The position numbers were made by a program, and so were the translations under genes. A stretch of 64,000 nt of DNA from Gammaproteobacteria bacterium (GTDB taxonomy: Bacteria > Gemmatimonadota > Gemmatimonadetes > Longimicrobiales > Gaopeijiaceae): the NCBI GenBank assembly GCA_028821195.1, contig JAPPHB010000020.1, forward strand, positions 1-64,000, written 5' to 3'. Below the pieces are notes generated by a model. The model was not told where the DNA came from, ran no database searches, and saw nothing but the letters and a program-made list of their open reading frames with translations. Position 1 is the first letter of the stretch. Each line of letters opens with the position of its first letter. This document shows positions 1 through 64,000 of the stretch, piece by piece.

Positions 1-2
1 AC

Positions 3-3000
3 TGGATCGAGTGGTCGGCCAACGGCGTCATCTGGGATGTCCTCGAACGCAACCACCGAGATACCGACTACAGGGACGAGGATCTCTCGCCCGGCACCAC
101 CCGGCATTACAGAGTCGCAGCGGTCAACCGGTATGGACAAGGGGCTTGGTCGGACGAGGCGCAGGCCACGACGAGCCGCCCGCCGGGGAGACCGACGGGC
201 CTCGTGGCCCGGGCCCAGGGAACGTCGAGCATCGAGCTGGAATGGACCGCCCCCACGGGCGGGGGCCCGGTCACGGGCTACTGGATCGAGTGGTCGAGCA
301 ACGGTACCGGCGGGTGGACGCGGCGCGTGAGGAATTCCACAGCCACCTCCTACCCCGACACCGGCCTCAGCGCCGGCACCACCCGTCATTACCGCGTCGC
401 GGCGATCAACACGGCGGGCGAGGGCCCCTGGTCGACGGTCGTCCAGGCGACCACCGAAGTCAGCGTTCCGGGCGCGCCCACGGGGCTGAGGGCGGCTCCC
501 GACGGTTTGAGGGGAAGTACCCAGATCCTCCTCACCTGGACGGCTCCGGCCTCGACCGGAGGGAGTCCGATCACGGGCTACCGCATCGAGAGGGCCGCCA
601 CCCGCGGCGGCGCCTGGATCATCCACGAGGCCAGCACCGGCAGCGCCAACACCACCTACCTGCACCCCGATCTCCCCCCCAACACGACCCGGTTCTATCG
701 GGTGCGCGCGCTCAACGCCCAGGGGCACGGGGACCCCTCGAACGTGGCCGAGGGCACTACCAACGCCGCACGGCCCGGCCAGCCCCGGAACCTGCGCGCG
801 CAGGCGGCTGGACCCACCAGCATCACGCTCACGTGGGAGGGGCCGGCCAGCGACGGCGGGGAGCGGATCACCGGCTACACCATTCGGATGCGCGGCCCCA
901 ACGACGGAACCTGGATCACGATCCCGCGCAACACGGGTCCGCAGGAGACGACCTTCGAGCACACGGGCCTCCAGCCGGCCACCGCCTACCGGTACCAGGT
1001 GGCAGCGATCAACCGCGTGGGAACCGGCCAGTGGTCGTTCGAAGCGAGCACGAGCACGTACGCCCAGGCTCCCGGGGCACCGACCGGGCTAACGGCCCGG
1101 GCGGTGGGCACCTCGCGCATCGACCTGTCGTGGAGTGCGCCCCGCAATACCGGCGGGGCCCCCATCCTCGGCTACCGGATCGAGGGCTCGAGCGACGGGG
1201 GCAGGACCTGGGACATCATCATCCGCCGCAACACCAACTCGACGGGAACGACGGCCTCCGATGTGAACAATCTCCAGCCCGCGACCACGCGGCACTACCG
1301 GGTTGCCGCGATCAACACCGCGGGGACCGGGCCGTTCTCCAACACCGCGCGCGCCACAACCGAAGCCACCGTGCCGGGCACGCCCCGGAGTCTCGACGCG
1401 GAAGCCGACGGAACCTCGCGGATCGAGCTTTCCTGGCGAGAGCCCACGAGCAACGGGGGCTCTCGCATCACCGGCTACCGGATCGAGATGTCCGAAGACG
1501 GGGGCACCCGCTGGGGTGACTTGGTGGCCAACTCGCACAACACCCGCACGACCCACGTGCACCCGGGACTGGAGCCGGCCACCAGGCGCCACTACAGGGT
1601 CTCGGCGATCAACCGGATCGGCGTGGGCCGGGCGTCGCGGGTGGCGAGCGCCATTACCGACGCAACCGTGCCGGACGCGCCCACGGGGCTGACCGCCACC
1701 GCGGTCACGTCCACGCAGATCGACCTGTTCTGGCTCGCGCCCGCATACAATGGCGGCGCCCCCGTCACCGGCTACCGTATTGAGGTCTCGGAGACTGGCG
1801 CCGCCTGGGAGGATCTGGTCACCAACACCCAGTCCAGAGCCACCACGTTCTCGCACCCCGACCTGCTGCCGGGGAGCACGCGCCACTACCGCGTCTCTGC
1901 GATCAACCGGGTGGGCGCCGGCGCGCCGTCGGACACCGCTTCAGCGGCCACGGACGACCCCATTGGGCGCGCGGGGCGGCTCAACACGCGCGTGCTGCCG
2001 CACGTGGCGTCGGCGATGATGTCGAGCACCGTCTCGGCGATCGCCCGCCGCGTCGACGCCGTGGCCAGCGGGATGGGCATGGCGCGGCGCGTGGAGACGA
2101 ACGGGCTCTCTTCGATGGCCGCAAGCCTGTCCGCGCCGGACGCGGGAGGCCTCGGCCTCGCGCAGGGCGACCAGGCCGGCCTGGCTGCCCTCTTCGGCGG
2201 CACCTCGTTTACGATGCCCTTGGGCGCATCCGACGCGCCGCAACAGTCCGCCACGGGCACGCAGCTGGCGAGTTGGGGCGCGGGCGAATACCACCACCTC
2301 GGCGAACCGGGCCAGAGCGCCCTCGACTGGAAGGGCAACATGGTTAGCGCCCACGCCGGCATCGACGTGCGCGTGGGACCCGACATCCTGGCAGGGATCG
2401 CGGGCTCGTACTCCTCGGGCAGCTTCGACTTCACCGACAAGACCGGCGCCAGTCCGGTGAGCGGCACCTACGGGACCACCATGGCCAGCGTGCATCCCTA
2501 CATGGCCTGGTTCTCCGGCGGGGGCGGCGCCTCGGTGTGGGGCTCGGCCGGACTCGGCCGGGGCGACATCGAGGTCGACGACGAGCGCGAAGGGTTCCGC
2601 ACCACCCCCGCGAGCCTGTTGACCGGGGCTGGGGGCGCCAGCTATCAGCTGCTCACGCGAGGCGTGGGTGGCGTGCGCATCAAGGCCGAGGGCTGGTACG
2701 GCGAGGTCACGGTCGACGGCAGCGGGCAGATCGAGGAAGTGACGCTCGAGATGCGGCGCGGCAAGCTCGCCCTGGAGCTGACGCAGGGCTTCCGCACCGG
2801 CACCGGGAACGAGCTGGCGTTCGTGCTCGAGGGCGGGACGCGCTACGACGACGGCGACGGCATAAACGGCGCCAGCGCGGAAGTCGGCGGCGGGCTGCGC
2901 TACACGAACCCGGGATTGGGGCTGACCGCGGAGGGCCGCGGCCGGTTCGTGATCTCGGCGCGCGCCGGCTACGAGGAATGGGGCATGGGCGGCACGCTCA

Positions 3001-3359
3001 TGTTCGACCCGGCGACCCCAGGCCAGGGGCTCTCGATCCGGGTGGCGCCCTCCTACGGCGACCACATGAGCGGGGTCAACCAGCTCTGGGAGCGCGGGGT
3101 GCACGACGCGGTGGGCGGCCACGGCATGGGCATGGGTCCCAACGTGGACGGTGAGATCGCATACGGCATCGCCGGCTTCCAGGGAACGCCCTACAGCGGC
3201 TTCTACCTGGCGGACAGCGGCATACGCGCTTTCTCGAGCGGCGTGCGCTACGGCCTCGGGTCAGGGCTCGGGCTGCGCTTCGAGGGCACGCGGCGCGAGA
3301 GTGGGCTCGGCGGAGCGCGACACACCGTCGGCATCCGCGGGAGGATCAAGTTGTGGTAG
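3..3359 (+). CDS. FN3-repeat surface protein with C-terminal autotransporter-like barrel (5' partial)
   Basis: The open frame runs in from the left edge, so the true start lies outside the window; the ATG at 204 is internal, because FN3 sequence continues upstream of it in the same frame. One partial and six complete fibronectin type III repeats of about 95-102 residues (each opening with a P-G/D-x-P motif and ending in an A-x-T-T/D stretch) run to about 1960. A linker rich in Ala, Ser and Met follows, then about 370 residues of alternating Gly/aromatic beta-strand sequence starting near 2260 (WGAGEYHH) and ending in GRIKLW with a terminal aromatic. This is typical of an outer-membrane barrel. 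I infer a surface-anchored adhesin-like protein in which the barrel secures an FN3 stalk. No protease or passenger enzyme domain is visible in the part present. Confidence 0.8.
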   Translation, partial: WIEWSANGVIWDVLERNHRDTDYRDEDLSPGTTRHYRVAAVNRYGQGAWSDEAQATTSRPPGRPTGLVARAQGTSSIELEWTAPTGGGPVTGYWIEWSSNGTGGWTRRVRNSTATSYPDTGLSAGTTRHYRVAAINTAGEGPWSTVVQATTEVSVPGAPTGLRAAPDGLRGSTQILLTWTAPASTGGSPITGYRIERAATRGGAWIIHEASTGSANTTYLHPDLPPNTTRFYRVRALNAQGHGDPSNVAEGTTNAARPGQPRNLRAQAAGPTSITLTWEGPASDGGERITGYTIRMRGPNDGTWITIPRNTGPQETTFEHTGLQPATAYRYQVAAINRVGTGQWSFEASTSTYAQAPGAPTGLTARAVGTSRIDLSWSAPRNTGGAPILGYRIEGSSDGGRTWDIIIRRNTNSTGTTASDVNNLQPATTRHYRVAAINTAGTGPFSNTARATTEATVPGTPRSLDAEADGTSRIELSWREPTSNGGSRITGYRIEMSEDGGTRWGDLVANSHNTRTTHVHPGLEPATRRHYRVSAINRIGVGRASRVASAITDATVPDAPTGLTATAVTSTQIDLFWLAPAYNGGAPVTGYRIEVSETGAAWEDLVTNTQSRATTFSHPDLLPGSTRHYRVSAINRVGAGAPSDTASAATDDPIGRAGRLNTRVLPHVASAMMSSTVSAIARRVDAVASGMGMARRVETNGLSSMAASLSAPDAGGLGLAQGDQAGLAALFGGTSFTMPLGASDAPQQSATGTQLASWGAGEYHHLGEPGQSALDWKGNMVSAHAGIDVRVGPDILAGIAGSYSSGSFDFTDKTGASPVSGTYGTTMASVHPYMAWFSGGGGASVWGSAGLGRGDIEVDDEREGFRTTPASLLTGAGGASYQLLTRGVGGVRIKAEGWYGEVTVDGSGQIEEVTLEMRRGKLALELTQGFRTGTGNELAFVLEGGTRYDDGDGINGASAEVGGGLRYTNPGLGLTAEGRGRFVISARAGYEEWGMGGTLMFDPATPGQGLSIRVAPSYGDHMSGVNQLWERGVHDAVGGHGMGMGPNVDGEIAYGIAGFQGTPYSGFYLADSGIRAFSSGVRYGLGSGLGLRFEGTRRESGLGGARHTVGIRGRIKLW
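183..1960 (+). repeat. Six tandem FN3-encoding repeats
   Basis: Repeat units begin near 183, 468, 774, 1071, 1374 and 1671 and end near 1960, with periods of about 284-306 bp. Short blocks are near-identical at DNA level, notably those encoding T-R-H/F-Y-R-V and A-I-N-x-x-G. The copies have otherwise diverged, so they look like an established domain array rather than a recent expansion. Confidence 0.85.
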
Positions 3360-3453
3360 GGGCGGGGGGATCGTCCTGGAGAGCGGCGGAAGGCGCTGCT
3401 ATGAACGCCGTGGCGGGCCTCCCGTCGCGTGCGCGAAAAAAAGGGGGGTCACG

Positions 3454-3567
3454 ATGGCGGCCGGCAAAGACCGACTGCGTCTCCACAACGTTGGGGACGC
3501 CCTCTATTGGACGGTAGGCTCAAGGGCAAAGGAATCATCACGGGAGGGGAGTGATGGCGACACCTAG
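3454..3567 (+). CDS. Possible 37-aa small protein
   Basis: An ATG at 3454 follows an A-rich, purine-rich stretch with a run of six G (3443-3448) at SD-like spacing. The product is short, basic at its start and Ser/Glu rich at its end. It overlaps the start of the next small ORF by 14 bp. Codon use (AAC, TCA, TAT) is unlike the surrounding high-GC genes. There is no recognisable domain. It may be an artefact of a non-coding junction. Confidence 0.25.
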   Translation: MAAGKDRLRLHNVGDALYWTVGSRAKESSREGSDGDT

Positions 3568-3754
3568 GACGGGCGGGAGCACCAGTTTCCCCGTCATGTC
3601 TGTGAGAGAGGGTGATGTCAGGTTAATCGTGATCGCGGCGTTCCCATGGGCAACTGATCGCCCGCACTTGCCAGACCTCCAGCAAGAGTTGGGCGCGCTG
3701 GAGCAGGCGGCGCGCGCCGTGGCCCGTGAATTCGACAAGCGAGCGACAGAATGA
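3554..3754 (+). CDS. Small hypothetical protein coupled to transposase remnant
   Basis: This 66-aa ORF starts at ATG 3554 behind a GGGAGGGGAGTG ribosome-binding stretch. It has a hydrophobic strand-like segment (RLIVIAAF) and a C-terminal amphipathic helix (LPDLQQELGALEQAARAV). Its TGA overlaps the ATG of the next ORF (ATGA at 3751-3754), which suggests translational coupling. The family is not recognised. The local base composition is visibly less GC-rich than the flanking genes, consistent with transfer. Confidence 0.4.
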   Translation: MATPRTGGSTSFPVMSVREGDVRLIVIAAFPWATDRPHLPDLQQELGALEQAARAVAREFDKRATE

Positions 3755-3945
3755 GCAACCCGAAATACAGGTTCATCGCGCGTGTACTGGAGCGCCACCG
3801 CTACCACAAATCACGGAAAAAGAAGGAGAAGTCAAAGATCAAGCGGCTGTTGGAGCAGCAAACGGGCTACTCTCGGGCGACGATCACCAGGTTGATCCGC
3901 CAGCACCGCGAGACCGGTAAGATCATCGACCGGAGGGTTGAGTAG
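3751..3945 (+). pseudogene. Truncated transposase/integrase N-terminal (helix-turn-helix) fragment
   Basis: The 64-aa product resembles the N-terminal DNA-binding region of DDE integrase/transposase proteins: a YRFIARVL opening, a Lys-rich helix, then GYSRATITRLIRQHRETG, a typical recognition-helix pattern. Intact members continue for about 250-350 residues into a DDE catalytic domain. Here a TAG ends the frame at 3945, and the downstream DNA encodes an unrelated fragment on the other strand. I read it as an insertion-sequence scar. The alternative is a small stand-alone DNA-binding protein. No terminal inverted repeats could be identified by eye. Confidence 0.5.
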
Positions 3946-4016
3946 ATCCCGTACGCGATCAGCCGCGCTTCCAAGCCATCGAAGCGCTTGTCCATCGCGT
4001 CGAAGCGCTCCGTGAA
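3945..4016 (-). pseudogene. Coiled-coil gene fragment
   Basis: On the minus strand these 72 bp encode FTERFDAMDKRFDGLEARL and a short tail, with the R-F-D-x-M/L-x-x-R heptad pattern common in small coiled-coil proteins. It has no start codon of its own, sits directly against the transposase remnant, and runs in a different frame from the upstream amidohydrolase gene. It is best read as debris from a lost small gene. Confidence 0.3.
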
Positions 4017-4032
4017 CGGGCCGGAGCTTCCT

Positions 4033-5202
4033 CTAATCCCACTCAAACCCGTAGTGCGTCTCCAGGAAAAACCTGAGCGACCGCGCCAGGGCGCCCGCAA
4101 AACGCCGGCGATTCTCGTCCGTATCGCGGATCCCGGGGCCATGCAGCTCGATCTGTACACCGTCGATGACGCCTCCATCCAGTGACCCGTGGCGGCGAGT
4201 GCTGTAGCCTCCGCTGAAGAAGGGTTCCCCATGCGGATCGGGAATCAGCGGGCTGGGCACCGTCGTGACCCGCTCGCCGAACAGCAGCGCGCCCAGGCTC
4301 TCGGGTCCGCGCACGATGTCGGCAAAGGACAGGTCGACCCGGCGGGCGAGCGAACGGATGCTCGACTGCTCCGGGAAGCGCGGCGCGTTCAACTGGGCGT
4401 CGGAGCGGCTCAGGTCGCTCCCGGTAAGGAGGTATCCCAGCTCGACCCGCGGGGTGGGGTGCGAGTGGCCGTGCAGGTCGACGTAGAATCCGCGGCCGTG
4501 GTCCTCGGCGACGCGGTCGCGGGCGATCACGATGAAGCGGTGGTATTCGCGCCAAGCCTGCTCCGCGAACTCGCTTCCCTGGGCTGCCTCCACGATCTCC
4601 CGGTTGGGGTCGAGGCGCGTGCGCCGGAGCCGGCTGATCACGATGTGCGGCTGGCCGCCTCCGAAGTAGGCGATGATCGAATCGCGGACCGCACGGGTCG
4701 TCTCCTGCGTCCACGAGTCCCGCGCGAGGGTTCCGTAGGTGCGGCGCGGAATCTCGTCCGGCTCCTCGCCGCCCCCGTGTCCCGCGCTCACCACCAGGGG
4801 CAGGTCGCCGGCGATGTACTCGACGTACCGGTTGCGCCCGAAGTAGGTCCGGCCGGGCACGTACTCGGCGACGGGCGGGGGGATGTACACTTCCAGGGTG
4901 GCCGTGCCGGACACGTCGCCCGCCGCGGCCCGGACCTCCGTGCCGCCCGTCGCGACGGCGGTGGCCTGCCCGTTGGCGTCGATGGTCGCGACGGAGGCAT
5001 CGGCGACCGACCAGGCGACCTCCGCCCCGGCGATGGCCGCGCCTCGCGCATCGGCCACCCGGGCTTCGAAGCGAATGGTCGAGCCCCGCTCAAGCAGCAG
5101 CTTCTGTTGCGGTGAAATGGCGACGTACGCGGGAGGCGCGGGCGAGGTGCCGCCGTCGCACGCCGGGACGGCGAGCAATATCGCGGAAAGCCATGTGCGC
5201 AT
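4033..5202 (-). CDS. N-formylglutamate amidohydrolase-like lipoprotein with bacterial Ig-like domain
   Basis: The 389-aa product starts at ATG 5202, preceded by GGAGAAGCTAC; longer in-frame starts would bury the signal peptide. Residues 1-16 form a lipoprotein signal (lipobox VPAC). A Big2-like domain of about 80 residues follows (AISPQ...V.W.V.D..VA.I...G.A.AVA.G). The catalytic part resembles N-formylglutamate amidohydrolases: VSAGHGGG, RTRLDPNR and DLHGHSHP provide the expected metal-binding His/Asp cluster. The protein is probably anchored at the cell surface or in the periplasm. The substrate is unknown and need not be N-formylglutamate. It is transcribed divergently from the ABC exporter genes. 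Confidence 0.7.
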   Translation of the reverse strand: MRTWLSAILLAVPACDGGTSPAPPAYVAISPQQKLLLERGSTIRFEARVADARGAAIAGAEVAWSVADASVATIDANGQATAVATGGTEVRAAAGDVSGTATLEVYIPPPVAEYVPGRTYFGRNRYVEYIAGDLPLVVSAGHGGGEEPDEIPRRTYGTLARDSWTQETTRAVRDSIIAYFGGGQPHIVISRLRRTRLDPNREIVEAAQGSEFAEQAWREYHRFIVIARDRVAEDHGRGFYVDLHGHSHPTPRVELGYLLTGSDLSRSDAQLNAPRFPEQSSIRSLARRVDLSFADIVRGPESLGALLFGERVTTVPSPLIPDPHGEPFFSGGYSTRRHGSLDGGVIDGVQIELHGPGIRDTDENRRRFAGALARSLRFFLETHYGFEWD

Positions 5203-5332
5203 GTAGCTTCTCCGGGTCCTCTCCCGCGGATACCTCTGAATAGTGACGGCCCCCGGCATCCGCAATCAAGGGCAGGGGGGGCGATGCCCGCCACGGAGCC
5301 GGGACGCGAGGAGAACCGGTGAAGAGAACGAC

Positions 5333-6082
5333 ATGATCCGCACCGAGGCGCTCAGCAAGGAATTCCGGTCTCGCGGGGCCAGGCGGGTGCAGGCGGTGGA
5401 TCGTCTGGACCTCACCTGCGACCCGGGCGAGATCTACGCGCTCCTGGGGCCCAACGGGGCGGGGAAGACCACGGTGCTGCGCATCCTGAGCACCCTGATG
5501 GACCCGACCTCGGGCGAAGCCTGGGTGCGGGGACACTCGGTGCGCACGCAGAAGGCGGCCATCCGCGCCCTGATCGGCTTCGTCTCGTACGAGACCCGCG
5601 TGTACGAGCGCCTCACGCCGCGCGAGATCGGCCACTTCTTCGGCCGTCTGAACGACATGGCCGCGGCCTCCATCGAAGACAACCTCGCGTACATCTTCGA
5701 TCTGCTGGACATGACGGAGTTCGCCGACGAGCGCACCGATACGTTCTCGACCGGCATGAAGCAGAAGACCGTGCTCATGCGCGCGCTGGTGACCAACCCG
5801 CTGATCCTCATCTGGGACGAGCCCACCTCCGGGCTCGACGTCCTCACCGCCAAGCGCGTGATCGACTACATCCGCCTGCTGAAGGGGGAGGGGAAGACGG
5901 TCCTGTTCTCGACCCACATCCTGTGGGAAGCGGAAAAGCTCGCCGACCGCATCGGCATCATCCATCGGGGAAGGCTCAGGTCCGAAGGGACCCTGCAGTC
6001 GCTGAGGGCCCGGACCGGGCTCGGGGACCTCGAGGACATCTTCTTTTCCCTCGTCGGGGCCGACGGGGAAGCGAGCGGCTGA
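5333..6082 (+). CDS. natA: ABC transporter ATP-binding protein, NatA type
   Basis: The 249-aa ATPase contains Walker A GPNGAGKTT (residues 39-47), a signature loop of the NatA form FSTGMKQK (138-145), and Walker B LILIWDEPTSGLD (from about 157), followed by the switch-His region STHILWEAEKLADR. The start is ATG 5333, after a GGAGAACCGGTGAAGAG stretch. The TGA overlaps the ATG of the permease gene (6080-6084), so the pair is translationally coupled. NatAB systems export Na+ in Bacillus, but related pairs carry other substrates, so the substrate here is inferred only by family. Confidence 0.85.
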   Translation: MIRTEALSKEFRSRGARRVQAVDRLDLTCDPGEIYALLGPNGAGKTTVLRILSTLMDPTSGEAWVRGHSVRTQKAAIRALIGFVSYETRVYERLTPREIGHFFGRLNDMAAASIEDNLAYIFDLLDMTEFADERTDTFSTGMKQKTVLMRALVTNPLILIWDEPTSGLDVLTAKRVIDYIRLLKGEGKTVLFSTHILWEAEKLADRIGIIHRGRLRSEGTLQSLRARTGLGDLEDIFFSLVGADGEASG

Positions 6083-7200
6083 TGATTCGCAAGGCGCTGC
6101 TGATCTACGGCAAGGAGATGCGGGTCCTGAGGCGGGACGTCCGGCTCATCGGAGGGATGGTGGCGAGCGCGCTCGTCTTCTTTCCCCTGCTGATGGGGCT
6201 GGCCAGCAACCTCGACCGGTTGACCGGGGACGGCTCCGGGCCGGTCCCGGTGGTCGCCCCGGGGGGCGACGATGTCCTGCGCCGGCTGCTCGACGCCAAT
6301 CCGCTGGTGCGCATCGCGACGCTGGAAGAAGTGGCGGCGGGCGGCGAAGCCCACGTGACCGTGCTGCGGGAAGGGACCGCGTACCGGATCCGGGCGGCAT
6401 CCGCCGACAACGCCGTCTGGGCCGCGGCGGTGTCGCTGCGCCAGGATCTGCAGGCGGTGCAGCAGCGGGCTGTCGAGGACAGGCTTGCCGAGCGGGGCCT
6501 GCGCATGCGCGATCTGCGTCCCTTCGAGGTTGTGCTGATCGATACCTCGGGCGGCATCGGGGGAGCGCTCAGCCTCCTGATCCCCTACATGGCGGTGATC
6601 CTGCTGGTCACCAACGCGGCGCGCGCGCTCTACGTCGCGGTCGGGGAGAAGGAGAAGAACACGCTGGCGGCGCTTCTGGTGTCGACGGTGCCGCGTCCCG
6701 CGATCGTAGTCGGCAAGAGCCTGGCCATCATGACGTTCGCGGTGGCGGCGTCGCTCCTGCTCATCGTCGGGATGATGATGGCGGCGCGCCTGGGGCTCGC
6801 GCCCGAGGACTTCGCGGGGCCGGGCGAACTGTCGCTGGCGCCGGCCCAGGTGGCGGCGCTGGCCGTGAACCTGGCCGCGCTCGCCCTGCTGATCTCGGCC
6901 CTTGTCATGGTGATCGGTACCTGGGCGCGCTCTCAGCGCGAGGCGGGAATGTACACTGCGCCGTTGGTGTTCCTCTCGGTCTTCCTGGCCATCTTCGCCC
7001 TCGCGCCGGCCTCGTTCGGGGCAGCGGTGTACGCGGTGCCCATCCTGGGCAACGCGCTGGCGATGCGCGAGGCCATGCAGGGGCAGGTCGACTGGCTGGC
7101 GCTGGCGCTCCTGGCCGGCGTGAACGCCGTGGGCTTCGCGCTGCTGACGTGGTGCTCGATCCGCCTCTACGGGCGCGAGTCGGTGCTCTTCCGGGTGTAG
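6082..7200 (+). CDS. natB: ABC-2 type permease, NatB type
   Basis: The 372-aa membrane protein begins LIYGKEMRVLRRDVRLI, the typical cytosolic lead-in of ABC-2 permeases. It has a first membrane span, a periplasmic loop of about 130 residues, and a cluster of five spans in the second half (LLIPYMAVILLVTNAA; an IMTFAVAASLLLIVGM region; AVNLAALALLISALVMVI; FLSVFLAIFALA; ALLAGVNAVGFALL). The start ATG 6082 lies inside the natA stop. It forms the membrane half of the exporter with the upstream ATPase. Confidence 0.82.
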   Translation: MIRKALLIYGKEMRVLRRDVRLIGGMVASALVFFPLLMGLASNLDRLTGDGSGPVPVVAPGGDDVLRRLLDANPLVRIATLEEVAAGGEAHVTVLREGTAYRIRAASADNAVWAAAVSLRQDLQAVQQRAVEDRLAERGLRMRDLRPFEVVLIDTSGGIGGALSLLIPYMAVILLVTNAARALYVAVGEKEKNTLAALLVSTVPRPAIVVGKSLAIMTFAVAASLLLIVGMMMAARLGLAPEDFAGPGELSLAPAQVAALAVNLAALALLISALVMVIGTWARSQREAGMYTAPLVFLSVFLAIFALAPASFGAAVYAVPILGNALAMREAMQGQVDWLALALLAGVNAVGFALLTWCSIRLYGRESVLFRV

Positions 7201-7201
7201 G

Positions 7202-7215
7202 CCGGGTCTTCCCGG
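7202..7215 (+). terminator. Small GC hairpin after natB
   Basis: CCGGG-TCTT-CCCGG lies directly after the natB stop and before the convergent epimerase stop. It is a perfect 5-bp stem with no T-run, so it is at most a weak or Rho-assisted terminator. Confidence 0.25.
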
Positions 7216-7222
7216 ATGCAGG

Positions 7223-8218
7223 CTACGCCCTCCACTCCGCCAGGAGCTGCCGGTCGCGTTCCAGGTTGAGTTGAAGCTGGTTGCGCCGCTCCTCGGGAAG
7301 CGTCCTGAACCACTCCAGCGTGTCGAGGGCGGTGACCGCGATGGGGCGGAACTTGAGCCCTTTGGCGACGGCCCTGTGGGACCTGACGCGCGAGATTCCG
7401 CGGACTCGACCTTCCGTGGGCGGATACCAGAGCGGGAAGCGGGCCTGCCGGTCGGCGAGGAATGGCTCGTCGATCCAGGTGAAGGAGAGCGAAGTGCTCG
7501 TGATCGCGCGGATCCCGTAGACGAACTCGGCCATCGAGGTGGGGGCGAGGGTCGGGCCGGCGGCGTTGAAGGTGCCGCCGATGTCGCGCTCCAGGCACAG
7601 GATCATGAACTCGGCCAGATCGCGCACATCGATGAACTGGACCGGTGTGTCCCGGCTCCCCGGTGCGATGATCTCACCGCCGTGGTCGATGCGCACGGGC
7701 CAGTAGGTGAAGCGGTCGGTCGTGTCGCCGGGCCCCGCCACGACATGGAGCCGCACCACGGTGCCGCGTTCCCGGTAGGTGTCGGTGACCGCGTTCTCGC
7801 AGAGGATCTTGAGGGGTCCGTAGTAGCGGTCGACGTCTTCGCTTTCCGGGTCCTCTATGGGCAGGAGTGCCGAGTCCTCGGTGAGCTCGTCCTGGTCGAA
7901 GCTGTACACCGATCCGGTCGAGGTGAAGAGGTACCGGCCCACCGAGTCGCGCAGGAGCTCCGCCGAGTCGCGCACATGGCGGGGCACGTAGCCGCTGTTG
8001 TCGATCACCGCATCCCAGGTGCGGCCCTCCAGGGCGCCGAGCTGGCCGTCCCGGTCGCCGATCAGCGTCTCCACGCCGGGAAAGAGGTCCGGGGCGGTGC
8101 GGCCCCGGTTGAAGATGCTGACCTGGTGGCCCCGGTACATGGCGTACCGCACCTGGTGCGGGCCGATGAACCCGGTGCCGCCCAGGATGAGGATGCTGAG
8201 GGGGCGGAAGTACGTCAT
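7223..8218 (-). CDS. NAD-dependent epimerase/dehydratase family protein (SDR)
   Basis: The 331-aa protein starts at ATG 8218, preceded by TTAGGAGTTGTTGAC. A Rossmann nucleotide-binding motif (ILGGTGFIG) sits near the N-terminus, and an extended-SDR core follows. The later region contains YYGPLKILCE, matching the YxxxK catalytic pair. C-terminal features such as FTWIDEPFL and a tail ending LLAEWRA are common in an uncharacterised bacterial epimerase group. There is no signal peptide, so it is cytoplasmic. It lies 11 bp downstream of the M28 peptidase gene, in one operon. The substrate is unknown; a nucleotide sugar or other NAD(P)-dependent reduction is possible. Confidence 0.75.
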   Translation of the reverse strand: MTYFRPLSILILGGTGFIGPHQVRYAMYRGHQVSIFNRGRTAPDLFPGVETLIGDRDGQLGALEGRTWDAVIDNSGYVPRHVRDSAELLRDSVGRYLFTSTGSVYSFDQDELTEDSALLPIEDPESEDVDRYYGPLKILCENAVTDTYRERGTVVRLHVVAGPGDTTDRFTYWPVRIDHGGEIIAPGSRDTPVQFIDVRDLAEFMILCLERDIGGTFNAAGPTLAPTSMAEFVYGIRAITSTSLSFTWIDEPFLADRQARFPLWYPPTEGRVRGISRVRSHRAVAKGLKFRPIAVTALDTLEWFRTLPEERRNQLQLNLERDRQLLAEWRA

Positions 8219-8229
8219 GTCAACAACTC

Positions 8230-10074
8230 CTAACGGATGCCCGGCGACGCGAGCAGGGCCGCCGCGCGGCGGTTCGATTCGGTGATGGCCTCCAACAGCC
8301 GGTTCCGCTCGCGCACCAGCGTGGCCATGGCGAGGCGGTAGCGCTCGCTGCCGGGCGCCTCCTCGGCGAGGATCCGGGTCGGGGCGAGGCCGGGAAGGGG
8401 GCCGGGGACCGCGCCAGCGTCCGGGTGGTGCGGGGTGAGCGGGACGTAGAGCACCCGGTGGAGCGGCCGCAGCACGTCCACGAGAGCCATGTCGAGCTCG
8501 GGTGAGCCGGTCGCGCGGGGGAGCGCGGCCTGCAGCCGGCCCGCCAGGGCGAGAAGTTCGCCCTGGGCCTCGGAGGCCTGTGAGAGATCGAACTGACCGC
8601 TGCCCAATTCGGAGCGCGCGGCGATGGCCGCGCCCAGAGCCTCGACCTGGCCCACCAGGTCCACCGGCAGCACCTCCCGTCCGAGCAGCGCCGAGAGCGC
8701 GATCGCGTACAGGTAGGTGTCGCCCTCCAGGATGTCGAAGTCGATCTTGTCGAACGTGTCCTCGGGGGTATGCCACCACCAGTACCCGCCGTCCTCTTCC
8801 GCCCGGTTGCGGTAGAGCTGCAGGAGCGGAAGGCCGACTCCGTTGAACGACTGGTCGGAGTTCCGTCCCGGCCGGTTGGGCTGGATGTCGGCGTCCTCCC
8901 CGCGCTGCATGGCGAAGCGCGCGACCTCGGCCAGCGAGGCGGTCGTCGCGGCTGCGAAGAGGCGCGCGCCCATCTGCCCGATCCCGTCCACGTTCACATG
9001 CGCCACCGCGCGCGAGCGCAGCTCCTCGAAGAAGTGGTCGGAGAACCAGGTCGACCCGCCATAGCGCGCGTTCGAGTGCCCGGGCCACCAGGCCACCACC
9101 AGGCCGCGCCGCATGCGTTCGCGCTCGGCGTGGAAGGCGAGGGCCAGGTCGAGCATCGCCGCGTTCGACGCGCCCTCGTCGGTCGCCGCGTGATACCATC
9201 CGTCGATGTGACCGCCGAACAGGACGTAGGGGCTCTCCGGTTCGGGTCCGGGGATGTGGGCGATGGCGAGCCGAAGCTCCTTCCATCCGGTGTCGGTGCG
9301 CGCCGAGAGCTCGACCTCGAGCGGGCCACGAGCGAGCAGCGCCCGAAGTCGCTCTCCGGAGCTGCGCGCGATGTGCGCGACGGGCATGTCGGGCAGACGG
9401 TGGTAGTTGAGCAGCGAAGGCGTGCCCCAGGTCGAGGTGACGATGAGGTCGTTCACCCGCTCTTCGGGGTGCACGAAGATGACTCCGACGGCGCCCAGCC
9501 GGTCCAGAACGACGACCGGGATGTTCCTCGGCTGCCCGTCCACGAGCACGATGGCCCCCGCAACGTCGGGAAGGTCGCGCGCGCCGGCTCCGTCCATTCC
9601 TTCCCCGGCGAGCACGATGCGCTCGCCCGTGCCGACCTCGACGGGAGGCAGATAAGCGAGTACACCCAGGTCGACCAGCGGGGCGCGCAGCGAGGCCACC
9701 GAAGCGGAGAACGACGACGTGATGGCGCTGAACGCGGGGCCGTCGGGCACGGACACCGATGCCGAGACCGGATCGGATACGTAGGTCTCGAAGGCGTGCA
9801 CTTCCACCGGTACGCCGGCCGCCTCGAGCGTGGCGACGACGTAGTCGATCGCCGCGTTTTCGCCCTCGCTGCCGGAGAGGCGGTCGTGCTCTACGATCGC
9901 GCGCGCGTGAGGCTCGAGCGAGGCTGCGGAAATGTGCGTGCGCACCGCGGCGGCCAGCAGATCCGCGTTCATGTCCGCCTGCATGCCCGACCGCTCGCCG
10001 GGGCCGCAGGCGGTCGTCAGCCATGGCGCGAGCGCCATCGCGATGAGGGCAACACGGTGTACGGATCGAGACAT
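8230..10074 (-). CDS. Exported M28-family metallopeptidase lipoprotein with PA-like insert
   Basis: The 614-aa product starts at ATG 10074 with GGAGG upstream (spacing 8). It carries a lipoprotein signal (ALAPWLTTAC). The M28 fold is indicated by GGHIDGWYH, the DEGASNAAML segment and VNVDGIG. The usual Glu-Glu pair of M28 peptidases is replaced: the aligned segment reads WPGHSNARYGGSTW, with Gly-His in place of EE. Similar GHS variants exist in a poorly studied M28 branch, so activity is plausible but not assured. A PA-type domain probably occupies residues 120-250. The role is likely extracytoplasmic peptide hydrolysis. Confidence 0.75.
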   Translation of the reverse strand: MSRSVHRVALIAMALAPWLTTACGPGERSGMQADMNADLLAAAVRTHISAASLEPHARAIVEHDRLSGSEGENAAIDYVVATLEAAGVPVEVHAFETYVSDPVSASVSVPDGPAFSAITSSFSASVASLRAPLVDLGVLAYLPPVEVGTGERIVLAGEGMDGAGARDLPDVAGAIVLVDGQPRNIPVVVLDRLGAVGVIFVHPEERVNDLIVTSTWGTPSLLNYHRLPDMPVAHIARSSGERLRALLARGPLEVELSARTDTGWKELRLAIAHIPGPEPESPYVLFGGHIDGWYHAATDEGASNAAMLDLALAFHAERERMRRGLVVAWWPGHSNARYGGSTWFSDHFFEELRSRAVAHVNVDGIGQMGARLFAAATTASLAEVARFAMQRGEDADIQPNRPGRNSDQSFNGVGLPLLQLYRNRAEEDGGYWWWHTPEDTFDKIDFDILEGDTYLYAIALSALLGREVLPVDLVGQVEALGAAIAARSELGSGQFDLSQASEAQGELLALAGRLQAALPRATGSPELDMALVDVLRPLHRVLYVPLTPHHPDAGAVPGPLPGLAPTRILAEEAPGSERYRLAMATLVRERNRLLEAITESNRRAAALLASPGIR

Positions 10075-10247
10075 GGGACGTTCCTCCGGGACCATTGGGG
10101 CAACGCCATGGATGATGGAACAGCGTCCCGGGCGACGCCAGCCTGTGGACGGTTCGGCGGGTGCGGGAACCTGCGCCTCGTCGCTACTATCAGGGCATCA
10201 GGCCCTCGCATATCAGGCTATCGGGGCGCTTCCCGGGAGGAGGCTTC

Positions 10248-11057
10248 ATGAAGCGAACAACCGGATTTCACATCCTCGTGGTACTCGCGCTGGCTTCGTC
10301 ATGCGCGCCGGCGCCCCCTGACTATTCGGCCGTATTCGACGGCACCGCGGGCCGCTGGATCGACCTGACTCACGACGTGTCCCCCGACGCCGTCTTCTGG
10401 CCCACGGCGGATCCGTTCGTGCTGGACACGGTCGCCTACGGCATGACCGAGGGAGGGTACTTCTACGCCGCCTTCAACTTCGCGTCGTCCGAACACGGCG
10501 GCACCCACGTCGACGCGCCCATCCACTTCGCCGAGGGAAGGATAACCACCGCGCAGATCCCCCTTTCCGCCCTGATCGGGCCGGCCGCCGTCATCCGCGA
10601 CCCGGCGGGGGACAATCCGGACCACCAGGTGGGGGTGGAGGCGATCGCCGCGTGGGAGGCGCGCCATGGTCCCATCCCCGCGGGAACGACCGTCCTGCTC
10701 GACACCGGCTGGGCTGACCGCTGGCCGGACCCCGTCCGCTACCTGGGGACTGCCCTGCGAGGCGAGGAGGCGATTCCGGAACTCCACTTCCCCGGACTGG
10801 ACCCGGAGGCGGCGCAGTGGCTGGTCGACAACCGCGACATTGCGGCGCTGGGCCTCGACACGCCCAGCCTCGACTACGGGCAGTCGAGCGCCTTCGAGAC
10901 GCACCGCATCCTCTACTGGGAGAACATCCCGGGCTACGAGAACGTGGTTTCGCTCCCGGCACTCCCCGAGTGGGGCGCCTTCGTCGTGGCGCTGCCGATG
11001 AAGATCGCGGGGGGCAGCGGCGGGCCGCTGCGAATCGTGGCCTTCGTGCCCGACTGA
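10248..11057 (+). CDS. Cyclase-family (kynurenine formamidase-like) lipoprotein
   Basis: The 269-aa protein starts at ATG 10248 behind GGGAGGAGG. It has a lipoprotein signal (LALASSC). The metal-binding motif of the cyclase/formamidase family is intact: EHGGTHVDAPIHF. DLTHDVSP and LLDTGWADRW are further family blocks. Family members hydrolyse amides such as N-formylkynurenine or related cyclic substrates. Here the enzyme is exported, so the cytosolic tryptophan pathway role is unlikely and the substrate is open. It is divergent from the M28 peptidase gene. Confidence 0.78.
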   Translation: MKRTTGFHILVVLALASSCAPAPPDYSAVFDGTAGRWIDLTHDVSPDAVFWPTADPFVLDTVAYGMTEGGYFYAAFNFASSEHGGTHVDAPIHFAEGRITTAQIPLSALIGPAAVIRDPAGDNPDHQVGVEAIAAWEARHGPIPAGTTVLLDTGWADRWPDPVRYLGTALRGEEAIPELHFPGLDPEAAQWLVDNRDIAALGLDTPSLDYGQSSAFETHRILYWENIPGYENVVSLPALPEWGAFVVALPMKIAGGSGGPLRIVAFVPD

Positions 11058-11069
11058 GGAACGGCGACC

Positions 11070-11089
11070 GGACTAATTTAGTTTAGTCC
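11070..11089. terminator. AT-rich hairpin at a convergent gene junction
   Basis: GGACTAA-TTTAGT-TTAGTCC is a perfect 7-bp stem between the converging stops at 11057 and 11098. The local AT-richness is striking in this GC-rich DNA. It probably acts as a bidirectional terminator, although no long U-run follows on either side. Confidence 0.45.
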
Positions 11090-11095
11090 AGTTAG

Positions 11096-12835
11096 CTAAT
11101 TACCTCTCCAGCCCGGCCCGCGCACGAAGCGGCCGGACATCGCGCCGGTGGGTTCGGAGTCCTCGAGCACCATCACGCCGTTGACGAACACGTGCGTCAC
11201 ACCGGTTGCGAGTTGGTGGGCATCTTCGTAGGTGGCGTGGTCGATGATGGTGGCGGGATCGAACACCACGACATCCGCGAAATAGCCTTCCGCGAGCCGC
11301 CCGCGGTCGGAGATACGCAGGTTGGCGGCCGGAAGCGAGGTCAGCTTGCGCACCGCCTCTTCAAGCGGGATGACGCCTTCCTCGCGCACGTATCTGCCCA
11401 GCAGGCGGGCGAAGTTGCCGTACGCGCGCGGATGGGTGCTGTTTTGCAGGAAGACGCCTTCCGGGGCCATGGACGCGGCGTCGGAGTCGAACGACACCCA
11501 GGGCAGCGCGATCTGGCGGCGCACGTTCTCCTCGGACATGAGGAAGTAGACGACCTGCACCCGGGTGCCGTCCTCGATCACCAGGTCGATGGCGATCTCC
11601 TCGGGCGGTGTGCCGCGCTCCTCGGCCACCTCGGCCAGGGTCATGCCCTGGTACCGGCGCAGCTCCTCGTTGCGGAAGCCGACCAGCAGCGCCCCCTCGG
11701 GGCCGGATGACAGCAGCAGGTTCTCCCACTCGTCGGTGGGGGTGCGCATCTCTTCCACTACGCGCGCGCGAATCTCCGGATCCCGGATGCGCTCCGCCCA
11801 GGCGTCGTAGCCGCCCTCCTGCACCCAGGGCGGCATGGCGGCGTCGAGCCCGGTGGAGCCGGCGGTGTAGGTGTACATGTCGGCGGTGATGCCGAGCCCC
11901 TCGGCGCGCACCTGTTCCACGCGCGCGATCACGTCCTCCATCTTGTGCCAGTTCTCGCGCCCGCCCGCCTTCAGGTGGTAGATCTGGGCGCGGATGCCGG
12001 CCTCGCGCGCGATGGTGATGAGTTCATCGACCGATTCCAGCAGCCGCGCGCCCTCGCTGCGCATGTGCGAGATGTACAGCCCGTCGTACTCGGCGGCGAC
12101 CTCGGAGAGCGCGATCAGCTCGTCGGTGTCGGCGAAGAAGCCGGGGGTGTAGATGAGCGACGAACCCACCCCCATGGCGCCTTCCTCCATGGCCGTGCGC
12201 ACGAGGGCCCGCATGCGCTCCAGCTCGTCCGCCGTCGGGGGACGGTCGTCGTAGCCGATCTCGTGGATGCGCGCGGTGGTGGCGCCGATGAAGGACGCCA
12301 CGTTGGTGGCGACGCCCTTGCGCTCGAGGAAGCTCAGGTATTCGCCGAGCGTCGTCCACGGCACCTCCAGCGGCGCATCCGGCGGCAGCCCCAGGGCGCG
12401 CGCGGCGGCTTCAGTCCCGCCCAGCCAGGAGACGAAGCCCTCGAGGAAGTCGGCCTTCATGGCGTCGTTCGCCGGTCCCATCGATGTGCCTTCGCCGAAG
12501 ACCTCGAGCGTCACCCCCTGGCGGATGTCGCCGAGCGAGCGGCCGTCCACGATGAGCGACTCGGTGGCCCAGCTGAGCATGTTGATGAAGCCCGGGGATA
12601 CCGCCATCCCCGAGGCGTCGAGCACCTGCGCAGCTTCGGCGCCGGAGAGGTCGCCGAGCGCCGCGATCCGGTCTCCGCGGATGCCGACATCGGCCGCCAC
12701 CGGGGGTGAGCCGGAACCGTCGTAAACGGTGCCTCCGCGGATGAGGACATCGTATCCGGTCGCCTCACCGGCGCATCCCGTCGCGAGCGCGCCCGCGCAC
12801 AGCACCGCGGCCGTCCGCCACCGCGCGCGGCTCAT
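11096..12835 (-). CDS. D-aminoacylase/N-acyl-D-amino-acid deacylase-like lipoprotein
   Basis: The 579-aa amidohydrolase has a lipoprotein signal (GALATGC). The N-terminal composite domain motif YDVLIRGGTVYDGSG and the C-terminal FADVVVFDP are standard for D-aminoacylase-type enzymes. Interior motifs YISHMRSEG, YHLKAGG and VSFDSDAAS supply His and Asp metal ligands. The usual PGFIDxHxH motif instead reads PGFINMLSWATES, so the first HxH pair is absent. Its ATG overlaps the symporter stop (12832-12835), so it is translationally coupled. A role in taking apart N-acylated or D-amino-acid material before uptake by the coupled symporter is plausible. Confidence 0.75.
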   Translation of the reverse strand: MSRARWRTAAVLCAGALATGCAGEATGYDVLIRGGTVYDGSGSPPVAADVGIRGDRIAALGDLSGAEAAQVLDASGMAVSPGFINMLSWATESLIVDGRSLGDIRQGVTLEVFGEGTSMGPANDAMKADFLEGFVSWLGGTEAAARALGLPPDAPLEVPWTTLGEYLSFLERKGVATNVASFIGATTARIHEIGYDDRPPTADELERMRALVRTAMEEGAMGVGSSLIYTPGFFADTDELIALSEVAAEYDGLYISHMRSEGARLLESVDELITIAREAGIRAQIYHLKAGGRENWHKMEDVIARVEQVRAEGLGITADMYTYTAGSTGLDAAMPPWVQEGGYDAWAERIRDPEIRARVVEEMRTPTDEWENLLLSSGPEGALLVGFRNEELRRYQGMTLAEVAEERGTPPEEIAIDLVIEDGTRVQVVYFLMSEENVRRQIALPWVSFDSDAASMAPEGVFLQNSTHPRAYGNFARLLGRYVREEGVIPLEEAVRKLTSLPAANLRISDRGRLAEGYFADVVVFDPATIIDHATYEDAHQLATGVTHVFVNGVMVLEDSEPTGAMSGRFVRGPGWRGN

Positions 12836-14553
12836 GCCGACACCTCATGCGCAGGTCCGGATCCCTTCGGCACCCGGATGCTCTCCACGAGCCGCCCCAC
12901 CTCCTCGGGCGGTGCAGCGGTCGACCGCGACACGATGCCCGCGACCACGAAATTGATCAGCATGCCCACGAAACCGATGCCCTCCGGTGAGATCCCCAGG
13001 AACCAGTTGTCGGCCGTGTTGGCGGCCGGATTCACGTAGTTGAAGTAGATGATGTAGGCGGCCGTGAACACGATTCCCGAGATCATGCCGGCGATGGCGC
13101 CCTCCCGGTTCATGCGCCGCGAGAAGATGCCCAGGATGATGGCGGGGAAGAACGAGGCCGCGGCCAGCCCGAAGGCGAACGCCACCACCTGGGCGACGAA
13201 GCCCGGGGGGTTGATGCCCAGATAGCCGGCCAGGACGACCGCGAAAGCCGCGCTGACGCGGGCCCACACAAGCTCTCCGCGCTCGGAGATGCCGGGCCGG
13301 AACACTCCCTTGAGCAGGTCGTGGCTGATGGCCGACGAGACCACCAGCAGCAGTCCCGCCGCGGTGGAGAGCGCCGCCGCGAGCCCGCCGGCCGCCACCA
13401 GCCCGACCACCCAGGCCGGCAGCCCCGCAATCTCCGGGTTGGCCAGCACCATGATGTCGCGGTCGATGGTGAGTTCGTTCTGCACCGTTTGCCCCGACTC
13501 GTCGACGGCATCGGGGCCCACGAACTGGATCAGCCCGTCCCCGTTGTGGTCCTCATAGGCGATCAGGTCCGTGTTCTCCCACGTGGTGAACCACTCCGGG
13601 ACCGCCTCGTAGGGCTGCTCCGACACCGTGTTGAGCAGGTTGGTGCGCGCGAACACGGCCACCGCGGGCGCCGTGGTATACAGGATTGCGATGAAAAGCA
13701 GGGCCCATCCCGCCGAAATCCGGGCATCGCGCACGCGCGGCACGGTATAGAAGCGGATGATCACGTGGGGCAGCCCGGCCGTGCCCACCATGAGCGCGGC
13801 CGTGATGGCGAAGATGTCCAGCGTCGACTTGGAGCCGTCCGTGTAGGCCGCGAAGCCCAGCTGTTCGTGGAGCCCGTCGAGCCGGTCAAGCAGGTATTCG
13901 CCGCTGACCAGGTCGGCGCCGCCCAGCCCCAGCTGCGGCACGGGATTCCCCGTGATGAGGATCGAGAGGAATATGGCGGGCACCATGTACGCGAAGATGA
14001 GCACGCAGTACTGTGCCACCTGCGTGTAGGTGATGCCCTTCATCCCCCCGAGCACGGCGTAGAAGAAGACGATCGCCATGCCGATTGCCACGCCCCACTC
14101 GATCGGCACCTCGAGGAAGCGGCTGAAGACGATGCCCACCCCGCGCATCTGCCCGGCCACGTAGGTGAACGAGATGAAGATCGCGCACACCACCGCCACC
14201 ACCCGCGCCGTCTTCGAGTAGTAGCGCTCGCCCACGAAGTCGGGAACGGTGTAACGGCCGAACTTGCGCAGGTAGGGCGCCAGCAGCAGCGCCAGCAGGA
14301 CGTAGCCGCCCGTCCACCCCATGAGATACACCGAGCCGTCGTATCCCAGGAAGGCGATCAGCCCGGCCATCGAGATGAAGGATGCGGCCGACATCCAGTC
14401 GGCGGCGGTTGCCATTCCGTTCGCAAGCGGATGCACGCCCTTGCCCGCCACATAGAAATCCCGGGTCGTGTTCGCGCGGGACCACACCGCCACGCCGATG
14501 TAGAGCGCGAAGGAGATCGCGACCAGGGTGAAGGTCCAGGCCTGAACGTTCAT
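12832..14553 (-). CDS. Sodium/solute symporter (SSS family, acetate-permease-like)
   Basis: The 573-aa membrane protein has about 13 hydrophobic spans. Conserved SSS blocks include FYVAGKGVHPLANGMATAADWMSAASF, GRYTVPDFVGERY and GMKGITYTQVAQY. It lies immediately downstream of a DUF4212 small-subunit gene, the pairing seen for ActP-like symporters of the VC_2705/VC_2706 type. Substrates in the family are short organic acids; the coupling to a D-aminoacylase-like lipoprotein hints at a deacylation product. That is inference. Confidence 0.88.
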   Translation of the reverse strand: MNVQAWTFTLVAISFALYIGVAVWSRANTTRDFYVAGKGVHPLANGMATAADWMSAASFISMAGLIAFLGYDGSVYLMGWTGGYVLLALLLAPYLRKFGRYTVPDFVGERYYSKTARVVAVVCAIFISFTYVAGQMRGVGIVFSRFLEVPIEWGVAIGMAIVFFYAVLGGMKGITYTQVAQYCVLIFAYMVPAIFLSILITGNPVPQLGLGGADLVSGEYLLDRLDGLHEQLGFAAYTDGSKSTLDIFAITAALMVGTAGLPHVIIRFYTVPRVRDARISAGWALLFIAILYTTAPAVAVFARTNLLNTVSEQPYEAVPEWFTTWENTDLIAYEDHNGDGLIQFVGPDAVDESGQTVQNELTIDRDIMVLANPEIAGLPAWVVGLVAAGGLAAALSTAAGLLLVVSSAISHDLLKGVFRPGISERGELVWARVSAAFAVVLAGYLGINPPGFVAQVVAFAFGLAAASFFPAIILGIFSRRMNREGAIAGMISGIVFTAAYIIYFNYVNPAANTADNWFLGISPEGIGFVGMLINFVVAGIVSRSTAAPPEEVGRLVESIRVPKGSGPAHEVSA

Positions 14554-14566
14554 CGAGCCGCCCCCC

Positions 14567-14836
14567 TCATTCCTCCTCCACCCCGTACTCGCGGTCCAGG
14601 CGGTTCATCAGCCGGACGTAGACGAAGATGAGCACCAGGAAGGCGTAGATGGCGCCCTGCTGGGCGAACCAGAATCCGGCCTTGAATCCCGTGCCGGGGA
14701 TCCGGAAGCCGTTGAGCGCGTCCGCGAACAGGATGCCGCAGCCGAACGACACCAGGAACCAGATCGTCAGCAGGATGGCCAGATAGCGCAGGTTGGCGGT
14801 CCAGTATCCCGGTCGGACGGATGGCGGAGAGGTCAT
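14567..14836 (-). CDS. DUF4212 small membrane subunit of the symporter
   Basis: The 89-aa protein has two transmembrane spans (LAILLTIWFLVSFGCGILFA and GAIYAFLVLIFVYVRLM) and the DUF4212 pattern YWTANLRY followed by GFWFAQQGAIYAF. These proteins are encoded directly before acetate-permease-like symporters and are presumed accessory subunits. It ends 13 bp upstream of the symporter start. Confidence 0.85.
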   Translation of the reverse strand: MTSPPSVRPGYWTANLRYLAILLTIWFLVSFGCGILFADALNGFRIPGTGFKAGFWFAQQGAIYAFLVLIFVYVRLMNRLDREYGVEEE

Positions 14837-14865
14837 CGGCGGATCCTCGCGCGGAGCGATGAGGT

Positions 14866-15807
14866 TCAGGAGGTCAGACCCGGACGGCGGTACAGATCGT
14901 CGGGCGGGCGCGCTTCCGCGCGGAACGTGCGCCGCAGCAGCAGATAGCCGCTCACGGCGAACGCCACGCCCACCACGTTCAGCCAGAAGGGCTGGAATTG
15001 CACGGCATCCTCCATGCCGCTCGTGAAGCCGGGAATCTCCACAGTGGTCAGCCCGGCGAGCCAGGCCGTGCCGTTGGCGACCGCATGCGCGAACAGGCAG
15101 GGGATCAGCGATCCGGTTTCGATCAGCAGCCAGGCCAGCAGCACTCCGGCGACGAAGGCCGAGATGAACTGCCAGGGGTTGGTGTGCATCACGGCGAAGA
15201 GGAACGCGGAGAGCAGGATGGCGCGTCTCTTCGAATAGTTGGCGAGGAAGCCCCTCAGGATGAGGCCTCTGAAGAGCACTTCCTCGGTCACCGGCGCAAC
15301 GACCACGAGCAGGAAGAAGCTGCTGATCGGGCGCGCTCGGGTGTCCAGGAGTCCTTCGAACGCCTCGGCCAGTGCCGCGGGCGGCGGGAAGAACAGGCGA
15401 GTGAGATTGTCGACCTCGGAGAGCAGAATAACCGTGCCGAGGATGAGTACGGCGGTGAGGAAGAGCACGCGCGCGGAAGCCGCCGAGAGCGGACAGGTCT
15501 CGCGGAAGCCGGCCCCGCTGCGCCGCGTGGCGCCCAGAATAACCAGGCCGAATGCGAGCACGTTGCCGAGGCCAAGCGCGAGCGGGTGTTGGCTGAAGGT
15601 CCCCGCCGTCGGATCGAGCAACGTGAGCGACAGCCCGATGGCAACCTGCAGCACGAGCACCAGCACCACCAGCCAGAGGGCCTTCCCGAAGGTGGGGTAG
15701 GAGCGCGTGGAGGGGGCCCGTGCGCGGGGCGTCCCTTGCACGCTATCCGTGGGCCTCCCGGCCTCGGGGGCGGCCGGATGCTCGGATGTGTCCTGGCTGT
15801 CGGTCAC
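14866..15807 (-). CDS. CPBP family intramembrane glutamic endopeptidase
   Basis: The 313-aa multispan membrane protein has the CPBP/Abi signature motifs EEVLFRGLILRG (motif 1, glutamate pair plus Arg), HTNPWQFISAFVAGVLLAW (motif 2, His) and LFAHAVANGTAW (motif 3, His). Family members cleave prenylated or membrane peptides. The first 45 residues are polar and probably cytosolic. It lies 6 bp downstream of the aminotransferase stop, in a minus-strand operon. Confidence 0.82.
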   Translation of the reverse strand: MTDSQDTSEHPAAPEAGRPTDSVQGTPRARAPSTRSYPTFGKALWLVVLVLVLQVAIGLSLTLLDPTAGTFSQHPLALGLGNVLAFGLVILGATRRSGAGFRETCPLSAASARVLFLTAVLILGTVILLSEVDNLTRLFFPPPAALAEAFEGLLDTRARPISSFFLLVVVAPVTEEVLFRGLILRGFLANYSKRRAILLSAFLFAVMHTNPWQFISAFVAGVLLAWLLIETGSLIPCLFAHAVANGTAWLAGLTTVEIPGFTSGMEDAVQFQPFWLNVVGVAFAVSGYLLLRRTFRAEARPPDDLYRRPGLTS

Positions 15808-15813
15808 CGGCGA

Positions 15814-16938
15814 CTACACCCAGCCCTTGCTGCGGAAGTCGCGCAGGGTGTCCGCCCACTGCTCCATGTGCTCGGGGAGGGAGAAGGAGAGGCGGTTGTA
15901 GCCGAGCATGGGCGGGAACCTGCGGCCGACCAGGAGGCCGGCGTCGCTCATGCGGTTGATGTAGGTGTCCAGATCCCCGCTGATGCGGTGCATCAGGAAA
16001 TTGCCGTGCGTGGGCAGATACTCGAGCCCGAGTTCATCCAGGCAGGCCTCGGTGACCTCGCGGGCCTCCCGGTTCACCTCGCGGCTCTTCGCCATGAGTT
16101 CGTCGTCGCCGAAGCACGCGATGCCGGCTGCCAGCGCGAGCTGGTTGGCGCTGCTGTGTATCGCGAAGTCCTGCATGCGCCGGACCGCGAGCGGATGAGC
16201 GATGCCGAAGCCCAGGCGCAGCCCCGCCATCCCGTAGATCTTCGAGAAGGTGCGCACCACGATCACGTTGGGGCGGTCGTGCACCCACTTGAGCGCGGAC
16301 CAGTACGCGGGGTCTTCCACGTACTCGTAGTAGGCTTCGTCCATGAGGAAGAGCACGTGCTCGGGCGCGTCCGCGATCCAGTTGTCGAGTTCGGCGCTGG
16401 GCGTAATGGTGCCCGTCGGGTTGTTGGGGTTGCAGATGTAGACCATGGCCGGGCGGCCGTCCCTCTCGGATTCCTCGCGCATGCGGTTCAGGTCGTGCTC
16501 GTACCTGGAGTTGAGGGGGACGGTCGCGACATCGTACGGATAGGTGTCGCGATAGTCGTTCACGTCCTCGAAGGTGGGCTCGGCCAGCACCAGCTTGCGC
16601 AGCGGCGACGCATACGCCTGCACGATCATCTGGAGGATCTCGGTCGAGCCCGCCCCGAGCACCAGTTGATCGGAGTCGATGCCGTAGTAGGAGCACATCC
16701 TGTCGCTGAGCTGCCCGATCAGATCGCCCGGATAGCGGTTGGCGAGGTCGAGGTTGTCGATGACGGCCTGACGGGCCGCAGCCGAGAGCCCCAGGGGGTT
16801 TTCGTTGGAGTTCATGCGGATGGCGCCGGCCTGGAGCCTGGGCGACCAGTTGGCGCTCGCGAAGCGGGGGAAGCCGAGGCCTCCCATGCCGAGGGCTCCG
16901 AGGGTGGCGCCGGAACGAACGAAGAGTCTGCGGTCCAT
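15814..16938 (-). CDS. Exported class I/II aminotransferase (histidinol-phosphate aminotransferase-like) with Tat signal
   Basis: The 374-aa PLP enzyme starts at ATG 16938 behind GAGGAACCCG. Residues 1-30 contain a twin-arginine motif (DRRLFVR) and a hydrophobic core ending near FASANW, so folded export by Tat is likely. The core matches HisC-like fold type I enzymes: NENPLG, YICNPNNPTGT, MDEAYYEYVED and PLP lysine in TFSKIYGMAGLRLG. Periplasmic HisC-like transaminases are known in several phyla but uncharacterised, so histidine biosynthesis is unlikely. Its operon partners are a CPBP protease and the symporter set. Confidence 0.78.
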   Translation of the reverse strand: MDRRLFVRSGATLGALGMGGLGFPRFASANWSPRLQAGAIRMNSNENPLGLSAAARQAVIDNLDLANRYPGDLIGQLSDRMCSYYGIDSDQLVLGAGSTEILQMIVQAYASPLRKLVLAEPTFEDVNDYRDTYPYDVATVPLNSRYEHDLNRMREESERDGRPAMVYICNPNNPTGTITPSAELDNWIADAPEHVLFLMDEAYYEYVEDPAYWSALKWVHDRPNVIVVRTFSKIYGMAGLRLGFGIAHPLAVRRMQDFAIHSSANQLALAAGIACFGDDELMAKSREVNREAREVTEACLDELGLEYLPTHGNFLMHRISGDLDTYINRMSDAGLLVGRRFPPMLGYNRLSFSLPEHMEQWADTLRDFRSKGWV

Positions 16939-17162
16939 CGGGTTCCTCACGGCGAAGGATGATACAAGGCGAAACCCGGCTGATGATAGACGCGCGCGGA
17001 GTGCGGGGCAACGCGCCCCTTGCACGTCATCGCAAGCACAGTGAACGTTTTCCGGCGCCGTGGCCGCTGGCCGGCCGCCGGCGCTGCATGGTGGAGCACA
17101 GGCCATCGCGGGACACGTTGCCGCGGGGGCCGCCGGGACCACGGAGATCACCTGCCGGAGAC

Positions 17163-18542
17163 ATGAGACTACAGGCACCCCCGCGCTTCGTGCCGGTTCG
17201 CGAAACCGTCGAGGACAGTGGCCTCGAGCCCGGTGCATTCCTGAGATGGGGCCGAGGCCGCGCGCGCGGCTTCTGGGCGCGAGGCCGGGGATGGCTGGCA
17301 CATGTCGGGGAACTCGACTCGCTGGTGGTTCATCCCGGGTCCCGGCCGCGAAACCGCTTCCTTGAGATCCAGGACCGTGCTGCACGTCGTGCGGGGCACG
17401 GGAGCGGCAACGGGTGGCGAGGAGCGGGGCCGGAGCCCGCGCTGCGCTTCTACGGGGGCTTCTCGTTCCGGGACGATCACGTGCCGCGGGATTTCTGGGC
17501 CGCGTACCCGCGCGCGCGCTTCGTTCTTCCGGACCTGGAGCTCGAACATGACGGCGAGGCCGTGCGGCTCAGCGCCCAGGAGCTGGTGGCCCCCGGGGAA
17601 GACGTGGCGACGGTGCGCGGCCAGTTGCGGGCGCGGCTCGACTATACGCTCAAGGGTGTGGCCCGGGCTGCACGAAAAGGGGATCATCGGGCGCTGCATC
17701 CCGCCGCCCGGCTGCGGTCCGGGCGCCGGAGCTGGCAGCGGGCGGTCGAGGAGATCCTGGCGGCCATCGAGGACGGCCGCATGGAGAAGGCTGTGCTGGC
17801 GCGGATTCTCGACGTGTCCACGACGGGTGCCATCGATCCGGTGGGCGTGCTCGCGTACCTGCGCCGTGAAAACGCCGACGCCCATGTGTTTTTCTTCGAG
17901 CCCGAGGCCGGGTCGCCGATCGTGGGTGCCACCCCGGAGGCGCTCGCCCTGGTGCGGGGCGACCGTTTCCGCGCGACCGCCGTGGCCGGTTCGGTGTCCC
18001 GCGGCGCGACCGACGAAGAGCAGCGCGCCCTGGCCCGACAGCTCCTGAACAGCGCGAAGGACCGGGTGGAGCACGCGTTCACCGTGAGGGACATGGTCGC
18101 GCGCCTGGAGCCGCTGTGCCGGACGGTCGAAGCCGAGGCCGAACCGCACGTTCTCACGCTGGCCCGCATCCAGCACCTGGAGACCCGCATCAGGGCGGTT
18201 CTGCGGCCCGGCACCTCGGTGCTGGATCTGTTGGCGGCGCTCCACCCAACGCCCGCGGTGTGCGGTCTGCCCCGGGATGCGGCGCTCGACCTGCTCTCCA
18301 GGAACGAACCCTTCGAGCGCGGATGGTACGCGGGTCCCGTGGGGTGGTTCGACACGCGCGGCGACGGCGTTTTCGTGCCGGCGCTGCGCACCGCAGTGGC
18401 GCGCTCGACCACCTGGCGGCTCTTCGCCGGCGCCGGAATCGTGCCCGGTTCGGATCCCGACGGGGAGTGGGACGAGACCGGGATCAAGTTCGAGCCGGTG
18501 TTGCGCGCGCTTGACGCGGCCGGGGCCCGCGGGATCCGCTGA
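17163..18542 (+). CDS. menF: Isochorismate synthase
   Basis: The 459-aa chorismate-binding enzyme converts chorismate to isochorismate, the first step of menaquinone synthesis. The C-terminal half has TAVAGSVSRGAT, LNSAKDRVEH, HPTPAVCGLP, FERGWYAGPVGWFD and LFAGAGIVPGSDP, all diagnostic for MenF/EntC. ATG 17163 is chosen because the frame upstream is low-complexity Arg/Pro sequence; GGAG lies immediately before it, although the spacing is tight. It is the first gene of a five-gene men operon, divergent from the aminotransferase gene. Confidence 0.88.
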   Translation: MRLQAPPRFVPVRETVEDSGLEPGAFLRWGRGRARGFWARGRGWLAHVGELDSLVVHPGSRPRNRFLEIQDRAARRAGHGSGNGWRGAGPEPALRFYGGFSFRDDHVPRDFWAAYPRARFVLPDLELEHDGEAVRLSAQELVAPGEDVATVRGQLRARLDYTLKGVARAARKGDHRALHPAARLRSGRRSWQRAVEEILAAIEDGRMEKAVLARILDVSTTGAIDPVGVLAYLRRENADAHVFFFEPEAGSPIVGATPEALALVRGDRFRATAVAGSVSRGATDEEQRALARQLLNSAKDRVEHAFTVRDMVARLEPLCRTVEAEAEPHVLTLARIQHLETRIRAVLRPGTSVLDLLAALHPTPAVCGLPRDAALDLLSRNEPFERGWYAGPVGWFDTRGDGVFVPALRTAVARSTTWRLFAGAGIVPGSDPDGEWDETGIKFEPVLRALDAAGARGIR

Positions 18543-18555
18543 GCGGCGGCGGAAG

Positions 18556-20379
18556 TTGACCGGTCCGAACCGGAACCTGATGTGGGCCGGCGTCCTGCTG
18601 GACGAACTGGCGCGCGCCGGCGTGCGCGAGGTGGTGCTGGCGCCCGGCTACCGCTCGGCGCCGCTGGTGATGGCCGCCGCCGCGGACGCGCGATTGCGCG
18701 TCTTCACCCACCTGGACGAGCGGTCGGCGGCGTTCTTCGCGCTCGGTGTGGGCAAGCGCGCCCGGCGGCCGGCGGCGGTCATCACTACCTCGGGGACCGC
18801 GGTCGCCAATCTCCTTCCGGCCGTGGTGGAGGCGTCGTACAGCGAGGCGCCTCTCCTGCTGCTGACCGCCGACCGCCCGCACCGGCTGCGGGGCGCGGAC
18901 GCGAACCAGGCGATCGACCAGGCCGGGATCTTCGGCAGGCACGTCCGCGACTTCGTGGAGGCTGCTCCACCCGAGGCGGAGGAGGCGGCGCTCGTCCACC
19001 TGCGGGCGCTGGCGGCACGCGCGGTCGCCTCCTCCCTCGGTCGCCCGGCCGGCCCGGTGCACCTGAACCTGCCCTTCGCCAAGCCGCTCGCGCCCACCCG
19101 CGTGCCCGGCGACGTTCCGGACGGTTTCGCCGCCTCGCATCCGCTGGCCGCACGGGGCCGCCCGGAAGCGGCGTCCCTCACGCGCATAGCGGTGCGTCGC
19201 CCGGCACCGCCCGCCGGCCACCTGGCCGAGCTTGCCGCGCGGGTGCGGGAGGTCGACCGCGGCCTGATCGTGGCCGGCCCCTCGCCCGAGCCGGAGCGCG
19301 ACGGGCCCGCCGCGAAGGCCCTCGCCGCCGCCACCGGCTTTCCGCTTCTTCCCGACGCTCTCTCCGGGGCCCGCTTCGGAGACGCCGAGGGGGCGCTGCG
19401 CATCGGCGGCTACGACCTCTTCCTGGGGGACGCGCCCACGCGGGAGGCGCTGCGTCCCGAGCTGGTGCTGCGGCTCGGCGCGAGCCCTACCTCCGCGAAT
19501 CTCCTGTCGCTCCTGGAGGAAGCGGGCGGCGAGCAGTGGGTGATCGACGCGGGGGATCGCTGGAAGGATCACCTCAACGTCGCCAGCGACTACCTGCGCG
19601 CCGACGCCGCGGGCTTCGCCGAGGCGCTGTGCGCGGCGATGGCGGCCGGGTCCGAGCGCACGGGCGGCGACGTGGCCTCAAAGGCCGCGGGGCTGGAGCG
19701 CGCCGGGGCACCCAACGAGTCGAAGGCACGGTGGTCCGCCCTCTGGCGCAGGGCACAGGGGGCGGCCGCGCGCGCGGTCGCCGAGGCCTCTGAGGGCGAG
19801 CTGTTCGAAGGCGTCGTCTGTGCGCAGGTCGTGCGTGCGGCGCCATCCGGCGGCACCCTCTTCGTGTCGTCGAGCATGCCCGTGCGCGACCTGGACGCCT
19901 TCGCCTTCCCCTGCCGGAAGCCGCTTCTGGTTCACGGCAACCGCGGAGCCAGCGGCATCGACGGCATCCTGTCGTCGGCGGCAGGCGTCGCAGCCGGCGG
20001 AGAGGGCCCGGTGCTGGCCATCGTCGGCGACGTGGCGTTCATCCACGACATGAACGGGCTTCTGAGCGCGCGCGACCACGCCGAGGTCATCTTCGTTCTG
20101 GTCAACAACGACGGGGGCGGTATCTTCCATTTCCTGCCCATCCGGGACTTCGAACCCGCGTTCACCCGGCACTTCGCAACGCCGCACGGGCTGGACTTCG
20201 CGCACGCGGCCGCCCTCTACGGGTTGCCGCACGAGCGGGTGCGGACGCGCGCGGAGTTGGTGTCGGCGCTGGAGCGGGGGATCGTCGCAGGCGGGAGCAG
20301 AATCATCGAGGTCGGAACGGATCGGGAACGGAACCGGCGTTGCCGTCGGGCGGTGTATGAAGCCCTCGACCTGCCCTGA
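18556..20379 (+). CDS. menD: 2-succinyl-5-enolpyruvyl-6-hydroxy-3-cyclohexene-1-carboxylate synthase
   Basis: This ThDP enzyme joins isochorismate and 2-oxoglutarate. I favour TTG 18556 (607 aa), because it includes the conserved opening PNRNLMWAGVLLDEL; ATG 18580 is the alternative and would cut that block. Conserved parts include the ThDP-activating Glu in HLDERSAAFFALG, TTSGTAVANLLPAV and the cofactor motif GDVAFIHDMNGLL ending NNDGGGIFHFLP. It begins 13 bp after the menF stop. The middle region (about residues 370-440) is Ala-rich and longer than in typical 550-590-aa MenD proteins. Confidence 0.88.
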   Translation: MTGPNRNLMWAGVLLDELARAGVREVVLAPGYRSAPLVMAAAADARLRVFTHLDERSAAFFALGVGKRARRPAAVITTSGTAVANLLPAVVEASYSEAPLLLLTADRPHRLRGADANQAIDQAGIFGRHVRDFVEAAPPEAEEAALVHLRALAARAVASSLGRPAGPVHLNLPFAKPLAPTRVPGDVPDGFAASHPLAARGRPEAASLTRIAVRRPAPPAGHLAELAARVREVDRGLIVAGPSPEPERDGPAAKALAAATGFPLLPDALSGARFGDAEGALRIGGYDLFLGDAPTREALRPELVLRLGASPTSANLLSLLEEAGGEQWVIDAGDRWKDHLNVASDYLRADAAGFAEALCAAMAAGSERTGGDVASKAAGLERAGAPNESKARWSALWRRAQGAAARAVAEASEGELFEGVVCAQVVRAAPSGGTLFVSSSMPVRDLDAFAFPCRKPLLVHGNRGASGIDGILSSAAGVAAGGEGPVLAIVGDVAFIHDMNGLLSARDHAEVIFVLVNNDGGGIFHFLPIRDFEPAFTRHFATPHGLDFAHAAALYGLPHERVRTRAELVSALERGIVAGGSRIIEVGTDRERNRRCRRAVYEALDLP

Positions 20380-20500
20380 GCGCGGCTGCCGGGGTTGTCC
20401 CTGCACGACCTTCGGCGGGATCGCCGGGAGGGGCGCCTCGAGGCGGGGGTTGTCGTGAATGCCGGGGGTCGCGCATGAAGCAGAGACCGGGAGATCGGGA

Positions 20501-21337
20501 ATGAGAGAGCCGGATTGGAAGCAGGTCCGCGAATACGGGGACATCACCTATCACAAGAGCGGCGGGGTGGCGCGCATCGCCTTCAACCGTCCCGAAGTGC
20601 GCAACGCCTTCCGCCCGGAAACGCTGTTCGAACTGCAGGAGGCCTTCCGGGATGCCGGGGAGGACATGGGGATCGGGGTCGTGCTGTTCACCGGCAACGG
20701 TCCCGCGAAGGACGGCAAGTACGCGTTTTCGTCGGGGGGAGACCAGCGCGTTCGCGGGGATGCCGGGTACGTGGGGGGCGACGGGGTTCCCAGGCTGAAC
20801 GTGCTGGAACTGCAGCGCTACATGCGCACGATGCCCAAGCCGGTCATCGCCCTGGTGGCCGGATACGCCATAGGGGGAGGCCACGTGCTGCACGTGGTTT
20901 CGGATCTGACGATCGCCGCCGACAACGCGGTCTTCGGCCAGACCGGGCCCATCGTGGGAAGCTTCGACGGGGGATACGGCTCCTCGTATCTGGCCCGCAT
21001 CGTGGGGCAGAAGAAGGCGCGCGAGATCTGGTATCTGTGCCGGCAGTACAACGCCGCCGAGGCGCTGGAGATGGGGTTGGTCAACAAGGTCGTGCCCGTG
21101 GAAGAACTGGAGATGGAAGGCTGGCGCTGGGCGCAGGAGATCCTGGACAAGAGCCCGCTTGCGATCCGCTGCCTCAAGGCCGCGTTCAACGCCGACGTGG
21201 ACGGTCAGACCGGGCTCCAGGAGTTGGCGGGCAACGCGACCCTGCTCTTCTACATGACCGAACAGGGGCAGGAGGGCAGGAACGCCTATCTGCAGAAGCG
21301 GAGGCCGGACTTCCGCAAGTATCCGTGGCTGCCGTAG
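20501..21337 (+). CDS. menB: 1,4-dihydroxy-2-naphthoyl-CoA synthase
   Basis: The 278-aa crotonase-fold enzyme is of standard MenB length. Start ATG 20501 has GGGAG seven bases upstream. Visible motifs are [12 protein letters not shown], the oxyanion loop [19 protein letters not shown], and the MenB-specific [21 protein letters not shown] with the C-terminal [12 protein letters not shown]. It closes the naphthoquinone ring from O-succinylbenzoyl-CoA. A 121-bp gap separates it from menD, the largest in the operon. Confidence 0.93.
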
Positions 21338-21347
21338 CAGCTGAGGC

Positions 21348-22244
21348 ATGACCGGCGGGAGCATCTCCCGGACGCAGGCCTGGGTGATGGCCTGCAGGCC
21401 CCGCACCCTCACCGCCACCATCGCGCCGGTCGCCGCCGGCACGGGGCTGGCGCACATGCACGGCGGCTTCGCGCTCCTGCCCGCGCTGGCCGCGCTGGCC
21501 GCGGCCGTGCTGATCCAGGTCGGCACCAACCTGGCCAACGACTACTACGACTACCAGAAGGGGGGAGACAGCGAGGGACGGCTGGGTCCCGTGCGCGTCA
21601 CCCAGGCCGGGCTGATCGAAGGGAGGGACGTGCTGCGGGGGGCCTTTCTGGCGTTCGCGCTCGCCACGGGGGCGGGGGTCTTCCTGGCCCTGGCGGCGGG
21701 GTGGCCGGTGGTAGCCATCGGGGTGGCCAGCATCGCCGCGGGGATCGCGTACACTGCGGGCCCCTGGCCGCTGGCGTATCACGGGCTGGGCGATCTCTTC
21801 GTGTTCGTCTTCTTCGGCCTGGTGGCGGTCGCGGGGACCTGCTACGTGCAGATGCTGGAGTTCCGCCCCGATTCCCTGACCGCCGGCGTCGCCCTGGGAG
21901 CCTCCAGCACGGCGATTCTGGCAGTGAACAACCTTCGCGACATCCAGACCGACGCGCGCGCGGGAAAGCGCACCCTGGCGGTGCGCATCGGGCGCGGGTG
22001 GACGAAGGTGCAGTACGTGCTGCTGGTGGTGTTGACCGCGGCCGTCCCACCCGCGGGGATGGCGCTGCACGGCTGGAGCCCCTGGGCTCTGGTCTCCCTT
22101 TGCGCACTTCCGGCGGTGGCGGGGCCGCTGAGGCTGGTGCTTGGCCACCGCGAGCCGGCCGTGCTCAACCGCGCACTGGCCGGGACGGCGCGCTTCGTGG
22201 GGCTCTTCGGGCTCCTGCTTGGACTTGGGTTCGCGCTGGGGTGA
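21348..22244 (+). CDS. menA: 1,4-dihydroxy-2-naphthoate polyprenyltransferase
   Basis: The 298-aa UbiA-family membrane enzyme attaches the polyprenyl tail to DHNA. It has the first Asp-rich motif NDYYDYQKGGD, the second motif NNLRDIQTDARAGKRTLAVR, and about eight hydrophobic spans. It lies 10 bp after menB. The N-terminal block ACRPRTLTATIAPVAAG is typical of MenA. Confidence 0.92.
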   Translation: MTGGSISRTQAWVMACRPRTLTATIAPVAAGTGLAHMHGGFALLPALAALAAAVLIQVGTNLANDYYDYQKGGDSEGRLGPVRVTQAGLIEGRDVLRGAFLAFALATGAGVFLALAAGWPVVAIGVASIAAGIAYTAGPWPLAYHGLGDLFVFVFFGLVAVAGTCYVQMLEFRPDSLTAGVALGASSTAILAVNNLRDIQTDARAGKRTLAVRIGRGWTKVQYVLLVVLTAAVPPAGMALHGWSPWALVSLCALPAVAGPLRLVLGHREPAVLNRALAGTARFVGLFGLLLGLGFALG

Positions 22245-22269
22245 CCAGCGGCGGGGCGATGGTGCGCGC

Positions 22270-23790
22270 GTGATCGAGCGCCCGGTGCAGGATGTGGTCG
22301 CCGCGGGCGCCCGGGCGCATCCGGGCCGGATCGCGGTCGACGATGGCGGTGCGCGGCTGAGCTACCGTGACCTGGACGCGGCGGCCGACCGTCTGGCCCG
22401 GCGCCTGGTGACGCTCGGCGTAAAGCCGGGGGATGCGGTCGCGATGCTGGCGTCCGCCGGCCCCGGGGCGGTGGCGGCCATGTATGCGGCGCCGCGGGCG
22501 GGAGCCGCGCTCGCCCCGCTCAGCCCGGCGCTGGCACGCCGGGAGATGGCGGATGCCTCCGCCGTCGCGCGGCCGGCAGTCGTGTTGTGCGATCCGGCTC
22601 ATCTGGAGTTGGCGCGCGATTTGGTCGGGGCGCTAGCTGGGGGAAGGGAGCTCCGGGTGTTCTCACTTCAGAGCCGCGAGGTCCCGCCGGGCGTCCGGCG
22701 GCCCGGCGCCGGCCATCCCGCGCCGGACGACATCCGCCGGGTGATCCCCTGCGACGAGCCCCTCCCCGGGTCGGCCCCGGATGACGTGGTCGCCATCCTG
22801 CGCACCTCGGGCACCGGGGGGCGGGCGCGCGCGGTCACACTCACCCGGCGCAACTTCCGCACCAGCGCTCGCGCCGTGCGCGCCCGCCTGGAGTTGGGAC
22901 CCGACGACGCCTGGTACGCCTCCCTGTCGCTCGCCCACATCGGCGGGATGGCGCTGGTCGACCGGGCGCTGGCGGCCGGCAGCCGAGTGGTGACGCGCGG
23001 CGAATGGCGGCTCGAGGAGTTGGTCGAGCTGCTCGGGGCCGGTGCCGTCAGCCATGTCTCCCTGGTGCCCACCATGCTCAGCCGCCTGCTGGACGCCGGC
23101 CTCCGCCACCCGCTCCCCGCCTCTCTGCGGTGCGTGCTGGTGGGCGGCGCGGGCGCCCCACCCGACCTGGTGGAACGCGCGCTATCCGCCGGGCTGCCGC
23201 TGGCCCTCACCTACGGGATGACGGAAGCCTGCTCGCAGGTGACGACCGCCCCGCCCGCCCTGGTGCGCGCCAAGCCCGGCGCCGCCGGCGCCCCCCTCGA
23301 CGGCGTCGAGGTCCGCATCGCGGGCGACGGCGAGATCGAGGTGCGCGGCGACATGGTGGCGCGCGCGTACCACCGGGGTGGTCCCATCGCCGGTCCGCAT
23401 GGCTGGCATCGCACCGGCGACCTGGGCCGCCTGGACCACGACGGCCACCTGTGGGTCACCGGCCGCAAGGTCCGCCGCATCGTGAGCGGAGGAGTCAATG
23501 TCCACCCCGCCGAAATCGAACGGGTGCTCGCCGCGCACCCTGCGGTGGCGGAGGCGGCGGTTGTGGGACTGCCCGACCCCGAGTGGGGAGAAAGGGTGAC
23601 GGCCGCGATCGTCCCCGCCGTTGCGCGCGAGCTGCGCGTCCAGGCGATCCACCGGCATTGCCGGGAACTGCTCGGCCCCGCCGCCCGCCCGCGCGCCCTG
23701 GTGGTGCTCGCCGAGCTTCCACGCAACCCGAACGGCAAGATCGACCGCGCCCGCCTCGCCGCCCGGCTTTCCGGCACGACGCCCCCGTGA
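22270..23790 (+). CDS. menE: O-succinylbenzoate-CoA ligase
   Basis: The 506-aa AMP-forming acyl-CoA ligase is assigned to MenE by context. I choose GTG 22270 because the downstream sequence begins the acyl-ligase N-terminus (AHPGRIAVDDG). The P-loop reads RTSGTGGRARAVTLT, with the usual TTGxPK altered, so the conserved Lys is displaced. TYGMTEACSQ, HRTGDLGRLDHDGHLWVTGR and the catalytic lysine region NPNGKIDRARL are present. It is the last gene of the men operon, 25 bp after menA. Confidence 0.85.
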   Translation: MIERPVQDVVAAGARAHPGRIAVDDGGARLSYRDLDAAADRLARRLVTLGVKPGDAVAMLASAGPGAVAAMYAAPRAGAALAPLSPALARREMADASAVARPAVVLCDPAHLELARDLVGALAGGRELRVFSLQSREVPPGVRRPGAGHPAPDDIRRVIPCDEPLPGSAPDDVVAILRTSGTGGRARAVTLTRRNFRTSARAVRARLELGPDDAWYASLSLAHIGGMALVDRALAAGSRVVTRGEWRLEELVELLGAGAVSHVSLVPTMLSRLLDAGLRHPLPASLRCVLVGGAGAPPDLVERALSAGLPLALTYGMTEACSQVTTAPPALVRAKPGAAGAPLDGVEVRIAGDGEIEVRGDMVARAYHRGGPIAGPHGWHRTGDLGRLDHDGHLWVTGRKVRRIVSGGVNVHPAEIERVLAAHPAVAEAAVVGLPDPEWGERVTAAIVPAVARELRVQAIHRHCRELLGPAARPRALVVLAELPRNPNGKIDRARLAARLSGTTPP

Positions 23791-23822
23791 CCATGGTAGA
23801 ACGCCGCTTGACCCTGTAGCTT

Positions 23823-23840
23823 TGGCCGTCCCGACGGCCA
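23823..23840. promoter_or_regulatory. Perfect hairpin between menE and tyrS
   Basis: TGGCCGTC-CC-GACGGCCA is an 8-bp inverted repeat (effective loop of four) in the 116-bp gap. No U-run follows. It could end the men transcript or sit in the tyrS leader. It lacks T-box features. Confidence 0.3.
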
Positions 23841-23906
23841 GCGCGCACCGACCCGTCCGCACCGTTCACCCGCAGCCCCGGCGCCGTCCCGGCCATCCCC
23901 CGACCC

Positions 23907-25187
23907 ATGAACCTGCTCGACGAATACACGTGGCGCGGTCTGCTCCACGACGCCACCGACGGCGCCGCGCAGGCGTTCGCTTCCAGGCCGCGGGTCGCCT
24001 ACATCGGCTTCGACCCGACCGCCTCAAGCCTGCACGTCGGCAGTCTGCTCCCGATCATGGGGCTGGTGCATCTGCAGCGCGCGGGACACACCCCGGTCGC
24101 GCTGGTCGGCGGAGGGACAGGCCTTATCGGCGATCCGTCCGAGAAGGCGGCCGAGCGCGCGCTGCTGTCGAAGGCCGAGGCGGAAGCCAACGCCGCCGGC
24201 ATCCACTCCCAGCTCGCGCATTTCCTCGATTTCGAGGTGAAGGGCAATCCCGCGCGCATGGCCAACAACCTGGACTGGCTGGGCCGGGTCGGGATGGTCG
24301 ACTTCCTGCGCGACGTCGGCAAGCACTTCTCCATCAACGCCCTCCTCGGCAAGGACTCGATCCGCAGGCGCGTACAGGACCCGGAGGCGAGCATCTCGTT
24401 CACCGAGTTCAGCTACGTGCTGCTGCAGGCCTACGACTTCCTCGAACTGCACGACCGCCTGGGGTGCACCGTTCAGATGGGCGGCAGCGATCAGTGGGGA
24501 AACATCACCGCCGGCATCGATCTTATCAGGCGCGTGCGCGGCGCCCGCGCGTACGGGGTCACCTTCCCGCTCCTGACCACCTCCTCGGGCACCAAGTTCG
24601 GCAAGACCGAGAGCGGGACCGTGTGGCTGGACCCGGCGCGCACCACGCCATACCGGCTCTACCAGTTCTGGATGAACACCCCGGATGCGGATGCGGGGGC
24701 CTACCTGCGCCTATTCACGCTGTTTCCGCGGGAGGAGGTCGAGGAACTGGAGGCGTCCATCGCGGCTGAACCGCATCGACGTCTCGCGCAGAAGGCGCTG
24801 GCCGCCGACGTTACCCGCCGTCTCCACGGGGAGGACGGACTGATCCGCGCGCGCAAGGCGAGCGAGGTGCTGTTCGGCGGCGAAGTGCAAGGGCTGGACG
24901 CCGGCGAAATCGCGGACATCTTCGCCGACGTGCCCTCCAGTCGGGTCACGCGCAGCGATGTCGGGGGCGAGGGTCTCGCGCTCGTGGATCTGCTACACGG
25001 TACCGGTCTGGCCGCCTCGAAGAGCGACGCCAGGCGCGCCATCGCAGGCGGGGGCGTCTACCTCAACAACCGCCGGGTCCCGGACATCTCCTCACGCGTC
25101 GCGCTGGACCAGGCGCTGCACGGGGAGTTCGTCGTGATGCGGCGCGGGAAGAAGCGGTATCACCTGGTCCGTGTCATCGGCCCGTGA
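23907..25187 (+). CDS. tyrS: Tyrosyl-tRNA synthetase
   Basis: The 426-aa class Ic synthetase has normal length. The HIGH-like motif reads SSLHVGSLLP, and the KMSKS-like loop is KFGKTESG, the form seen in bacterial TyrRS. GGSDQWGNITAG and SFTEFSYVLLQAYDF bind tyrosine and tRNA. A C-terminal S4 domain (about residues 355-426, ASKSDARRAIAGGGVYLNN) completes the protein. The start at ATG 23907 gives the standard N-terminus. Confidence 0.95.
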   Translation: MNLLDEYTWRGLLHDATDGAAQAFASRPRVAYIGFDPTASSLHVGSLLPIMGLVHLQRAGHTPVALVGGGTGLIGDPSEKAAERALLSKAEAEANAAGIHSQLAHFLDFEVKGNPARMANNLDWLGRVGMVDFLRDVGKHFSINALLGKDSIRRRVQDPEASISFTEFSYVLLQAYDFLELHDRLGCTVQMGGSDQWGNITAGIDLIRRVRGARAYGVTFPLLTTSSGTKFGKTESGTVWLDPARTTPYRLYQFWMNTPDADAGAYLRLFTLFPREEVEELEASIAAEPHRRLAQKALAADVTRRLHGEDGLIRARKASEVLFGGEVQGLDAGEIADIFADVPSSRVTRSDVGGEGLALVDLLHGTGLAASKSDARRAIAGGGVYLNNRRVPDISSRVALDQALHGEFVVMRRGKKRYHLVRVIGP

Positions 25188-25234
25188 GTACGGTGACCGC
25201 CGTGCCTGGCTGACGCCGGCCGGGGTGCTCGGCC

Positions 25235-25648
25235 CTAGACGATCTCCACGTCGTAGCAGATGCGCCAGTTGCTCATCGCCTCCGGGTCGGGCGGCCCCTC
25301 GTCGCCCGGCCGATGACGGCCCACCCAGGATTCCACGGGGCCCGAGAATTCGCGTGAGTAGCGTTCCAGCTCGTCGTCGGCCGAGAACCTGTCCGTCTCG
25401 ACGCCGCGGAGCTCGATGCACAGCGAGTCGCCCGCCTCGCCGTCATACATGACCTTGTTCAGATGGTCGAGCTTGTTCCAGCGGCGATGGTCCGAAATGG
25501 AATAGTGGCCCTCTTCGGGGAACCGACGGTCCTGCGTGCTGTCTCCACTGGTGACTTTGGTCCAGAAGACGAACTCGCCCTTGTTCTTATACCAGGGTTC
25601 GAGCTTGTCGAGTACCTGCAGCCAGCGAAGCGTGACCCTGATGTTCAT
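25235..25648 (-). CDS. Hypothetical protein, 137 aa
   Basis: The start is ATG 25648, with AGGGGAAACCGA upstream. The protein has no signal peptide or membrane span. It is rich in Trp, Tyr and charged residues, with strand-like segments [18 protein letters not shown] and [10 protein letters not shown], suggesting a compact beta-rich fold, perhaps C2- or jelly-roll-like. A conserved-looking block ends the protein ([11 protein letters not shown]). The family is not recognised. It lies alone on the minus strand between tyrS and purE. Confidence 0.65.
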
Positions 25649-25816
25649 TCGGTTTCCCCTGTTGATCCTGAGGTGATGTTCGGGACGGGCGCGGATGCGA
25701 CAGACGAGACAGTAACTCCGGGTTCGGCGCCAATTCAACCCTTGACCCCTTCACGGGGGTTCTGCATCGTGGGCTCTCCCTTCCGACTTCTCCCCAACAG
25801 CATCGGTCTCGTACGC

Positions 25817-26314
25817 ATGGACTCCAATGGCAATCCCAAAGTCGGCGTGATCATGGGCTCGAAGAGCGACTGGCCCGTGATGACGCATGCCGCCGCCACC
25901 CTCGAGTCGCTCGGCGTTCCCCACGAAGTGCGGGTGATGTCCGCTCACCGCACCCCGGACGTGGTGCTCGACTACTCCCGCACGGCCGAGGAGCGCGGGC
26001 TGGGCGTGATCATCGCCGCCGCCGGCGGAGCCGCGCACCTGGCTGGCGTGGTGGCGTCGAGCACCGCGCTGCCGGTGCTGGGCGTGCCCATGAGTTCGGC
26101 GCTGGACGGCCTCGATTCGCTCCTCTCCACGGTCCAGATGCCCGGGGGTGTGCCGGTGGCCACGCTGGCCATCGGCAAGGCAGGGGCCGTGAACGCCGCG
26201 ATCCTGGCCACGCAGATCCTCGGGGTCGCGGACGCCGGGTTCCGCGAGGCGGTCAAGGCCGACCGGCAGGCCCGTCGCGAGGTGGTCCTGGCCACCTCCG
26301 ATCCGCGTGCCTGA
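25817..26314 (+). CDS. purE: N5-carboxyaminoimidazole ribonucleotide mutase
   Basis: The 165-aa product has normal class I PurE length and converts N5-CAIR to CAIR in purine synthesis. Motifs are [14 protein letters not shown], the active-site SAHRTPD and [18 protein letters not shown] 25817 is chosen by homology; there is no clear SD, and the frame upstream to 25463 is not PurE-like. A possible -35 (TTGACC at 25742) has only a poor -10. PurK is not adjacent, which is unusual; greA follows. Confidence 0.93.
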
Positions 26315-26356
26315 GGGCGCGCGGCTCCGCCTTCCCGTGTCGTCCGGAGGGGCCGC

Positions 26357-26836
26357 ATGCTGAACGAGATCAGGCAGAAGATCGAAGAAGAGATCGAGGC
26401 CCTTTCCCGGGAACTGCAGTTCGAGCTTCCCGTGCGAATTCGCAAGGCCGTCGAGCTGGGCGATCTGCGCGAGAACTCGGAGTACAAGTCGGCGCTGGAG
26501 CGGCAGGAGTTCGTGAACGCGCGCATCGGACATCTGACCCGGCGCGTGGCCGAGCTGTCGCAGATCGACGTGGAGGGAATGCCCGCGGACAGGGTTGGCT
26601 TCGGCTCGCGGGTTACGGTCCGTGATTGTATACGGAAGACTGAGGTAACGTATACGATCGCGGCCGGTGACTACATCGACATCGAGGCGGGCCATGTATC
26701 GATGGCCTCTGCGATCGGCCGCGGCCTGATGGGCGCGCGCCCGGGAGAGGAGGTCGAGGTGAAGCTGCCCAGGGGCGCACGCCGATACGAGATCGTCGCG
26801 CTCGTGACCCTGCCACAGCGAATGGGGGTGGCATGA
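26357..26836 (+). CDS. greA: Transcription elongation factor GreA/GreB family
   Basis: The 159-aa protein has an N-terminal coiled coil (residues 1-75) carrying the [13 protein letters not shown] block and an FKBP-like C-terminal domain ([10 protein letters not shown]..., [18 protein letters not shown]). The start ATG 26357 has GGAGG seven bases upstream. It stimulates RNA cleavage by backtracked polymerase. At the tip of the coil, the usual acidic pair is in the LGDLREN region. Its stop overlaps the start of the next gene. Confidence 0.88.
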
Positions 26837-28668
26837 TGACGATAGCGGCGACCGGTGGACCGGGGGGCCGAAAAAGCGTGGCCGGTTGCGTCCATCCTGC
26901 CGGCCGGATCCCCTCCGCCGCGCTTCTCGTGCTCGCGATCGGCGGGTGTGCCGAGGGGCCCGCGGCGGAACCGGCCCTCCCGCCCCTCCACTACGTCGCC
27001 GCCGCGGAACAGGTGGGACCGGTGGCGTACCGGGACCCGCTCGGCGTGGTGTCGCCCGATGGCCGCTGGCTGGCATACACCGAGCGCGACCGCCTGCATG
27101 TGGTTCCGGCCCGGGGTGGGGCGGAACGCGTCATGGGGTCGGGCGCCGCGTCGATGCGCTTCCTCGCCTGGCTGCCCGACAGCCGCCACGTCGCCGTGCG
27201 GGAGCGCGTCTTCGACCGCAGCCGGCAGGAGTGGTGGCTCTACGACCGGGCGGACGGCGGGCGCGAGCCGCTTTGGCCGGGCCGTGACCAGGCGCCCGAC
27301 CTGCTCGCGCTGGACATGCTCGCCTGGTCGCCGGACGGCACCACCGTGGCCGGCGTGTCGTCGGCCGGAGGCGAGTCCGCGGTGTGGCTCCTGGACGCGG
27401 ACGGCGGCAACGCGCGCGCGGCCACGACCGGAACCCGCCTTACCTTCCCCGCGTGGTCGCCGGACGGGCGGCTCGCCTGCCTGTCCTTCGAGGACGACCA
27501 TCAGCGGCTGCACCTTCCCTGCGACTCACCCGATCCGCTCTTCACCGACCAGGAGGTGTACGGGCCGCTCGCCTTCTCACCGGACGGCGGCCAGGTCTAC
27601 TACGCGGCACCGGGCGAAGGCGGTTTTCTGGATCTCTGGGCCAGACCGGCCGCGGGCGGGGCGCCCACCCGCCTCACCGGTTTCGTCCGCGACGCCTACG
27701 CCCCCTCTGTTGGGGCCGATGGGCGCATCCTCTTCAAGTCGCAGGACTACCGCGTGTTCGTCGCGACGGCGCCGGCCGGAGGGGGGCCGTCCGCCCCGCT
27801 GACCACTTTCCAGTCGGAGACGCCGACCTGGAGCTGGGACGGATCCGAAGTCGCCTTCACCTTCGGGAGCTGGCGCCACGTCACCGACGACTTCCACTAC
27901 CCCGACATCGCACAACACATCGGCATCGTCGGAGGCGACGCGAGCGAACCGCACGACGCCCCCGAGCGCGTGGTGCGCCAGTCCTACTCCGAGGACCAGG
28001 GCATGCACACCTCACCTAACGGGCGCTGGATCGCCTTCCATACCCACGTGGAATCCGACGACATCTGGCTCATGGCCGCCGACGGAAGCGGCGAGGCACG
28101 CATGATCAGCGAAGACGGCCACGAGACAGGATGGGCGCGCTGGTCGGCCGACGGGCGCTGGATCCTCTTCCCCAGCTATCGCGTGGACGACGCCGGGGCC
28201 CGTCGGGCGCACCTGTTCGTCATCGGCATCGACCAGGAGACGGGGGAAGTGACGCAGCCCCAGACCCGCATCGAACTGGAGGGCTTCGAGCAGGACGTGA
28301 TCCAGGGTGAGTGGGGCGACGCGGGCGAGGCGGTCATCTTCGAGGCGGCCGAGGCGGTCGGGCGCAAGAGCCTGTGGCGCGTTTCCCGGACGGGTGGAAC
28401 GCCGGAGCGCTTCCACGACTATGGCTCGGACCAGCTCCACTCGGGAATCGGCGTCTCGGCCGACGGGCGCTGGGTGGCGTACGTCGACCGGGCCGGCGAC
28501 GGGTTCTTCCAGATCTTCCGGGTTCCCGCCGGAGGCGGAGCCGCCGAGCAGCTCACCTTCGATCCCTCCCACAAGACCCAGCCTGGCTATTCGCCCGCGG
28601 GGGATCGCATCGCCTTTACCGTTTTCGACTACCGGGTTCTATTCTGGCAGATCGAAGCCGCGTTCTGA
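26833..28668 (+). CDS. TolB-like beta-propeller (PD40) lipoprotein
   Basis: The 611-aa protein has a lipoprotein signal ending LLVLAIGGC. At least seven blades follow, marked by S-P/A-D-G-R-W-x-A/I motifs (SPDGRWLAYT, WSPDGTTVAG, SPNGRWIAFH, WSADGRWILF, SADGRWVAYV, YSPAGDRIAF). No protease domain follows the propeller, unlike S9 peptidases. It is likely a periplasmic scaffold or binding protein. The ATGA overlap with greA (26833-26836) couples the two genes, an odd pairing of cytosolic and exported functions. Confidence 0.8.
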   Translation: MMTIAATGGPGGRKSVAGCVHPAGRIPSAALLVLAIGGCAEGPAAEPALPPLHYVAAAEQVGPVAYRDPLGVVSPDGRWLAYTERDRLHVVPARGGAERVMGSGAASMRFLAWLPDSRHVAVRERVFDRSRQEWWLYDRADGGREPLWPGRDQAPDLLALDMLAWSPDGTTVAGVSSAGGESAVWLLDADGGNARAATTGTRLTFPAWSPDGRLACLSFEDDHQRLHLPCDSPDPLFTDQEVYGPLAFSPDGGQVYYAAPGEGGFLDLWARPAAGGAPTRLTGFVRDAYAPSVGADGRILFKSQDYRVFVATAPAGGGPSAPLTTFQSETPTWSWDGSEVAFTFGSWRHVTDDFHYPDIAQHIGIVGGDASEPHDAPERVVRQSYSEDQGMHTSPNGRWIAFHTHVESDDIWLMAADGSGEARMISEDGHETGWARWSADGRWILFPSYRVDDAGARRAHLFVIGIDQETGEVTQPQTRIELEGFEQDVIQGEWGDAGEAVIFEAAEAVGRKSLWRVSRTGGTPERFHDYGSDQLHSGIGVSADGRWVAYVDRAGDGFFQIFRVPAGGGAAEQLTFDPSHKTQPGYSPAGDRIAFTVFDYRVLFWQIEAAF

Positions 28669-28703
28669 CGGAACGCGCCAATGTCCGGAAGTGAGCCCGT
28701 GGC

Positions 28704-28732
28704 TTGACATCACCGTTGCCGAGTTAAAGAAT
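28704..28732 (+). promoter_or_regulatory. Putative housekeeping promoter for the ACP gene
   Basis: TTGACA (28704-28709), 17-bp spacer, AAGAAT (28727-28732). The -35 is a perfect consensus and the -10 matches 4/6. It lies about 50 bp before the ACP start, in a local AT-rich patch. Confidence 0.5.
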
Positions 28733-28784
28733 CGACCGGCAGCACCTTCACCAGATTACCCACAACCCAAGGATCCGACACAGA

Positions 28785-29009
28785 ATGTCTACGACTGAAG
28801 CACGCCTCCGCGCCCTCATCGACGAGCACCTGGATCTGGACCACGAACCGGACTTTGATTTGGCGTTCGGCGAAGCCGGTGTTTCTTCTCTGGACTGCGT
28901 CGCCTTCGTGAAGCTGGTGGCCAGCGAATTCGGCGTCGAGATTCCCCCCGAGGAGTGGATGGGCATCGGATCTCTGCGCGGCCTGGCCGCTCGCATCGAC
29001 GCCATCTGA
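28785..29009 (+). CDS. Stand-alone acyl carrier protein
   Basis: The 74-aa acidic four-helix protein has the ACP attachment motif as AGVSSLDCVAF; the phosphopantetheine serine would be Ser35, and the canonical Asp before it (DSL) is Ser34. It is not the usual fatty-acid AcpP: the flanks differ and no fab genes are near. It has its own promoter and is followed 89 bp later by an alpha/beta hydrolase. The nearby PKS ends without a carrier domain, so a trans-acting role is possible but unproven. Confidence 0.8.
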   Translation: MSTTEARLRALIDEHLDLDHEPDFDLAFGEAGVSSLDCVAFVKLVASEFGVEIPPEEWMGIGSLRGLAARIDAI

Positions 29010-29098
29010 TCGGGGCGCATCCCGTCTCATCGCGCACCCGCCCGGCCGGGCGGGTGCCGGTTTCGACATAGCGCATCGGGGGTGTAGCGGCCGCCAGC

Positions 29099-30043
29099 AT
29101 GAACCGGGCAGCCAGATGGGAGATCCCCGAGCCGCGCTCCGTGCACGAGGTTCGTCAGGACGACGGCAGCGTCACGATTCTGCGCAGGCATGGGAATCCG
29201 GCCGGCCCGCGTCTTCTGCTGGGGCACGGAAACGGGTTGGCCATGGATTTCTACTACCCGTTCTGGTCTCTCCTGAAGGGTGAGTTCGATGTGCTGCTCT
29301 ACGATCTGCGGAACCATGGCTGGAATGCCGTCGGGGCACGCCCGGAGCACAACATGCCCAACCTGGTCCGGGACCAGGAGCGCGTCATCGAAGCAGCGGC
29401 GCGCCGGTACGGGGAACGGCCCACGACCGGGGTCTTTCATTCGCTTTCCGCCCTGACGGCGCTCCTCTCATCCACGCTGGGGATGGGTGGGTGCGACAGG
29501 TTGTCCGCGTGGGTCCTGTTCGATCCACCGCTCTACCGGCCCGGTCCCAAGGACCCGGATTACGACGCGATCGCCGAGGCGGCGGCCGGGATGGCGAGCC
29601 GTCGCGCCGACCAGTTCCGGAAGAGGGAGGACTTCACGGAGCTCCTGAACTTTCTGCCGCTGCTCACCAGGGCGGTTCCGGGAGCCGCGGATCTGATGGC
29701 TCGAACGATTCTGCGCGAGTCCTCCGGGGAAGGGGGCTACGAACTCCGTTGTCCTCGCGAGTACGAGGCGCAGATCATCGCCTACGTGAGGACCTTCGCG
29801 TTCCTCGTGGACTTCGGCAATCTTCCGTGTCCGACGAAGGTGATCGGCTCCGATCCCACGCTTCCGTACGCGTATCTGCCCACCTTCGACCTCAGCCACA
29901 TCGAGACGGTGGACTACGATTTCATTCCGGAGACGACGCACTTCCTACAGGTGGAGAATCCGGCGGATTGCGTCGCGGTGATGCGGGGCTTTCTGGAGGA
30001 GAGCGGGCTGCTCGAGCAGGCTACACGCCCCAGGCGGCAATGA
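29099..30043 (+). CDS. Alpha/beta hydrolase (possible thioesterase)
   Basis: The 314-aa protein has an oxyanion loop LGHGNG, strand YDLRNHGWN, a nucleophile elbow reading FHSLSA (GxSxG relaxed to HSLS), and a catalytic His in PETTHFLQVENP. The acid is probably Asp in GSDPTLP. There is no signal peptide, so it is cytosolic. Placed directly after an ACP gene and near a PKS that has no release domain, it is a candidate editing or release thioesterase. A role in ester or lactone hydrolysis is equally possible. Its 3' end overlaps the convergent DUF1761 gene by 23 bp. Confidence 0.72.
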   Translation: MNRAARWEIPEPRSVHEVRQDDGSVTILRRHGNPAGPRLLLGHGNGLAMDFYYPFWSLLKGEFDVLLYDLRNHGWNAVGARPEHNMPNLVRDQERVIEAAARRYGERPTTGVFHSLSALTALLSSTLGMGGCDRLSAWVLFDPPLYRPGPKDPDYDAIAEAAAGMASRRADQFRKREDFTELLNFLPLLTRAVPGAADLMARTILRESSGEGGYELRCPREYEAQIIAYVRTFAFLVDFGNLPCPTKVIGSDPTLPYAYLPTFDLSHIETVDYDFIPETTHFLQVENPADCVAVMRGFLEESGLLEQATRPRRQ

Positions 30044-30458
30044 CCATCGCCTGGCCGATGAGCGCCACCCCGTTGTAGCCGACGTTCAGCCACGCGAGCC
30101 CGGCTTTCCGGCCCTCGAACGTGACCCCCTGGTGCGCGACCGGGAGTACGAATGCGACCAGCGCCATGAGCCCCACATGAACGCCGACCATCGCGGATGC
30201 GCCGCCGCCACCCAGCGAGGAGACGTCTCCGGGAGCGATATCGGCGATTAGTTGGGCCAGAATGAAGGCGGTGACCAGCGAGAGCAGGAAGCTGATGCCG
30301 TAGGTCTTCAGCGGATTGAAGCCCTCCTGGATCTCCTCGCGCGTCGTCTCCATCAGCGCCAGCCAGCGCTTCCCGAAGAGCGGGCCGTACCAGAGCATGC
30401 CGACGATCATCGGGACGATCCCGGCGACCAGGACTGCGATCAGGTTGACATCGTGCAT
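30021..30458 (-). CDS. DUF1761 family membrane protein
   Basis: The 145-aa protein starts at ATG 30458 with GGGAG upstream. It has four transmembrane spans: IAVLVAGIVPMIVGMLWYG; ISFLLSLVTAFILAQLIA; MVGVHVGLMALVAFVLP; and WLNVGYNGVALIGQAMVI. VGMLWYGPLFGKRWL is the DUF1761 signature. The function is unknown. It lies downstream of the permease on the same strand, with an 88-bp gap. Confidence 0.75.
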   Translation of the reverse strand: MHDVNLIAVLVAGIVPMIVGMLWYGPLFGKRWLALMETTREEIQEGFNPLKTYGISFLLSLVTAFILAQLIADIAPGDVSSLGGGGASAMVGVHVGLMALVAFVLPVAHQGVTFEGRKAGLAWLNVGYNGVALIGQAMVIAAWGV

Positions 30459-30546
30459 GGGGTGGTTCTCCCGTGAGCTGAGGTTGACGGTGTTTCTGCG
30501 ATCCGGTCCCGGGCGAGATTCGGCGCGGCACTCCTGCGGCGAACCG

Positions 30547-32310
30547 TCAGCGGGAGTCGCGCGGGGCCTCCACGCGAACCGTGATGATGTCCGTGTCGTG
30601 GTATTGCTGATGGCGAACCGAAGACGCCAGATGGCGGAGCAGGCGCAGCGACACCTCGCGGTCCAGGGAGGCTTCATCGGCGGATTCTCCGAGCAGGCCG
30701 ATCCGGTCCTGCAGGTTTCCGGTCCCGGGGCCGACAACGAACTCGAGCACGGCGCCGCCCTGCTCCCTGCTGGCCGACAGCCGGAGGCGCCGGCGGCCCC
30801 TGGCCCCCTCTCGTCCCGAATCCTCCTCGCGCGCGAGTGTGAGCAGAGCCTCCTCGGCGGCGGCCCCCAGCCGGCCGGCCATCTCTTCGTCCCACCCGCT
30901 GCGGGACGCGAAATCGCCCAGGAACCGGCGGATCGCCGGGAGTTCCGCGCTGCCGGGTCCCGTTTCGATGCGGCTCGGGCGGGGCTCCGTCAGGCGGAGG
31001 AAAAGGGTCATGAGGATGGCGCTGAATCCGCCCGCGTTCATGCCGTTCTCCAGCAGGCCGCCCGCGAACCGGGACGCCTGCTCGGGGAAGATCAGTCCGT
31101 ACTGAAAGCCCGTTCCGGCCAGGAAGGCGATGCCGACGACGAGGCCTTCGCGGTATCCCAGCCCACCCTGCAGCACGATCTTCAGGCCGATCGCGAACAG
31201 CATGGCGAGCAGGATGACCAGGTAGCCGGCGAAGACCGGGTCGGGGATGGCGAGCACGGCGGCGAAGGGCTTGGGCAGGAACGCGAAGGCGACGAAAGCC
31301 GCGCCGGCCACGACCCCGACCGCGCGCGTGGCCACACCGGTGAGCTGGGTCAGGGGGACGCTCGTGGTGGTGGCGCTTCCCGGGACGGTCCCGGCAAACC
31401 CGGTCAGCAGGTTGCCCACGCCGTCCACCGCCATGGCGCCCTGCACGGCGCGGAAGTCGACCGCGCGGCTCCTGCGGCGCCACGAGACGCGCTGGACGGC
31501 CACCGCGCTGCTCATCGTGCGGATCGCGGCGATCACGGCCACCAGCAGGAACGAGGGCAGGAGGGTCCAGAACGCCGGGCCGAAGCCGAGATCCAGCCCG
31601 GGTGCCTGGACGCGCGGAAGATCGACCCAGGAAGCCGCGGCGACGCGCTCCAGGTCGTAGAGGCCATACCCCGCGGCGATAAACGAGCCCAGGACCACGC
31701 CGATCACCGGGGCCCAGAGCCGCAGCGCTCCGCTCGCCTTCAGCGCGAGGCCTCCGATGACGAGCACGGTCACCAGGAAGCTGAGCGGCGCGCCGGGGGG
31801 AGGGCCTGCGCCGGACGAGCCGGACAGGAGGCTCGATATGAACGGCATGACCGTCACCGGGATGAGCATGATCACGGTGCCCGACACCGCTGGTGTCAGG
31901 ACGCGCTGAAAGAGGGAAAGCCGCCAGGAGAGGAGGAGCGGCACCAGTGCGGAGATCGCGACGAGGGTGGCGAGCAGGGCAGGGCCGCCCTGGCCGAGCG
32001 CCATGATGGACGCCGGGATGAACGCCCCGGAGGTGCCCATGACCATCACGTGCCCCATCCCGATGCGCCCCCCGCGCCGCGCCTGCAGGATGGTCGCCAC
32101 GCCGCAGATGGTGACCGACGCGAGCACGGCCCACGAGAGGTATGCGTCCGGCACGCCGGCGGCCCGCATCACCACCATGGGGATCAGCATCACGGCGGCG
32201 ATGTTGAGCACCGCGAGCTGCAGGCCGACCCCGAGCGAGAGCCGGAGCGGGGGCTTCTCGTCGGGCTGGTAGCGAAGCGAGGGTTCGCCGCCGGAACCGT
32301 GGGGGCTCAC
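30547..32310 (-). CDS. NCS2 (solute carrier 23) permease with extra C-terminal ATPase-like domain
   Basis: The start is GTG 32310, whose GTGA overlaps the PKS stop (32307-32309), giving a 587-aa product. Residues 1 to about 455 form a 12-14-span uracil/xanthine-type permease (QLAVLNIAAVMLIPM, MGTSGAFIPASIMA, GTVPGSATTTSVPLTQLTGV as the QNxGxxxxT-like motif region). The last 130 residues are soluble: a helix AAAEEALLTLAREE resembles the N-box of anti-sigma/HATPase domains, then strands and TDIITVRVEA. The ATP-binding glycine boxes are not visible, so that domain may be degenerate. The translational coupling implies a role with the PKS, perhaps export of product or supply of a precursor. Confidence 0.8.
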   Translation of the reverse strand: MSPHGSGGEPSLRYQPDEKPPLRLSLGVGLQLAVLNIAAVMLIPMVVMRAAGVPDAYLSWAVLASVTICGVATILQARRGGRIGMGHVMVMGTSGAFIPASIMALGQGGPALLATLVAISALVPLLLSWRLSLFQRVLTPAVSGTVIMLIPVTVMPFISSLLSGSSGAGPPPGAPLSFLVTVLVIGGLALKASGALRLWAPVIGVVLGSFIAAGYGLYDLERVAAASWVDLPRVQAPGLDLGFGPAFWTLLPSFLLVAVIAAIRTMSSAVAVQRVSWRRRSRAVDFRAVQGAMAVDGVGNLLTGFAGTVPGSATTTSVPLTQLTGVATRAVGVVAGAAFVAFAFLPKPFAAVLAIPDPVFAGYLVILLAMLFAIGLKIVLQGGLGYREGLVVGIAFLAGTGFQYGLIFPEQASRFAGGLLENGMNAGGFSAILMTLFLRLTEPRPSRIETGPGSAELPAIRRFLGDFASRSGWDEEMAGRLGAAAEEALLTLAREEDSGREGARGRRRLRLSASREQGGAVLEFVVGPGTGNLQDRIGLLGESADEASLDREVSLRLLRHLASSVRHQQYHDTDIITVRVEAPRDSR

Positions 32311-35300
32311 CGGGCCGGACCGACCCAGTGGCGCCTGCGCTGGAACGGATAGCCCGGGAGGGAGATCCGGCGGCGCGCCTCCCCGGCGAACAGGCCGGCA
32401 AAGGCAACGGGCAGTCCCGCCTCGTAGGCGCCCGCCACCGACTCCGCGAAGGTCCGGTCGGGCCGGTCGGCCGCATCCGACCATTCGGGCAGCGGGGTGG
32501 GCCCGGGTCCCGGACGCGGACCGATCTCAACGACAAGTTCGGTGTCCAGCCCTGCGAGTGCCCCCGCCAGGGCCCGGTAGGCCGGTGCGCTCGCCTGCCG
32601 GCGCCAGTATGCGCCGTCGAGCGCCTCGTCGGCCGTCAGAACCGTGCCAGTGACCTGGCTGACCATCACGACCTCGGGGCGGGAGAACGACATCCCGGCG
32701 CACGCCGTTTCCAGTTCGGCCAGCGGATCCCGGTCTGCAGCGGAAGGATCATCGACCGGCGCCGCGGCCGCCATCCGCACTTTCGGCCGGGCCATCGCGG
32801 CGCCGCGGGCCGCGGCGAGGCGCAGCCCGTCTTCCAGGGTGAATACGCCCGCTGCCCAGGCGGCCGCCAGCTCGCCGACCCCGTGGCCTGCCACCACCCC
32901 GGGGAGCACGCCCACGCTCGCCCAGAAAGCCGTGCGCGCGCATGCGAGTGCGTAGATGGCCGGCTGGGCCCACTCCGGGTCGTCCAGCCGGCCGGCCGCG
33001 CCCGCCCGCCCGAACATGACGTCGATCAGGGAAGCTCCGCCGCGCTCCGTTCCGAAGACGGCGTCGCATCGATCCAGCAGCGCGCGCACGACGGGTTCGG
33101 CCTGGTACAGATCCTGTCCCATGCCGATCTGCTCGCTCCCCTCGCCGGCGTACACGAACGCGGTCCTGGGGGGTGAGGGGGGCCTGGGCATGCCTTTGGG
33201 CTCGGGCCCCAGGTCGGCGTCGAGCACGCCGTTCAGCCCCTCCCGCAGCGATGCGGCGTCGCGGAAGACCAAGCCGGCCCGGCGCGCGAAGTGGCTGCGC
33301 CCCACGCCGGCCGTCCAGGCCATGTCGGCGAGCAGCGACCGCGCCGTGCCGTCTTCCGCGGAGAGAACCTCCTCCTGCTCGTCAAGCCATGTCAGATACC
33401 GGTGTGCGACTTCCCGCAACGCCGCCGGAGACATCCCGGAAAGGGGCAGGATGCGCGTCTCCCGGGGCGCGAGGTCTCCGCGCGGGGCCGGCACCTCGAC
33501 CGCTCTCCCGGGCGACCCGGTCGGCACGGTGCGCGGGGGCCCGGGGGCCCACAGCGCGTCTGCGAGATCGGCAGCATCCTCCTCGGCGGCACCTTCTTCG
33601 ACAACAACGTGCGCGTTCGTCCCCGAAAGGCCGAAGGAGCTGACGCCCGCGCGCGCCGGCCGATCCGGACGGGAAGGCCAGTCCGTGGGCTCCGAAATGA
33701 CCCGTACCGGAAGCTGGTCCCATTCCAGGTGTGGGGTCGGATTGTCGAAGTGAAGCTGTTTCGGGATGCTGCCCCGGTTCATGGCCAGCACGGCCTTGAT
33801 CAGGCTGGCGACGCCCGCCGCGCATTCCAGGTGGCCGATGTTGGTTTTCACCGAACCGATCAGCAGCGGCCGCTCCGGGCTGCGCTGCCGCCCGTAGACG
33901 GCGGCGGCGGCCTGCACCTCGATCGGGTCGCCCAGATCGGATCCGGCTCCGTGCGCCTCCAGATAGTCCACTTCTCCGGGCTCGATGCCCGCGCGCGCAA
34001 GGGCTTCCTCGATGACCCGCTCCTGAGCCGGCCCGTTCGGGACCGTCAGACCCGCGCTGAAGCCGTTCTGATTGACGGCGGATCCGCGGATCACACCCCA
34101 GATCCGGTCGCCGTCCGCCCGCGCCTCGCTCAGGCGCTTCAGCACGACGACCCCGCAGCCCTCGCCGCGCACGAAGCCGTCGGCCTCGGCGTCGAAGGTG
34201 CTGCAGCGGCCCTTCGTGGACAGCATGCCGACTTCCTTCATGAAGGTTGTGATGTCCGGGGAGAGGATTGCGTTGACCCCGCCGACCAGGGCCATCTCCA
34301 CCTCCCCCTGCCGCAGGGCGGAAGCGGCCTGGTGCACGGCCGCAAGGGAGGACGCGCAGGCCATGTCCAGCGGCACCGCCGGGCCGGTGAGACCCAGCGC
34401 GAAGGAGATGCGCCCGGCCGTCACGCTCATGGTGGTGCCGAGGTACCCGTGGGCCTCCCCGCTGATGGCGGCCACATCTCGATAATCGCCGTTGCCGACC
34501 CCGGCATAGACCCCGGTGTTGCTTCCCGTGAGTTGCCCCGGATCCATCCCCGCGTCCTCGAGCGCGTGCCAGGTCGTCTCCAGCAGCAGGCGCTGCCGCG
34601 GATCCATCATCCGCGCCTCGATCGGCGTGATGCGGAAGAACCTGGCGTCGAACTTGTCGATGTCCTCGAGGAAGGCGCCCCGGCGGGCAGCGCTGTCCGC
34701 GCCGTGCGGATCCCCGGCGACCCCGTTCCAGGGGCCGGGGTCGCGGCGTCCGTCCGTCACCAGGTCGGCGCCGGCCTCGAGCAGGCGCCAGAACGATGCC
34801 AGGTCGGGCGCTCCCGGGAATCGACAGGCCATCCCCACGATCGCGATGGCGTCATCGTCGTCCTGCACGCGGGGCTCGCGCGCAGGCTCGGGTGCGGCTT
34901 CGGAGATGGGAACTCCTCCGCCTTCGACCAGTTCTCCCGCCAGATGCTCGCCGAGCGAGGCGATGTCCGGGTAGTCGAAGACCAGCGTGTTGGGCGCCGT
35001 GTAGGTGCCGGCCAGGGCCCGGTTGAGCCGATTGCGCAGCTCGACGGCCATCAGCGAATCCATCCCCAGGTCGAAGAACCCGACCGTCGCCGCGGGGGCC
35101 GACGGCAGCCGCAGCACGGCCTGAACCTCGCCCTGAAGGAAGGACACCAGCACGTTCCCCCGTTCGCCAGCCGGGGCTTCGCTCACCTGGGTAAGGATGT
35201 CCTTCGGGGCGGCCGCGGAGTCCGCTTCGGCATCCGATGCCGCGGACAGGAGTTCCTCCAGCAGGGGAGGACGCTCTTCCACGGCCTCCTCGAACACCGA

Positions 35301-36935
35301 CCAGTCCATCGCCATCACCACGGACGTCGTCACATCCTGACGCACCAGGCGATCGAATGCCCTGAGTCCCTGCTGCGGCGTGAACCAGCGTCCCCCGAGC
35401 GCGGACCGGCGCCGGTCGATCCGCTCGCGCTGCTCCGCCGCCTCGCCGATCTCCGACCACGCCCCCCAGGCGATCGCCTGTCCGGCGAGTCCCAGCGCGC
35501 GCCGGTGTCCGGCCAGCTGGTCCAGGAAGGCGTTGGCTGCGGCGTGGTTCGCCTGGCCGGGATTGCCCATGACCCCGACCCGGCTCGAGAAGAGGACGAA
35601 CATGTCCAGGTCGCGATTCATGGTCGCGCGATGGAGATGCCACGCACCCAGGATCTTGGGCCCCAGCACCTGTTCGAACCTCTCCCAGGTCTGGTTGGTG
35701 AGAGCGCCGTCCGAGAGCACGCCCACGCTGTGAATCACGCCCGCGAGCGGGGGCAGCCTCCGGTCCATGTCGGCCAGCATCCGGTCCAGCGCAGCCGCAT
35801 CCGCCACATCCGCCAGCCCGACCTCGACCGTCACACCGCGTTCCCTGAGCGCGTGGATAGTCTCCTCGGCGGCGGCGTCCGGCGCGCGGCGCCCGTTGAG
35901 CACGATCGCCCCCGCGCCCCGGTCCGCGAGCCATTCGGCCACGGCGCAACCGATCCCGCCGAGACCGCCGGTGACCAGATAGGTGCCGTGCTGGCGCAGC
36001 CGGCCACCGGATAGCGGGGGCGCGGTCACGACGATCTTCCCGAGGTGCCGGGCGGAGCGCATGAAGCTCAGCGCCGCCCCCGCTTCCGCCAGCGGCCATC
36101 GGCTGTGGACGATCGGTTCGAGTTCTCCCGCGGCAATGCGTGCCATCACATCGCGCAAAACGCGTCCGACCCACTCCGGATCGGTCTTCTTCAGGACGTC
36201 CAGCTCCAGGATGTCGTAGGATACGTCCGGACGGGTCGCCGCCATCTCGTCCTCGGTCAGAATGTCCCGCCGGGCCATCTCCACGAAGCGGCCTCCGTGC
36301 CTCAGACAGGCCAGGCTGGCGTCGATGAAGCCCTCACCGGTAAGGCTGTTCAGCACGACGTCCACCCCGGCGCCGTCCGTCGCCTCGAGGATCTCTTCGC
36401 CGAACGCCGTGGTGCGGCTGTCGAACACGTGCTCGACGCCGAGCGAGCGCAGGTACGCTTGCTTGGGGGCGCTCGCGGTGGCGAAGACCTCCGCGCCCGC
36501 CGCCTGCACCCACTGGATGGCGGCCAGACCCACGCCGCCCGCGCCCGCGTGAATCAGAACCCGCTCGCCGGGCTCGAGCCCGGAGTACTCGAAGGACAGG
36601 GCAGCCGACACGAAGGCGCTGGGGATGGTCGCGAGTCCGGTCTGAGAGATATCCGTCGGAGCCGAAGCCACCAGTTCCTCGTGGGTGATCATCATCGGCC
36701 CGAACGCGCCGAATCCCATCCCGACCACGTGGTCGCCCACCGATACCCGGGACACCTCGGCCCCGACCTCGACGATGCGGCCACACATCTCCCTGCCCAG
36801 CAGCCCTTCCTCGATGAACCCCAGGGAACGGAACACGTCCCAGAAGTTGAGCCCGGCCGCGCCCACGGCGACGCGGACTTCCCTGGGCTCCAGGGGACGG
36901 GCCGGCAGCGGCTGCACGTACGGCCGGTCGAACAC
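32307..36935 (-). CDS. Type I PKS, second frame: ER-KR-ACP-KS-AT(inactive)
   Basis: This 1542-residue frame continues the PKS after a one-base shift. Domains: ER (1-305, NADPH loop IHAGAGGVGLAA); KR (315-495, VTGGLGGIG, LFSSRVGVMG; the usual Tyr is His464); ACP (590-670, GMDSL, Ser627); KS2 (695-1115, Cys860, His995, His1035 all present); AT2 (1259-1535). AT2 has GHGVG instead of GHSVG (Gly1352), and about 60 residues including the AFHS histidine are missing. The frame ends RRRHWVGPAR with no DH, KR, ACP or thioesterase. The GTG start at 36935 is probably not used; it lies at the frameshift. Confidence 0.88.
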   Translation of the reverse strand: MFDRPYVQPLPARPLEPREVRVAVGAAGLNFWDVFRSLGFIEEGLLGREMCGRIVEVGAEVSRVSVGDHVVGMGFGAFGPMMITHEELVASAPTDISQTGLATIPSAFVSAALSFEYSGLEPGERVLIHAGAGGVGLAAIQWVQAAGAEVFATASAPKQAYLRSLGVEHVFDSRTTAFGEEILEATDGAGVDVVLNSLTGEGFIDASLACLRHGGRFVEMARRDILTEDEMAATRPDVSYDILELDVLKKTDPEWVGRVLRDVMARIAAGELEPIVHSRWPLAEAGAALSFMRSARHLGKIVVTAPPLSGGRLRQHGTYLVTGGLGGIGCAVAEWLADRGAGAIVLNGRRAPDAAAEETIHALRERGVTVEVGLADVADAAALDRMLADMDRRLPPLAGVIHSVGVLSDGALTNQTWERFEQVLGPKILGAWHLHRATMNRDLDMFVLFSSRVGVMGNPGQANHAAANAFLDQLAGHRRALGLAGQAIAWGAWSEIGEAAEQRERIDRRRSALGGRWFTPQQGLRAFDRLVRQDVTTSVVMAMDWSVFEEAVEERPPLLEELLSAASDAEADSAAAPKDILTQVSEAPAGERGNVLVSFLQGEVQAVLRLPSAPAATVGFFDLGMDSLMAVELRNRLNRALAGTYTAPNTLVFDYPDIASLGEHLAGELVEGGGVPISEAAPEPAREPRVQDDDDAIAIVGMACRFPGAPDLASFWRLLEAGADLVTDGRRDPGPWNGVAGDPHGADSAARRGAFLEDIDKFDARFFRITPIEARMMDPRQRLLLETTWHALEDAGMDPGQLTGSNTGVYAGVGNGDYRDVAAISGEAHGYLGTTMSVTAGRISFALGLTGPAVPLDMACASSLAAVHQAASALRQGEVEMALVGGVNAILSPDITTFMKEVGMLSTKGRCSTFDAEADGFVRGEGCGVVVLKRLSEARADGDRIWGVIRGSAVNQNGFSAGLTVPNGPAQERVIEEALARAGIEPGEVDYLEAHGAGSDLGDPIEVQAAAAVYGRQRSPERPLLIGSVKTNIGHLECAAGVASLIKAVLAMNRGSIPKQLHFDNPTPHLEWDQLPVRVISEPTDWPSRPDRPARAGVSSFGLSGTNAHVVVEEGAAEEDAADLADALWAPGPPRTVPTGSPGRAVEVPAPRGDLAPRETRILPLSGMSPAALREVAHRYLTWLDEQEEVLSAEDGTARSLLADMAWTAGVGRSHFARRAGLVFRDAASLREGLNGVLDADLGPEPKGMPRPPSPPRTAFVYAGEGSEQIGMGQDLYQAEPVVRALLDRCDAVFGTERGGASLIDVMFGRAGAAGRLDDPEWAQPAIYALACARTAFWASVGVLPGVVAGHGVGELAAAWAAGVFTLEDGLRLAAARGAAMARPKVRMAAAAPVDDPSAADRDPLAELETACAGMSFSRPEVVMVSQVTGTVLTADEALDGAYWRRQASAPAYRALAGALAGLDTELVVEIGPRPGPGPTPLPEWSDAADRPDRTFAESVAGAYEAGLPVAFAGLFAGEARRRISLPGYPFQRRRHWVGPAR

Positions 36936-39900
36936 CCCGCCCGGATTCTGGCGCCAGCACCCAGTCGGGTTCTTCCGGCAGCGCCAGCCGTTCGGCCTCC
37001 GACTCCGCCCGGATCAGGCGAGCGACCCGCCGGCGCCCGAAGCGGTGAATGACGTGGTTCTCGGAGTCGGGATACAGGAGTTCGTTCACGAGGTCGGGTT
37101 CGGGCGCCATCTCTCCCGGATCCAGATCGATCATCCGGGGCTGCAGGTGCGCCGCTTCCCGGGCCACGCCCTTGCCGAAGCCCCAAAGGACCGCGCCGGC
37201 CAGCTCCCCTCCGCGCTCACGCTCCAGCACCTGCGCTCCACGGGTCACGAACCAGATGCCCTTTTCCGGCGTGAGACCGGAGTCGGCCACTCCCTGCGCC
37301 AGGGCCAGGGCGCTCGCGCCCATTCGTTCGACGTCGTCGGCCACGTCGCCGGTCGTCGCGTCCTGACCGGCACCGTCGAGTGCCATCAGGTGCGCGACAC
37401 CGCTGAAGGGTACGTCGTCCGGAAGGCTGTCGATCAGCGATCGCCAGGACTCACGCCGCTGCATCTCGACCGTCGCGGCAAAGACGCCGGGGCCGTTCGG
37501 CTCGGGCAACTCACCCTCCGGTTCGCCGCCGCCGGCCAGTACGACCGTCTGGTTGCGACCCGCGAGGTCGGTTGCCAGCTGCGCCGCCGCGCCCCCCTCG
37601 TCCGCCGCCAGGATCCACGCACCGGGCGGCTCCCGCACCTCGGCGGGCCCCTGCGCCACGATCACGCCCTTGTCGGGGGTCCGGTCCGTGTCGGCTTCGT
37701 CCACCCCGAGCACCTCGACCCCTTCGAAACCGGCGTCGCCCAGCGCGCGTCGCCACACGGCCGGGCTCGCCAGCGCATGATGCGGCCGGTAGTCGTCGGC
37801 GAACCGCCACCAGCCGTCGAGTTGTCCGAATGTGAGGTCCATCCAGCCCAGGCCGCTCAGGTTTTCGAGCGCGACCAGTTGTCCCGAGGGCGCTAGCAGC
37901 CGGCGGCAGTGCCCAAGGGTCTCCTCCAGGTATCGCGTCGCATGCAGGACGTTGGACGCGAGCAAGAGGTCGTAGCCGTGGGCGGCAAACCCTTGCTCGA
38001 CGGGATCCTTTTCGATGTCCAGCGGACGGTACTCGATGCATCCGCCCCCATCTCCGAAACGGGCCTCCGCTTCCGAGAAAAAGCCTGCCGAGATGTCGGT
38101 GTACATGTAGTCGAATCGTCCCTCGGGCAGCAGCGGCAGCACGGAGGCCGTGGCCGAACCCGTGCCCGCCCCGACCTCGACCACCCTCAGGCGGTGTCCT
38201 TCGGGCAGGGCGTCGACGAGTTGCCGGACCGCCTCTTCGAGCAGCCGGTTCGCCGCGCGCGCGACGGGTGCCTTGAGATACAGGTCGGCCGCGGTCGGCT
38301 CTCCGCTGCTGAACAGCAGGGTGAGCGGATCCTCGCGGCCGCGCAGCACCTTTGGGAGGGCTCCGCCCGACCGCCGGAAGAGCCCCACCTCGGTCAGGCC
38401 GTGGGAGTATCGCCGGGCCATCACGGCGGCGTGCGCGTCCGGCTTTGGTGGAAGGACTTCCGGCCACCGATCTTCCGACCCCAGCGCGACGACGAAGCCG
38501 GATCCATCCTCGACCAGCACACCCGACTTGGCGAGCATCTCGAGCATTCGCCGGAATACGCGGCTGTGCTCCGGCATGACGCGGAGTTGCTCCCGCAGGG
38601 TCTCCGGTTCTACGGCCGCGCCCCGGCTTCGCCGCCATCCCAGCGCGTCCAGGGTCGCGAGCGCGTACGACCACGACCAGTGCTCGAGATCGGTCAGCAG
38701 CGCATCCCGATCATCCGGATCGACTCCCGCCTCGATGAGGTGCTCAGAGAAGAGGCGGGAGGCCGATTTCACGGCTGCGGGGCTGGGGAAGAAGTCCGCC
38801 GGGGGCATGCCCGGCGGAAGGGCGCGTTCCCGCCACACGACCTCGTAGAGCAGGTCGTTGACGCCCTCGACCGTCGACAGCAGCGCCGCGCGCGTCGCCC
38901 GCTTCACCGTGTAGCCGCTCAGCCCGCCCAGCAGCCTCCCCTGCGGATCGTAGATGCGCAGCTCACCGGTCAGGACCTCGGGTGTTTCGTCCGCATTCGC
39001 TTCCGCCGCGACGGACGCCTCGCTCAGGCGCACATGGCATACCACCTGGTCGGGCAGGCGTCCCGTCGTCAGCCAGCAACGTTCCCAGCCGAAGGGCAGG
39101 TAGGTGACCGAGCCGTGCGGTCCGGTCAGGTCGCGGGCGGCTCCCACGACCTGAAAGCAGCCGTCCAGGACCAGCGGATGAACGTCCAGCGCGTTCGAGC
39201 CCAGACCTTCCGGAAACGACACCTCGCCCAACGCTTCCCCCGGAGCGGACCACGCCCTGCGCAGCGTGCGGAAGGAAGGGCCGAGCTCGACCCCGGTCCC
39301 TGCCCGGGCGCGGTAGTAGTCCGCGACGTCCATGGGCGAGAGGCGGGCTTTCAGGCTGTCCAGGTCGATCCGCCCGGGGGCCTTCGGCGGAGACCCGTCG
39401 GGTGACACGCGCCCCTCCACGTGCATCGTCCATTTGTCGTCACCGCCCCTGCTGAAGAGCTGGAATCGGCGCGATGCCAGCGGATCGCCGGCGTCCAGCA
39501 CCAGTTGCGTCCGGCGCGCGGCCTCGCCGTTGCCGTCCCCGGAGTGCTCCTCCGTGAACACCAGCGCGTTGTGCAACTGCACGTCCTCCACGGCCGCCGC
39601 CCCGCGTCCCTCGGCGCGGGAGGCCGCCACGGCCATCGCCCCGTACAGCGCGCCCGGCGCCACGACCCGTCCGAAGACCCGGTGATCGTCCAGCCACTCC
39701 GGATCCGAGGGGAACAACTCCGTCTCGAACGTGACCTCGCCGCGCGCCGTCTCGTGCCGCGACCCCAGAAGGGGATGGCCTGCTCCGAGTACCCGCCGTC
39801 TGGGGGCCTCGAGCCAGTGGCGCCTTCGCTGGAACGGATAGCCGGGGACCGCGATCCGCCGCCGGGCTTCCCCCGCGAACAGTCCCTCGAACCCGACCGG

Positions 39901-42642
39901 AAGCCCGGCCTCGTAGGCACCCGCGACCGCCTCCGCGAAGCCCCCGCCATCCCGGGGCGCCTCCGGGTCGTCGGAGGGAGGGCTCAGCGTCGAGACCACC
40001 GCGGGGGCCGGGGTGCCGGGCGACTCCGGCCAGGCCGACAGCGCCATCGGGGCCAGCACCGAGCGTGGTCCGATCTCCACCACCAGATCCACACCCAGCT
40101 CCGCGAGCGATTCCACGCCGCTGGCGAACGCCACGGCCTCGCGCGCGTGACGCGTCCAGTAGGAGCCGTCGAGGGTCTGGCCGGACTCGACCGGCCGGCC
40201 GGTCAGGTTGCTCACCACGGTCAGGAAAGGGGAGGCGACCGCCACGCCCTCCAGGGACTCTCCCAGAGCGGGGAGGATGGGCTCCACCAGGGCGCTGTGG
40301 AACGCCTTCCTGGTGTTCAGGCGCCGTACCCGAATCCCCTCCGCGTCGAAGTTCCTGGAGATGGTTTCGATTTCCTCAACGGGGCCGCTGACCACCTGGT
40401 GGGTGCCGTTGTCGCCGGAGATGCTGAGTCCAACGCCACCGGACACGGCGTTGTGTGCCTGCACGGCTGCCGCCACCCGCGCGGAGGGTGCGAACACCGC
40501 GGCCATGGCCCCGTCGGCCATTCCCGACATCAGCGCGCCGCGCGCACAGGCGAAGCGCATGCCGTCCTCCAGGCTGAACACGCCCGCCGCCTGCGCCGCC
40601 GCCAGTTCGCCGACGCTGTGACCCACCACCACGGCGGGGCGCACTCCCACGCTCGACCAAAGGGCGGTCAGCGCGCACCCCAGCGCGTAGAGCGCCGGCT
40701 GCTCCCAGGCGGTGTCGCCCAGTTCTCCCTCCGACCCGCCACGGCCGAACATGACATCCAGCAGAGAGGCGCCCCTTTCGTCGCGGACCACCGATTCGCA
40801 ACGGTCGAGGACGGCTCGAGCCACGGGCTCCGTCTCGTACAGTGCCCGGCCCATCCCGACCCACTGGCTTCCCTGTCCGGTGTAAGCGAACGCCACCTTT
40901 CCGGCGGCGCCCGGCCCTGGAATGTCCCCGCCTTCCGTCACTGCCTCCAGCTGCCCGCGGAGTGACGCGGCGTCCCGGAACACCACCCCGGCGCGATGAT
41001 CGAAATGGCTGCGCCCCACGCCCGCGGTCCACGCCATGTCCGACAGAAGCGGTTCCGCGTCGGCTCCTTCCATGGCCAGTTGGTCAGCCCGTTCCTTGAG
41101 CCACGACAGATACCGCCCGGCCGATTCCCGCAGCGCGGTCTCCGACTTGCCGGACAGAGGCAGCAAACGCGCCTGGCGCGCCTGCAGGGCTCGGTCGGGC
41201 AACTGCAGATGCCCCAGAGTCGCGGGAAGCGACACCTGGACCGATTGCCGCGACCCCGCCGCCAGGGGACCCCCTTCATCCGCAGCCCCGTTCGCGCCGC
41301 GATACTCCTGAACTACGAGGTGAGCGTTCGTTCCGGAGATGCCGAAGCAATTGACCCCGGCCACCCGCGGGCGGCCCGGACGGTCCGGCCAGTCCATCGT
41401 CTCCGAAGTGATGCGCAGCGGCATGCGATCCCAGTCCACCGCCGGGTTGGGATCGTGGAAATGCAGGTGCTTCGGGATGATGCCTCGCCTGACCACCAGC
41501 GCCGCCTTGATGAGCCCGACGACGCCCGCCGCCGACTCCAGATGGCCTACGTTCGTCTTCACGGAACCGATCAGCAGCGGGTCCCGGGCGTCGCGTCCCC
41601 TGCCGTAGACGCTGGATACGGCGTTCAGCTCGATCGGATCGCCGACCGCGGTTCCCGTCCCATGCGCCTCGACGTAGTCCACCTCCAGCGGATCGACGCC
41701 CGCCTGGAACAATGCGTCCTCCATGACCTGTTCCAGCGCGGGAGTGTTGGGCACGGTGAGCCCGACGCCGGTCCCCCCGTGGTTTACCACCGAGCCCCGG
41801 ATCACCGCCCAGATCCGGTCCCCGTCCGCCTCGGCGTCGCTCAGGCGCTTGAGGACCACGACCCCGCAGCCCTCGGCGCGAACGTAGCCGTTCGCGGAGG
41901 CATCGAAGGTCTTGCACTGCCCATCGGGGGACAGCATCATCGCGTCTGCGCGCAGCTCGTAGATGCGCCCGTTGAGGATGGCCTGCACGCCGCCCGCAAT
42001 GGCGAGATTCGCCTTGCCCTGCTGCAGATCTGCGACCGCGTCGTTGATCGCCACCATCGCGGAGGCGCAGGCGGCGTCCACCGCCTTGGCCGGCCCGGTC
42101 AGCCCGAGCACGAAGGAGACACGCCCGGCGGTCCCGTTCAGGTTCGTCCCGCTCAGCGCGTACAGGCACGCCGCGGCCTCCGCGGGCTTGGCCGAATCGA
42201 CCACCAGCATTCGGTACTCGTCGTTGCTGATCCCGGAGTAGACGCCGGTGCGGCTCTCTTTCAGGCGATCCGGGTCGATGCCCGCGTCTTCAAGCGCCTG
42301 CCAGCTCACCTCCAGCATCATGCGCTGCTGTGGATCGAGGAGCTCGGCCTCTACAGGAGAAATCCGGAAAAAGGCGTCGTCGAACCGGTCGATGTCGTCG
42401 ACGAAGGCGCCGAAGCGGCAGCCCTCGCTCTGGACCGCATTGTCGCCGAAGATCTGGCCCCAGCGCCCCTCCCCGGAACCGGGCACCCCCTCGACCACAG
42501 CGTTTCCGCCGGTCTCCAGCAGGCGCCAGAAGGCTTCGATATCGTTTGCGCCGGGGAACCGGCACGCCATGCCGATGATGGCGATCGGCTCTCCGGATCC
42601 GGACGCAGGCTTGGAGGCTGAATCAGGCCTGGAAGCTGACAT
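36334..42642 (-). CDS. Type I PKS, first frame: KS-AT-DH-cMT-psiKR and start of ER
   Basis: True PKS sequence runs from ATG 42642 to about residue 1904 (36943); the remainder is out-of-frame read-through. Domains: KS (18-445; Cys192, His327, His367); AT (583-945; GHSVG with Ser676, AFHS-type His782); DH (950-1250; His987 in DDHRVFGRVVAP, Asp1160 in VHPLVLDGC); C-methyltransferase (1290-1670; EVGAGTGSAT); structural KR-like domain (1675-1880). The AT lacks a clear specificity call by eye. With the next frame this makes a fully reducing, alpha-methylating module, as in iterative fatty-acid-like PKSs. No loading domain precedes KS1. Confidence 0.9.
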   Translation of the reverse strand: MSASRPDSASKPASGSGEPIAIIGMACRFPGANDIEAFWRLLETGGNAVVEGVPGSGEGRWGQIFGDNAVQSEGCRFGAFVDDIDRFDDAFFRISPVEAELLDPQQRMMLEVSWQALEDAGIDPDRLKESRTGVYSGISNDEYRMLVVDSAKPAEAAACLYALSGTNLNGTAGRVSFVLGLTGPAKAVDAACASAMVAINDAVADLQQGKANLAIAGGVQAILNGRIYELRADAMMLSPDGQCKTFDASANGYVRAEGCGVVVLKRLSDAEADGDRIWAVIRGSVVNHGGTGVGLTVPNTPALEQVMEDALFQAGVDPLEVDYVEAHGTGTAVGDPIELNAVSSVYGRGRDARDPLLIGSVKTNVGHLESAAGVVGLIKAALVVRRGIIPKHLHFHDPNPAVDWDRMPLRITSETMDWPDRPGRPRVAGVNCFGISGTNAHLVVQEYRGANGAADEGGPLAAGSRQSVQVSLPATLGHLQLPDRALQARQARLLPLSGKSETALRESAGRYLSWLKERADQLAMEGADAEPLLSDMAWTAGVGRSHFDHRAGVVFRDAASLRGQLEAVTEGGDIPGPGAAGKVAFAYTGQGSQWVGMGRALYETEPVARAVLDRCESVVRDERGASLLDVMFGRGGSEGELGDTAWEQPALYALGCALTALWSSVGVRPAVVVGHSVGELAAAQAAGVFSLEDGMRFACARGALMSGMADGAMAAVFAPSARVAAAVQAHNAVSGGVGLSISGDNGTHQVVSGPVEEIETISRNFDAEGIRVRRLNTRKAFHSALVEPILPALGESLEGVAVASPFLTVVSNLTGRPVESGQTLDGSYWTRHAREAVAFASGVESLAELGVDLVVEIGPRSVLAPMALSAWPESPGTPAPAVVSTLSPPSDDPEAPRDGGGFAEAVAGAYEAGLPVGFEGLFAGEARRRIAVPGYPFQRRRHWLEAPRRRVLGAGHPLLGSRHETARGEVTFETELFPSDPEWLDDHRVFGRVVAPGALYGAMAVAASRAEGRGAAAVEDVQLHNALVFTEEHSGDGNGEAARRTQLVLDAGDPLASRRFQLFSRGGDDKWTMHVEGRVSPDGSPPKAPGRIDLDSLKARLSPMDVADYYRARAGTGVELGPSFRTLRRAWSAPGEALGEVSFPEGLGSNALDVHPLVLDGCFQVVGAARDLTGPHGSVTYLPFGWERCWLTTGRLPDQVVCHVRLSEASVAAEANADETPEVLTGELRIYDPQGRLLGGLSGYTVKRATRAALLSTVEGVNDLLYEVVWRERALPPGMPPADFFPSPAAVKSASRLFSEHLIEAGVDPDDRDALLTDLEHWSWSYALATLDALGWRRSRGAAVEPETLREQLRVMPEHSRVFRRMLEMLAKSGVLVEDGSGFVVALGSEDRWPEVLPPKPDAHAAVMARRYSHGLTEVGLFRRSGGALPKVLRGREDPLTLLFSSGEPTAADLYLKAPVARAANRLLEEAVRQLVDALPEGHRLRVVEVGAGTGSATASVLPLLPEGRFDYMYTDISAGFFSEAEARFGDGGGCIEYRPLDIEKDPVEQGFAAHGYDLLLASNVLHATRYLEETLGHCRRLLAPSGQLVALENLSGLGWMDLTFGQLDGWWRFADDYRPHHALASPAVWRRALGDAGFEGVEVLGVDEADTDRTPDKGVIVAQGPAEVREPPGAWILAADEGGAAAQLATDLAGRNQTVVLAGGGEPEGELPEPNGPGVFAATVEMQRRESWRSLIDSLPDDVPFSGVAHLMALDGAGQDATTGDVADDVERMGASALALAQGVADSGLTPEKGIWFVTRGAQVLERERGGELAGAVLWGFGKGVAREAAHLQPRMIDLDPGEMAPEPDLVNELLYPDSENHVIHRFGRRRVARLIRAESEAERLALPEEPDWVLAPESGRGVRPAVRAAAAGPSPGAQGSPRRRGRGRAQLLGRVPFPGVHRGRAAGQGDVWPHRRGRGRGVPGIGGRPRGRDGIRRVRADDDHPRGTGGFGSDGYLSDRTRDHPQRLRVGCPVLRVLRARARRAGSDSRGRGRRGSGRHPVGAGGGRGGLRHRERPQASVPALARRRARVRQPHHGVRRRDPRGDGRRRGGRRAEQPYR
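36935..36942 (-). other. Frameshift site in the PKS
   Basis: The coding strand reads GGGCGGGG here. Removing one G turns E-S-G-R-G-V-R-P (first frame) into E-S-G-G-V-F-D-R-P-Y and joins the psiKR end to the ER start seamlessly, giving one protein of about 3,440 residues. Homopolymer miscount in assembly is the simplest cause; a real mutation or slippage is possible. Confidence 0.8.
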
Positions 42643-42780
42643 GTTTCGTTTCCTCCGCTTCCCTCGAAGCGGATGTCGATACTCGTTCGCGTGAAGGGTG
42701 AGAGCGACCTGCGTTTGCGCACGGTCCCGCTACAAGGATAGCCGCACTCCGATGGAGTGGCAGCACCGCCCCGGCACGAC

Positions 42781-42814
42781 GAAGGCGCCGCCGGATCGAT
42801 CCGACGGCGCCTTC
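42781..42814 (+). terminator. Strong hairpin with partial T-tail, plus orientation
   Basis: A 10-bp stem (GAAGGCGCCG/CGGCGCCTTC) encloses a second inverted repeat (CGGATC/GATCCG) with one C-A mismatch. It is followed on the plus strand by TTCCAGTGTTTTC. No plus-strand gene precedes it, so it may end a small RNA, or act as a structured element in the PKS leader when read on the minus strand, where no U-run follows. Confidence 0.45.
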
Positions 42815-42877
42815 TTCCAGTGTTTTCTGCTCAGCCCGGCACGATGGCCGCTGGCCCGAACAGATACGATCACTCGG

Positions 42878-42931
42878 CTAACGGCGATCGCTTGCCCATG
42901 CCAGGCTGAACAGGGTACTTGGACTAGACAA
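42878..42931 (-). CDS. Possible 17-aa leader peptide upstream of the PKS
   Basis: TTG 42931 is preceded at 7-bp spacing by AAAAGGAGGTGATC, a near-perfect anti-SD complement and the strongest SD seen in the window. The frame encodes MSSPSTLFSLAWASDRR and stops at 42878. It lies about 240 bp upstream of the PKS ATG, with the long hairpin between them. Alternatively the SD may serve no protein. An overlapping ATG frame from 42960 (76 aa) would use no SD. Confidence 0.35.
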   Translation of the reverse strand: MSSPSTLFSLAWASDRR

Positions 42932-43108
42932 TTGATCACCTCCTTTTCGTGAGTCGACATCGGGCCGAACACCGGCGGGCCCAGGCCCGCGGTCCGTCGG
43001 AGAACGCCATCTGAGCGATTCCCCAGCGGCCCGCCACCCCCTAATGGAGCAGTTGCCGGAAATTACATGGCCGTGGCGCCTGCGGCAAGCGAGGGGCCGG
43101 TGGGCTCC

Positions 43109-43780
43109 CTACGCTTCCCGGAACGCCTTGCGGAAGAGCATGAGGGCGACCGCGATGGCGATCCCGATCCACAGGAAGCCCCAGACCATGGTGGGGACGC
43201 CGGTCATCTCGGCGAGCATGCGCGCGTCGGACTGGAGTTCCGGGCGGTCGATGATGTCGCTCTTGATGTCCAGGATGGCGTACAGGCAGCTGGTGAGCCC
43301 GAGCGCGGTGAGCAGTACCCGGTTCGCCCGCGGCGGCAGCTTTGCCGCCGAGGTGAAGAGGGCTAGCCCGAAGAGCAGGCCGAAGCCGAAGCCGAACCCG
43401 TTGCGCACGTACAGCAGGGTGAGCACGACCACCATCACGCCCACCGCGCCGACGATCCACCGTGACGGCCGGGCGCCGGCGCGCGCGCCCATGAGCAGCA
43501 GCGCGCCCCAGCCCAGGCTGCCCAGGTATCCGGCGGACAGTGTCACGAACGCGTTCCCGCCGGGACAGTAGCACACGCCGCCCTGGGCCGGGTCGAGTTC
43601 GATGGCCTGGATGGTGCCCCCGGTGGCGAGGGCCGCGATGCCGTGGCTGATCTCGTGGAGGAGCACCACGAAAACCTTCAGTGGGTAGACGATGGGTGTG
43701 TCCCATGCAAACCAGATCGCTCCGAAATAGAGGGCGAAGCCGGCGAGGAAGACGAGGCGTCGTTTGGTCTGGGAACTCAT
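43109..43780 (-). CDS. M50-like membrane metalloprotease
   Basis: The 223-aa membrane protein has an HEISH zinc motif (residues 42-46) in a hydrophobic segment (FVVLLHEISHGIAALATGG), as in the DUF/M50B-like proteases related to site-2 proteases. There are about six spans. The start is ATG 43780; upstream in-frame sequence is antisense to the dehydratase gene. No PDZ domain is visible. YCPGGNAFVTLSAGYLG resembles the second conserved block of these small M50-like proteins. The role is unknown, perhaps membrane protein quality control. Confidence 0.75.
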   Translation of the reverse strand: MSSQTKRRLVFLAGFALYFGAIWFAWDTPIVYPLKVFVVLLHEISHGIAALATGGTIQAIELDPAQGGVCYCPGGNAFVTLSAGYLGSLGWGALLLMGARAGARPSRWIVGAVGVMVVVLTLLYVRNGFGFGFGLLFGLALFTSAAKLPPRANRVLLTALGLTSCLYAILDIKSDIIDRPELQSDARMLAEMTGVPTMVWGFLWIGIAIAVALMLFRKAFREA

Positions 43781-43875
43781 GCGGGGTAGGTACGTCCGCA
43801 GCAGGCGACGGGTTCCGGGGACTTCTGGTTCCCGGGGAATGACCAGCGGTTTCGCCGCCCGGCGCACGAGGAGCG

Positions 43876-44844
43876 TCAGGGCGCTCGGTCTTCGAGGATG
43901 GCCGCGAGGACGCGAGCGTCGATGTTGCCGCCCGACACCACCGCGACGATCGGGCCGTCGCCGACGCCGGGAAGACCCGCCAGTCCCGCCGCGACCGCCG
44001 CCCCGCCCGCCCCCTCCGCGACCACGTGCGCGCGCTCGGCGAGCAGCCGGATCGCCCCGCAGACGTCCTCGAGCGACACGACCCGCGACCCCGCCAGGAG
44101 CGCGCGGGCCAGCGGCCACATCGCGGGCAGCAGGCCGGCGCCCCCGATCCCGTCCACGAACGACCGCGTGTACGCAACGTCCACCGGCCGGCCCGCCCGG
44201 AGCGACGCCGCCAGGGGGGCCGCCGTCTCCACTTCGGCCGCGAACACCCGCGCGTCCGGCCGGAGCGCCCGCACGGCCGTGGCGATCCCGCAGGAGAGCC
44301 CGCCCCCGCCGAACGGAACCACCACCGCGCGCACCCCCGGCAGGTCCTCCACGATCTCGAGCCCGATGGTGCCGTTGCCGGCGATCACGGCCGGGTCGCT
44401 GACCGGGTGGACGAAGAAGCCGTCCTCGCCCGGATGGCCGTGGTCGCGCAGGACCGTCCACCACTCGGCGAACGGTACCGGGACGGCGGTTGCTCCCAGC
44501 CGGGCGATGGCGTCCAGCTTGGCCGCGGGCGCGGTGTCCGGGACGATCACCCGGCAGGGGATCCCGCGCCGGCCGGCCTCGTACGCGACCCCCTGGGCCA
44601 TGTTGCCGGCGCTTCCGGTGTAGACCCCGCGCGCCAGCCGGGCGCGGTCGGCGAGCGCCATGGCGTTGGCGGCCCCCCGGATCTTGAACGACCCGATGGG
44701 CTGCAGGCACTCGAGCTTGAGCCACACCTCGGCAGACGCCCCTGCCGCCTCCAGACGCACCAGCGGCGTGCGGATGGCGGCTCCGGCGATGCGCTCGCGC
44801 GCAGCTCGGATGTCGGCCAGGTCGATGGGGCCGACCGGCTTCAT
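43876..44844 (-). CDS. Threonine/serine dehydratase family PLP enzyme
   Basis: The 322-aa protein is chosen to start at ATG 44844; a GTG at 44901 would add 19 residues and overlap the upstream gene. It has the PLP-lysine motif PIGSFKIRGA, substrate loop TGSAGNMAQG, glycine-rich phosphate loop PFGGGGLSCG, and C-terminal VVSGGNID. These indicate fold type II, close to catabolic threonine ammonia-lyase or serine racemase. There is no C-terminal ACT domain, so no isoleucine feedback is expected. The neighbouring creatininase-family and proline dehydrogenase genes suggest amino-acid catabolism. Confidence 0.85.
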   Translation of the reverse strand: MKPVGPIDLADIRAARERIAGAAIRTPLVRLEAAGASAEVWLKLECLQPIGSFKIRGAANAMALADRARLARGVYTGSAGNMAQGVAYEAGRRGIPCRVIVPDTAPAAKLDAIARLGATAVPVPFAEWWTVLRDHGHPGEDGFFVHPVSDPAVIAGNGTIGLEIVEDLPGVRAVVVPFGGGGLSCGIATAVRALRPDARVFAAEVETAAPLAASLRAGRPVDVAYTRSFVDGIGGAGLLPAMWPLARALLAGSRVVSLEDVCGAIRLLAERAHVVAEGAGGAAVAAGLAGLPGVGDGPIVAVVSGGNIDARVLAAILEDRAP

Positions 44845-44893
44845 CCCGCGGCAGCCCCCGGACGAACCCGCCTCTCGCGGTGCCCGCGCGGAT

Positions 44894-45658
44894 TCATCCA
44901 CGGACTGCCCGGAACGCGGCCACGATGCCTTCCGCCGCGCGGGCGATGCACCGCTCCCCGATCTCGCGGCTCATCCCGCGGGGGTCGCCGAGCACGCCGT
45001 TGAGCGTGACCGCGCGCAGTCCCTCCTCGAAGATTCGCTCCGCCAGCGCCGCGTCGAAGCCGCCGACGTACCCCGCCTCGGCCAGCTCCTCACGCACCAG
45101 GTCGGGCCGGATGCACAGCATCTCGGAGCTTTCGGCGATGTCGGCGTGACCTCCCACGCGATCGTCGAGGCCGGGCGCCACCTCCCGCACCGCACCCTGC
45201 CACAGCCCCACGAACTCGAGCAGGTCGGTATATGCGTGCACCGCGCAATCGGGGGCGCCGGCGGCCCGTAGTTCGTCGAGCATGGCCGCCAGGGGCGCGA
45301 AGTTGCCTCCGTGGGACGGCACAAGATAGACGGTGCGGAAGCCGTGGCGAGCGAGGCTGCCCACATAGTCCACGCAGATGGCCTTGAGGGTGTCCGTGCT
45401 CACCGAAATCGTGCCTGGAAACGCCATGTGGTGCTCAGAGCAGCCCACACGAATCGTGGGGCCCACGAGACTGCGCCCCAGACGGCGCGCCACCTCGAGC
45501 GCGAGCCGGTCGCCACGCGCCGCGTCCACCAGCAGCGGCAAGTGAGGGCCGTGCTGTTCGATCGCCCCCACGGCCACCACGACCGAGGTGAATCCGCCAG
45601 CCAGAGCCCGTTCCACCTCGGGCCAGGTCATCTCTTCGAGGAGAAGGGTGTCCGCCAT
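44894..45658 (-). CDS. Creatininase family amidohydrolase
   Basis: The 254-aa protein starts at ATG 45658. Family motifs AVGAIEQHGPHLPLLVDA, GCSEHHMAFPGTISV, PSHGGN and the late GGHADIAESSEML supply the Glu, His and Asp zinc ligands. The family includes creatininase, MftE peptidase and FAPy deformylase. No mycofactocin partners are present, so the substrate is unassigned. It precedes the dehydratase gene on the same strand. Confidence 0.85.
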   Translation of the reverse strand: MADTLLLEEMTWPEVERALAGGFTSVVVAVGAIEQHGPHLPLLVDAARGDRLALEVARRLGRSLVGPTIRVGCSEHHMAFPGTISVSTDTLKAICVDYVGSLARHGFRTVYLVPSHGGNFAPLAAMLDELRAAGAPDCAVHAYTDLLEFVGLWQGAVREVAPGLDDRVGGHADIAESSEMLCIRPDLVREELAEAGYVGGFDAALAERIFEEGLRAVTLNGVLGDPRGMSREIGERCIARAAEGIVAAFRAVRG

Positions 45659-45869
45659 GCCCCAACCTATGCGGAGAAGAGGCATGTCTCCAGATCAAAG
45701 GCGGAGCCTGGGACGCGGGGTGCACGCCGGTCAACCGACTTGGCCGACCTGAGCGGGCCGGATATACTGCCTCACTCTCGTGCCACATCAGGGAGCAATC
45801 CAGAATGCCCGACGAAGCCGATCCCGAGCCGCGATCTCGTCGCGTGCGCACCCCGGAGCGGAACTAGCC

Positions 45870-46790
45870 ATGCTGCGCCAGGTTCTGCTCTGGGCCTCCG
45901 AAAACGCATGGATGGAGCGGCAGATGCGCCGTCGCTCGTTCGCACGCCGGGCGGTGTCGCGCTTCATGCCGGGCGAGACGGCCGACGCGGCGCTGGGAGC
46001 GGCCCGGGGACTGGCCGGGCACGGCATCTCGACAGTGTTCACCAAGCTCGGCGAAGCCCTTGAGGACCGGGACGAGATCGAGAGGGTGGTACGGCACTAC
46101 CTGAACCTGATCGACCGCATCGCGGCGGAGCAGCTACCCAGCCAGATCTCCATCAAGTTGACTCAGCTCGGCCAGGACCTCGGCGCGGAGGTTGCGCAGG
46201 CCAATCTGGAGCGGCTGGCGGCGGCCGCCGCCGCGCAGGGGGACGTCCTGTGGGTGGACATGGAGGCGTCGCCGTACGTCGACGAGACCCTGGACATCTT
46301 CACCGCCACGCTGGCTCGATTTCCCGACCTCGGTCTGTGTGTGCAGGCGTACCTGTACCGCACGGCCGCGGACGTGGAGCGGCTGCTCGCGCTGGGAGCC
46401 CGTCTTCGGCTGGTGAAGGGGGCCTATCAGGAACCGGCGGAAATCGCCTGGCCCCGCAAGCCGGATGTGGACGAGAACTTCATGGTCCTGACCCGGCTCA
46501 TGCTCGAAGGCGCGAATCCGGCCGCGCCCCACGGCGTCGCAACCCACGACACCGTCCTGCTCGGCCGCATCCTGGAGGAGGCGCGGGGAATGGGACTGCC
46601 CCGGGATGCGTTCGAAGTGCAGATGCTCTACGGGATTCGAACGCGGGAACAACTGGCGCTGAGGGGGCGCGGCATCCCGGTTCGGGTTCTCGTGAGCTAC
46701 GGTCCTCACTGGTATCCGTGGTACATGCGTCGCCTGGCGGAGCGGCCCGCCAACCTGGGATTCGTCATCCGCAGTGTCTTCACGCGATAG
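45870..46790 (+). CDS. Proline dehydrogenase
   Basis: The 306-aa FAD enzyme of the monofunctional PRODH type oxidises proline to pyrroline-5-carboxylate. Motifs: ISIKLTQLG, LRLVKGAYQEP, EVQMLYGIR and the substrate-binding YMRRLAERPANLGF. ATG 45870 is chosen by domain start, with CGGAGCGGAAC upstream. It is divergent from the creatininase gene. No P5C dehydrogenase is visible in the window. Confidence 0.9.
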   Translation: MLRQVLLWASENAWMERQMRRRSFARRAVSRFMPGETADAALGAARGLAGHGISTVFTKLGEALEDRDEIERVVRHYLNLIDRIAAEQLPSQISIKLTQLGQDLGAEVAQANLERLAAAAAAQGDVLWVDMEASPYVDETLDIFTATLARFPDLGLCVQAYLYRTAADVERLLALGARLRLVKGAYQEPAEIAWPRKPDVDENFMVLTRLMLEGANPAAPHGVATHDTVLLGRILEEARGMGLPRDAFEVQMLYGIRTREQLALRGRGIPVRVLVSYGPHWYPWYMRRLAERPANLGFVIRSVFTR

Positions 46791-48438
46791 GGATCTCGCC
46801 GTCGAGGGTCTTCGGGCGAACCTGCGCGCGGCGGGGATTCCCGCGCGGGAAGAGGACATCGAGCGCGTGGTGGAGGAGGGCATCCCCGACCGGGCGGTGG
46901 CCTTTCGCGCCCTGCTTGCGGCCACGGGCGACGATTGCATACCGGACTCTCTGTCGGGGTGGTCGCTCGCCGGATCCGGGGCAGATGAGGAGGGGAAGGG
47001 CGTCGCGAGGTCGGCCGCTGGCCCGCCCCAGACCACTGCTCAGTCCCCATCCGCTGCTCAAGCGCGACCGCAGCCTGCGCTCTGGCCCTCGACCATCGCC
47101 GAGCTGGCGCCGCTGGTGCGCGCCGGTGCGGTGTCTCCGGTAGAACTCACCGAGCAGGCGCTGGCCCGCATCGAGGAGGACGACGGCCGAGCCAACGCCT
47201 TCCAGCTGGTACTGGCGAAGGAGGCGCTGGCGGCGGCGCGTGTCGCGGAGGAGGAGGTGCGGCGCGGGGATTGGCGCGGTCCGCTGCACGGGATACCCGT
47301 CGCCGTCAAGGATCTCCTGGCCATGAAGGACACGGTCACCACGTCCGGATCGAAGGTCCTTGCCGATCACGTCACCGACCACGACGCGGCGGCGGTGGAG
47401 CGCCTGCGCGCGGCGGGGGCGGTCATCGTGGGCAAGACCCGGCTGTCGGAATTCGCGTACTGGCCGGGGTCGACCAACCCGCACTACGGCCCCACCCCCA
47501 ACCCCCGGGACCCGACCCGCGACGCCGGCGGATCAAGTAGCGGCTCGGCGGCGGCGGTCGCGCGCGGCATGGTGTACGCGGCCCTGGGCACAGACACGGG
47601 CGGTTCGATCCGCATTCCGGCGGCGCTGTGCGGGGTGGTGGGCCTCAAGCCCACCTTCGGTCGCGCAAGCCTGCACGGCTGCATGGCGCTGGCGTGGTCG
47701 CTCGACCACGTGGGTCCGCTGGCGCGCAGCGTGGAGGATGCCGCGCTCATGATGGCCGCCATCGCGGGACCCGATCCGCGCGACCCCCGCACCCGGCCGG
47801 CTCCTCCCTTCGCGGTGGCGGGCTCGCCCGGCGATCCGCCCGGAGGCACGGGCCGCCTGCATCCCGACCTGCCCGGCGTCCGCGTCGGCGTGCCCCGGGA
47901 CCTGCACCTCGCCACGCCGCTTCAGGAAGCCGCCGCGCGTTCGTGGGCGCGCGCCAACCGTGCGCTCGAGCAGGCGGGTGCAACCCTGGTGGAGGTCGAC
48001 CTCGACGAGATCCACATGCTGCGCCAGGTCGCCGTGCTCACGCTGGGCGTGGAGGCCGCCGCGCATCACGCGCCGTTGCTGAGGGCCCACTACGACGACT
48101 ACGGCGAGTTCTCCCGTGGCCGCCTGGTCGCCGCCTTCACCTTCTCGGCCCAGGACTTCCTCGGCGCGCAGCGGCTCAGGCACTGGATCCGAATGCGCTG
48201 GGATGCCGCGTGCCGCCACGTGGACCTTCTGAGCTTGCCCTGCCAGCCCGGCGTGGCCCCATTGTTGGATATGCCCGCCTCCACCGACCTCACGAATCTG
48301 TTCAACGCGCTCGGCTGGCCCGCGATCAGCGTACCCCGCGGCGAAGGCGAACGCGGCCTGCCGCTCGCGGTGCAGCTCGCGGCGAAGCCCTGGGACGAGG
48401 CCACGCTCCTGCGCGCGGCCCGGGCGGTAGAGGCATGA
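46774..48438 (+). CDS. Amidase signature enzyme with N-terminal extension
   Basis: The 554-aa protein starts at GTG 46774, overlapping the proline dehydrogenase by 17 bp. The first 105 residues are an extra helical region (VEGLRANLRAAGIPA...VVEEGIPDRAVAFRAL) plus a Pro/Gln linker. The amidase core has catalytic Lys in PVAVKDLL, cis-Ser in GTDTGGSIRIP, and the nucleophile region DAGGSSSGSAAAVA. There is no signal peptide, so it is cytosolic. GatA is unlikely because no gatB or gatC is near. The substrate is unknown. Confidence 0.82.
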   Translation: MSSRDRDLAVEGLRANLRAAGIPAREEDIERVVEEGIPDRAVAFRALLAATGDDCIPDSLSGWSLAGSGADEEGKGVARSAAGPPQTTAQSPSAAQARPQPALWPSTIAELAPLVRAGAVSPVELTEQALARIEEDDGRANAFQLVLAKEALAAARVAEEEVRRGDWRGPLHGIPVAVKDLLAMKDTVTTSGSKVLADHVTDHDAAAVERLRAAGAVIVGKTRLSEFAYWPGSTNPHYGPTPNPRDPTRDAGGSSSGSAAAVARGMVYAALGTDTGGSIRIPAALCGVVGLKPTFGRASLHGCMALAWSLDHVGPLARSVEDAALMMAAIAGPDPRDPRTRPAPPFAVAGSPGDPPGGTGRLHPDLPGVRVGVPRDLHLATPLQEAAARSWARANRALEQAGATLVEVDLDEIHMLRQVAVLTLGVEAAAHHAPLLRAHYDDYGEFSRGRLVAAFTFSAQDFLGAQRLRHWIRMRWDAACRHVDLLSLPCQPGVAPLLDMPASTDLTNLFNALGWPAISVPRGEGERGLPLAVQLAAKPWDEATLLRAARAVEA

Positions 48439-48851
48439 GGAAGACCTGGGCGGTCGCCCTGCTGCTGGCAGTTGCCTGTGGCGACAGCCCTTCCGGCCCG
48501 CGGGACATCCCGGAGGTAACCGGGCAGCTCGAGCCCGCCGCTGTGCCGGCGGGATACGAAGGCCCCGCGGATTTCGCCGGCTACCGCCACGCCTTCAGGG
48601 GGCAGCTCAACCGGGCCGGGATCGGTGTCGGGCATCTCTTTCCGGAGGCTGGCGGCCTGGACCGGGTGCCCTGGATGTGGATTGGCTGCTACGTCCGGGA
48701 GAATGCGGAAAGCCCCTACATGAGCATCGATCCGGTCGAAGGATCGTCCTCGCCATGCGGCTTCAGATGGCACCGGGACCACCTGGATGGGGTTGTCCAG
48801 TCGCCGCACACTCCGCTGTGGGAGGCGCTGGTCGTCGTGATCATGCTCTGA
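48435..48851 (+). CDS. Small lipoprotein
   Basis: The 138-aa product has a lipoprotein signal (LLLAVAC). Its ATG overlaps the amidase stop (ATGA, 48435-48438). The mature part has two Cys (GCYVREN and SSPCGFRW) and several Trp residues, and no known domain. Its 3' end overlaps the convergent hldA gene by 11 bp. Confidence 0.65.
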   Translation: MRKTWAVALLLAVACGDSPSGPRDIPEVTGQLEPAAVPAGYEGPADFAGYRHAFRGQLNRAGIGVGHLFPEAGGLDRVPWMWIGCYVRENAESPYMSIDPVEGSSSPCGFRWHRDHLDGVVQSPHTPLWEALVVVIML

Positions 48852-49866
48852 CCGGCCAGGCTTCGAGCGCGCGGGCCACCTCCCCGGGCGCGGCAGTGGC
48901 GGCTCCCCGGCGCCCGATGACAACTGAGGCGGCCGCGTTCGCCAGCACGGCAGCGACGAGGATGTCCGTGCCGGCCGCGAGCGCGAGCACCAGCGCGCTC
49001 GCAACCGTGTCGCCCGCCCCGGTCACATCCGCCACCTCTCCCTCGCGGGCGGGCGCGATGTTCCGGCAATGCCCCGCGCGCACGAAGACGCTCATCCCCC
49101 GGCTTCCGCGCGTGACCACCATGGCGCGCGCGTTCAGGAGGCTCAGCAGCTCCTTTCCGGCCGCAGTCACGTCGGCGTCGCTGCGAAGGACGCGGCCGAG
49201 GACCCCCGCCAACTCCTCTTCGTTCGGGGTGGCCACCGTCACGCCCTGGAACTCGGACAGCTGATAGCGAGAGTCCGCGCACGACGGAATGTTCCTGCTG
49301 CGCGCCGCCTGGATTAAGCAGGAGCGCACCGGCGACGACAGGGTCGAGTATCCGTAATCGGAGAACAGTACCGCGTCCACATCGGAGACAAGCGCGCGAG
49401 CGCGCCTGACGAGGTGGTCGATCCGGCTCGAGCCGTACTCCTCTCCCTTGTCGATGCGCAACACCTGCTGCCTGGCGGCGTTGGCGGCACCCGCGAGAAT
49501 CCGCGTCTTGGTGACCGTGGGCCGCTCCGGATCGCGCAGAATCCCGCTGGTGTCGATGCCGCCCGCCCGCAGCAGCTCGACCACCCCATTGCCTTCCCGG
49601 TCTTCCCCCACCAACCCGAGCGGTACCGGTTCTCCGCCCAGCGCGAGCACGTTGCGCGTGGCGTTGCCGGCGCCCCCGAGGTTGGTATGGGCGCTCTCGT
49701 GCTCGAGGATGACCACGGGAGCCTCGCGGGACAGGCGGGTGGACCGGCCGACGACGTAGCGGTCCAGCAGGAAGTCGCCGGCCACGAGGATTCGGCGGCC
49801 GGCAAGTGCGTCGACGCTCCTGCGGGCCACTTCGCGCGCGCGCTTCAACCGGTCGTCGGGAGCCAT
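48841..49866 (-). CDS. hldA: D-glycero-beta-D-manno-heptose-7-phosphate kinase
   Basis: The 341-aa PfkB-family kinase has GDFLLDRYVVG and HTNLGGAGNATRNVLALGG at the N-terminus and the anion-hole/catalytic motif VTGAGDTVASALVLAL. Only the kinase half of HldE is present; the C-terminal nucleotidylyltransferase domain is absent, so the adenylyl transfer must be encoded elsewhere. AGGAGG precedes ATG 49866. It lies 7 bp downstream of gmhB; both serve ADP-heptose synthesis for LPS core. Confidence 0.85.
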   Translation of the reverse strand: MAPDDRLKRAREVARRSVDALAGRRILVAGDFLLDRYVVGRSTRLSREAPVVILEHESAHTNLGGAGNATRNVLALGGEPVPLGLVGEDREGNGVVELLRAGGIDTSGILRDPERPTVTKTRILAGAANAARQQVLRIDKGEEYGSSRIDHLVRRARALVSDVDAVLFSDYGYSTLSSPVRSCLIQAARSRNIPSCADSRYQLSEFQGVTVATPNEEELAGVLGRVLRSDADVTAAGKELLSLLNARAMVVTRGSRGMSVFVRAGHCRNIAPAREGEVADVTGAGDTVASALVLALAAGTDILVAAVLANAAASVVIGRRGAATAAPGEVARALEAWPVRA

Positions 49867-49873
49867 GTCCTCC

Positions 49874-50470
49874 TCAACTCGCGTCTTGGGGCAGCGCGGC
49901 TGCGATCGCGCGCGCAGCCGCGAGCAGGTCGTCGCAGATCAGGTCGGGCTCGACGCGCCAGCGGTGGCGCTGGTACTCGATCTGGCCGCGCCCGTACCCG
50001 GTGCGCAGCAGAATCCCCCTCGCTCCCGCGGCATGCCCGGTCTCCACATCCGTGATCATGTCCCCGACCATCCACGAGGAACCCAGTTCCACCCCGTGCT
50101 CGCGCGCCGCCAAGTGCAACATCCCCGGAAGGGGCTTGCGGCAGTTGCACACCGCCGGCCGTCCCTCGGGAGGGAGATGCGGACAGTGGTACACGGCTTC
50201 CACGCAGGCCCCCTCGCGCGCCAGCCCGTCGACCAGGCGGCGGTGCACCTCGCTCAGCACGTCCTCGGTGAAGTACCCGCGCGTGATCCCCGACTGGTTG
50301 GTGGCCACGAACACCCGATAGCCGGCCCGGTTGAGCAGGCGGATTGCCTCGGCCGAGAAGTCGTGCAGGCGGAAACGGTCGGGATGATTGATGTAGCCCA
50401 CTTCGCGCGCGACCGTGCCGTACAGGTCGAGGAAGACGGCTCCCGGAAGGCATGTGCGGGCGGCGGACAT
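49874..50470 (-). CDS. gmhB: Heptose-1,7-bisphosphate 7-phosphatase-like HAD protein with altered motif I
   Basis: The 198-aa HAD-IIIA protein has the GmhB zinc module (YHCPHLPPEG...CNCRKPLPG), ATNQSGITRGYF and the motif IV region VGDMITDVETGHAAG. Motif I, normally FLDRDGT, reads FLDLYGT: the nucleophile Asp is kept but the general-acid Asp at +2 is Tyr. This may lower or change activity. It is co-transcribed with hldA. A TATACT -10 lies 9 bp before the ATG with no SD, so translation may be leaderless. Confidence 0.8.
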   Translation of the reverse strand: MSAARTCLPGAVFLDLYGTVAREVGYINHPDRFRLHDFSAEAIRLLNRAGYRVFVATNQSGITRGYFTEDVLSEVHRRLVDGLAREGACVEAVYHCPHLPPEGRPAVCNCRKPLPGMLHLAAREHGVELGSSWMVGDMITDVETGHAAGARGILLRTGYGRGQIEYQRHRWRVEPDLICDDLLAAARAIAAALPQDAS

Positions 50471-50478
50471 GATGCGAC

Positions 50479-50484
50479 AGTATA
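50479..50484 (-). promoter_or_regulatory. Putative -10 box for gmhB-hldA
   Basis: TATACT on the minus strand (5/6 match) ends 9 bp before the gmhB ATG. The -35 position at 17-bp spacing is GC-rich and poor. The predicted transcript would begin at or within a few bases of the ATG. Confidence 0.4.
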
Positions 50485-50547
50485 CGGCGCACGGCCAGAA
50501 GGGGGCAGTCCCGCCCCGGGCGCGGTGCTCGCGAACGCGCGCGAGAC

Positions 50548-50576
50548 TGGAACGACGGGTCTCCCGCTCCTACATT
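50548..50576 (+). promoter_or_regulatory. Putative promoter for tRNA-Ala
   Basis: TGGAAC (50548-50553), 17-bp spacer, TACATT (50571-50576), with the tRNA starting 12 bp downstream. Matches are 3/6 and 4/6. Confidence 0.35.
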
Positions 50577-50587
50577 CCTGCCTCTTC

Positions 50588-50660
50588 GGGGCCATAGCTC
50601 AGTCGGGAGAGCGCCTGCTTTGCACGCAGGAGGTCGCCGGTTCGATTCCGGCTGGCTCCA
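50588..50660 (+). tRNA. tRNA-Ala (anticodon TGC)
   Basis: A 73-nt cloverleaf: acceptor GGGGCCA pairs with TGGCTCC (one G-T), the D arm lies around GCTC...GAGC, anticodon stem CCTGC/GCAGG with loop TTTGCAC (anticodon TGC at 50621-50623), T arm GCCGG-TTCGATT-CCGGC, discriminator A. The 3' CCA is not encoded. Confidence 0.97.
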
Positions 50661-50687
50661 TTGACCATCTGAGCCGGAAGGACATTT

Positions 50688-50714
50688 CGGTGGCGACCGC
50701 CGGTTTGTTTTATT
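50688..50714 (+). terminator. Intrinsic terminator after tRNA-Ala
   Basis: Stem CGGTGG-CGA-CCGCCG (one G-T pair) is followed at once by GTTTGTTTTATT. This is the clearest intrinsic terminator in the window and ends the tRNA transcript before hicB. Confidence 0.7.
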
Positions 50715-50837
50715 GCTCTCGGACCGGGCAGCGGACCACCGCGCCCGGACATGTCCGGAATCGGTATTGTATCGACCCTCCAACTCGTGGAGGTGGCCTT
50801 GGGCCAGAGCGGCAACTCCAATCGCAAGGAGGCAGTT

Positions 50838-51059
50838 GTGGACCTGCAATGCACGGCGGTGTTCCGGAAAGTTCCCGAGGGCTACATCGCCTTCATCGAA
50901 GAATTCCCCGGTGCCAACACCCAGGGCGCCTCCCTTGAGGAAGCTCGAGCGAATCTTCGGGAAGCCGTCGCGCTGGTGGTCGAAGCCAACCGGACCCTGG
51001 CCCGCGAGGACGCCGGCGGGGATGCGGTCATCAGAGAGCCGATCACCGTCACGGCGTGA
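50838..51059 (+). CDS. hicB: HicB family antitoxin
   Basis: The 73-aa protein starts at GTG 50838 behind AAGGAGGCAGTT. It has the short HicB fold: FRKVPEGYIAFIEEFPGANTQGASLEEARANLREAVALV. It lacks a C-terminal DNA-binding domain, as in the minimal HicB class. Its stop overlaps the start of the hicA remnant (GTGA). With a broken toxin partner it may be a relic or an orphan antitoxin. Confidence 0.82.
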   Translation: MDLQCTAVFRKVPEGYIAFIEEFPGANTQGASLEEARANLREAVALVVEANRTLAREDAGGDAVIREPITVTA

Positions 51060-51181
51060 AGCGCCGGGACCTGCTGCGGCACCTGACAGAACACGGGTGC
51101 GCCTTCCTGCGGGAGGGTGGGAACCACACCCTCTACATCAACCGGATGGCCAAGAAGGTTTCGACGATTCCCGGGCACTGA
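51056..51181 (+). pseudogene. hicA: Truncated HicA toxin
   Basis: From GTG 51056 the frame encodes 41 residues matching the start of HicA (KRRDLLRHLTEHGC, LREGGNHTLYIN with the catalytic His, then KVSTIPGH) and stops where intact HicA would continue PRHREI and a final helix of about 20 residues. The next frame carries ALNVLV, reminiscent of that helix, then also stops. Loss of the last strand and helix should abolish folding, so the toxin is probably inactive. Confidence 0.7.
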
Positions 51182-51330
51182 ACGTGCTGGTGTAGCAAGG
51201 CGGGCGGTCCATCGCCGGCTCTGCAGCAACCCTCCATTTGGTGCCATTCTCCGGTCGATCGATTACGTTGCTCGCTCCACGTCCGGGGCCCGCCGGCCCG
51301 ACCGTCGCAACGACCCGGTGACCTGAGCCC

Positions 51331-53241
51331 ATGACCGAGATCCGTCCCGTGTACCGTCCGAACCGCCTCCGTCTCGCCAGGACGCCGACTCGCTCCGACA
51401 CCACCCCGCGCTTCCTCTCCCTCGCGCGGGCATGCGCACTCTTCGCCGCCCTGCCGCTGCTCGCCCCCGCGGCCTGCTACGACGGCCCCCGGCCGGTGTT
51501 CGAGGACGGAGAGGCGCAGGTCGTCCCGGAGTTCGCGGATTCCGCCACCTGGGTGCGCCACGAACTCTGGGTCGAAACCGATTTCGACTCCGACGGCGAC
51601 GGCGCTCCCGACCGGGTGCACGTCGATGTGACCCGCCCCGCCGCGACCGAGTCCGGGCTCGAGGTCGCCGTGATCTACGAGACGAGCCCGTACTATTCCG
51701 GCACCGGCGGGCTCAACTTCGACTACTTCTGGGACATCCGGCAGGAGGTAGGCGCGCCACCCCCTCCGCGCACGGTGATGCCCCCGATGGACCACATCGA
51801 GGAGCAGCCGGTCATCTCCAACTCGCACATCGCCACGTGGGTGCCGCGCGGCTTCGCGGTGGTGCACTCGCAGTCCCCGGGGACGGGCCAGTCGCAAGGC
51901 TGCCCCACCGTGGGCGGCGAAAACGAGTCCCTCGCCCCCAGGGCGGTGATCGACTGGCTGAACGGGCGTGCGCGCGGTTTTACCGCGGTCGAGGGCGGGG
52001 AGGAGGTGAGCGCCTACTGGTCCACCGGCAGCGTGGGCATGATCGGGACCTCCTACAACGGCACCCTGCCGCTGGCCGCGGCCACCACCGGGGTGGAGGG
52101 GCTGGAGGCGATCATCCCGGTGGCTCCCAACACGTCGTACTATCACTACTACCGGTCGCATGGCCTGGTGCGGTCGCCGGGCGGCTACCCCGGCGAGGAC
52201 ATCGACGTCCTCTACGACTTCATCAACAGCGGCCCGATGGAAAACCGCAACTACTGCAACCGGACCGTCCGCACCGAACTCATGCAGGCGCGCTTCGACC
52301 GCGCCTCCGGCGACTACAACGACTTCTGGGCCGGCCGCGACTACCTCAACCACATCGACGGCGTGCACGCCCCGACGCTCATGGCGCACGGCTTCAACGA
52401 CTGGAACGTGATGCCCGAGCACAGCTACCGCATCGTCGCCGCGCTGCGCGACCGCGGCGTGCCGGTGCAGGTGTACTACCACCAGGGGGGCCACGGGGGC
52501 GAGCCGCCGCTCAGCCTCATGAACCGCTGGTTTTCCCGGTATCTGTACGGGATCGAGAACGGCGTGGAGAACGATCCGGGCTCCTGGATCGTGCGCGAGG
52601 CCGACGATCGCCTCAGCCCCACCCCCTATCCGGCCTACCCGAACCCCGACGCGGAGCCCGTGCGCCTGCACCCGTCCGGCGAGGGAGGGGCGCGGGGCAT
52701 GCTCTCGCTCGAGACCGATCCTGACGCCGGGCAGCAATCGCTCACCGACGACGCGGGCTTCTCCGGCGCAGACTTGGCCGGGGCCGGTTCCTCCGAACAC
52801 CGGTTGCTGTTTGCGACGCCCAAACTCGCGGACGACGTCCACCTGTCCGGCCTTTCCCGCGTCTCGCTCCGCCTCGCCGCCGACCGCGCCGCCGCCAACC
52901 TCTCGGTCTGGCTGGTGTCGCTTCCCTGGACCGAAGGCGCATCGATCAACGGCAACCTGATCACGCGCGGCTGGGCCGACCCGCAGAACGCGGCCTCCCT
53001 GCGCGAGAGCACGCCACTGGTCCCGGGTGAGTTCGTCGAGCTCGCCTTCGACCTTCAGCCCGACGACCAGATCATCCCCGCAGGGCAGCGCATCGCGCTC
53101 ATGATCTTCTCCAGCGACGCCGACTTCACCCTTCATCCCAAGCCCGGGACCCGGCTCACCATCGACCTCGCGGGAACCGTCCTCGACCTGCCCGTCGTGG
53201 GAGGGCGCGCGGCATTGGCGCGGGCGCTGGGCATCGACTGA
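51331..53241 (+). CDS. Exported X-Pro dipeptidyl-peptidase family hydrolase (S15/CocE)
   Basis: The 636-aa protein has a hydrophobic signal (ALFAALPLLAPAAC, a weak lipobox). The alpha/beta-hydrolase core contains nucleophile motif GTSYNG, Asp in HGFNDWNV and His in QGGHGGEP. The C-terminal jelly-roll domain of S15/CocE enzymes is present (about residues 440-636, FELAFDL-like strands, LHPKPGTRL). It probably cleaves X-Pro dipeptides outside the cytoplasm. Related members hydrolyse esters. The next gene is 39 bp downstream, so the two are likely co-transcribed. Confidence 0.85.
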   Translation: MTEIRPVYRPNRLRLARTPTRSDTTPRFLSLARACALFAALPLLAPAACYDGPRPVFEDGEAQVVPEFADSATWVRHELWVETDFDSDGDGAPDRVHVDVTRPAATESGLEVAVIYETSPYYSGTGGLNFDYFWDIRQEVGAPPPPRTVMPPMDHIEEQPVISNSHIATWVPRGFAVVHSQSPGTGQSQGCPTVGGENESLAPRAVIDWLNGRARGFTAVEGGEEVSAYWSTGSVGMIGTSYNGTLPLAAATTGVEGLEAIIPVAPNTSYYHYYRSHGLVRSPGGYPGEDIDVLYDFINSGPMENRNYCNRTVRTELMQARFDRASGDYNDFWAGRDYLNHIDGVHAPTLMAHGFNDWNVMPEHSYRIVAALRDRGVPVQVYYHQGGHGGEPPLSLMNRWFSRYLYGIENGVENDPGSWIVREADDRLSPTPYPAYPNPDAEPVRLHPSGEGGARGMLSLETDPDAGQQSLTDDAGFSGADLAGAGSSEHRLLFATPKLADDVHLSGLSRVSLRLAADRAAANLSVWLVSLPWTEGASINGNLITRGWADPQNAASLRESTPLVPGEFVELAFDLQPDDQIIPAGQRIALMIFSSDADFTLHPKPGTRLTIDLAGTVLDLPVVGGRAALARALGID

Positions 53242-53280
53242 ATCAAGCATCGAAGAAGACCACAGATCCGGGAGGCCGTC

Positions 53281-54960
53281 ATGTCCCGCAGCAAGCTTCG
53301 TCCCTCTGCCCTCATCACCGGGATCGCGCTCATCGTGGTCGGAGTCCTCTTCGTGCGGTGCACGGCGGACCCTGCCGACTCCGTAGTCGCCGCCGGCCCC
53401 GGATCCCACGCGGACCTGGTGCAGCTCTTCGAGGAATGGCGCGCCTTCGAGATGCCCGAATTCGTGGACGGCGTCCCCGACTATTCCGCGGCGGCTATGG
53501 CGCGCCAGCACGCCGAGCTCCCGCAGTGGCAGCTGCGCCTGAACGCACTTGCCCCCGAGAGCTGGCCCGTCGCCGAGCAGATCGACTGGCACCTGGTGCG
53601 CGCGGAGATGAACGGGCTCGACTTCGACCACCGCGTGCGCCGTCCCTGGGCGCGCGATCCGGCCTTCTACGTGATCATGTTCCTGGCGGAGAGCGACGTC
53701 CCGGCCCATGAAGGCTCCGTGATCCACGGCTGGGTCGATACCTGGACCTACGATTACCCGCTCTCGGACGCGGATGCGGCGGAACTCACGGCCAGCATCG
53801 GCGCCATCCCGGCGCTCCTTGAACAGGCTCGCGTGAACCTCGCCGACTCCAACGCCCGCGATCTCTGGCTGGCAGGCATCCGCGACTTCGCCGGTCAGGC
53901 CCGCGACCTCGACACCTACGGCCAGCAGGTCGCCGGCACCAGCGCCGATCTCGACCAGGCCATCGCCGACGCGCGCGCCGCCTCCGAGGACTTCAGCGTC
54001 TGGCTGGAGGAGGGCGCCTCCTCCCGTACCGGGCCGTCCGGGGTCGGGGCCGACAACTACACCTGGTACATGCAGAACGTCCACCTGGTCCCGTATTCGT
54101 GGGAGGAGCAGGTGACCCTCATGCGCCGCGAGCTGGCGCGCTCGCATTCCTCGATGCGCCTGGAGGAGAACCGCAACCGCGCTCTGCCCGAACTCGAGCG
54201 CATCGCCTCCGCGGAGGAATACGACCGGCGCCTGAACGAGTCCGTGGACCTCTACATGCGCTTCCTCGAAGAGGAGGAGGTCGAGACCATCTTCGACTAC
54301 ATGGACCCCGCGCTCAGGGCGGTGAACGGAAGCTTCTCCCCCGTGGAGCCCGGCGAGCTGCGCAACTTCTTCCAGGAAGTCATCTACCGCGATCCCGACG
54401 CCTTCCGCCCGCACATGCACCACTGGATCGAACTGGCGCGTATGCGCGAGGACCCGCACCCGAGCCCCATCCGGGCCGTGCCCTCGCTCTACAACATCTT
54501 CGACTCACGCTCCGAGGGGCTCGCGACCGGCGTCGAGGAGATGTTCATGCACCTGGGGCTGCTGGACGACAACTCGCCCAGGGCCCGCGAACTCGTGTGG
54601 ATCATGCTGGCGCAGCGGGCGGCGCGCGCACTCAGCGGCCTCAACCTGCACGGCGACGTCTTCGACATGGAGGAGGCGGTCGCGCACGCGATGACCTGGA
54701 CGCCGCGCGGATGGCTCACCGAGGGAGACCTGGTGCGCGGCGAGCAGAGCCTCTACCTGAGGCAGCCCGGATACGGCACCAGCTACGTCACCGGGAAGAT
54801 CCAGATCGAGGAGCTGCTCTCCGAGTACGCCATCCAGGAGGGCGACGACTTCACCGTCAAGCGCTTCTTCGACGCCTTCTACGGCGCCGGCGTGATCCCC
54901 ATCGTGCTCACGCGCTGGGAGATGATCGGGGAGAAGGATCCGATTCTGGGGTTGGATTGA
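53281..54960 (+). CDS. DUF885 family protein (predicted metallohydrolase)
   Basis: The 559-aa, mostly helical protein has an N-terminal signal or anchor (ITGIALIVVGVLFVRC, which could also be a lipobox ending VRC). The C-terminal block SLYLRQPGYGTSYVTGKIQIEEL and the RSEGLATGVEEMFMHLGLLD region are DUF885-like. The usual HExxH-type HEGxPGHH motif of this family is not obvious, so peptidase activity is uncertain. Ends 1 bp before the convergent FAH-family gene stop. Confidence 0.65.
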   Translation: MSRSKLRPSALITGIALIVVGVLFVRCTADPADSVVAAGPGSHADLVQLFEEWRAFEMPEFVDGVPDYSAAAMARQHAELPQWQLRLNALAPESWPVAEQIDWHLVRAEMNGLDFDHRVRRPWARDPAFYVIMFLAESDVPAHEGSVIHGWVDTWTYDYPLSDADAAELTASIGAIPALLEQARVNLADSNARDLWLAGIRDFAGQARDLDTYGQQVAGTSADLDQAIADARAASEDFSVWLEEGASSRTGPSGVGADNYTWYMQNVHLVPYSWEEQVTLMRRELARSHSSMRLEENRNRALPELERIASAEEYDRRLNESVDLYMRFLEEEEVETIFDYMDPALRAVNGSFSPVEPGELRNFFQEVIYRDPDAFRPHMHHWIELARMREDPHPSPIRAVPSLYNIFDSRSEGLATGVEEMFMHLGLLDDNSPRARELVWIMLAQRAARALSGLNLHGDVFDMEEAVAHAMTWTPRGWLTEGDLVRGEQSLYLRQPGYGTSYVTGKIQIEELLSEYAIQEGDDFTVKRFFDAFYGAGVIPIVLTRWEMIGEKDPILGLD

Positions 54961-54961
54961 G

Positions 54962-56119
54962 TCAATCCCCTCCCGGAGGCGGTCCCCGATACGTCCGCAC
55001 CGGCGGCAGGTGCGCGCCCGTGAGTCCCTGCGGCTGGGGCTCGCTCACCACTGACAGGTTCAGCGTACCGATTCCGTCGATGGAGGCGGAGATCTGCTCG
55101 CCCGGCTGCAGGAAGCGCTGTGCCCCCCGGACCGCCGTGCCCATGCCGACGCCCCCGGAGGTGCCGTTGTTGACTACATCTCCGGGGAAGAGGGTGATGA
55201 TGGAGGAGCCGTACTCGATCAGCTCCCAGAGGGAGTGGATCATGTCGCCGGCGGTGGCCTCCTGCATGCGCTCGTCGCCGACATCGAGCGTCTGGCGCAG
55301 GATCTCCATCGGATTCCCGTAGAATTCCTTCGGCACGATCCAGGGTCCCTGGGGCGCGAACGTGTCATGGCCCTTGCCCACGAACCAGTCGGAGGTCATG
55401 GGGTTGCCGCCCGGCGGACGGCCGCCGCGGTCGGAGATGTCGAGTGACACCAGGTAGCCGAACACGTACGCCTCCGCGTCATTGGCGGACACGTACTTGG
55501 CGGACCGGCCGATGACCGCGCCCAGCTCGACCTCCCAGTCGATGCGGTCGCGCCCGTAGGGAAGCACCACCTCGCCGCCGTCGCCGATGACGGCGCCCTT
55601 GCTCGGCTTCAGGAAGAGATAGGGCACGCCCCGGTTCTCGCGCCGCTGCCGCCGCGCCTCGGTCCGTTCCTCCTCGGTGCCGGTCTCGTTGACGTGGCTG
55701 TAGAAGTTGACCGCGGCGTTGAGGATCTTACCCGGGTAGAGGATGGGCGGGAGGGTGCGCACATCCTCGAGATCGTGCACGTACGACGGGCGGCCCGCGC
55801 CCAGCATGTCGTTCTCGACCAGGTGGTTGACGACCTCGTAGAGGCGACGCTGGAGGCCGTACTCGTAGCGCTCGATCAGCTCCAGCATGTCCCCCGGGGC
55901 CTGTACGCGCGCGTAGTAGGGATCGCGCTGGAGCGCGGTGTTGGCGGCGTCCACCTCGACGATGAGCTGGTCGCGCAGCACCAGCGACACGGTGGGCGTG
56001 CCGTCGATCTCGAAGGTGCCGACCTTGAAGGGCTCGGCGATGTCCGGGACGCCCTGAGCAAACGCCGGCAGCGGAATCGCCAACAGAAGCAATGTTGCAA
56101 GGATCCGGAAAGTGCGCAT
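54962..56119 (-). CDS. Exported fumarylacetoacetate hydrolase (FAH) family protein
   Basis: The 385-aa protein starts at ATG 56119 with GGAGG upstream (spacing 5). A Sec signal peptide is clear (ATLLLLAIPLPAFAQG). The FAH core has WEVELGAVIGR with the metal-binding Glu pair, SLDISDRGG with Asp, GKGHDTFAPQGPWIVP, and GDVVNNGTSGGVGMG. FAH enzymes are normally cytosolic, so periplasmic export is unusual. The substrate is unknown. It is divergent from the S9 peptidase gene. Confidence 0.82.
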   Translation of the reverse strand: MRTFRILATLLLLAIPLPAFAQGVPDIAEPFKVGTFEIDGTPTVSLVLRDQLIVEVDAANTALQRDPYYARVQAPGDMLELIERYEYGLQRRLYEVVNHLVENDMLGAGRPSYVHDLEDVRTLPPILYPGKILNAAVNFYSHVNETGTEEERTEARRQRRENRGVPYLFLKPSKGAVIGDGGEVVLPYGRDRIDWEVELGAVIGRSAKYVSANDAEAYVFGYLVSLDISDRGGRPPGGNPMTSDWFVGKGHDTFAPQGPWIVPKEFYGNPMEILRQTLDVGDERMQEATAGDMIHSLWELIEYGSSIITLFPGDVVNNGTSGGVGMGTAVRGAQRFLQPGEQISASIDGIGTLNLSVVSEPQPQGLTGAHLPPVRTYRGPPPGGD

Positions 56120-56268
56120 GCTGTCCTCCGCGGGTTGTGCTGTTGAACTCCACACTTACGCCGGGGCCCGGATTCTGTCAATCGGATTGCCCGGCTCCGC
56201 GACGTCGTCTACCGTTCCCCTCCGCGCAGATCTCCCTCCGCGTACATCCCTCCGGCAGCAGGTGGGTC

Positions 56269-59097
56269 ATGAAGACGATCCGTTGGTTCCTCGCGCTTTC
56301 CATCCTGATCAACGCCCCGCTCGCGCTCTCCGCGCAGCAGAAGGTCCCCCTCGACCACGACGCCTATTCGATCTGGAACCAGATCCAGGATGAGGACTTC
56401 TCCCGCGATGGCCGCTGGCTGGTCTACCGGCTCGTGCCCGGGGACGGCGACGCCACGCTGGTGGTGGAGCACCTGGAGGACGGGCGCCGGGTGACGGTGG
56501 CCCGGGGCGCCGATCCGGGCTTTAGCGCCGACAACCGCTTTCTGGTCGCGCTGGTCGAGCCCGCGGAGGCGGCAGTGGCCGCGGCCCGCGCCGAGGGTTC
56601 GCGCGATGCGCCGGGCGACTCCCTGCTGATCCTGAACCTGTCCGACCTGTCGGAGACGCGTGTGGCTGAGGTCCGATCATTCCGCCTGCCCGGAGACGGC
56701 GGCGCCTGGATGGCGTACCTGATGGACGAAGACGCCGGCGATGACGACGACGAGGAAGAGCGCCCCGCCCAGCGGGGAGAGGGCGATGACGACGACGGGT
56801 CGCCCCGCCTCGACGACGGCACCGACTTGGTGGTGCGCGACCTCGCCACCGCACAGGAGCGCCGCTTCGACCATGCGGTGAGCTACGCCTTCTCCGGCAA
56901 CGGCGGCGCGCTCTACTACACGGCGTCCGGGCAGGACGGCGCCGCCGACGGCGTCTTCCGCGTGGGAACGGCCGGCGAGGCGGAGACGGTCACCGGCGGG
57001 GAAGGGCGCTACCTCGGGCTCGCCGTCGGCGACGACGGCGCGGTCGCCTTCCTCACCGACCGCGACGACCGCGGGGCCGGGGCGCCCGCCTTCTCGCTGT
57101 ACGCCGCGCGCGAGGGGGCGGCGACCTCCCGGGTGGCCCCTGGCGCGGACGCGCTCCCCGACGGCTGGGCCCCGAGCGAGCACGGAGAGGTGTCGTTCTC
57201 CGGTTCGGGCGCGCGCGTCCTCTTCCACAGTGCGCCCCGGCCCCTTCCGGATCCCGAGGACGAGACCCCCGAGGACGAGCGCGTGAGCGTGGACATCTGG
57301 AACTGGAAGGACCCTCTGCTGCAGCCCATGCAACTGGTGCAGATGGAGGACGAGCTGGAGCGCAGCTACCAGGCGGTGCTCGACCTCGGGAGCGGCCGGG
57401 TGGTGCAGCTCGCCACCACCGAGGTGCCCGACGTGACCGTGGCCGACGACGGCGACGGGGCGGTCGCGATGGGCAGGAGCGGCCTCCCCTACCGGCAGGA
57501 GGTGTCCTGGGACGCCAGCTACGTGGACCTCTACACCATCGACGTGGCGGACGGCTCGCGGCGGCAAGTGGCCGAGCGGGTGCGGGGACAGGGGACCCTC
57601 TCGCCCGGCGGCGGCTACATCACCCGCTGGGACGGCGTCCGGCGCATCTGGGTCGCCATCGACACCGGCAGCGGCGAGGAGATCGACCTCACCGGTGCCA
57701 TCGACGCCGGGTTCTACAACGTGCTGGACGACCGGCCGGATCTCTCTCGTTCCTACGGTGAGGCGGGGTGGACGGCGGACGATGCCGCCTTCCTGGTCTA
57801 CGACCGCTACGACATCTGGGCGGTCGACCCCACCGGCCGCGCCGCTTCCCGCAACCTCACCCGCGGTGCCGGGCGCGCGTCCGACACCCGCTTCCGCTAC
57901 GTCGACCTCGACACCGCCGACCCGGTGGTGCCCTCCGGTGACGTGTACCTCTCCTCCTTCCACCTGTACGACAAGTCGTCCGGCCTGTGGCGCGGCGACT
58001 TCGGCGAGGGCGCCTCCCCGGAGCAGCTCATCGCCGGTGATGCCCGCTACGCCGGCCTGCTCCGGGCGCGCAACGCCGAGGTCTTCGCCTACACCCGCTC
58101 CACCTTCGAGGAATTCCCGGACCTGTGGGTGGCGGGCCCGGCCCTCGACGACGGGCGCAAGGTCACCAACGCCAATCCGCAGCAGTCCGACTACCTGTGG
58201 GGCACCGCCGAGATCGTGGAGTGGACCTCCATGGACGGCATCCCCCTCCAGGGCATCCTCTACAAGCCGGAGGGGTTCGACCCGTCGGAGGAGTACCCCA
58301 TGATGGTGTACTTCTACGAGCGCTCTTCCGACGGCCTGTACGGCTACACCGTGCCCGCGCCGGGCAGTTCCTCCATCAACCGCAGCCTCTACGTCAGCCG
58401 CGGCTACCTGCTCTTCGTGCCCGACATCCCCTATCGGGACGGTTACCCGGGCGAGAGCGCGCTCGACGCCGTGGTCCCGGGCGTCCTCGAGCTGGTCGAG
58501 GAAGGCTTCGTGGACGCGGACCGGATCGGCGTGCAGGGGCACTCCTGGGGCGGCTACCAGATCGCGTACATGGTGACGCGCACCGACCTGTTCGCCGCGG
58601 CCGAGGCGGGCGCCCCGGTCTCCAACATGATCAGCGCCTACGGGGGCATCCGCTGGCAGTCGGGACGCAGCCGCGCCGTGCAGTACGAGCGGGGACAGAG
58701 CCGCATCGGCGGCTCGCTCTGGGAGTATCCGCTGCGCTTCATCGAAAACTCGCCCATCTTCACCGCCGACAAGATCAACACGCCCATCCTCATGCTGCAC
58801 AACGACGAGGACGGGGCGGTGCCGTGGTATCAGGGGATCGAGCTGTTCGTGGCGCTGCGCCGTCTGGGCAAGCCGGTGTGGATGCTCAACTACAACGGCG
58901 AGGCCCACGGCCTCCGGCAGCGGCACAACCAGAAGGACTGGGCGATCCGCATGCAGCAGTTCTTCGACCACTACCTGAAGGGCGCGCCCGCTCCGGTGTG
59001 GATGGAGGAAGGGGTGCCGGCCATCATGAAGGGCAGAACGCTGGGGCTGGAACTCACCCGCGTGCGGGCGATCTCGGAGGAGGAGCCCGGCCGGTAG
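56269..59097 (+). CDS. S9 family peptidase (prolyl oligopeptidase type), exported
   Basis: The 942-aa protein starts at ATG 56269 with a Sec signal (LALSILINAPLALSAQQ). An N-terminal beta-propeller (to about residue 640) precedes the hydrolase domain: nucleophile GHSWGGYQ, Asp in HNDEDGAVPW, His in NGEAHGL. An acidic loop (56722-56826, runs of Asp/Glu) interrupts the propeller. It is probably a periplasmic oligopeptidase or dipeptidyl peptidase. Confidence 0.88.
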   Translation: MKTIRWFLALSILINAPLALSAQQKVPLDHDAYSIWNQIQDEDFSRDGRWLVYRLVPGDGDATLVVEHLEDGRRVTVARGADPGFSADNRFLVALVEPAEAAVAAARAEGSRDAPGDSLLILNLSDLSETRVAEVRSFRLPGDGGAWMAYLMDEDAGDDDDEEERPAQRGEGDDDDGSPRLDDGTDLVVRDLATAQERRFDHAVSYAFSGNGGALYYTASGQDGAADGVFRVGTAGEAETVTGGEGRYLGLAVGDDGAVAFLTDRDDRGAGAPAFSLYAAREGAATSRVAPGADALPDGWAPSEHGEVSFSGSGARVLFHSAPRPLPDPEDETPEDERVSVDIWNWKDPLLQPMQLVQMEDELERSYQAVLDLGSGRVVQLATTEVPDVTVADDGDGAVAMGRSGLPYRQEVSWDASYVDLYTIDVADGSRRQVAERVRGQGTLSPGGGYITRWDGVRRIWVAIDTGSGEEIDLTGAIDAGFYNVLDDRPDLSRSYGEAGWTADDAAFLVYDRYDIWAVDPTGRAASRNLTRGAGRASDTRFRYVDLDTADPVVPSGDVYLSSFHLYDKSSGLWRGDFGEGASPEQLIAGDARYAGLLRARNAEVFAYTRSTFEEFPDLWVAGPALDDGRKVTNANPQQSDYLWGTAEIVEWTSMDGIPLQGILYKPEGFDPSEEYPMMVYFYERSSDGLYGYTVPAPGSSSINRSLYVSRGYLLFVPDIPYRDGYPGESALDAVVPGVLELVEEGFVDADRIGVQGHSWGGYQIAYMVTRTDLFAAAEAGAPVSNMISAYGGIRWQSGRSRAVQYERGQSRIGGSLWEYPLRFIENSPIFTADKINTPILMLHNDEDGAVPWYQGIELFVALRRLGKPVWMLNYNGEAHGLRQRHNQKDWAIRMQQFFDHYLKGAPAPVWMEEGVPAIMKGRTLGLELTRVRAISEEEPGR

Positions 59098-59098
59098 C

Positions 59099-59596
59099 CT
59101 AGCTCCGCCAGCTCATGGGCTCGCCGCGCGATACCGCCATGGCCCCGCTGCGCACCAGCGCATCCGTTTCCGCGATCCGCCCGGCGGCCTCCAGGAAGCC
59201 GTCGATCCGGGGGCCGCTGCTTGTGATTTCGATGGTGAAGTGGCCTTCGTGCTCGGCCAGAATCGACCCGCCGAACTCGGCAACCAGTTCGCCCAGCTGC
59301 GCGCGGGTGCCGGTCGTCAGGCGCAGCTTGAACAGCACCAGTTCGCGGATGATGTGGTCGCGCCCGGTCATGTTTCGCAGATCCACGACATCCACCAGCT
59401 TGCTCAGTTGCTTCATGATCTGCTCGAGGGTCTCGTCCGAGCCGTTGGTGACCAGCGTCAGGCGCGAGACGGCGTAGTCCTTCGTCGGCGCGACATTGAG
59501 GCTTTCGATGTTGAAGCCCCGGGTCGAAAACAGGTCGGTGACGCGGGAAAGCGCGCCAGCCTCGTTCTGCAGCAGGACGGACAGGGTGTGTCGCAT
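59099..59596 (-). CDS. ilvN: Acetolactate synthase small (regulatory) subunit
   Basis: The 165-aa protein has an N-terminal ACT domain (RHTLSVLLQNEAGALSRV, FSTRGFNIESLNV) and the usual C-terminal ALS small-subunit domain. The start at ATG 59596 matches the family; a TTG at 59605 is also in frame. It regulates valine feedback on the large subunit. Instead of following ilvB, it is divergent from it across 140 bp. Confidence 0.9.
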   Translation of the reverse strand: MRHTLSVLLQNEAGALSRVTDLFSTRGFNIESLNVAPTKDYAVSRLTLVTNGSDETLEQIMKQLSKLVDVVDLRNMTGRDHIIRELVLFKLRLTTGTRAQLGELVAEFGGSILAEHEGHFTIEITSSGPRIDGFLEAAGRIAETDALVRSGAMAVSRGEPMSWRS

Positions 59597-59736
59597 GGCG
59601 GTCAAAGGTTGCGGGACGGCGCTGGCATGGCAAGATATGCAGGCTCGCCTGAGGGCTTTGCCATTCGGGTGCCTTTGTTCGACTATTCACCACGGCACCA
59701 CCATCCGTTTCCGTGCCCGCCACGGGAGGCGTCTCC

Positions 59737-61584
59737 ATGACAACCAGCACCGCGCTCCGCGATTCCCGCGCGCACCCGCTCGCGGGTCAGGTAATGAGCG
59801 GAGCCGAGATGATCGTCCAGGTCCTGGCCGACGAGGGAATCGACACCATCTTCGGCTACAGCGGCGGAGCGATCCTGCCCACCTACGACGCCGTCTTCCG
59901 CTACAACAAGGACCACGCCGTGGACGGGGTGGAGCCGATGCCGCTCATCGTGCCCGCGAACGAGCAGGGCGCCGGCTTCATGGCGGCCGGCTACGCGCGC
60001 GCGAGCGGCAAGGTGGGGTGCGTGCTGGTGACCTCCGGGCCCGGCGCCACCAACTGCGTGACCCCGGTGCGCGACTGCATGGCCGACTCGGTGCCCATCG
60101 TGGTGATCTGCGGCCAGGTGCCCACCGCCGCCATCGGCACCGACGCCTTCCAGGAGGCCCCGGTCACGGCGGTCATGGGGCCGGTGGCCAAGCACGTCTT
60201 CCTGGTGACGAAGCCGGAGCAGCTCGAGGCCACCATGCGCACGGCCTTCGAGATTGCGCGCACCGGCCGGCCCGGCCCCGTGGTGGTGGACGTGCCCAAG
60301 GACGTGCAGAACTGGACCGGGCCCTTCCACGGGCAGGGAAGTCTTCCCATCCCCGGATACCGTCGCCGCCTTGACGCGCTCCGTGCCCGCAAGCTGAGCC
60401 ACGACCGGTGCCGCGAGTTCTTCGACATGCTGGGCGAGAGCCGCCGACCGCTCATCTACGCCGGCGGAGGGGTGGTGAACGCCAACGCCTCCGAGCCCCT
60501 GCGCCGGCTGGCCAACGACTTCGGCATCCCTGGCGTGACCACGCTGATGGGGCTGGGCAGCTTCGACACCACCGCGCCGCTCTGCCTGCACATGCTGGGC
60601 ATGCACGGCACCGCGTTCGCGAACTACGCGGTGGACGACTGCGACCTGCTCATCGCGGTGGGCGCGCGCTTCGACGATCGCGTGGCCGGGGTGCCGGCCA
60701 AGTTCGCGGCCAGGGCCCGGCGGGTCGTCCACTTCGACATCGATCCTTCGGAGATCCACAAGGTCAAGCCGGCGGACTGGCACTACACGGGGATGCTCGG
60801 GGAGGCGCTCGGCGACCTGGTGGCGTACGGGCACTCCATCGGCTTCCGCGCCGACTTCTCCGACTGGCACGCCGAGGTCGCGGCGCTCAAGCGCGACTAC
60901 GCCCTCGACTACGACCGCGAGAGTTCGCTCATCCAGCCGTACTACGTCATGGAGGTCATGAACCGCATCACCCGCGGCAACGCGATCATCTCGACCGGCG
61001 TGGGACAGCACCAGATGTGGGCCGCCCAGTACTGCGACTTCAGCGAGCCGCGGCTCTGGCTGACCTCCGGGAGCATGGGCACGATGGGGTTCGGGCTGCC
61101 GGCCGCCATCGGGGCCCAGTTCGCACGCCCGGACAAGCTGGTCATCGACGTGGACGGAGACGCCAGCATCCGCATGAACCTGGGCGAGTTCGAGACCGCC
61201 GCCTCCTACGATCTTCCGGTCAAGGTCATGGTGCTGAACAACTTCGGCGACGGCATGGTGATGCAGTGGCAGCGCCTGTTCTTCAAGGGGCGCCTGTCGG
61301 CGAGCGACAAGTCGCTGCGCAAGAAGAACTTCGTGCTGGCGGCGCAGGCGGACGGCTTCGAGTACTCGAAGCGCCTGGATCGCAAGGAGGACGTGCCGCG
61401 GGTGGTCAAGGAGTTCCTCGAGTTTCCCGGCCCCGCCTTCCTGGAAGTCGTCATCGACCCGGAAGCGCACGTGTATCCGATGGTCGGGCCGGGGCTTTCC
61501 TACCAGGACATGGTCACCGGCGACCACATCCCCAATCGATACGAGGACCGGGGCGCGGAGCCCGATCCCTCCGATCTGTTCTGA
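59737..61584 (+). CDS. ilvB: Acetolactate synthase large subunit
   Basis: The 615-aa ThDP enzyme starts at ATG 59737 with GGGAGG upstream. It has the N-terminal Glu in VPANEQGAGFMA, VTSGPGATNCVTP, FAD-binding RFDDRVAG, and ThDP motif DVDGDASIRMNLGEFETAASYDLPV. It is slightly longer than the usual 570-590 residues. It catalyses the first committed step of valine and isoleucine synthesis. The amidase gene begins 6 bp after its stop. Confidence 0.92.
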   Translation: MTTSTALRDSRAHPLAGQVMSGAEMIVQVLADEGIDTIFGYSGGAILPTYDAVFRYNKDHAVDGVEPMPLIVPANEQGAGFMAAGYARASGKVGCVLVTSGPGATNCVTPVRDCMADSVPIVVICGQVPTAAIGTDAFQEAPVTAVMGPVAKHVFLVTKPEQLEATMRTAFEIARTGRPGPVVVDVPKDVQNWTGPFHGQGSLPIPGYRRRLDALRARKLSHDRCREFFDMLGESRRPLIYAGGGVVNANASEPLRRLANDFGIPGVTTLMGLGSFDTTAPLCLHMLGMHGTAFANYAVDDCDLLIAVGARFDDRVAGVPAKFAARARRVVHFDIDPSEIHKVKPADWHYTGMLGEALGDLVAYGHSIGFRADFSDWHAEVAALKRDYALDYDRESSLIQPYYVMEVMNRITRGNAIISTGVGQHQMWAAQYCDFSEPRLWLTSGSMGTMGFGLPAAIGAQFARPDKLVIDVDGDASIRMNLGEFETAASYDLPVKVMVLNNFGDGMVMQWQRLFFKGRLSASDKSLRKKNFVLAAQADGFEYSKRLDRKEDVPRVVKEFLEFPGPAFLEVVIDPEAHVYPMVGPGLSYQDMVTGDHIPNRYEDRGAEPDPSDLF

Positions 61585-61590
61585 GGCAAG

Positions 61591-63282
61591 ATGATGCGCG
61601 TTCTTCCCATCCTCCTGATCGCCGCCGCGTGCGCACCCGGCTTCCAGGTCGAGGAGGCGACCATTGCGGACATCCACCAGGCCATGGAGGAGGGCCGGAT
61701 CACGGCGGAGGAGCTGGTTCAGAGCTACCTCGACCGCATCGATGCGTACGACCGGCAGGGCCCCTATCTGAACTCCATCATCACCGTGAGCGAACACGCG
61801 CTGGGACGGGCGCGCGAGCTGGATGCCGCCTTCGCGGAGTCCGGCTTCACCGGTCCGCTGCACGGCATCCCCGTAATCGTGAAGGACAACTACGACACCC
61901 ACGACCTGCCCACCACCAACGGGACCCTCGCCTTCCGCGGGGCAATCCCGCCCGATGACGCATACCAGGTGCGCAAGCTGCGCGAGGCGGGCGCAATCAT
62001 CCTGGCCAAGTCCAACCTGGCCGAGTTCGCGTCCAGCGGCGCCTTCACGCTCAGCTCCGTGCTGCCGGGATTCTCCCGCAACCCCTACGATCCGACCCGG
62101 GTGACGGCCGGCTCCAGCGGGGGCACGGGAGCCGCGGTGGCGGCCAACTTCGGGGCCGTCGGACTGGGCTCCGACACCGGCAGTTCCATCCGCGGGCCCT
62201 CCTCCCACCAGGCTCTGGTGGGGTTCCGCACCACGATGGGACTCACCAGCCGCGACGGCATCGCCCCGCTGAGCGCCGCCCGCGACGTCGGGGGGCCCAT
62301 GACCCGCACCGTGGCCGACGCGGTGGCGGTCCTGGAGGTGATCGTGGGCCAGGATCCCGCGGATCCGGTTACCTTCGAGAGCGAGGGGCGGGTGCCGGAG
62401 AACTACCGGCAGTTCCTCGACGCCGACGCGCTCCAGGGCGCGCGCATCGGCGTGCTGCGCCAGCTGTTCGAGGAGGCGCGCGACTACGACGATCCGCGCT
62501 CGCTGGGAAGCGGGGTGCTCGCCCCGGGCGAGGAGATGCCCTCAGAGGACCCGGACGCGGGGGAACATCAGCAGTCCGGCGCGCGTGAGGGGCAGGACGA
62601 GGACGAAGAGCAGCAGGAAGACGACCAGCAGGAAGACGAGCCCACCACCATCCACCCGGAAGTGCTGCGGGTGATGGAGCAGGCGCTCGAGGACATGCGC
62701 GCCGCCGGCGCCGTCATCGTGGATCCCGTCGAGATCCCGGACCTGGACGAAATCCGCGGCGACTTCCCGAGCATCAGCCGGCTGAAGTACGACTTCGAGA
62801 AGTACCTGGCCACGCGGCCGGAACTGAGGTTCAGGACGCTCGACGAGGTGGTGGAGTCGGGCGACTTCCATCCCTTCCTGCGCGCCAGCATGGAGCGCAA
62901 CCGGGAAGTGGACTACGTGCCCGAGGAGCACGAGGATTATCCACTATACCTGGAGACGCAGCAGCGGCTGCAGGACGCCGTGCTCGCGGTCATGGAGGAG
63001 CACGAAGTCGACGTGCTGGTCTATCCGACCTACAACTACCCGGCCCGGCTGATCGGCGACGAGAACACTACCTACGGGGCGAACAGCTCGATCCTATCGC
63101 CCCCGACCGGCTTTCCGGCCTTCAACGTGCCGATGGGATACTCCTTCGGCACGCTGCCCGCGGGACTCCAGCTCCTGGGACGGCCTTTCGACGAGCCGAC
63201 CCTGATTCGCATCAGCTACGCCTACGAGCAGGCTACGCAGCACCGGCGGCCGCCGCCGTTCACGCCTCCGCTGAGCCGCTGA
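61591..63282 (+). CDS. Amidase signature lipoprotein
   Basis: The 563-aa protein has a short lipoprotein signal (LLIAAAC). Catalytic Lys lies in PVIVKDNY; cis-Ser and nucleophile lie in GSDTGSSIRGPSS and VTAGSSGGTGAAVA. A Glu/Gln/Asp-rich insertion (62545-62649) replaces a surface loop. It is exported, unlike the other amidase in the window, so it may release ammonia from extracellular amides. It follows ilvB by 6 bp and may be co-transcribed. Confidence 0.85.
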   Translation: MMRVLPILLIAAACAPGFQVEEATIADIHQAMEEGRITAEELVQSYLDRIDAYDRQGPYLNSIITVSEHALGRARELDAAFAESGFTGPLHGIPVIVKDNYDTHDLPTTNGTLAFRGAIPPDDAYQVRKLREAGAIILAKSNLAEFASSGAFTLSSVLPGFSRNPYDPTRVTAGSSGGTGAAVAANFGAVGLGSDTGSSIRGPSSHQALVGFRTTMGLTSRDGIAPLSAARDVGGPMTRTVADAVAVLEVIVGQDPADPVTFESEGRVPENYRQFLDADALQGARIGVLRQLFEEARDYDDPRSLGSGVLAPGEEMPSEDPDAGEHQQSGAREGQDEDEEQQEDDQQEDEPTTIHPEVLRVMEQALEDMRAAGAVIVDPVEIPDLDEIRGDFPSISRLKYDFEKYLATRPELRFRTLDEVVESGDFHPFLRASMERNREVDYVPEEHEDYPLYLETQQRLQDAVLAVMEEHEVDVLVYPTYNYPARLIGDENTTYGANSSILSPPTGFPAFNVPMGYSFGTLPAGLQLLGRPFDEPTLIRISYAYEQATQHRRPPPFTPPLSR

Positions 63283-63300
63283 CAGCGGAAGAGCCGGGGG

Positions 63301-63798
63301 TCAGCGCGGGCCGGCGGCTCCTTCGAGCAAGTAGCGATCCGGCCCTCCGGAAGTCGTCACGCTGGAGACTCCACAGTTGGCGAGCAGCGCCCGTGCGTCG
63401 GCCTTCCCGCTGTCCGAGGGCGCGATGACGTCCTCTCCCTGCTCCGGCTCGTCGGTGAGGGCCCCGAGCAGGCCCGTGTCGTGGTCCGCGATGCGGGTCG
63501 CCACGACCCTCAGGTTGGTTTCTCCGGAGGCCGGGTTGTCGAAGGCCGTTGCGGTGAGCACGTCGTGGTAGGTGTTGCCGGTGAATATCTGGGTTCCCAG
63601 ACCCGATGTCTGCCTGCGGCCCCGAACAAAGCCGGCGTCGCTGTTTCCGTCCTCGATGGTGTAGCCCAGAATGTTCAGCTGAGCGACCGCGCACTGATAG
63701 GCCGTCTCCCTTCCGGGTGGAGCCACGCCATAGTAGGAGATGGGAGCCGAGGAACAGGCGGACATCGCTGCGGCAGCGAATAGCAGAGACCTCTTCAT
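63301..63798 (-). CDS. Hypothetical lipoprotein, 165 aa
   Basis: ATG 63798 is behind GGAGGAGGATCGC. The signal ends LFAAAAMSAC. The mature protein begins SSAPISYYGV and contains ETAYQCAVAQLNILGYTIED, which looks like an alpha/beta sandwich of the BON- or LPP20-like envelope type, followed by repeated short strands. It has one extra Cys near the C-terminus (LANCGVSSV). The family is not recognised. It is convergent with the amidase gene. Confidence 0.7.
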   Translation of the reverse strand: MKRSLLFAAAAMSACSSAPISYYGVAPPGRETAYQCAVAQLNILGYTIEDGNSDAGFVRGRRQTSGLGTQIFTGNTYHDVLTATAFDNPASGETNLRVVATRIADHDTGLLGALTDEPEQGEDVIAPSDSGKADARALLANCGVSSVTTSGGPDRYLLEGAAGPR

Positions 63799-64000
63799 GC
63801 GATCCTCCTCCTGAGTTGAGTGGGGATGGCTGGGCGCATGAAACGAAGCAGTCCGCCATGCCCGTGAACGCCAACGGCAACCGGGTAACCGTACACCGGC
63901 GTCGGCGCCAGGTTACGCCTCCCGGACGGGATATTGGAGCACACGGCAGCGTGGCCCGTTACATGCGCGCCGGCGGGGTGTACACGAGCACAGACACGCC

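Follow-up and report, generated by a model that had tools for sequence, protein, structure and literature searches.

A type I polyketide synthase (PKS) gene was found to end in a truncated second module that is conserved across its orthologues, with a ketosynthase (KS2) under constraint, a dead acyltransferase (AT2), and a dedicated free-standing acyl carrier protein (ACP) and an alpha/beta-hydrolase that co-occur with the PKS. The gene lies in the window, the 64,000-nucleotide stretch of DNA that we analysed (G000:C111:1-64000), which belongs to a 4.2-Mb genome in 140 contigs. The reading that we favour, with slightly better than even confidence, is that of a sup-type cassette in which an iterative methylating module 1 would be followed by a KS2-AT2 pair for docking and acyl transfer to the discrete ACP, with the hydrolase acting afterwards.

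The PKS occupies positions 42642-32307 of the minus strand, with the domain order KS-AT-DH-cMT-psiKR-ER-KR-ACP-KS-AT (Table 1). Pfam identified KS, AT, DH and methyltransferase domains in a first open reading frame (ORF) and ER, KR, PP-binding (ACP) and KS domains in a second, where AT is matched over half its length (positions 2-161 of 319). These results agree with the order given in an earlier, sequence-only reading of this DNA, except for the pseudo-KR, which was assigned from the sequence by inspection. Among the matches listed for the two PKS pieces (the best 25 of 28 and the best 25 of 149), no NCBIfam family scored above its cut-off. The sequence-only reading had also treated the PKS as a continuous gene, overlooking a switch of frame in the ER near 36.94 kb: the window holds two PKS ORFs, one in the frame 42642-36334 and the other in the frame from ~37010 to 32307, which appear to be a single gene split by a frame break. 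The gene is indeed continuous in a close relative, as the PKS at locus L028, whose DNA is 94.3% identical to the window copy, is one ORF; the break is therefore local to the window copy. It may be real or an assembly error, and the sequence is compatible with either. Frame breaks or in-frame stops inside the contig were present at 6 out of 36 PKS loci (the window at ~36.94 kb, L027, L046, L056, L058 and L060). Among supA amplicons, frameshifts have been reported in 15.4%, and that study could not decide whether they are real (PMC4245539).

Table 1. Features of the PKS cassette in the window (positions in the window)
Feature	Position	Strand	Basis
PKS first reading frame	36943..42642	-	Pfam and motifs
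KS1	~42591-41302	-	Pfam, motifs
AT1	~40899-39979	-	Pfam, motifs
DH	~39777-38881	-	Pfam, motifs
cMT	~38235-37708	-	Pfam, motifs
Pseudo-KR	~37650-36943	-	Read by inspection only, no Pfam match
PKS frame break, approximate place, start of ER	36930..36960	-	L028 open there
PKS second reading frame	32307..36935	-	Pfam and motifs
ER	~36935-36006	-	Pfam
KR	~35987-35451	-	Pfam
ACP (PP-binding; ACP1)	~35138-34941	-	Pfam
KS2, Cys, Lys and both His present	33585..34853	-	Motifs, family dN/dS about as low as KS1
AT2, GHGVG without catalytic Ser, without the stretch of AT1's catalytic His; ends at post-AT linker	32331..33158	-	Pfam, motifs, L028 AT1/AT2 alignment
PKS stop TGA	32307-32309	-	
NCS2-type permease, 587 aa from overlapping GTG, SupE-like	30547..32310	-	Pfam Xan_ur_permease above cut-off
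Alpha/beta-hydrolase of 314 aa with an invariant His-Ser nucleophile motif	29099..30043	+	Pfam Abhydrolase_6
Free-standing ACP of 74 aa with an invariant phosphopantetheine Ser	28785..29009	+	Pfam PP-binding

The truncated state proved to be a shared feature of the family. One scan of genome contigs returned 36 loci, of which L062 is a different PKS, leaving 35 orthologues; 22 of these carry the gene as one stop-to-stop ORF of 3,376-3,623 aa (the ORF of L043, at the edge of its locus, is without the first ~20 residues). We aligned 41 rows, 8 of which fall short of the C-terminus, and all 33 of the C-termini that could be compared, some of them near-copies, end within ~20 residues of the post-AT linker without a second ACP. 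The sequence-only reading had pointed out that homologues with a complete second module and an unlinked permease would mean that the window copy is simply damaged. None of the 33 C-termini has a complete second module, so damage does not account for the truncation; the PKS studied here has neither an active AT2 nor a cis ACP after KS2. In a KS tree of 74 rows, for which the program warned of long branches, chiefly in outgroup rows, KS1 (28 rows) and KS2 (37 rows) each formed one group (100/99), and the two groups were sisters. This pattern indicates a single KS-AT duplication before the family spread.

The two domains of the truncated module differ in what they have kept, and the description "dead KS-AT" in the sequence-only reading applies to one of them. 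Judged by their residues, AT2 is dead, with Gly for the catalytic Ser and the His stretch missing, and KS2 is alive, with Cys, Lys and both His retained. The catalytic Ser is present in 28 out of 28 AT1 rows and in 0 out of 34 AT2 rows that cover the site, and the Cys, Lys and second His of KS2 are each kept in 37 out of 37 rows. At L028, AT2 has 266 residues compared with 349 in AT1, and the stretch with the catalytic His is gone from it. We also assembled a wider KS2 set of 75 rows (66 different) and dropped L046, L053 and L056, which had matched KS1. In the remaining 72 rows, some of them near-copies, the Cys is kept throughout (72/72) and the HGTGT-type His is His in 57, Asn in 12 and Gln in 3. 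Loss of this His requires at least three changes on the tree, which still included L046, L053 and L056. It is needed for decarboxylative condensation (PMC4661987). The window KS2 retains it and so departs from the pattern of a non-elongating KS0, in which the His is lost and the Cys kept. Among the 70 rows that cover the AT2 site, the residue is Gly in 67, Asp in one, Asn in one and Ser in one, and an intact GHSxG occurs in none (0/70); the sole Ser row, L135, is without the motif His, and Gly stands at this site in L110 and L136, both closely related to it.

Median dN/dS values, from 14 hand-chosen pairs, were 0.064 for the methyltransferase, 0.078 for KS1, 0.093 for KS2, 0.097 for KR, 0.179 for AT1, 0.209 for DH and 0.302 for AT2. 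Thus, KS2 is constrained like the working domains, and AT2 is retained but relaxed. The KS2 median was 0.170 in Asn-bearing lineages (nine pairs from three groups; the comparison covers the Asn groups, with the Gln group outside it) versus 0.105 in His-bearing lineages (ten pairs), so purifying selection persists in the Asn lineages and is somewhat weaker than with His. AlphaFold modelled KS2-AT2 as a KS-AT didomain with middling confidence (pLDDT 69), and the folds nearest to the model include the CurL, GfsA and DEBS didomains; the model contributed little beyond the sequence evidence. We considered and rejected a programmed or recoded TAG in AT2: the stops of L111 and L112, two sequences 99.9% identical to each other, and that of L108 lie at different places, and the TAGs flagged in G145 and G261 are absent inside the aligned gene.

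Beside the PKS, we found an alpha/beta-hydrolase at 30 out of 36 loci, the window included. At five of the loci without one (L029, L044, L046, L048 and L053), the PKS stands at or close to the contig end; at L045, the right flank is present and the hydrolase is absent from that flank. A small ACP was present at 27 of the 30 hydrolase-holding loci; its profile was built from 15 of those loci, which match by construction. The genomes of the three loci where no ACP lies at the PKS (L036, L039 and L054) hold one elsewhere. When searched with this profile, all 12 SupA-bearing genomes tested gave an ACP match above 85 bits, compared with neither of two control genomes, where the only match, at 46-48 bits, is probably the housekeeping ACP. 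Pfam recognised PP-binding in the ACPs of the window and L031, Abhydrolase_6 in the hydrolases of the window and L036, and ACPS in two phosphopantetheinyl transferases (PPTases). The phosphopantetheine Ser is invariant across 19 aligned ACPs, as are the His-Ser motif, the Asp residues and a late His across 21 aligned hydrolases. Ten loci include a PPTase; the surroundings of the window's PKS yielded none. The L031 gene order is PKS, ACP, PPTase, hydrolase, permease. Because a dedicated free ACP was found, KS2 probably works with a partner in trans, as the sequence-only reading had suggested.

Several other neighbours and copies were noted. An AMP-binding (acyl-CoA synthetase-like) enzyme lies at 22132-23787 of the window, ~8.5 kb from the PKS end, and a related ORF lies at a similar distance from the PKS at L047. 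The neighbouring ORFs located at 43.0-44.2 kb and at 25.8-27.1 kb drew no Pfam match. The window genome holds another, less closely related member of the hydrolase family (L137; G000:C74:84364-85254), with no cassette-type ACP, permease or PPTase in the 10 kb around it, and additional copies of this family occur in many SupA-bearing genomes. L110 (G141:C2) carries a tandem SupA pair, of which the first is truncated at the start of the contig; after each copy, a separate hydrolase and ACP lie on the opposite strand.

We then compared gene content across a sample of 395 genomes of the window's phylum, which we took to be Gemmatimonadota because its congeners group by rpoB with loci carrying that label. 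A KS2-AT2 profile (E <= 1e-200) matched 44 out of 395 genomes, which we counted as 43 SupA-bearing genomes after leaving out G019, whose weaker match (734 bits) lies in a different PKS; these 43 fall in 5 of the 138 genera sampled. We take codes such as RHO, COS, IRC and SB06xx to denote sponge projects. A hydrolase profile (E <= 1e-60), run on what we took from the identical handles to be the same draw of genomes, matched 42 out of 395 genomes, all of them among the 43 SupA-bearing genomes, and none of the 352 others. The remaining SupA-bearing genome, G431, gave no hydrolase match; G034 and G119, from genera shared with SupA-bearing genomes, have neither SupA nor the hydrolase. In 36 out of 42 genomes, the hydrolase and the PKS share a contig and lie no more than 20 kb apart; the count is 37 out of 42 with G002, whose hydrolase contig carries the PKS end. 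The hydrolase lies apart from the PKS in G139, G142, G170, G240 and G261. In the first four of these, it adjoins an ACP of the family (a partial match of 64 bits in G240), though far from or off the contig of the main PKS match, and some genomes with the hydrolase apart have a further ACP beside the PKS. Since the SupA-bearing genomes fall in five genera, the counts are not independent events, and the co-occurrence is confounded by descent as well as by linkage (37/42). The PKS gene is not a binning artefact in G139, because that genome is a single 4.09-Mb contig, with an ORF of 3,421 aa.

The stop codon of the PKS overlaps the GTG start of the permease (32308-32310) as GTGA, so the overlap described in the sequence-only reading is present in the DNA at 32307-32310. 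Such an overlap (GTGA, ATGA or TTGA) recurs in 6 out of 12 relatives (L027, L028, L030, L041, L047 and L058) and is missing from the other six (L031, L032, L033, L037, L054 and L057). By hand count among the matches listed, at least 36 of the 43 SupA-bearing genomes have a permease of this family near the PKS. The single-contig genome G139 has two permeases among the matches listed, both unlinked to the PKS. Coupling of the PKS to the permease is thus not strict. The idea of a PKS-specific permease is weakened by the spread of the family, which occurs in 48 out of 395 genomes, at three or more copies in some (among the matches listed), and in six genomes without SupA. Matches of the permease to the NCBIfam ncs2 and pbuX models fell below the cut-offs. 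Its C-terminal tail is conserved and weakly HATPase-like (HATPase_c_2, E 0.028, in the L028 homologue). The view of the sequence-only reading that a truncated second module with a coupled transporter may be undescribed is not supported as regards the transporter: the A. aerophoba clone pAPKS18 was earlier reported to carry a permease, SupE (ABE03914; PMC3908369, Table 1).

Hosts of the cassette belong to seven phyla by rpoB tree and record titles: Gemmatimonadota, Latescibacterota, Chloroflexota, Rhodothermota, Acidobacteriota, Nitrospirota and Pseudomonadota. Rhodothermota and Acidobacteriota are represented by one genome each, with the PKS cut by the contig end, and several other host contigs measure 189-645 kb. 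The rpoB tree covers 29 of the 30 genomes tried (L059 gave no match; the window's own rpoB was left out). It overrules record titles that seem to give the wrong phylum or none, placing L027, L028 and L047 in Gemmatimonadota and L057 in Latescibacterota. Both SupA and rpoB identities were available for 14 pairs. For L028 compared with five groups from four further phyla, identity was higher for SupA (0.63-0.68) than for rpoB (0.50-0.58), whereas within a genus (L028 and L047) it was lower for SupA (0.81) than for rpoB (0.94). The SupA of G003, G006 and G009, three genomes of the window's genus, is only 64-65% identical to that of the window. In three counter-cases (L043-L050, L040-L034 and L037-L057), rpoB is more alike than SupA, as descent predicts. 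As SupA is mostly closer between phyla than rpoB, the comparison points to horizontal transfer of the cassette between phyla.

In the mechanism that we propose, module 1 would work iteratively with malonyl units, C-methylation and full reduction, and the acyl chain that it builds on its own ACP would be saturated and methyl-branched. AT1 carries GHSxG in 28 out of 28 rows and AFH in 25 out of 28 (LGAH in two and PAYH in one), motifs that point to malonyl-CoA and so suggest its use in most orthologues. A saturated, C-methylated chain would be expected from the methyltransferase, full reduction and malonyl use together. We infer the iteration from the presence of only one complete module; the sequence-only reading had proposed an iterative methyl-branching module, and its sup-like, methylating and fully reducing character is borne out. 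The Cys of KS2 would take the chain from ACP1 and hand it to the discrete ACP encoded nearby, AT2 would serve as a scaffold only, and the hydrolase would act on either the free ACP or the synthase, in chain release or proof-reading. We favour chain transfer by KS2 because the condensation His has been lost on at least three branches under purifying selection. A precedent is the ChlB3/ChlB2 system of chlorothricin biosynthesis, in which the finished chain of an iterative type I PKS is moved by a KS-fold enzyme onto a discrete ACP (PMC9573744). It is possible, and we put it forward tentatively, that a duplicated KS-AT lost loading and, in some lineages, condensing, so becoming a built-in hand-off to a discrete ACP, and that the PKS-ACP-hydrolase set moved between seven phyla as a shared lipid cassette.

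Against a hand-off stands the retention of the condensation His in 57 out of 72 KS2 rows, the window included. These rows have the Cys-His-His set expected of a KS2 that truly condenses, in which case AT1 or the FabD of the host would load malonate onto the free ACP, KS2 would perform one last extension and the hydrolase would release the beta-keto acyl-ACP product. A split module with a trans ACP would have the same look, and condensation by the window KS2 is possible because its His is kept. We nevertheless consider a condensing KS2 unlikely, given the change of His to Asn or Gln on at least three branches, with the Asn groups still under purifying selection, and the lack of an intact GHSxG in AT2 in all 70 covering rows. 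KS2-AT2 might instead be structural or a chain-length gate, holding the dimer or parking the chain and returning it to ACP1, with the free ACP serving otherwise. The AT2 core and post-AT linker, kept without the Ser, would suit such a role, as KS-AT didomains are dimeric. We regard it as improbable; a purely structural role would leave unexplained both the invariant Cys, Lys and second His of KS2 and the co-occurrence of ACP and hydrolase with the PKS, although a parking gate is harder to exclude. That the second module is merely damaged could be argued from the frame break in the window copy, the stops in AT2 at L027, L111 and L112 and the stop in KS2 at L108. Damage is nonetheless very improbable, as all 33 C-termini share an end point at the linker, KS2 has a dN/dS of 0.093, and the sister clades of KS1 and KS2 make the truncated state older than the spread of the family.

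Genes of the sup type prevail in sponge PKS surveys, and what is said of their chemistry consists of proposals; a paper of 2014 described the organism behind them as unresolved (PMC4245539). The present data assign a sup-like cassette to whole genomes, including a single-contig one, and give evidence of its transfer across phyla. Candidate partners of the truncated module are the free ACP and the hydrolase, which make product release directly testable.

The cassette fits the sup group by shared features, SupA and SupE having been compared by description rather than by alignment. We filed it there because SupE is a permease and the permease comes fifth in the L031 order, as the letter E would suggest. 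SupA is reportedly a single complete type I module with a methyltransferase and full reduction; the PKS studied here likewise has a single complete methylating, fully reducing module, and its cluster holds a permease of the SupE kind (by family). The names supB-D probably go back to Fieseler 2007 or Hochmuth 2010. The sup enzymes, type I PKSs proposed to make methyl-branched fatty acids, are described as small and monomodular in the accessible literature. Their genes were amplified with DPQQ and HGTGT primers (PMC4245539, PMC3908369), and KS1 carries DPQQR in 28 out of 28 rows and HGTGT in 28 out of 28. Our literature search, which covered parts of the sources, found no statement of the SupA domain order or of a KS2 with a trans ACP, and one may still exist.

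Like sup, SwfA of the swf group is a mono-modular sponge-symbiont type I PKS/FAS, but its order, KS-AT-DH-ER-KR-ACP, is without the methyltransferase and the terminal KS-AT, and its KS motifs differ: the window PKS has DPQQR, HGTGT, KAFH and a methyltransferase, and SwfA has DPQ(I/V)R, HATGT, IAFH and no methyltransferase. One swf cluster has a permease nearby that is 44% identical to SupE (PMC3908369, Table 1). Outside the window, the ORF at G000:C111:96907-104274 (L064/L065) encodes another PKS, 2,456 aa long, with the published SwfA motifs DPQIR, HATGT, IAFH and GHSSGE; by eye, the start of a reductase-like ORF follows it. Thus, sup-like and swf-like genes share one 105-kb contig. Unlike the candidate transfer KS here, which is of type I and fused to the PKS, ChlB3 is a stand-alone protein that resembles KSIII and has Cys-His-Asp. 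In the KS0 domains of trans-AT and algal PKSs, the condensation His is lost, as it is here in some lineages only. The algal terminal KS0 sits before a hydrolase-like domain (PMC4661987). Its Cys position is shifted; in the protein studied here, AT1 is intact in cis. Mycocerosic acid synthase and Pks13 combine iterative methyl-branched lipid synthesis with a separate release step, as we propose here; mycocerosic acid synthase uses methylmalonate and has one module, and Pks13 has its own ACPs and a thioesterase in cis.
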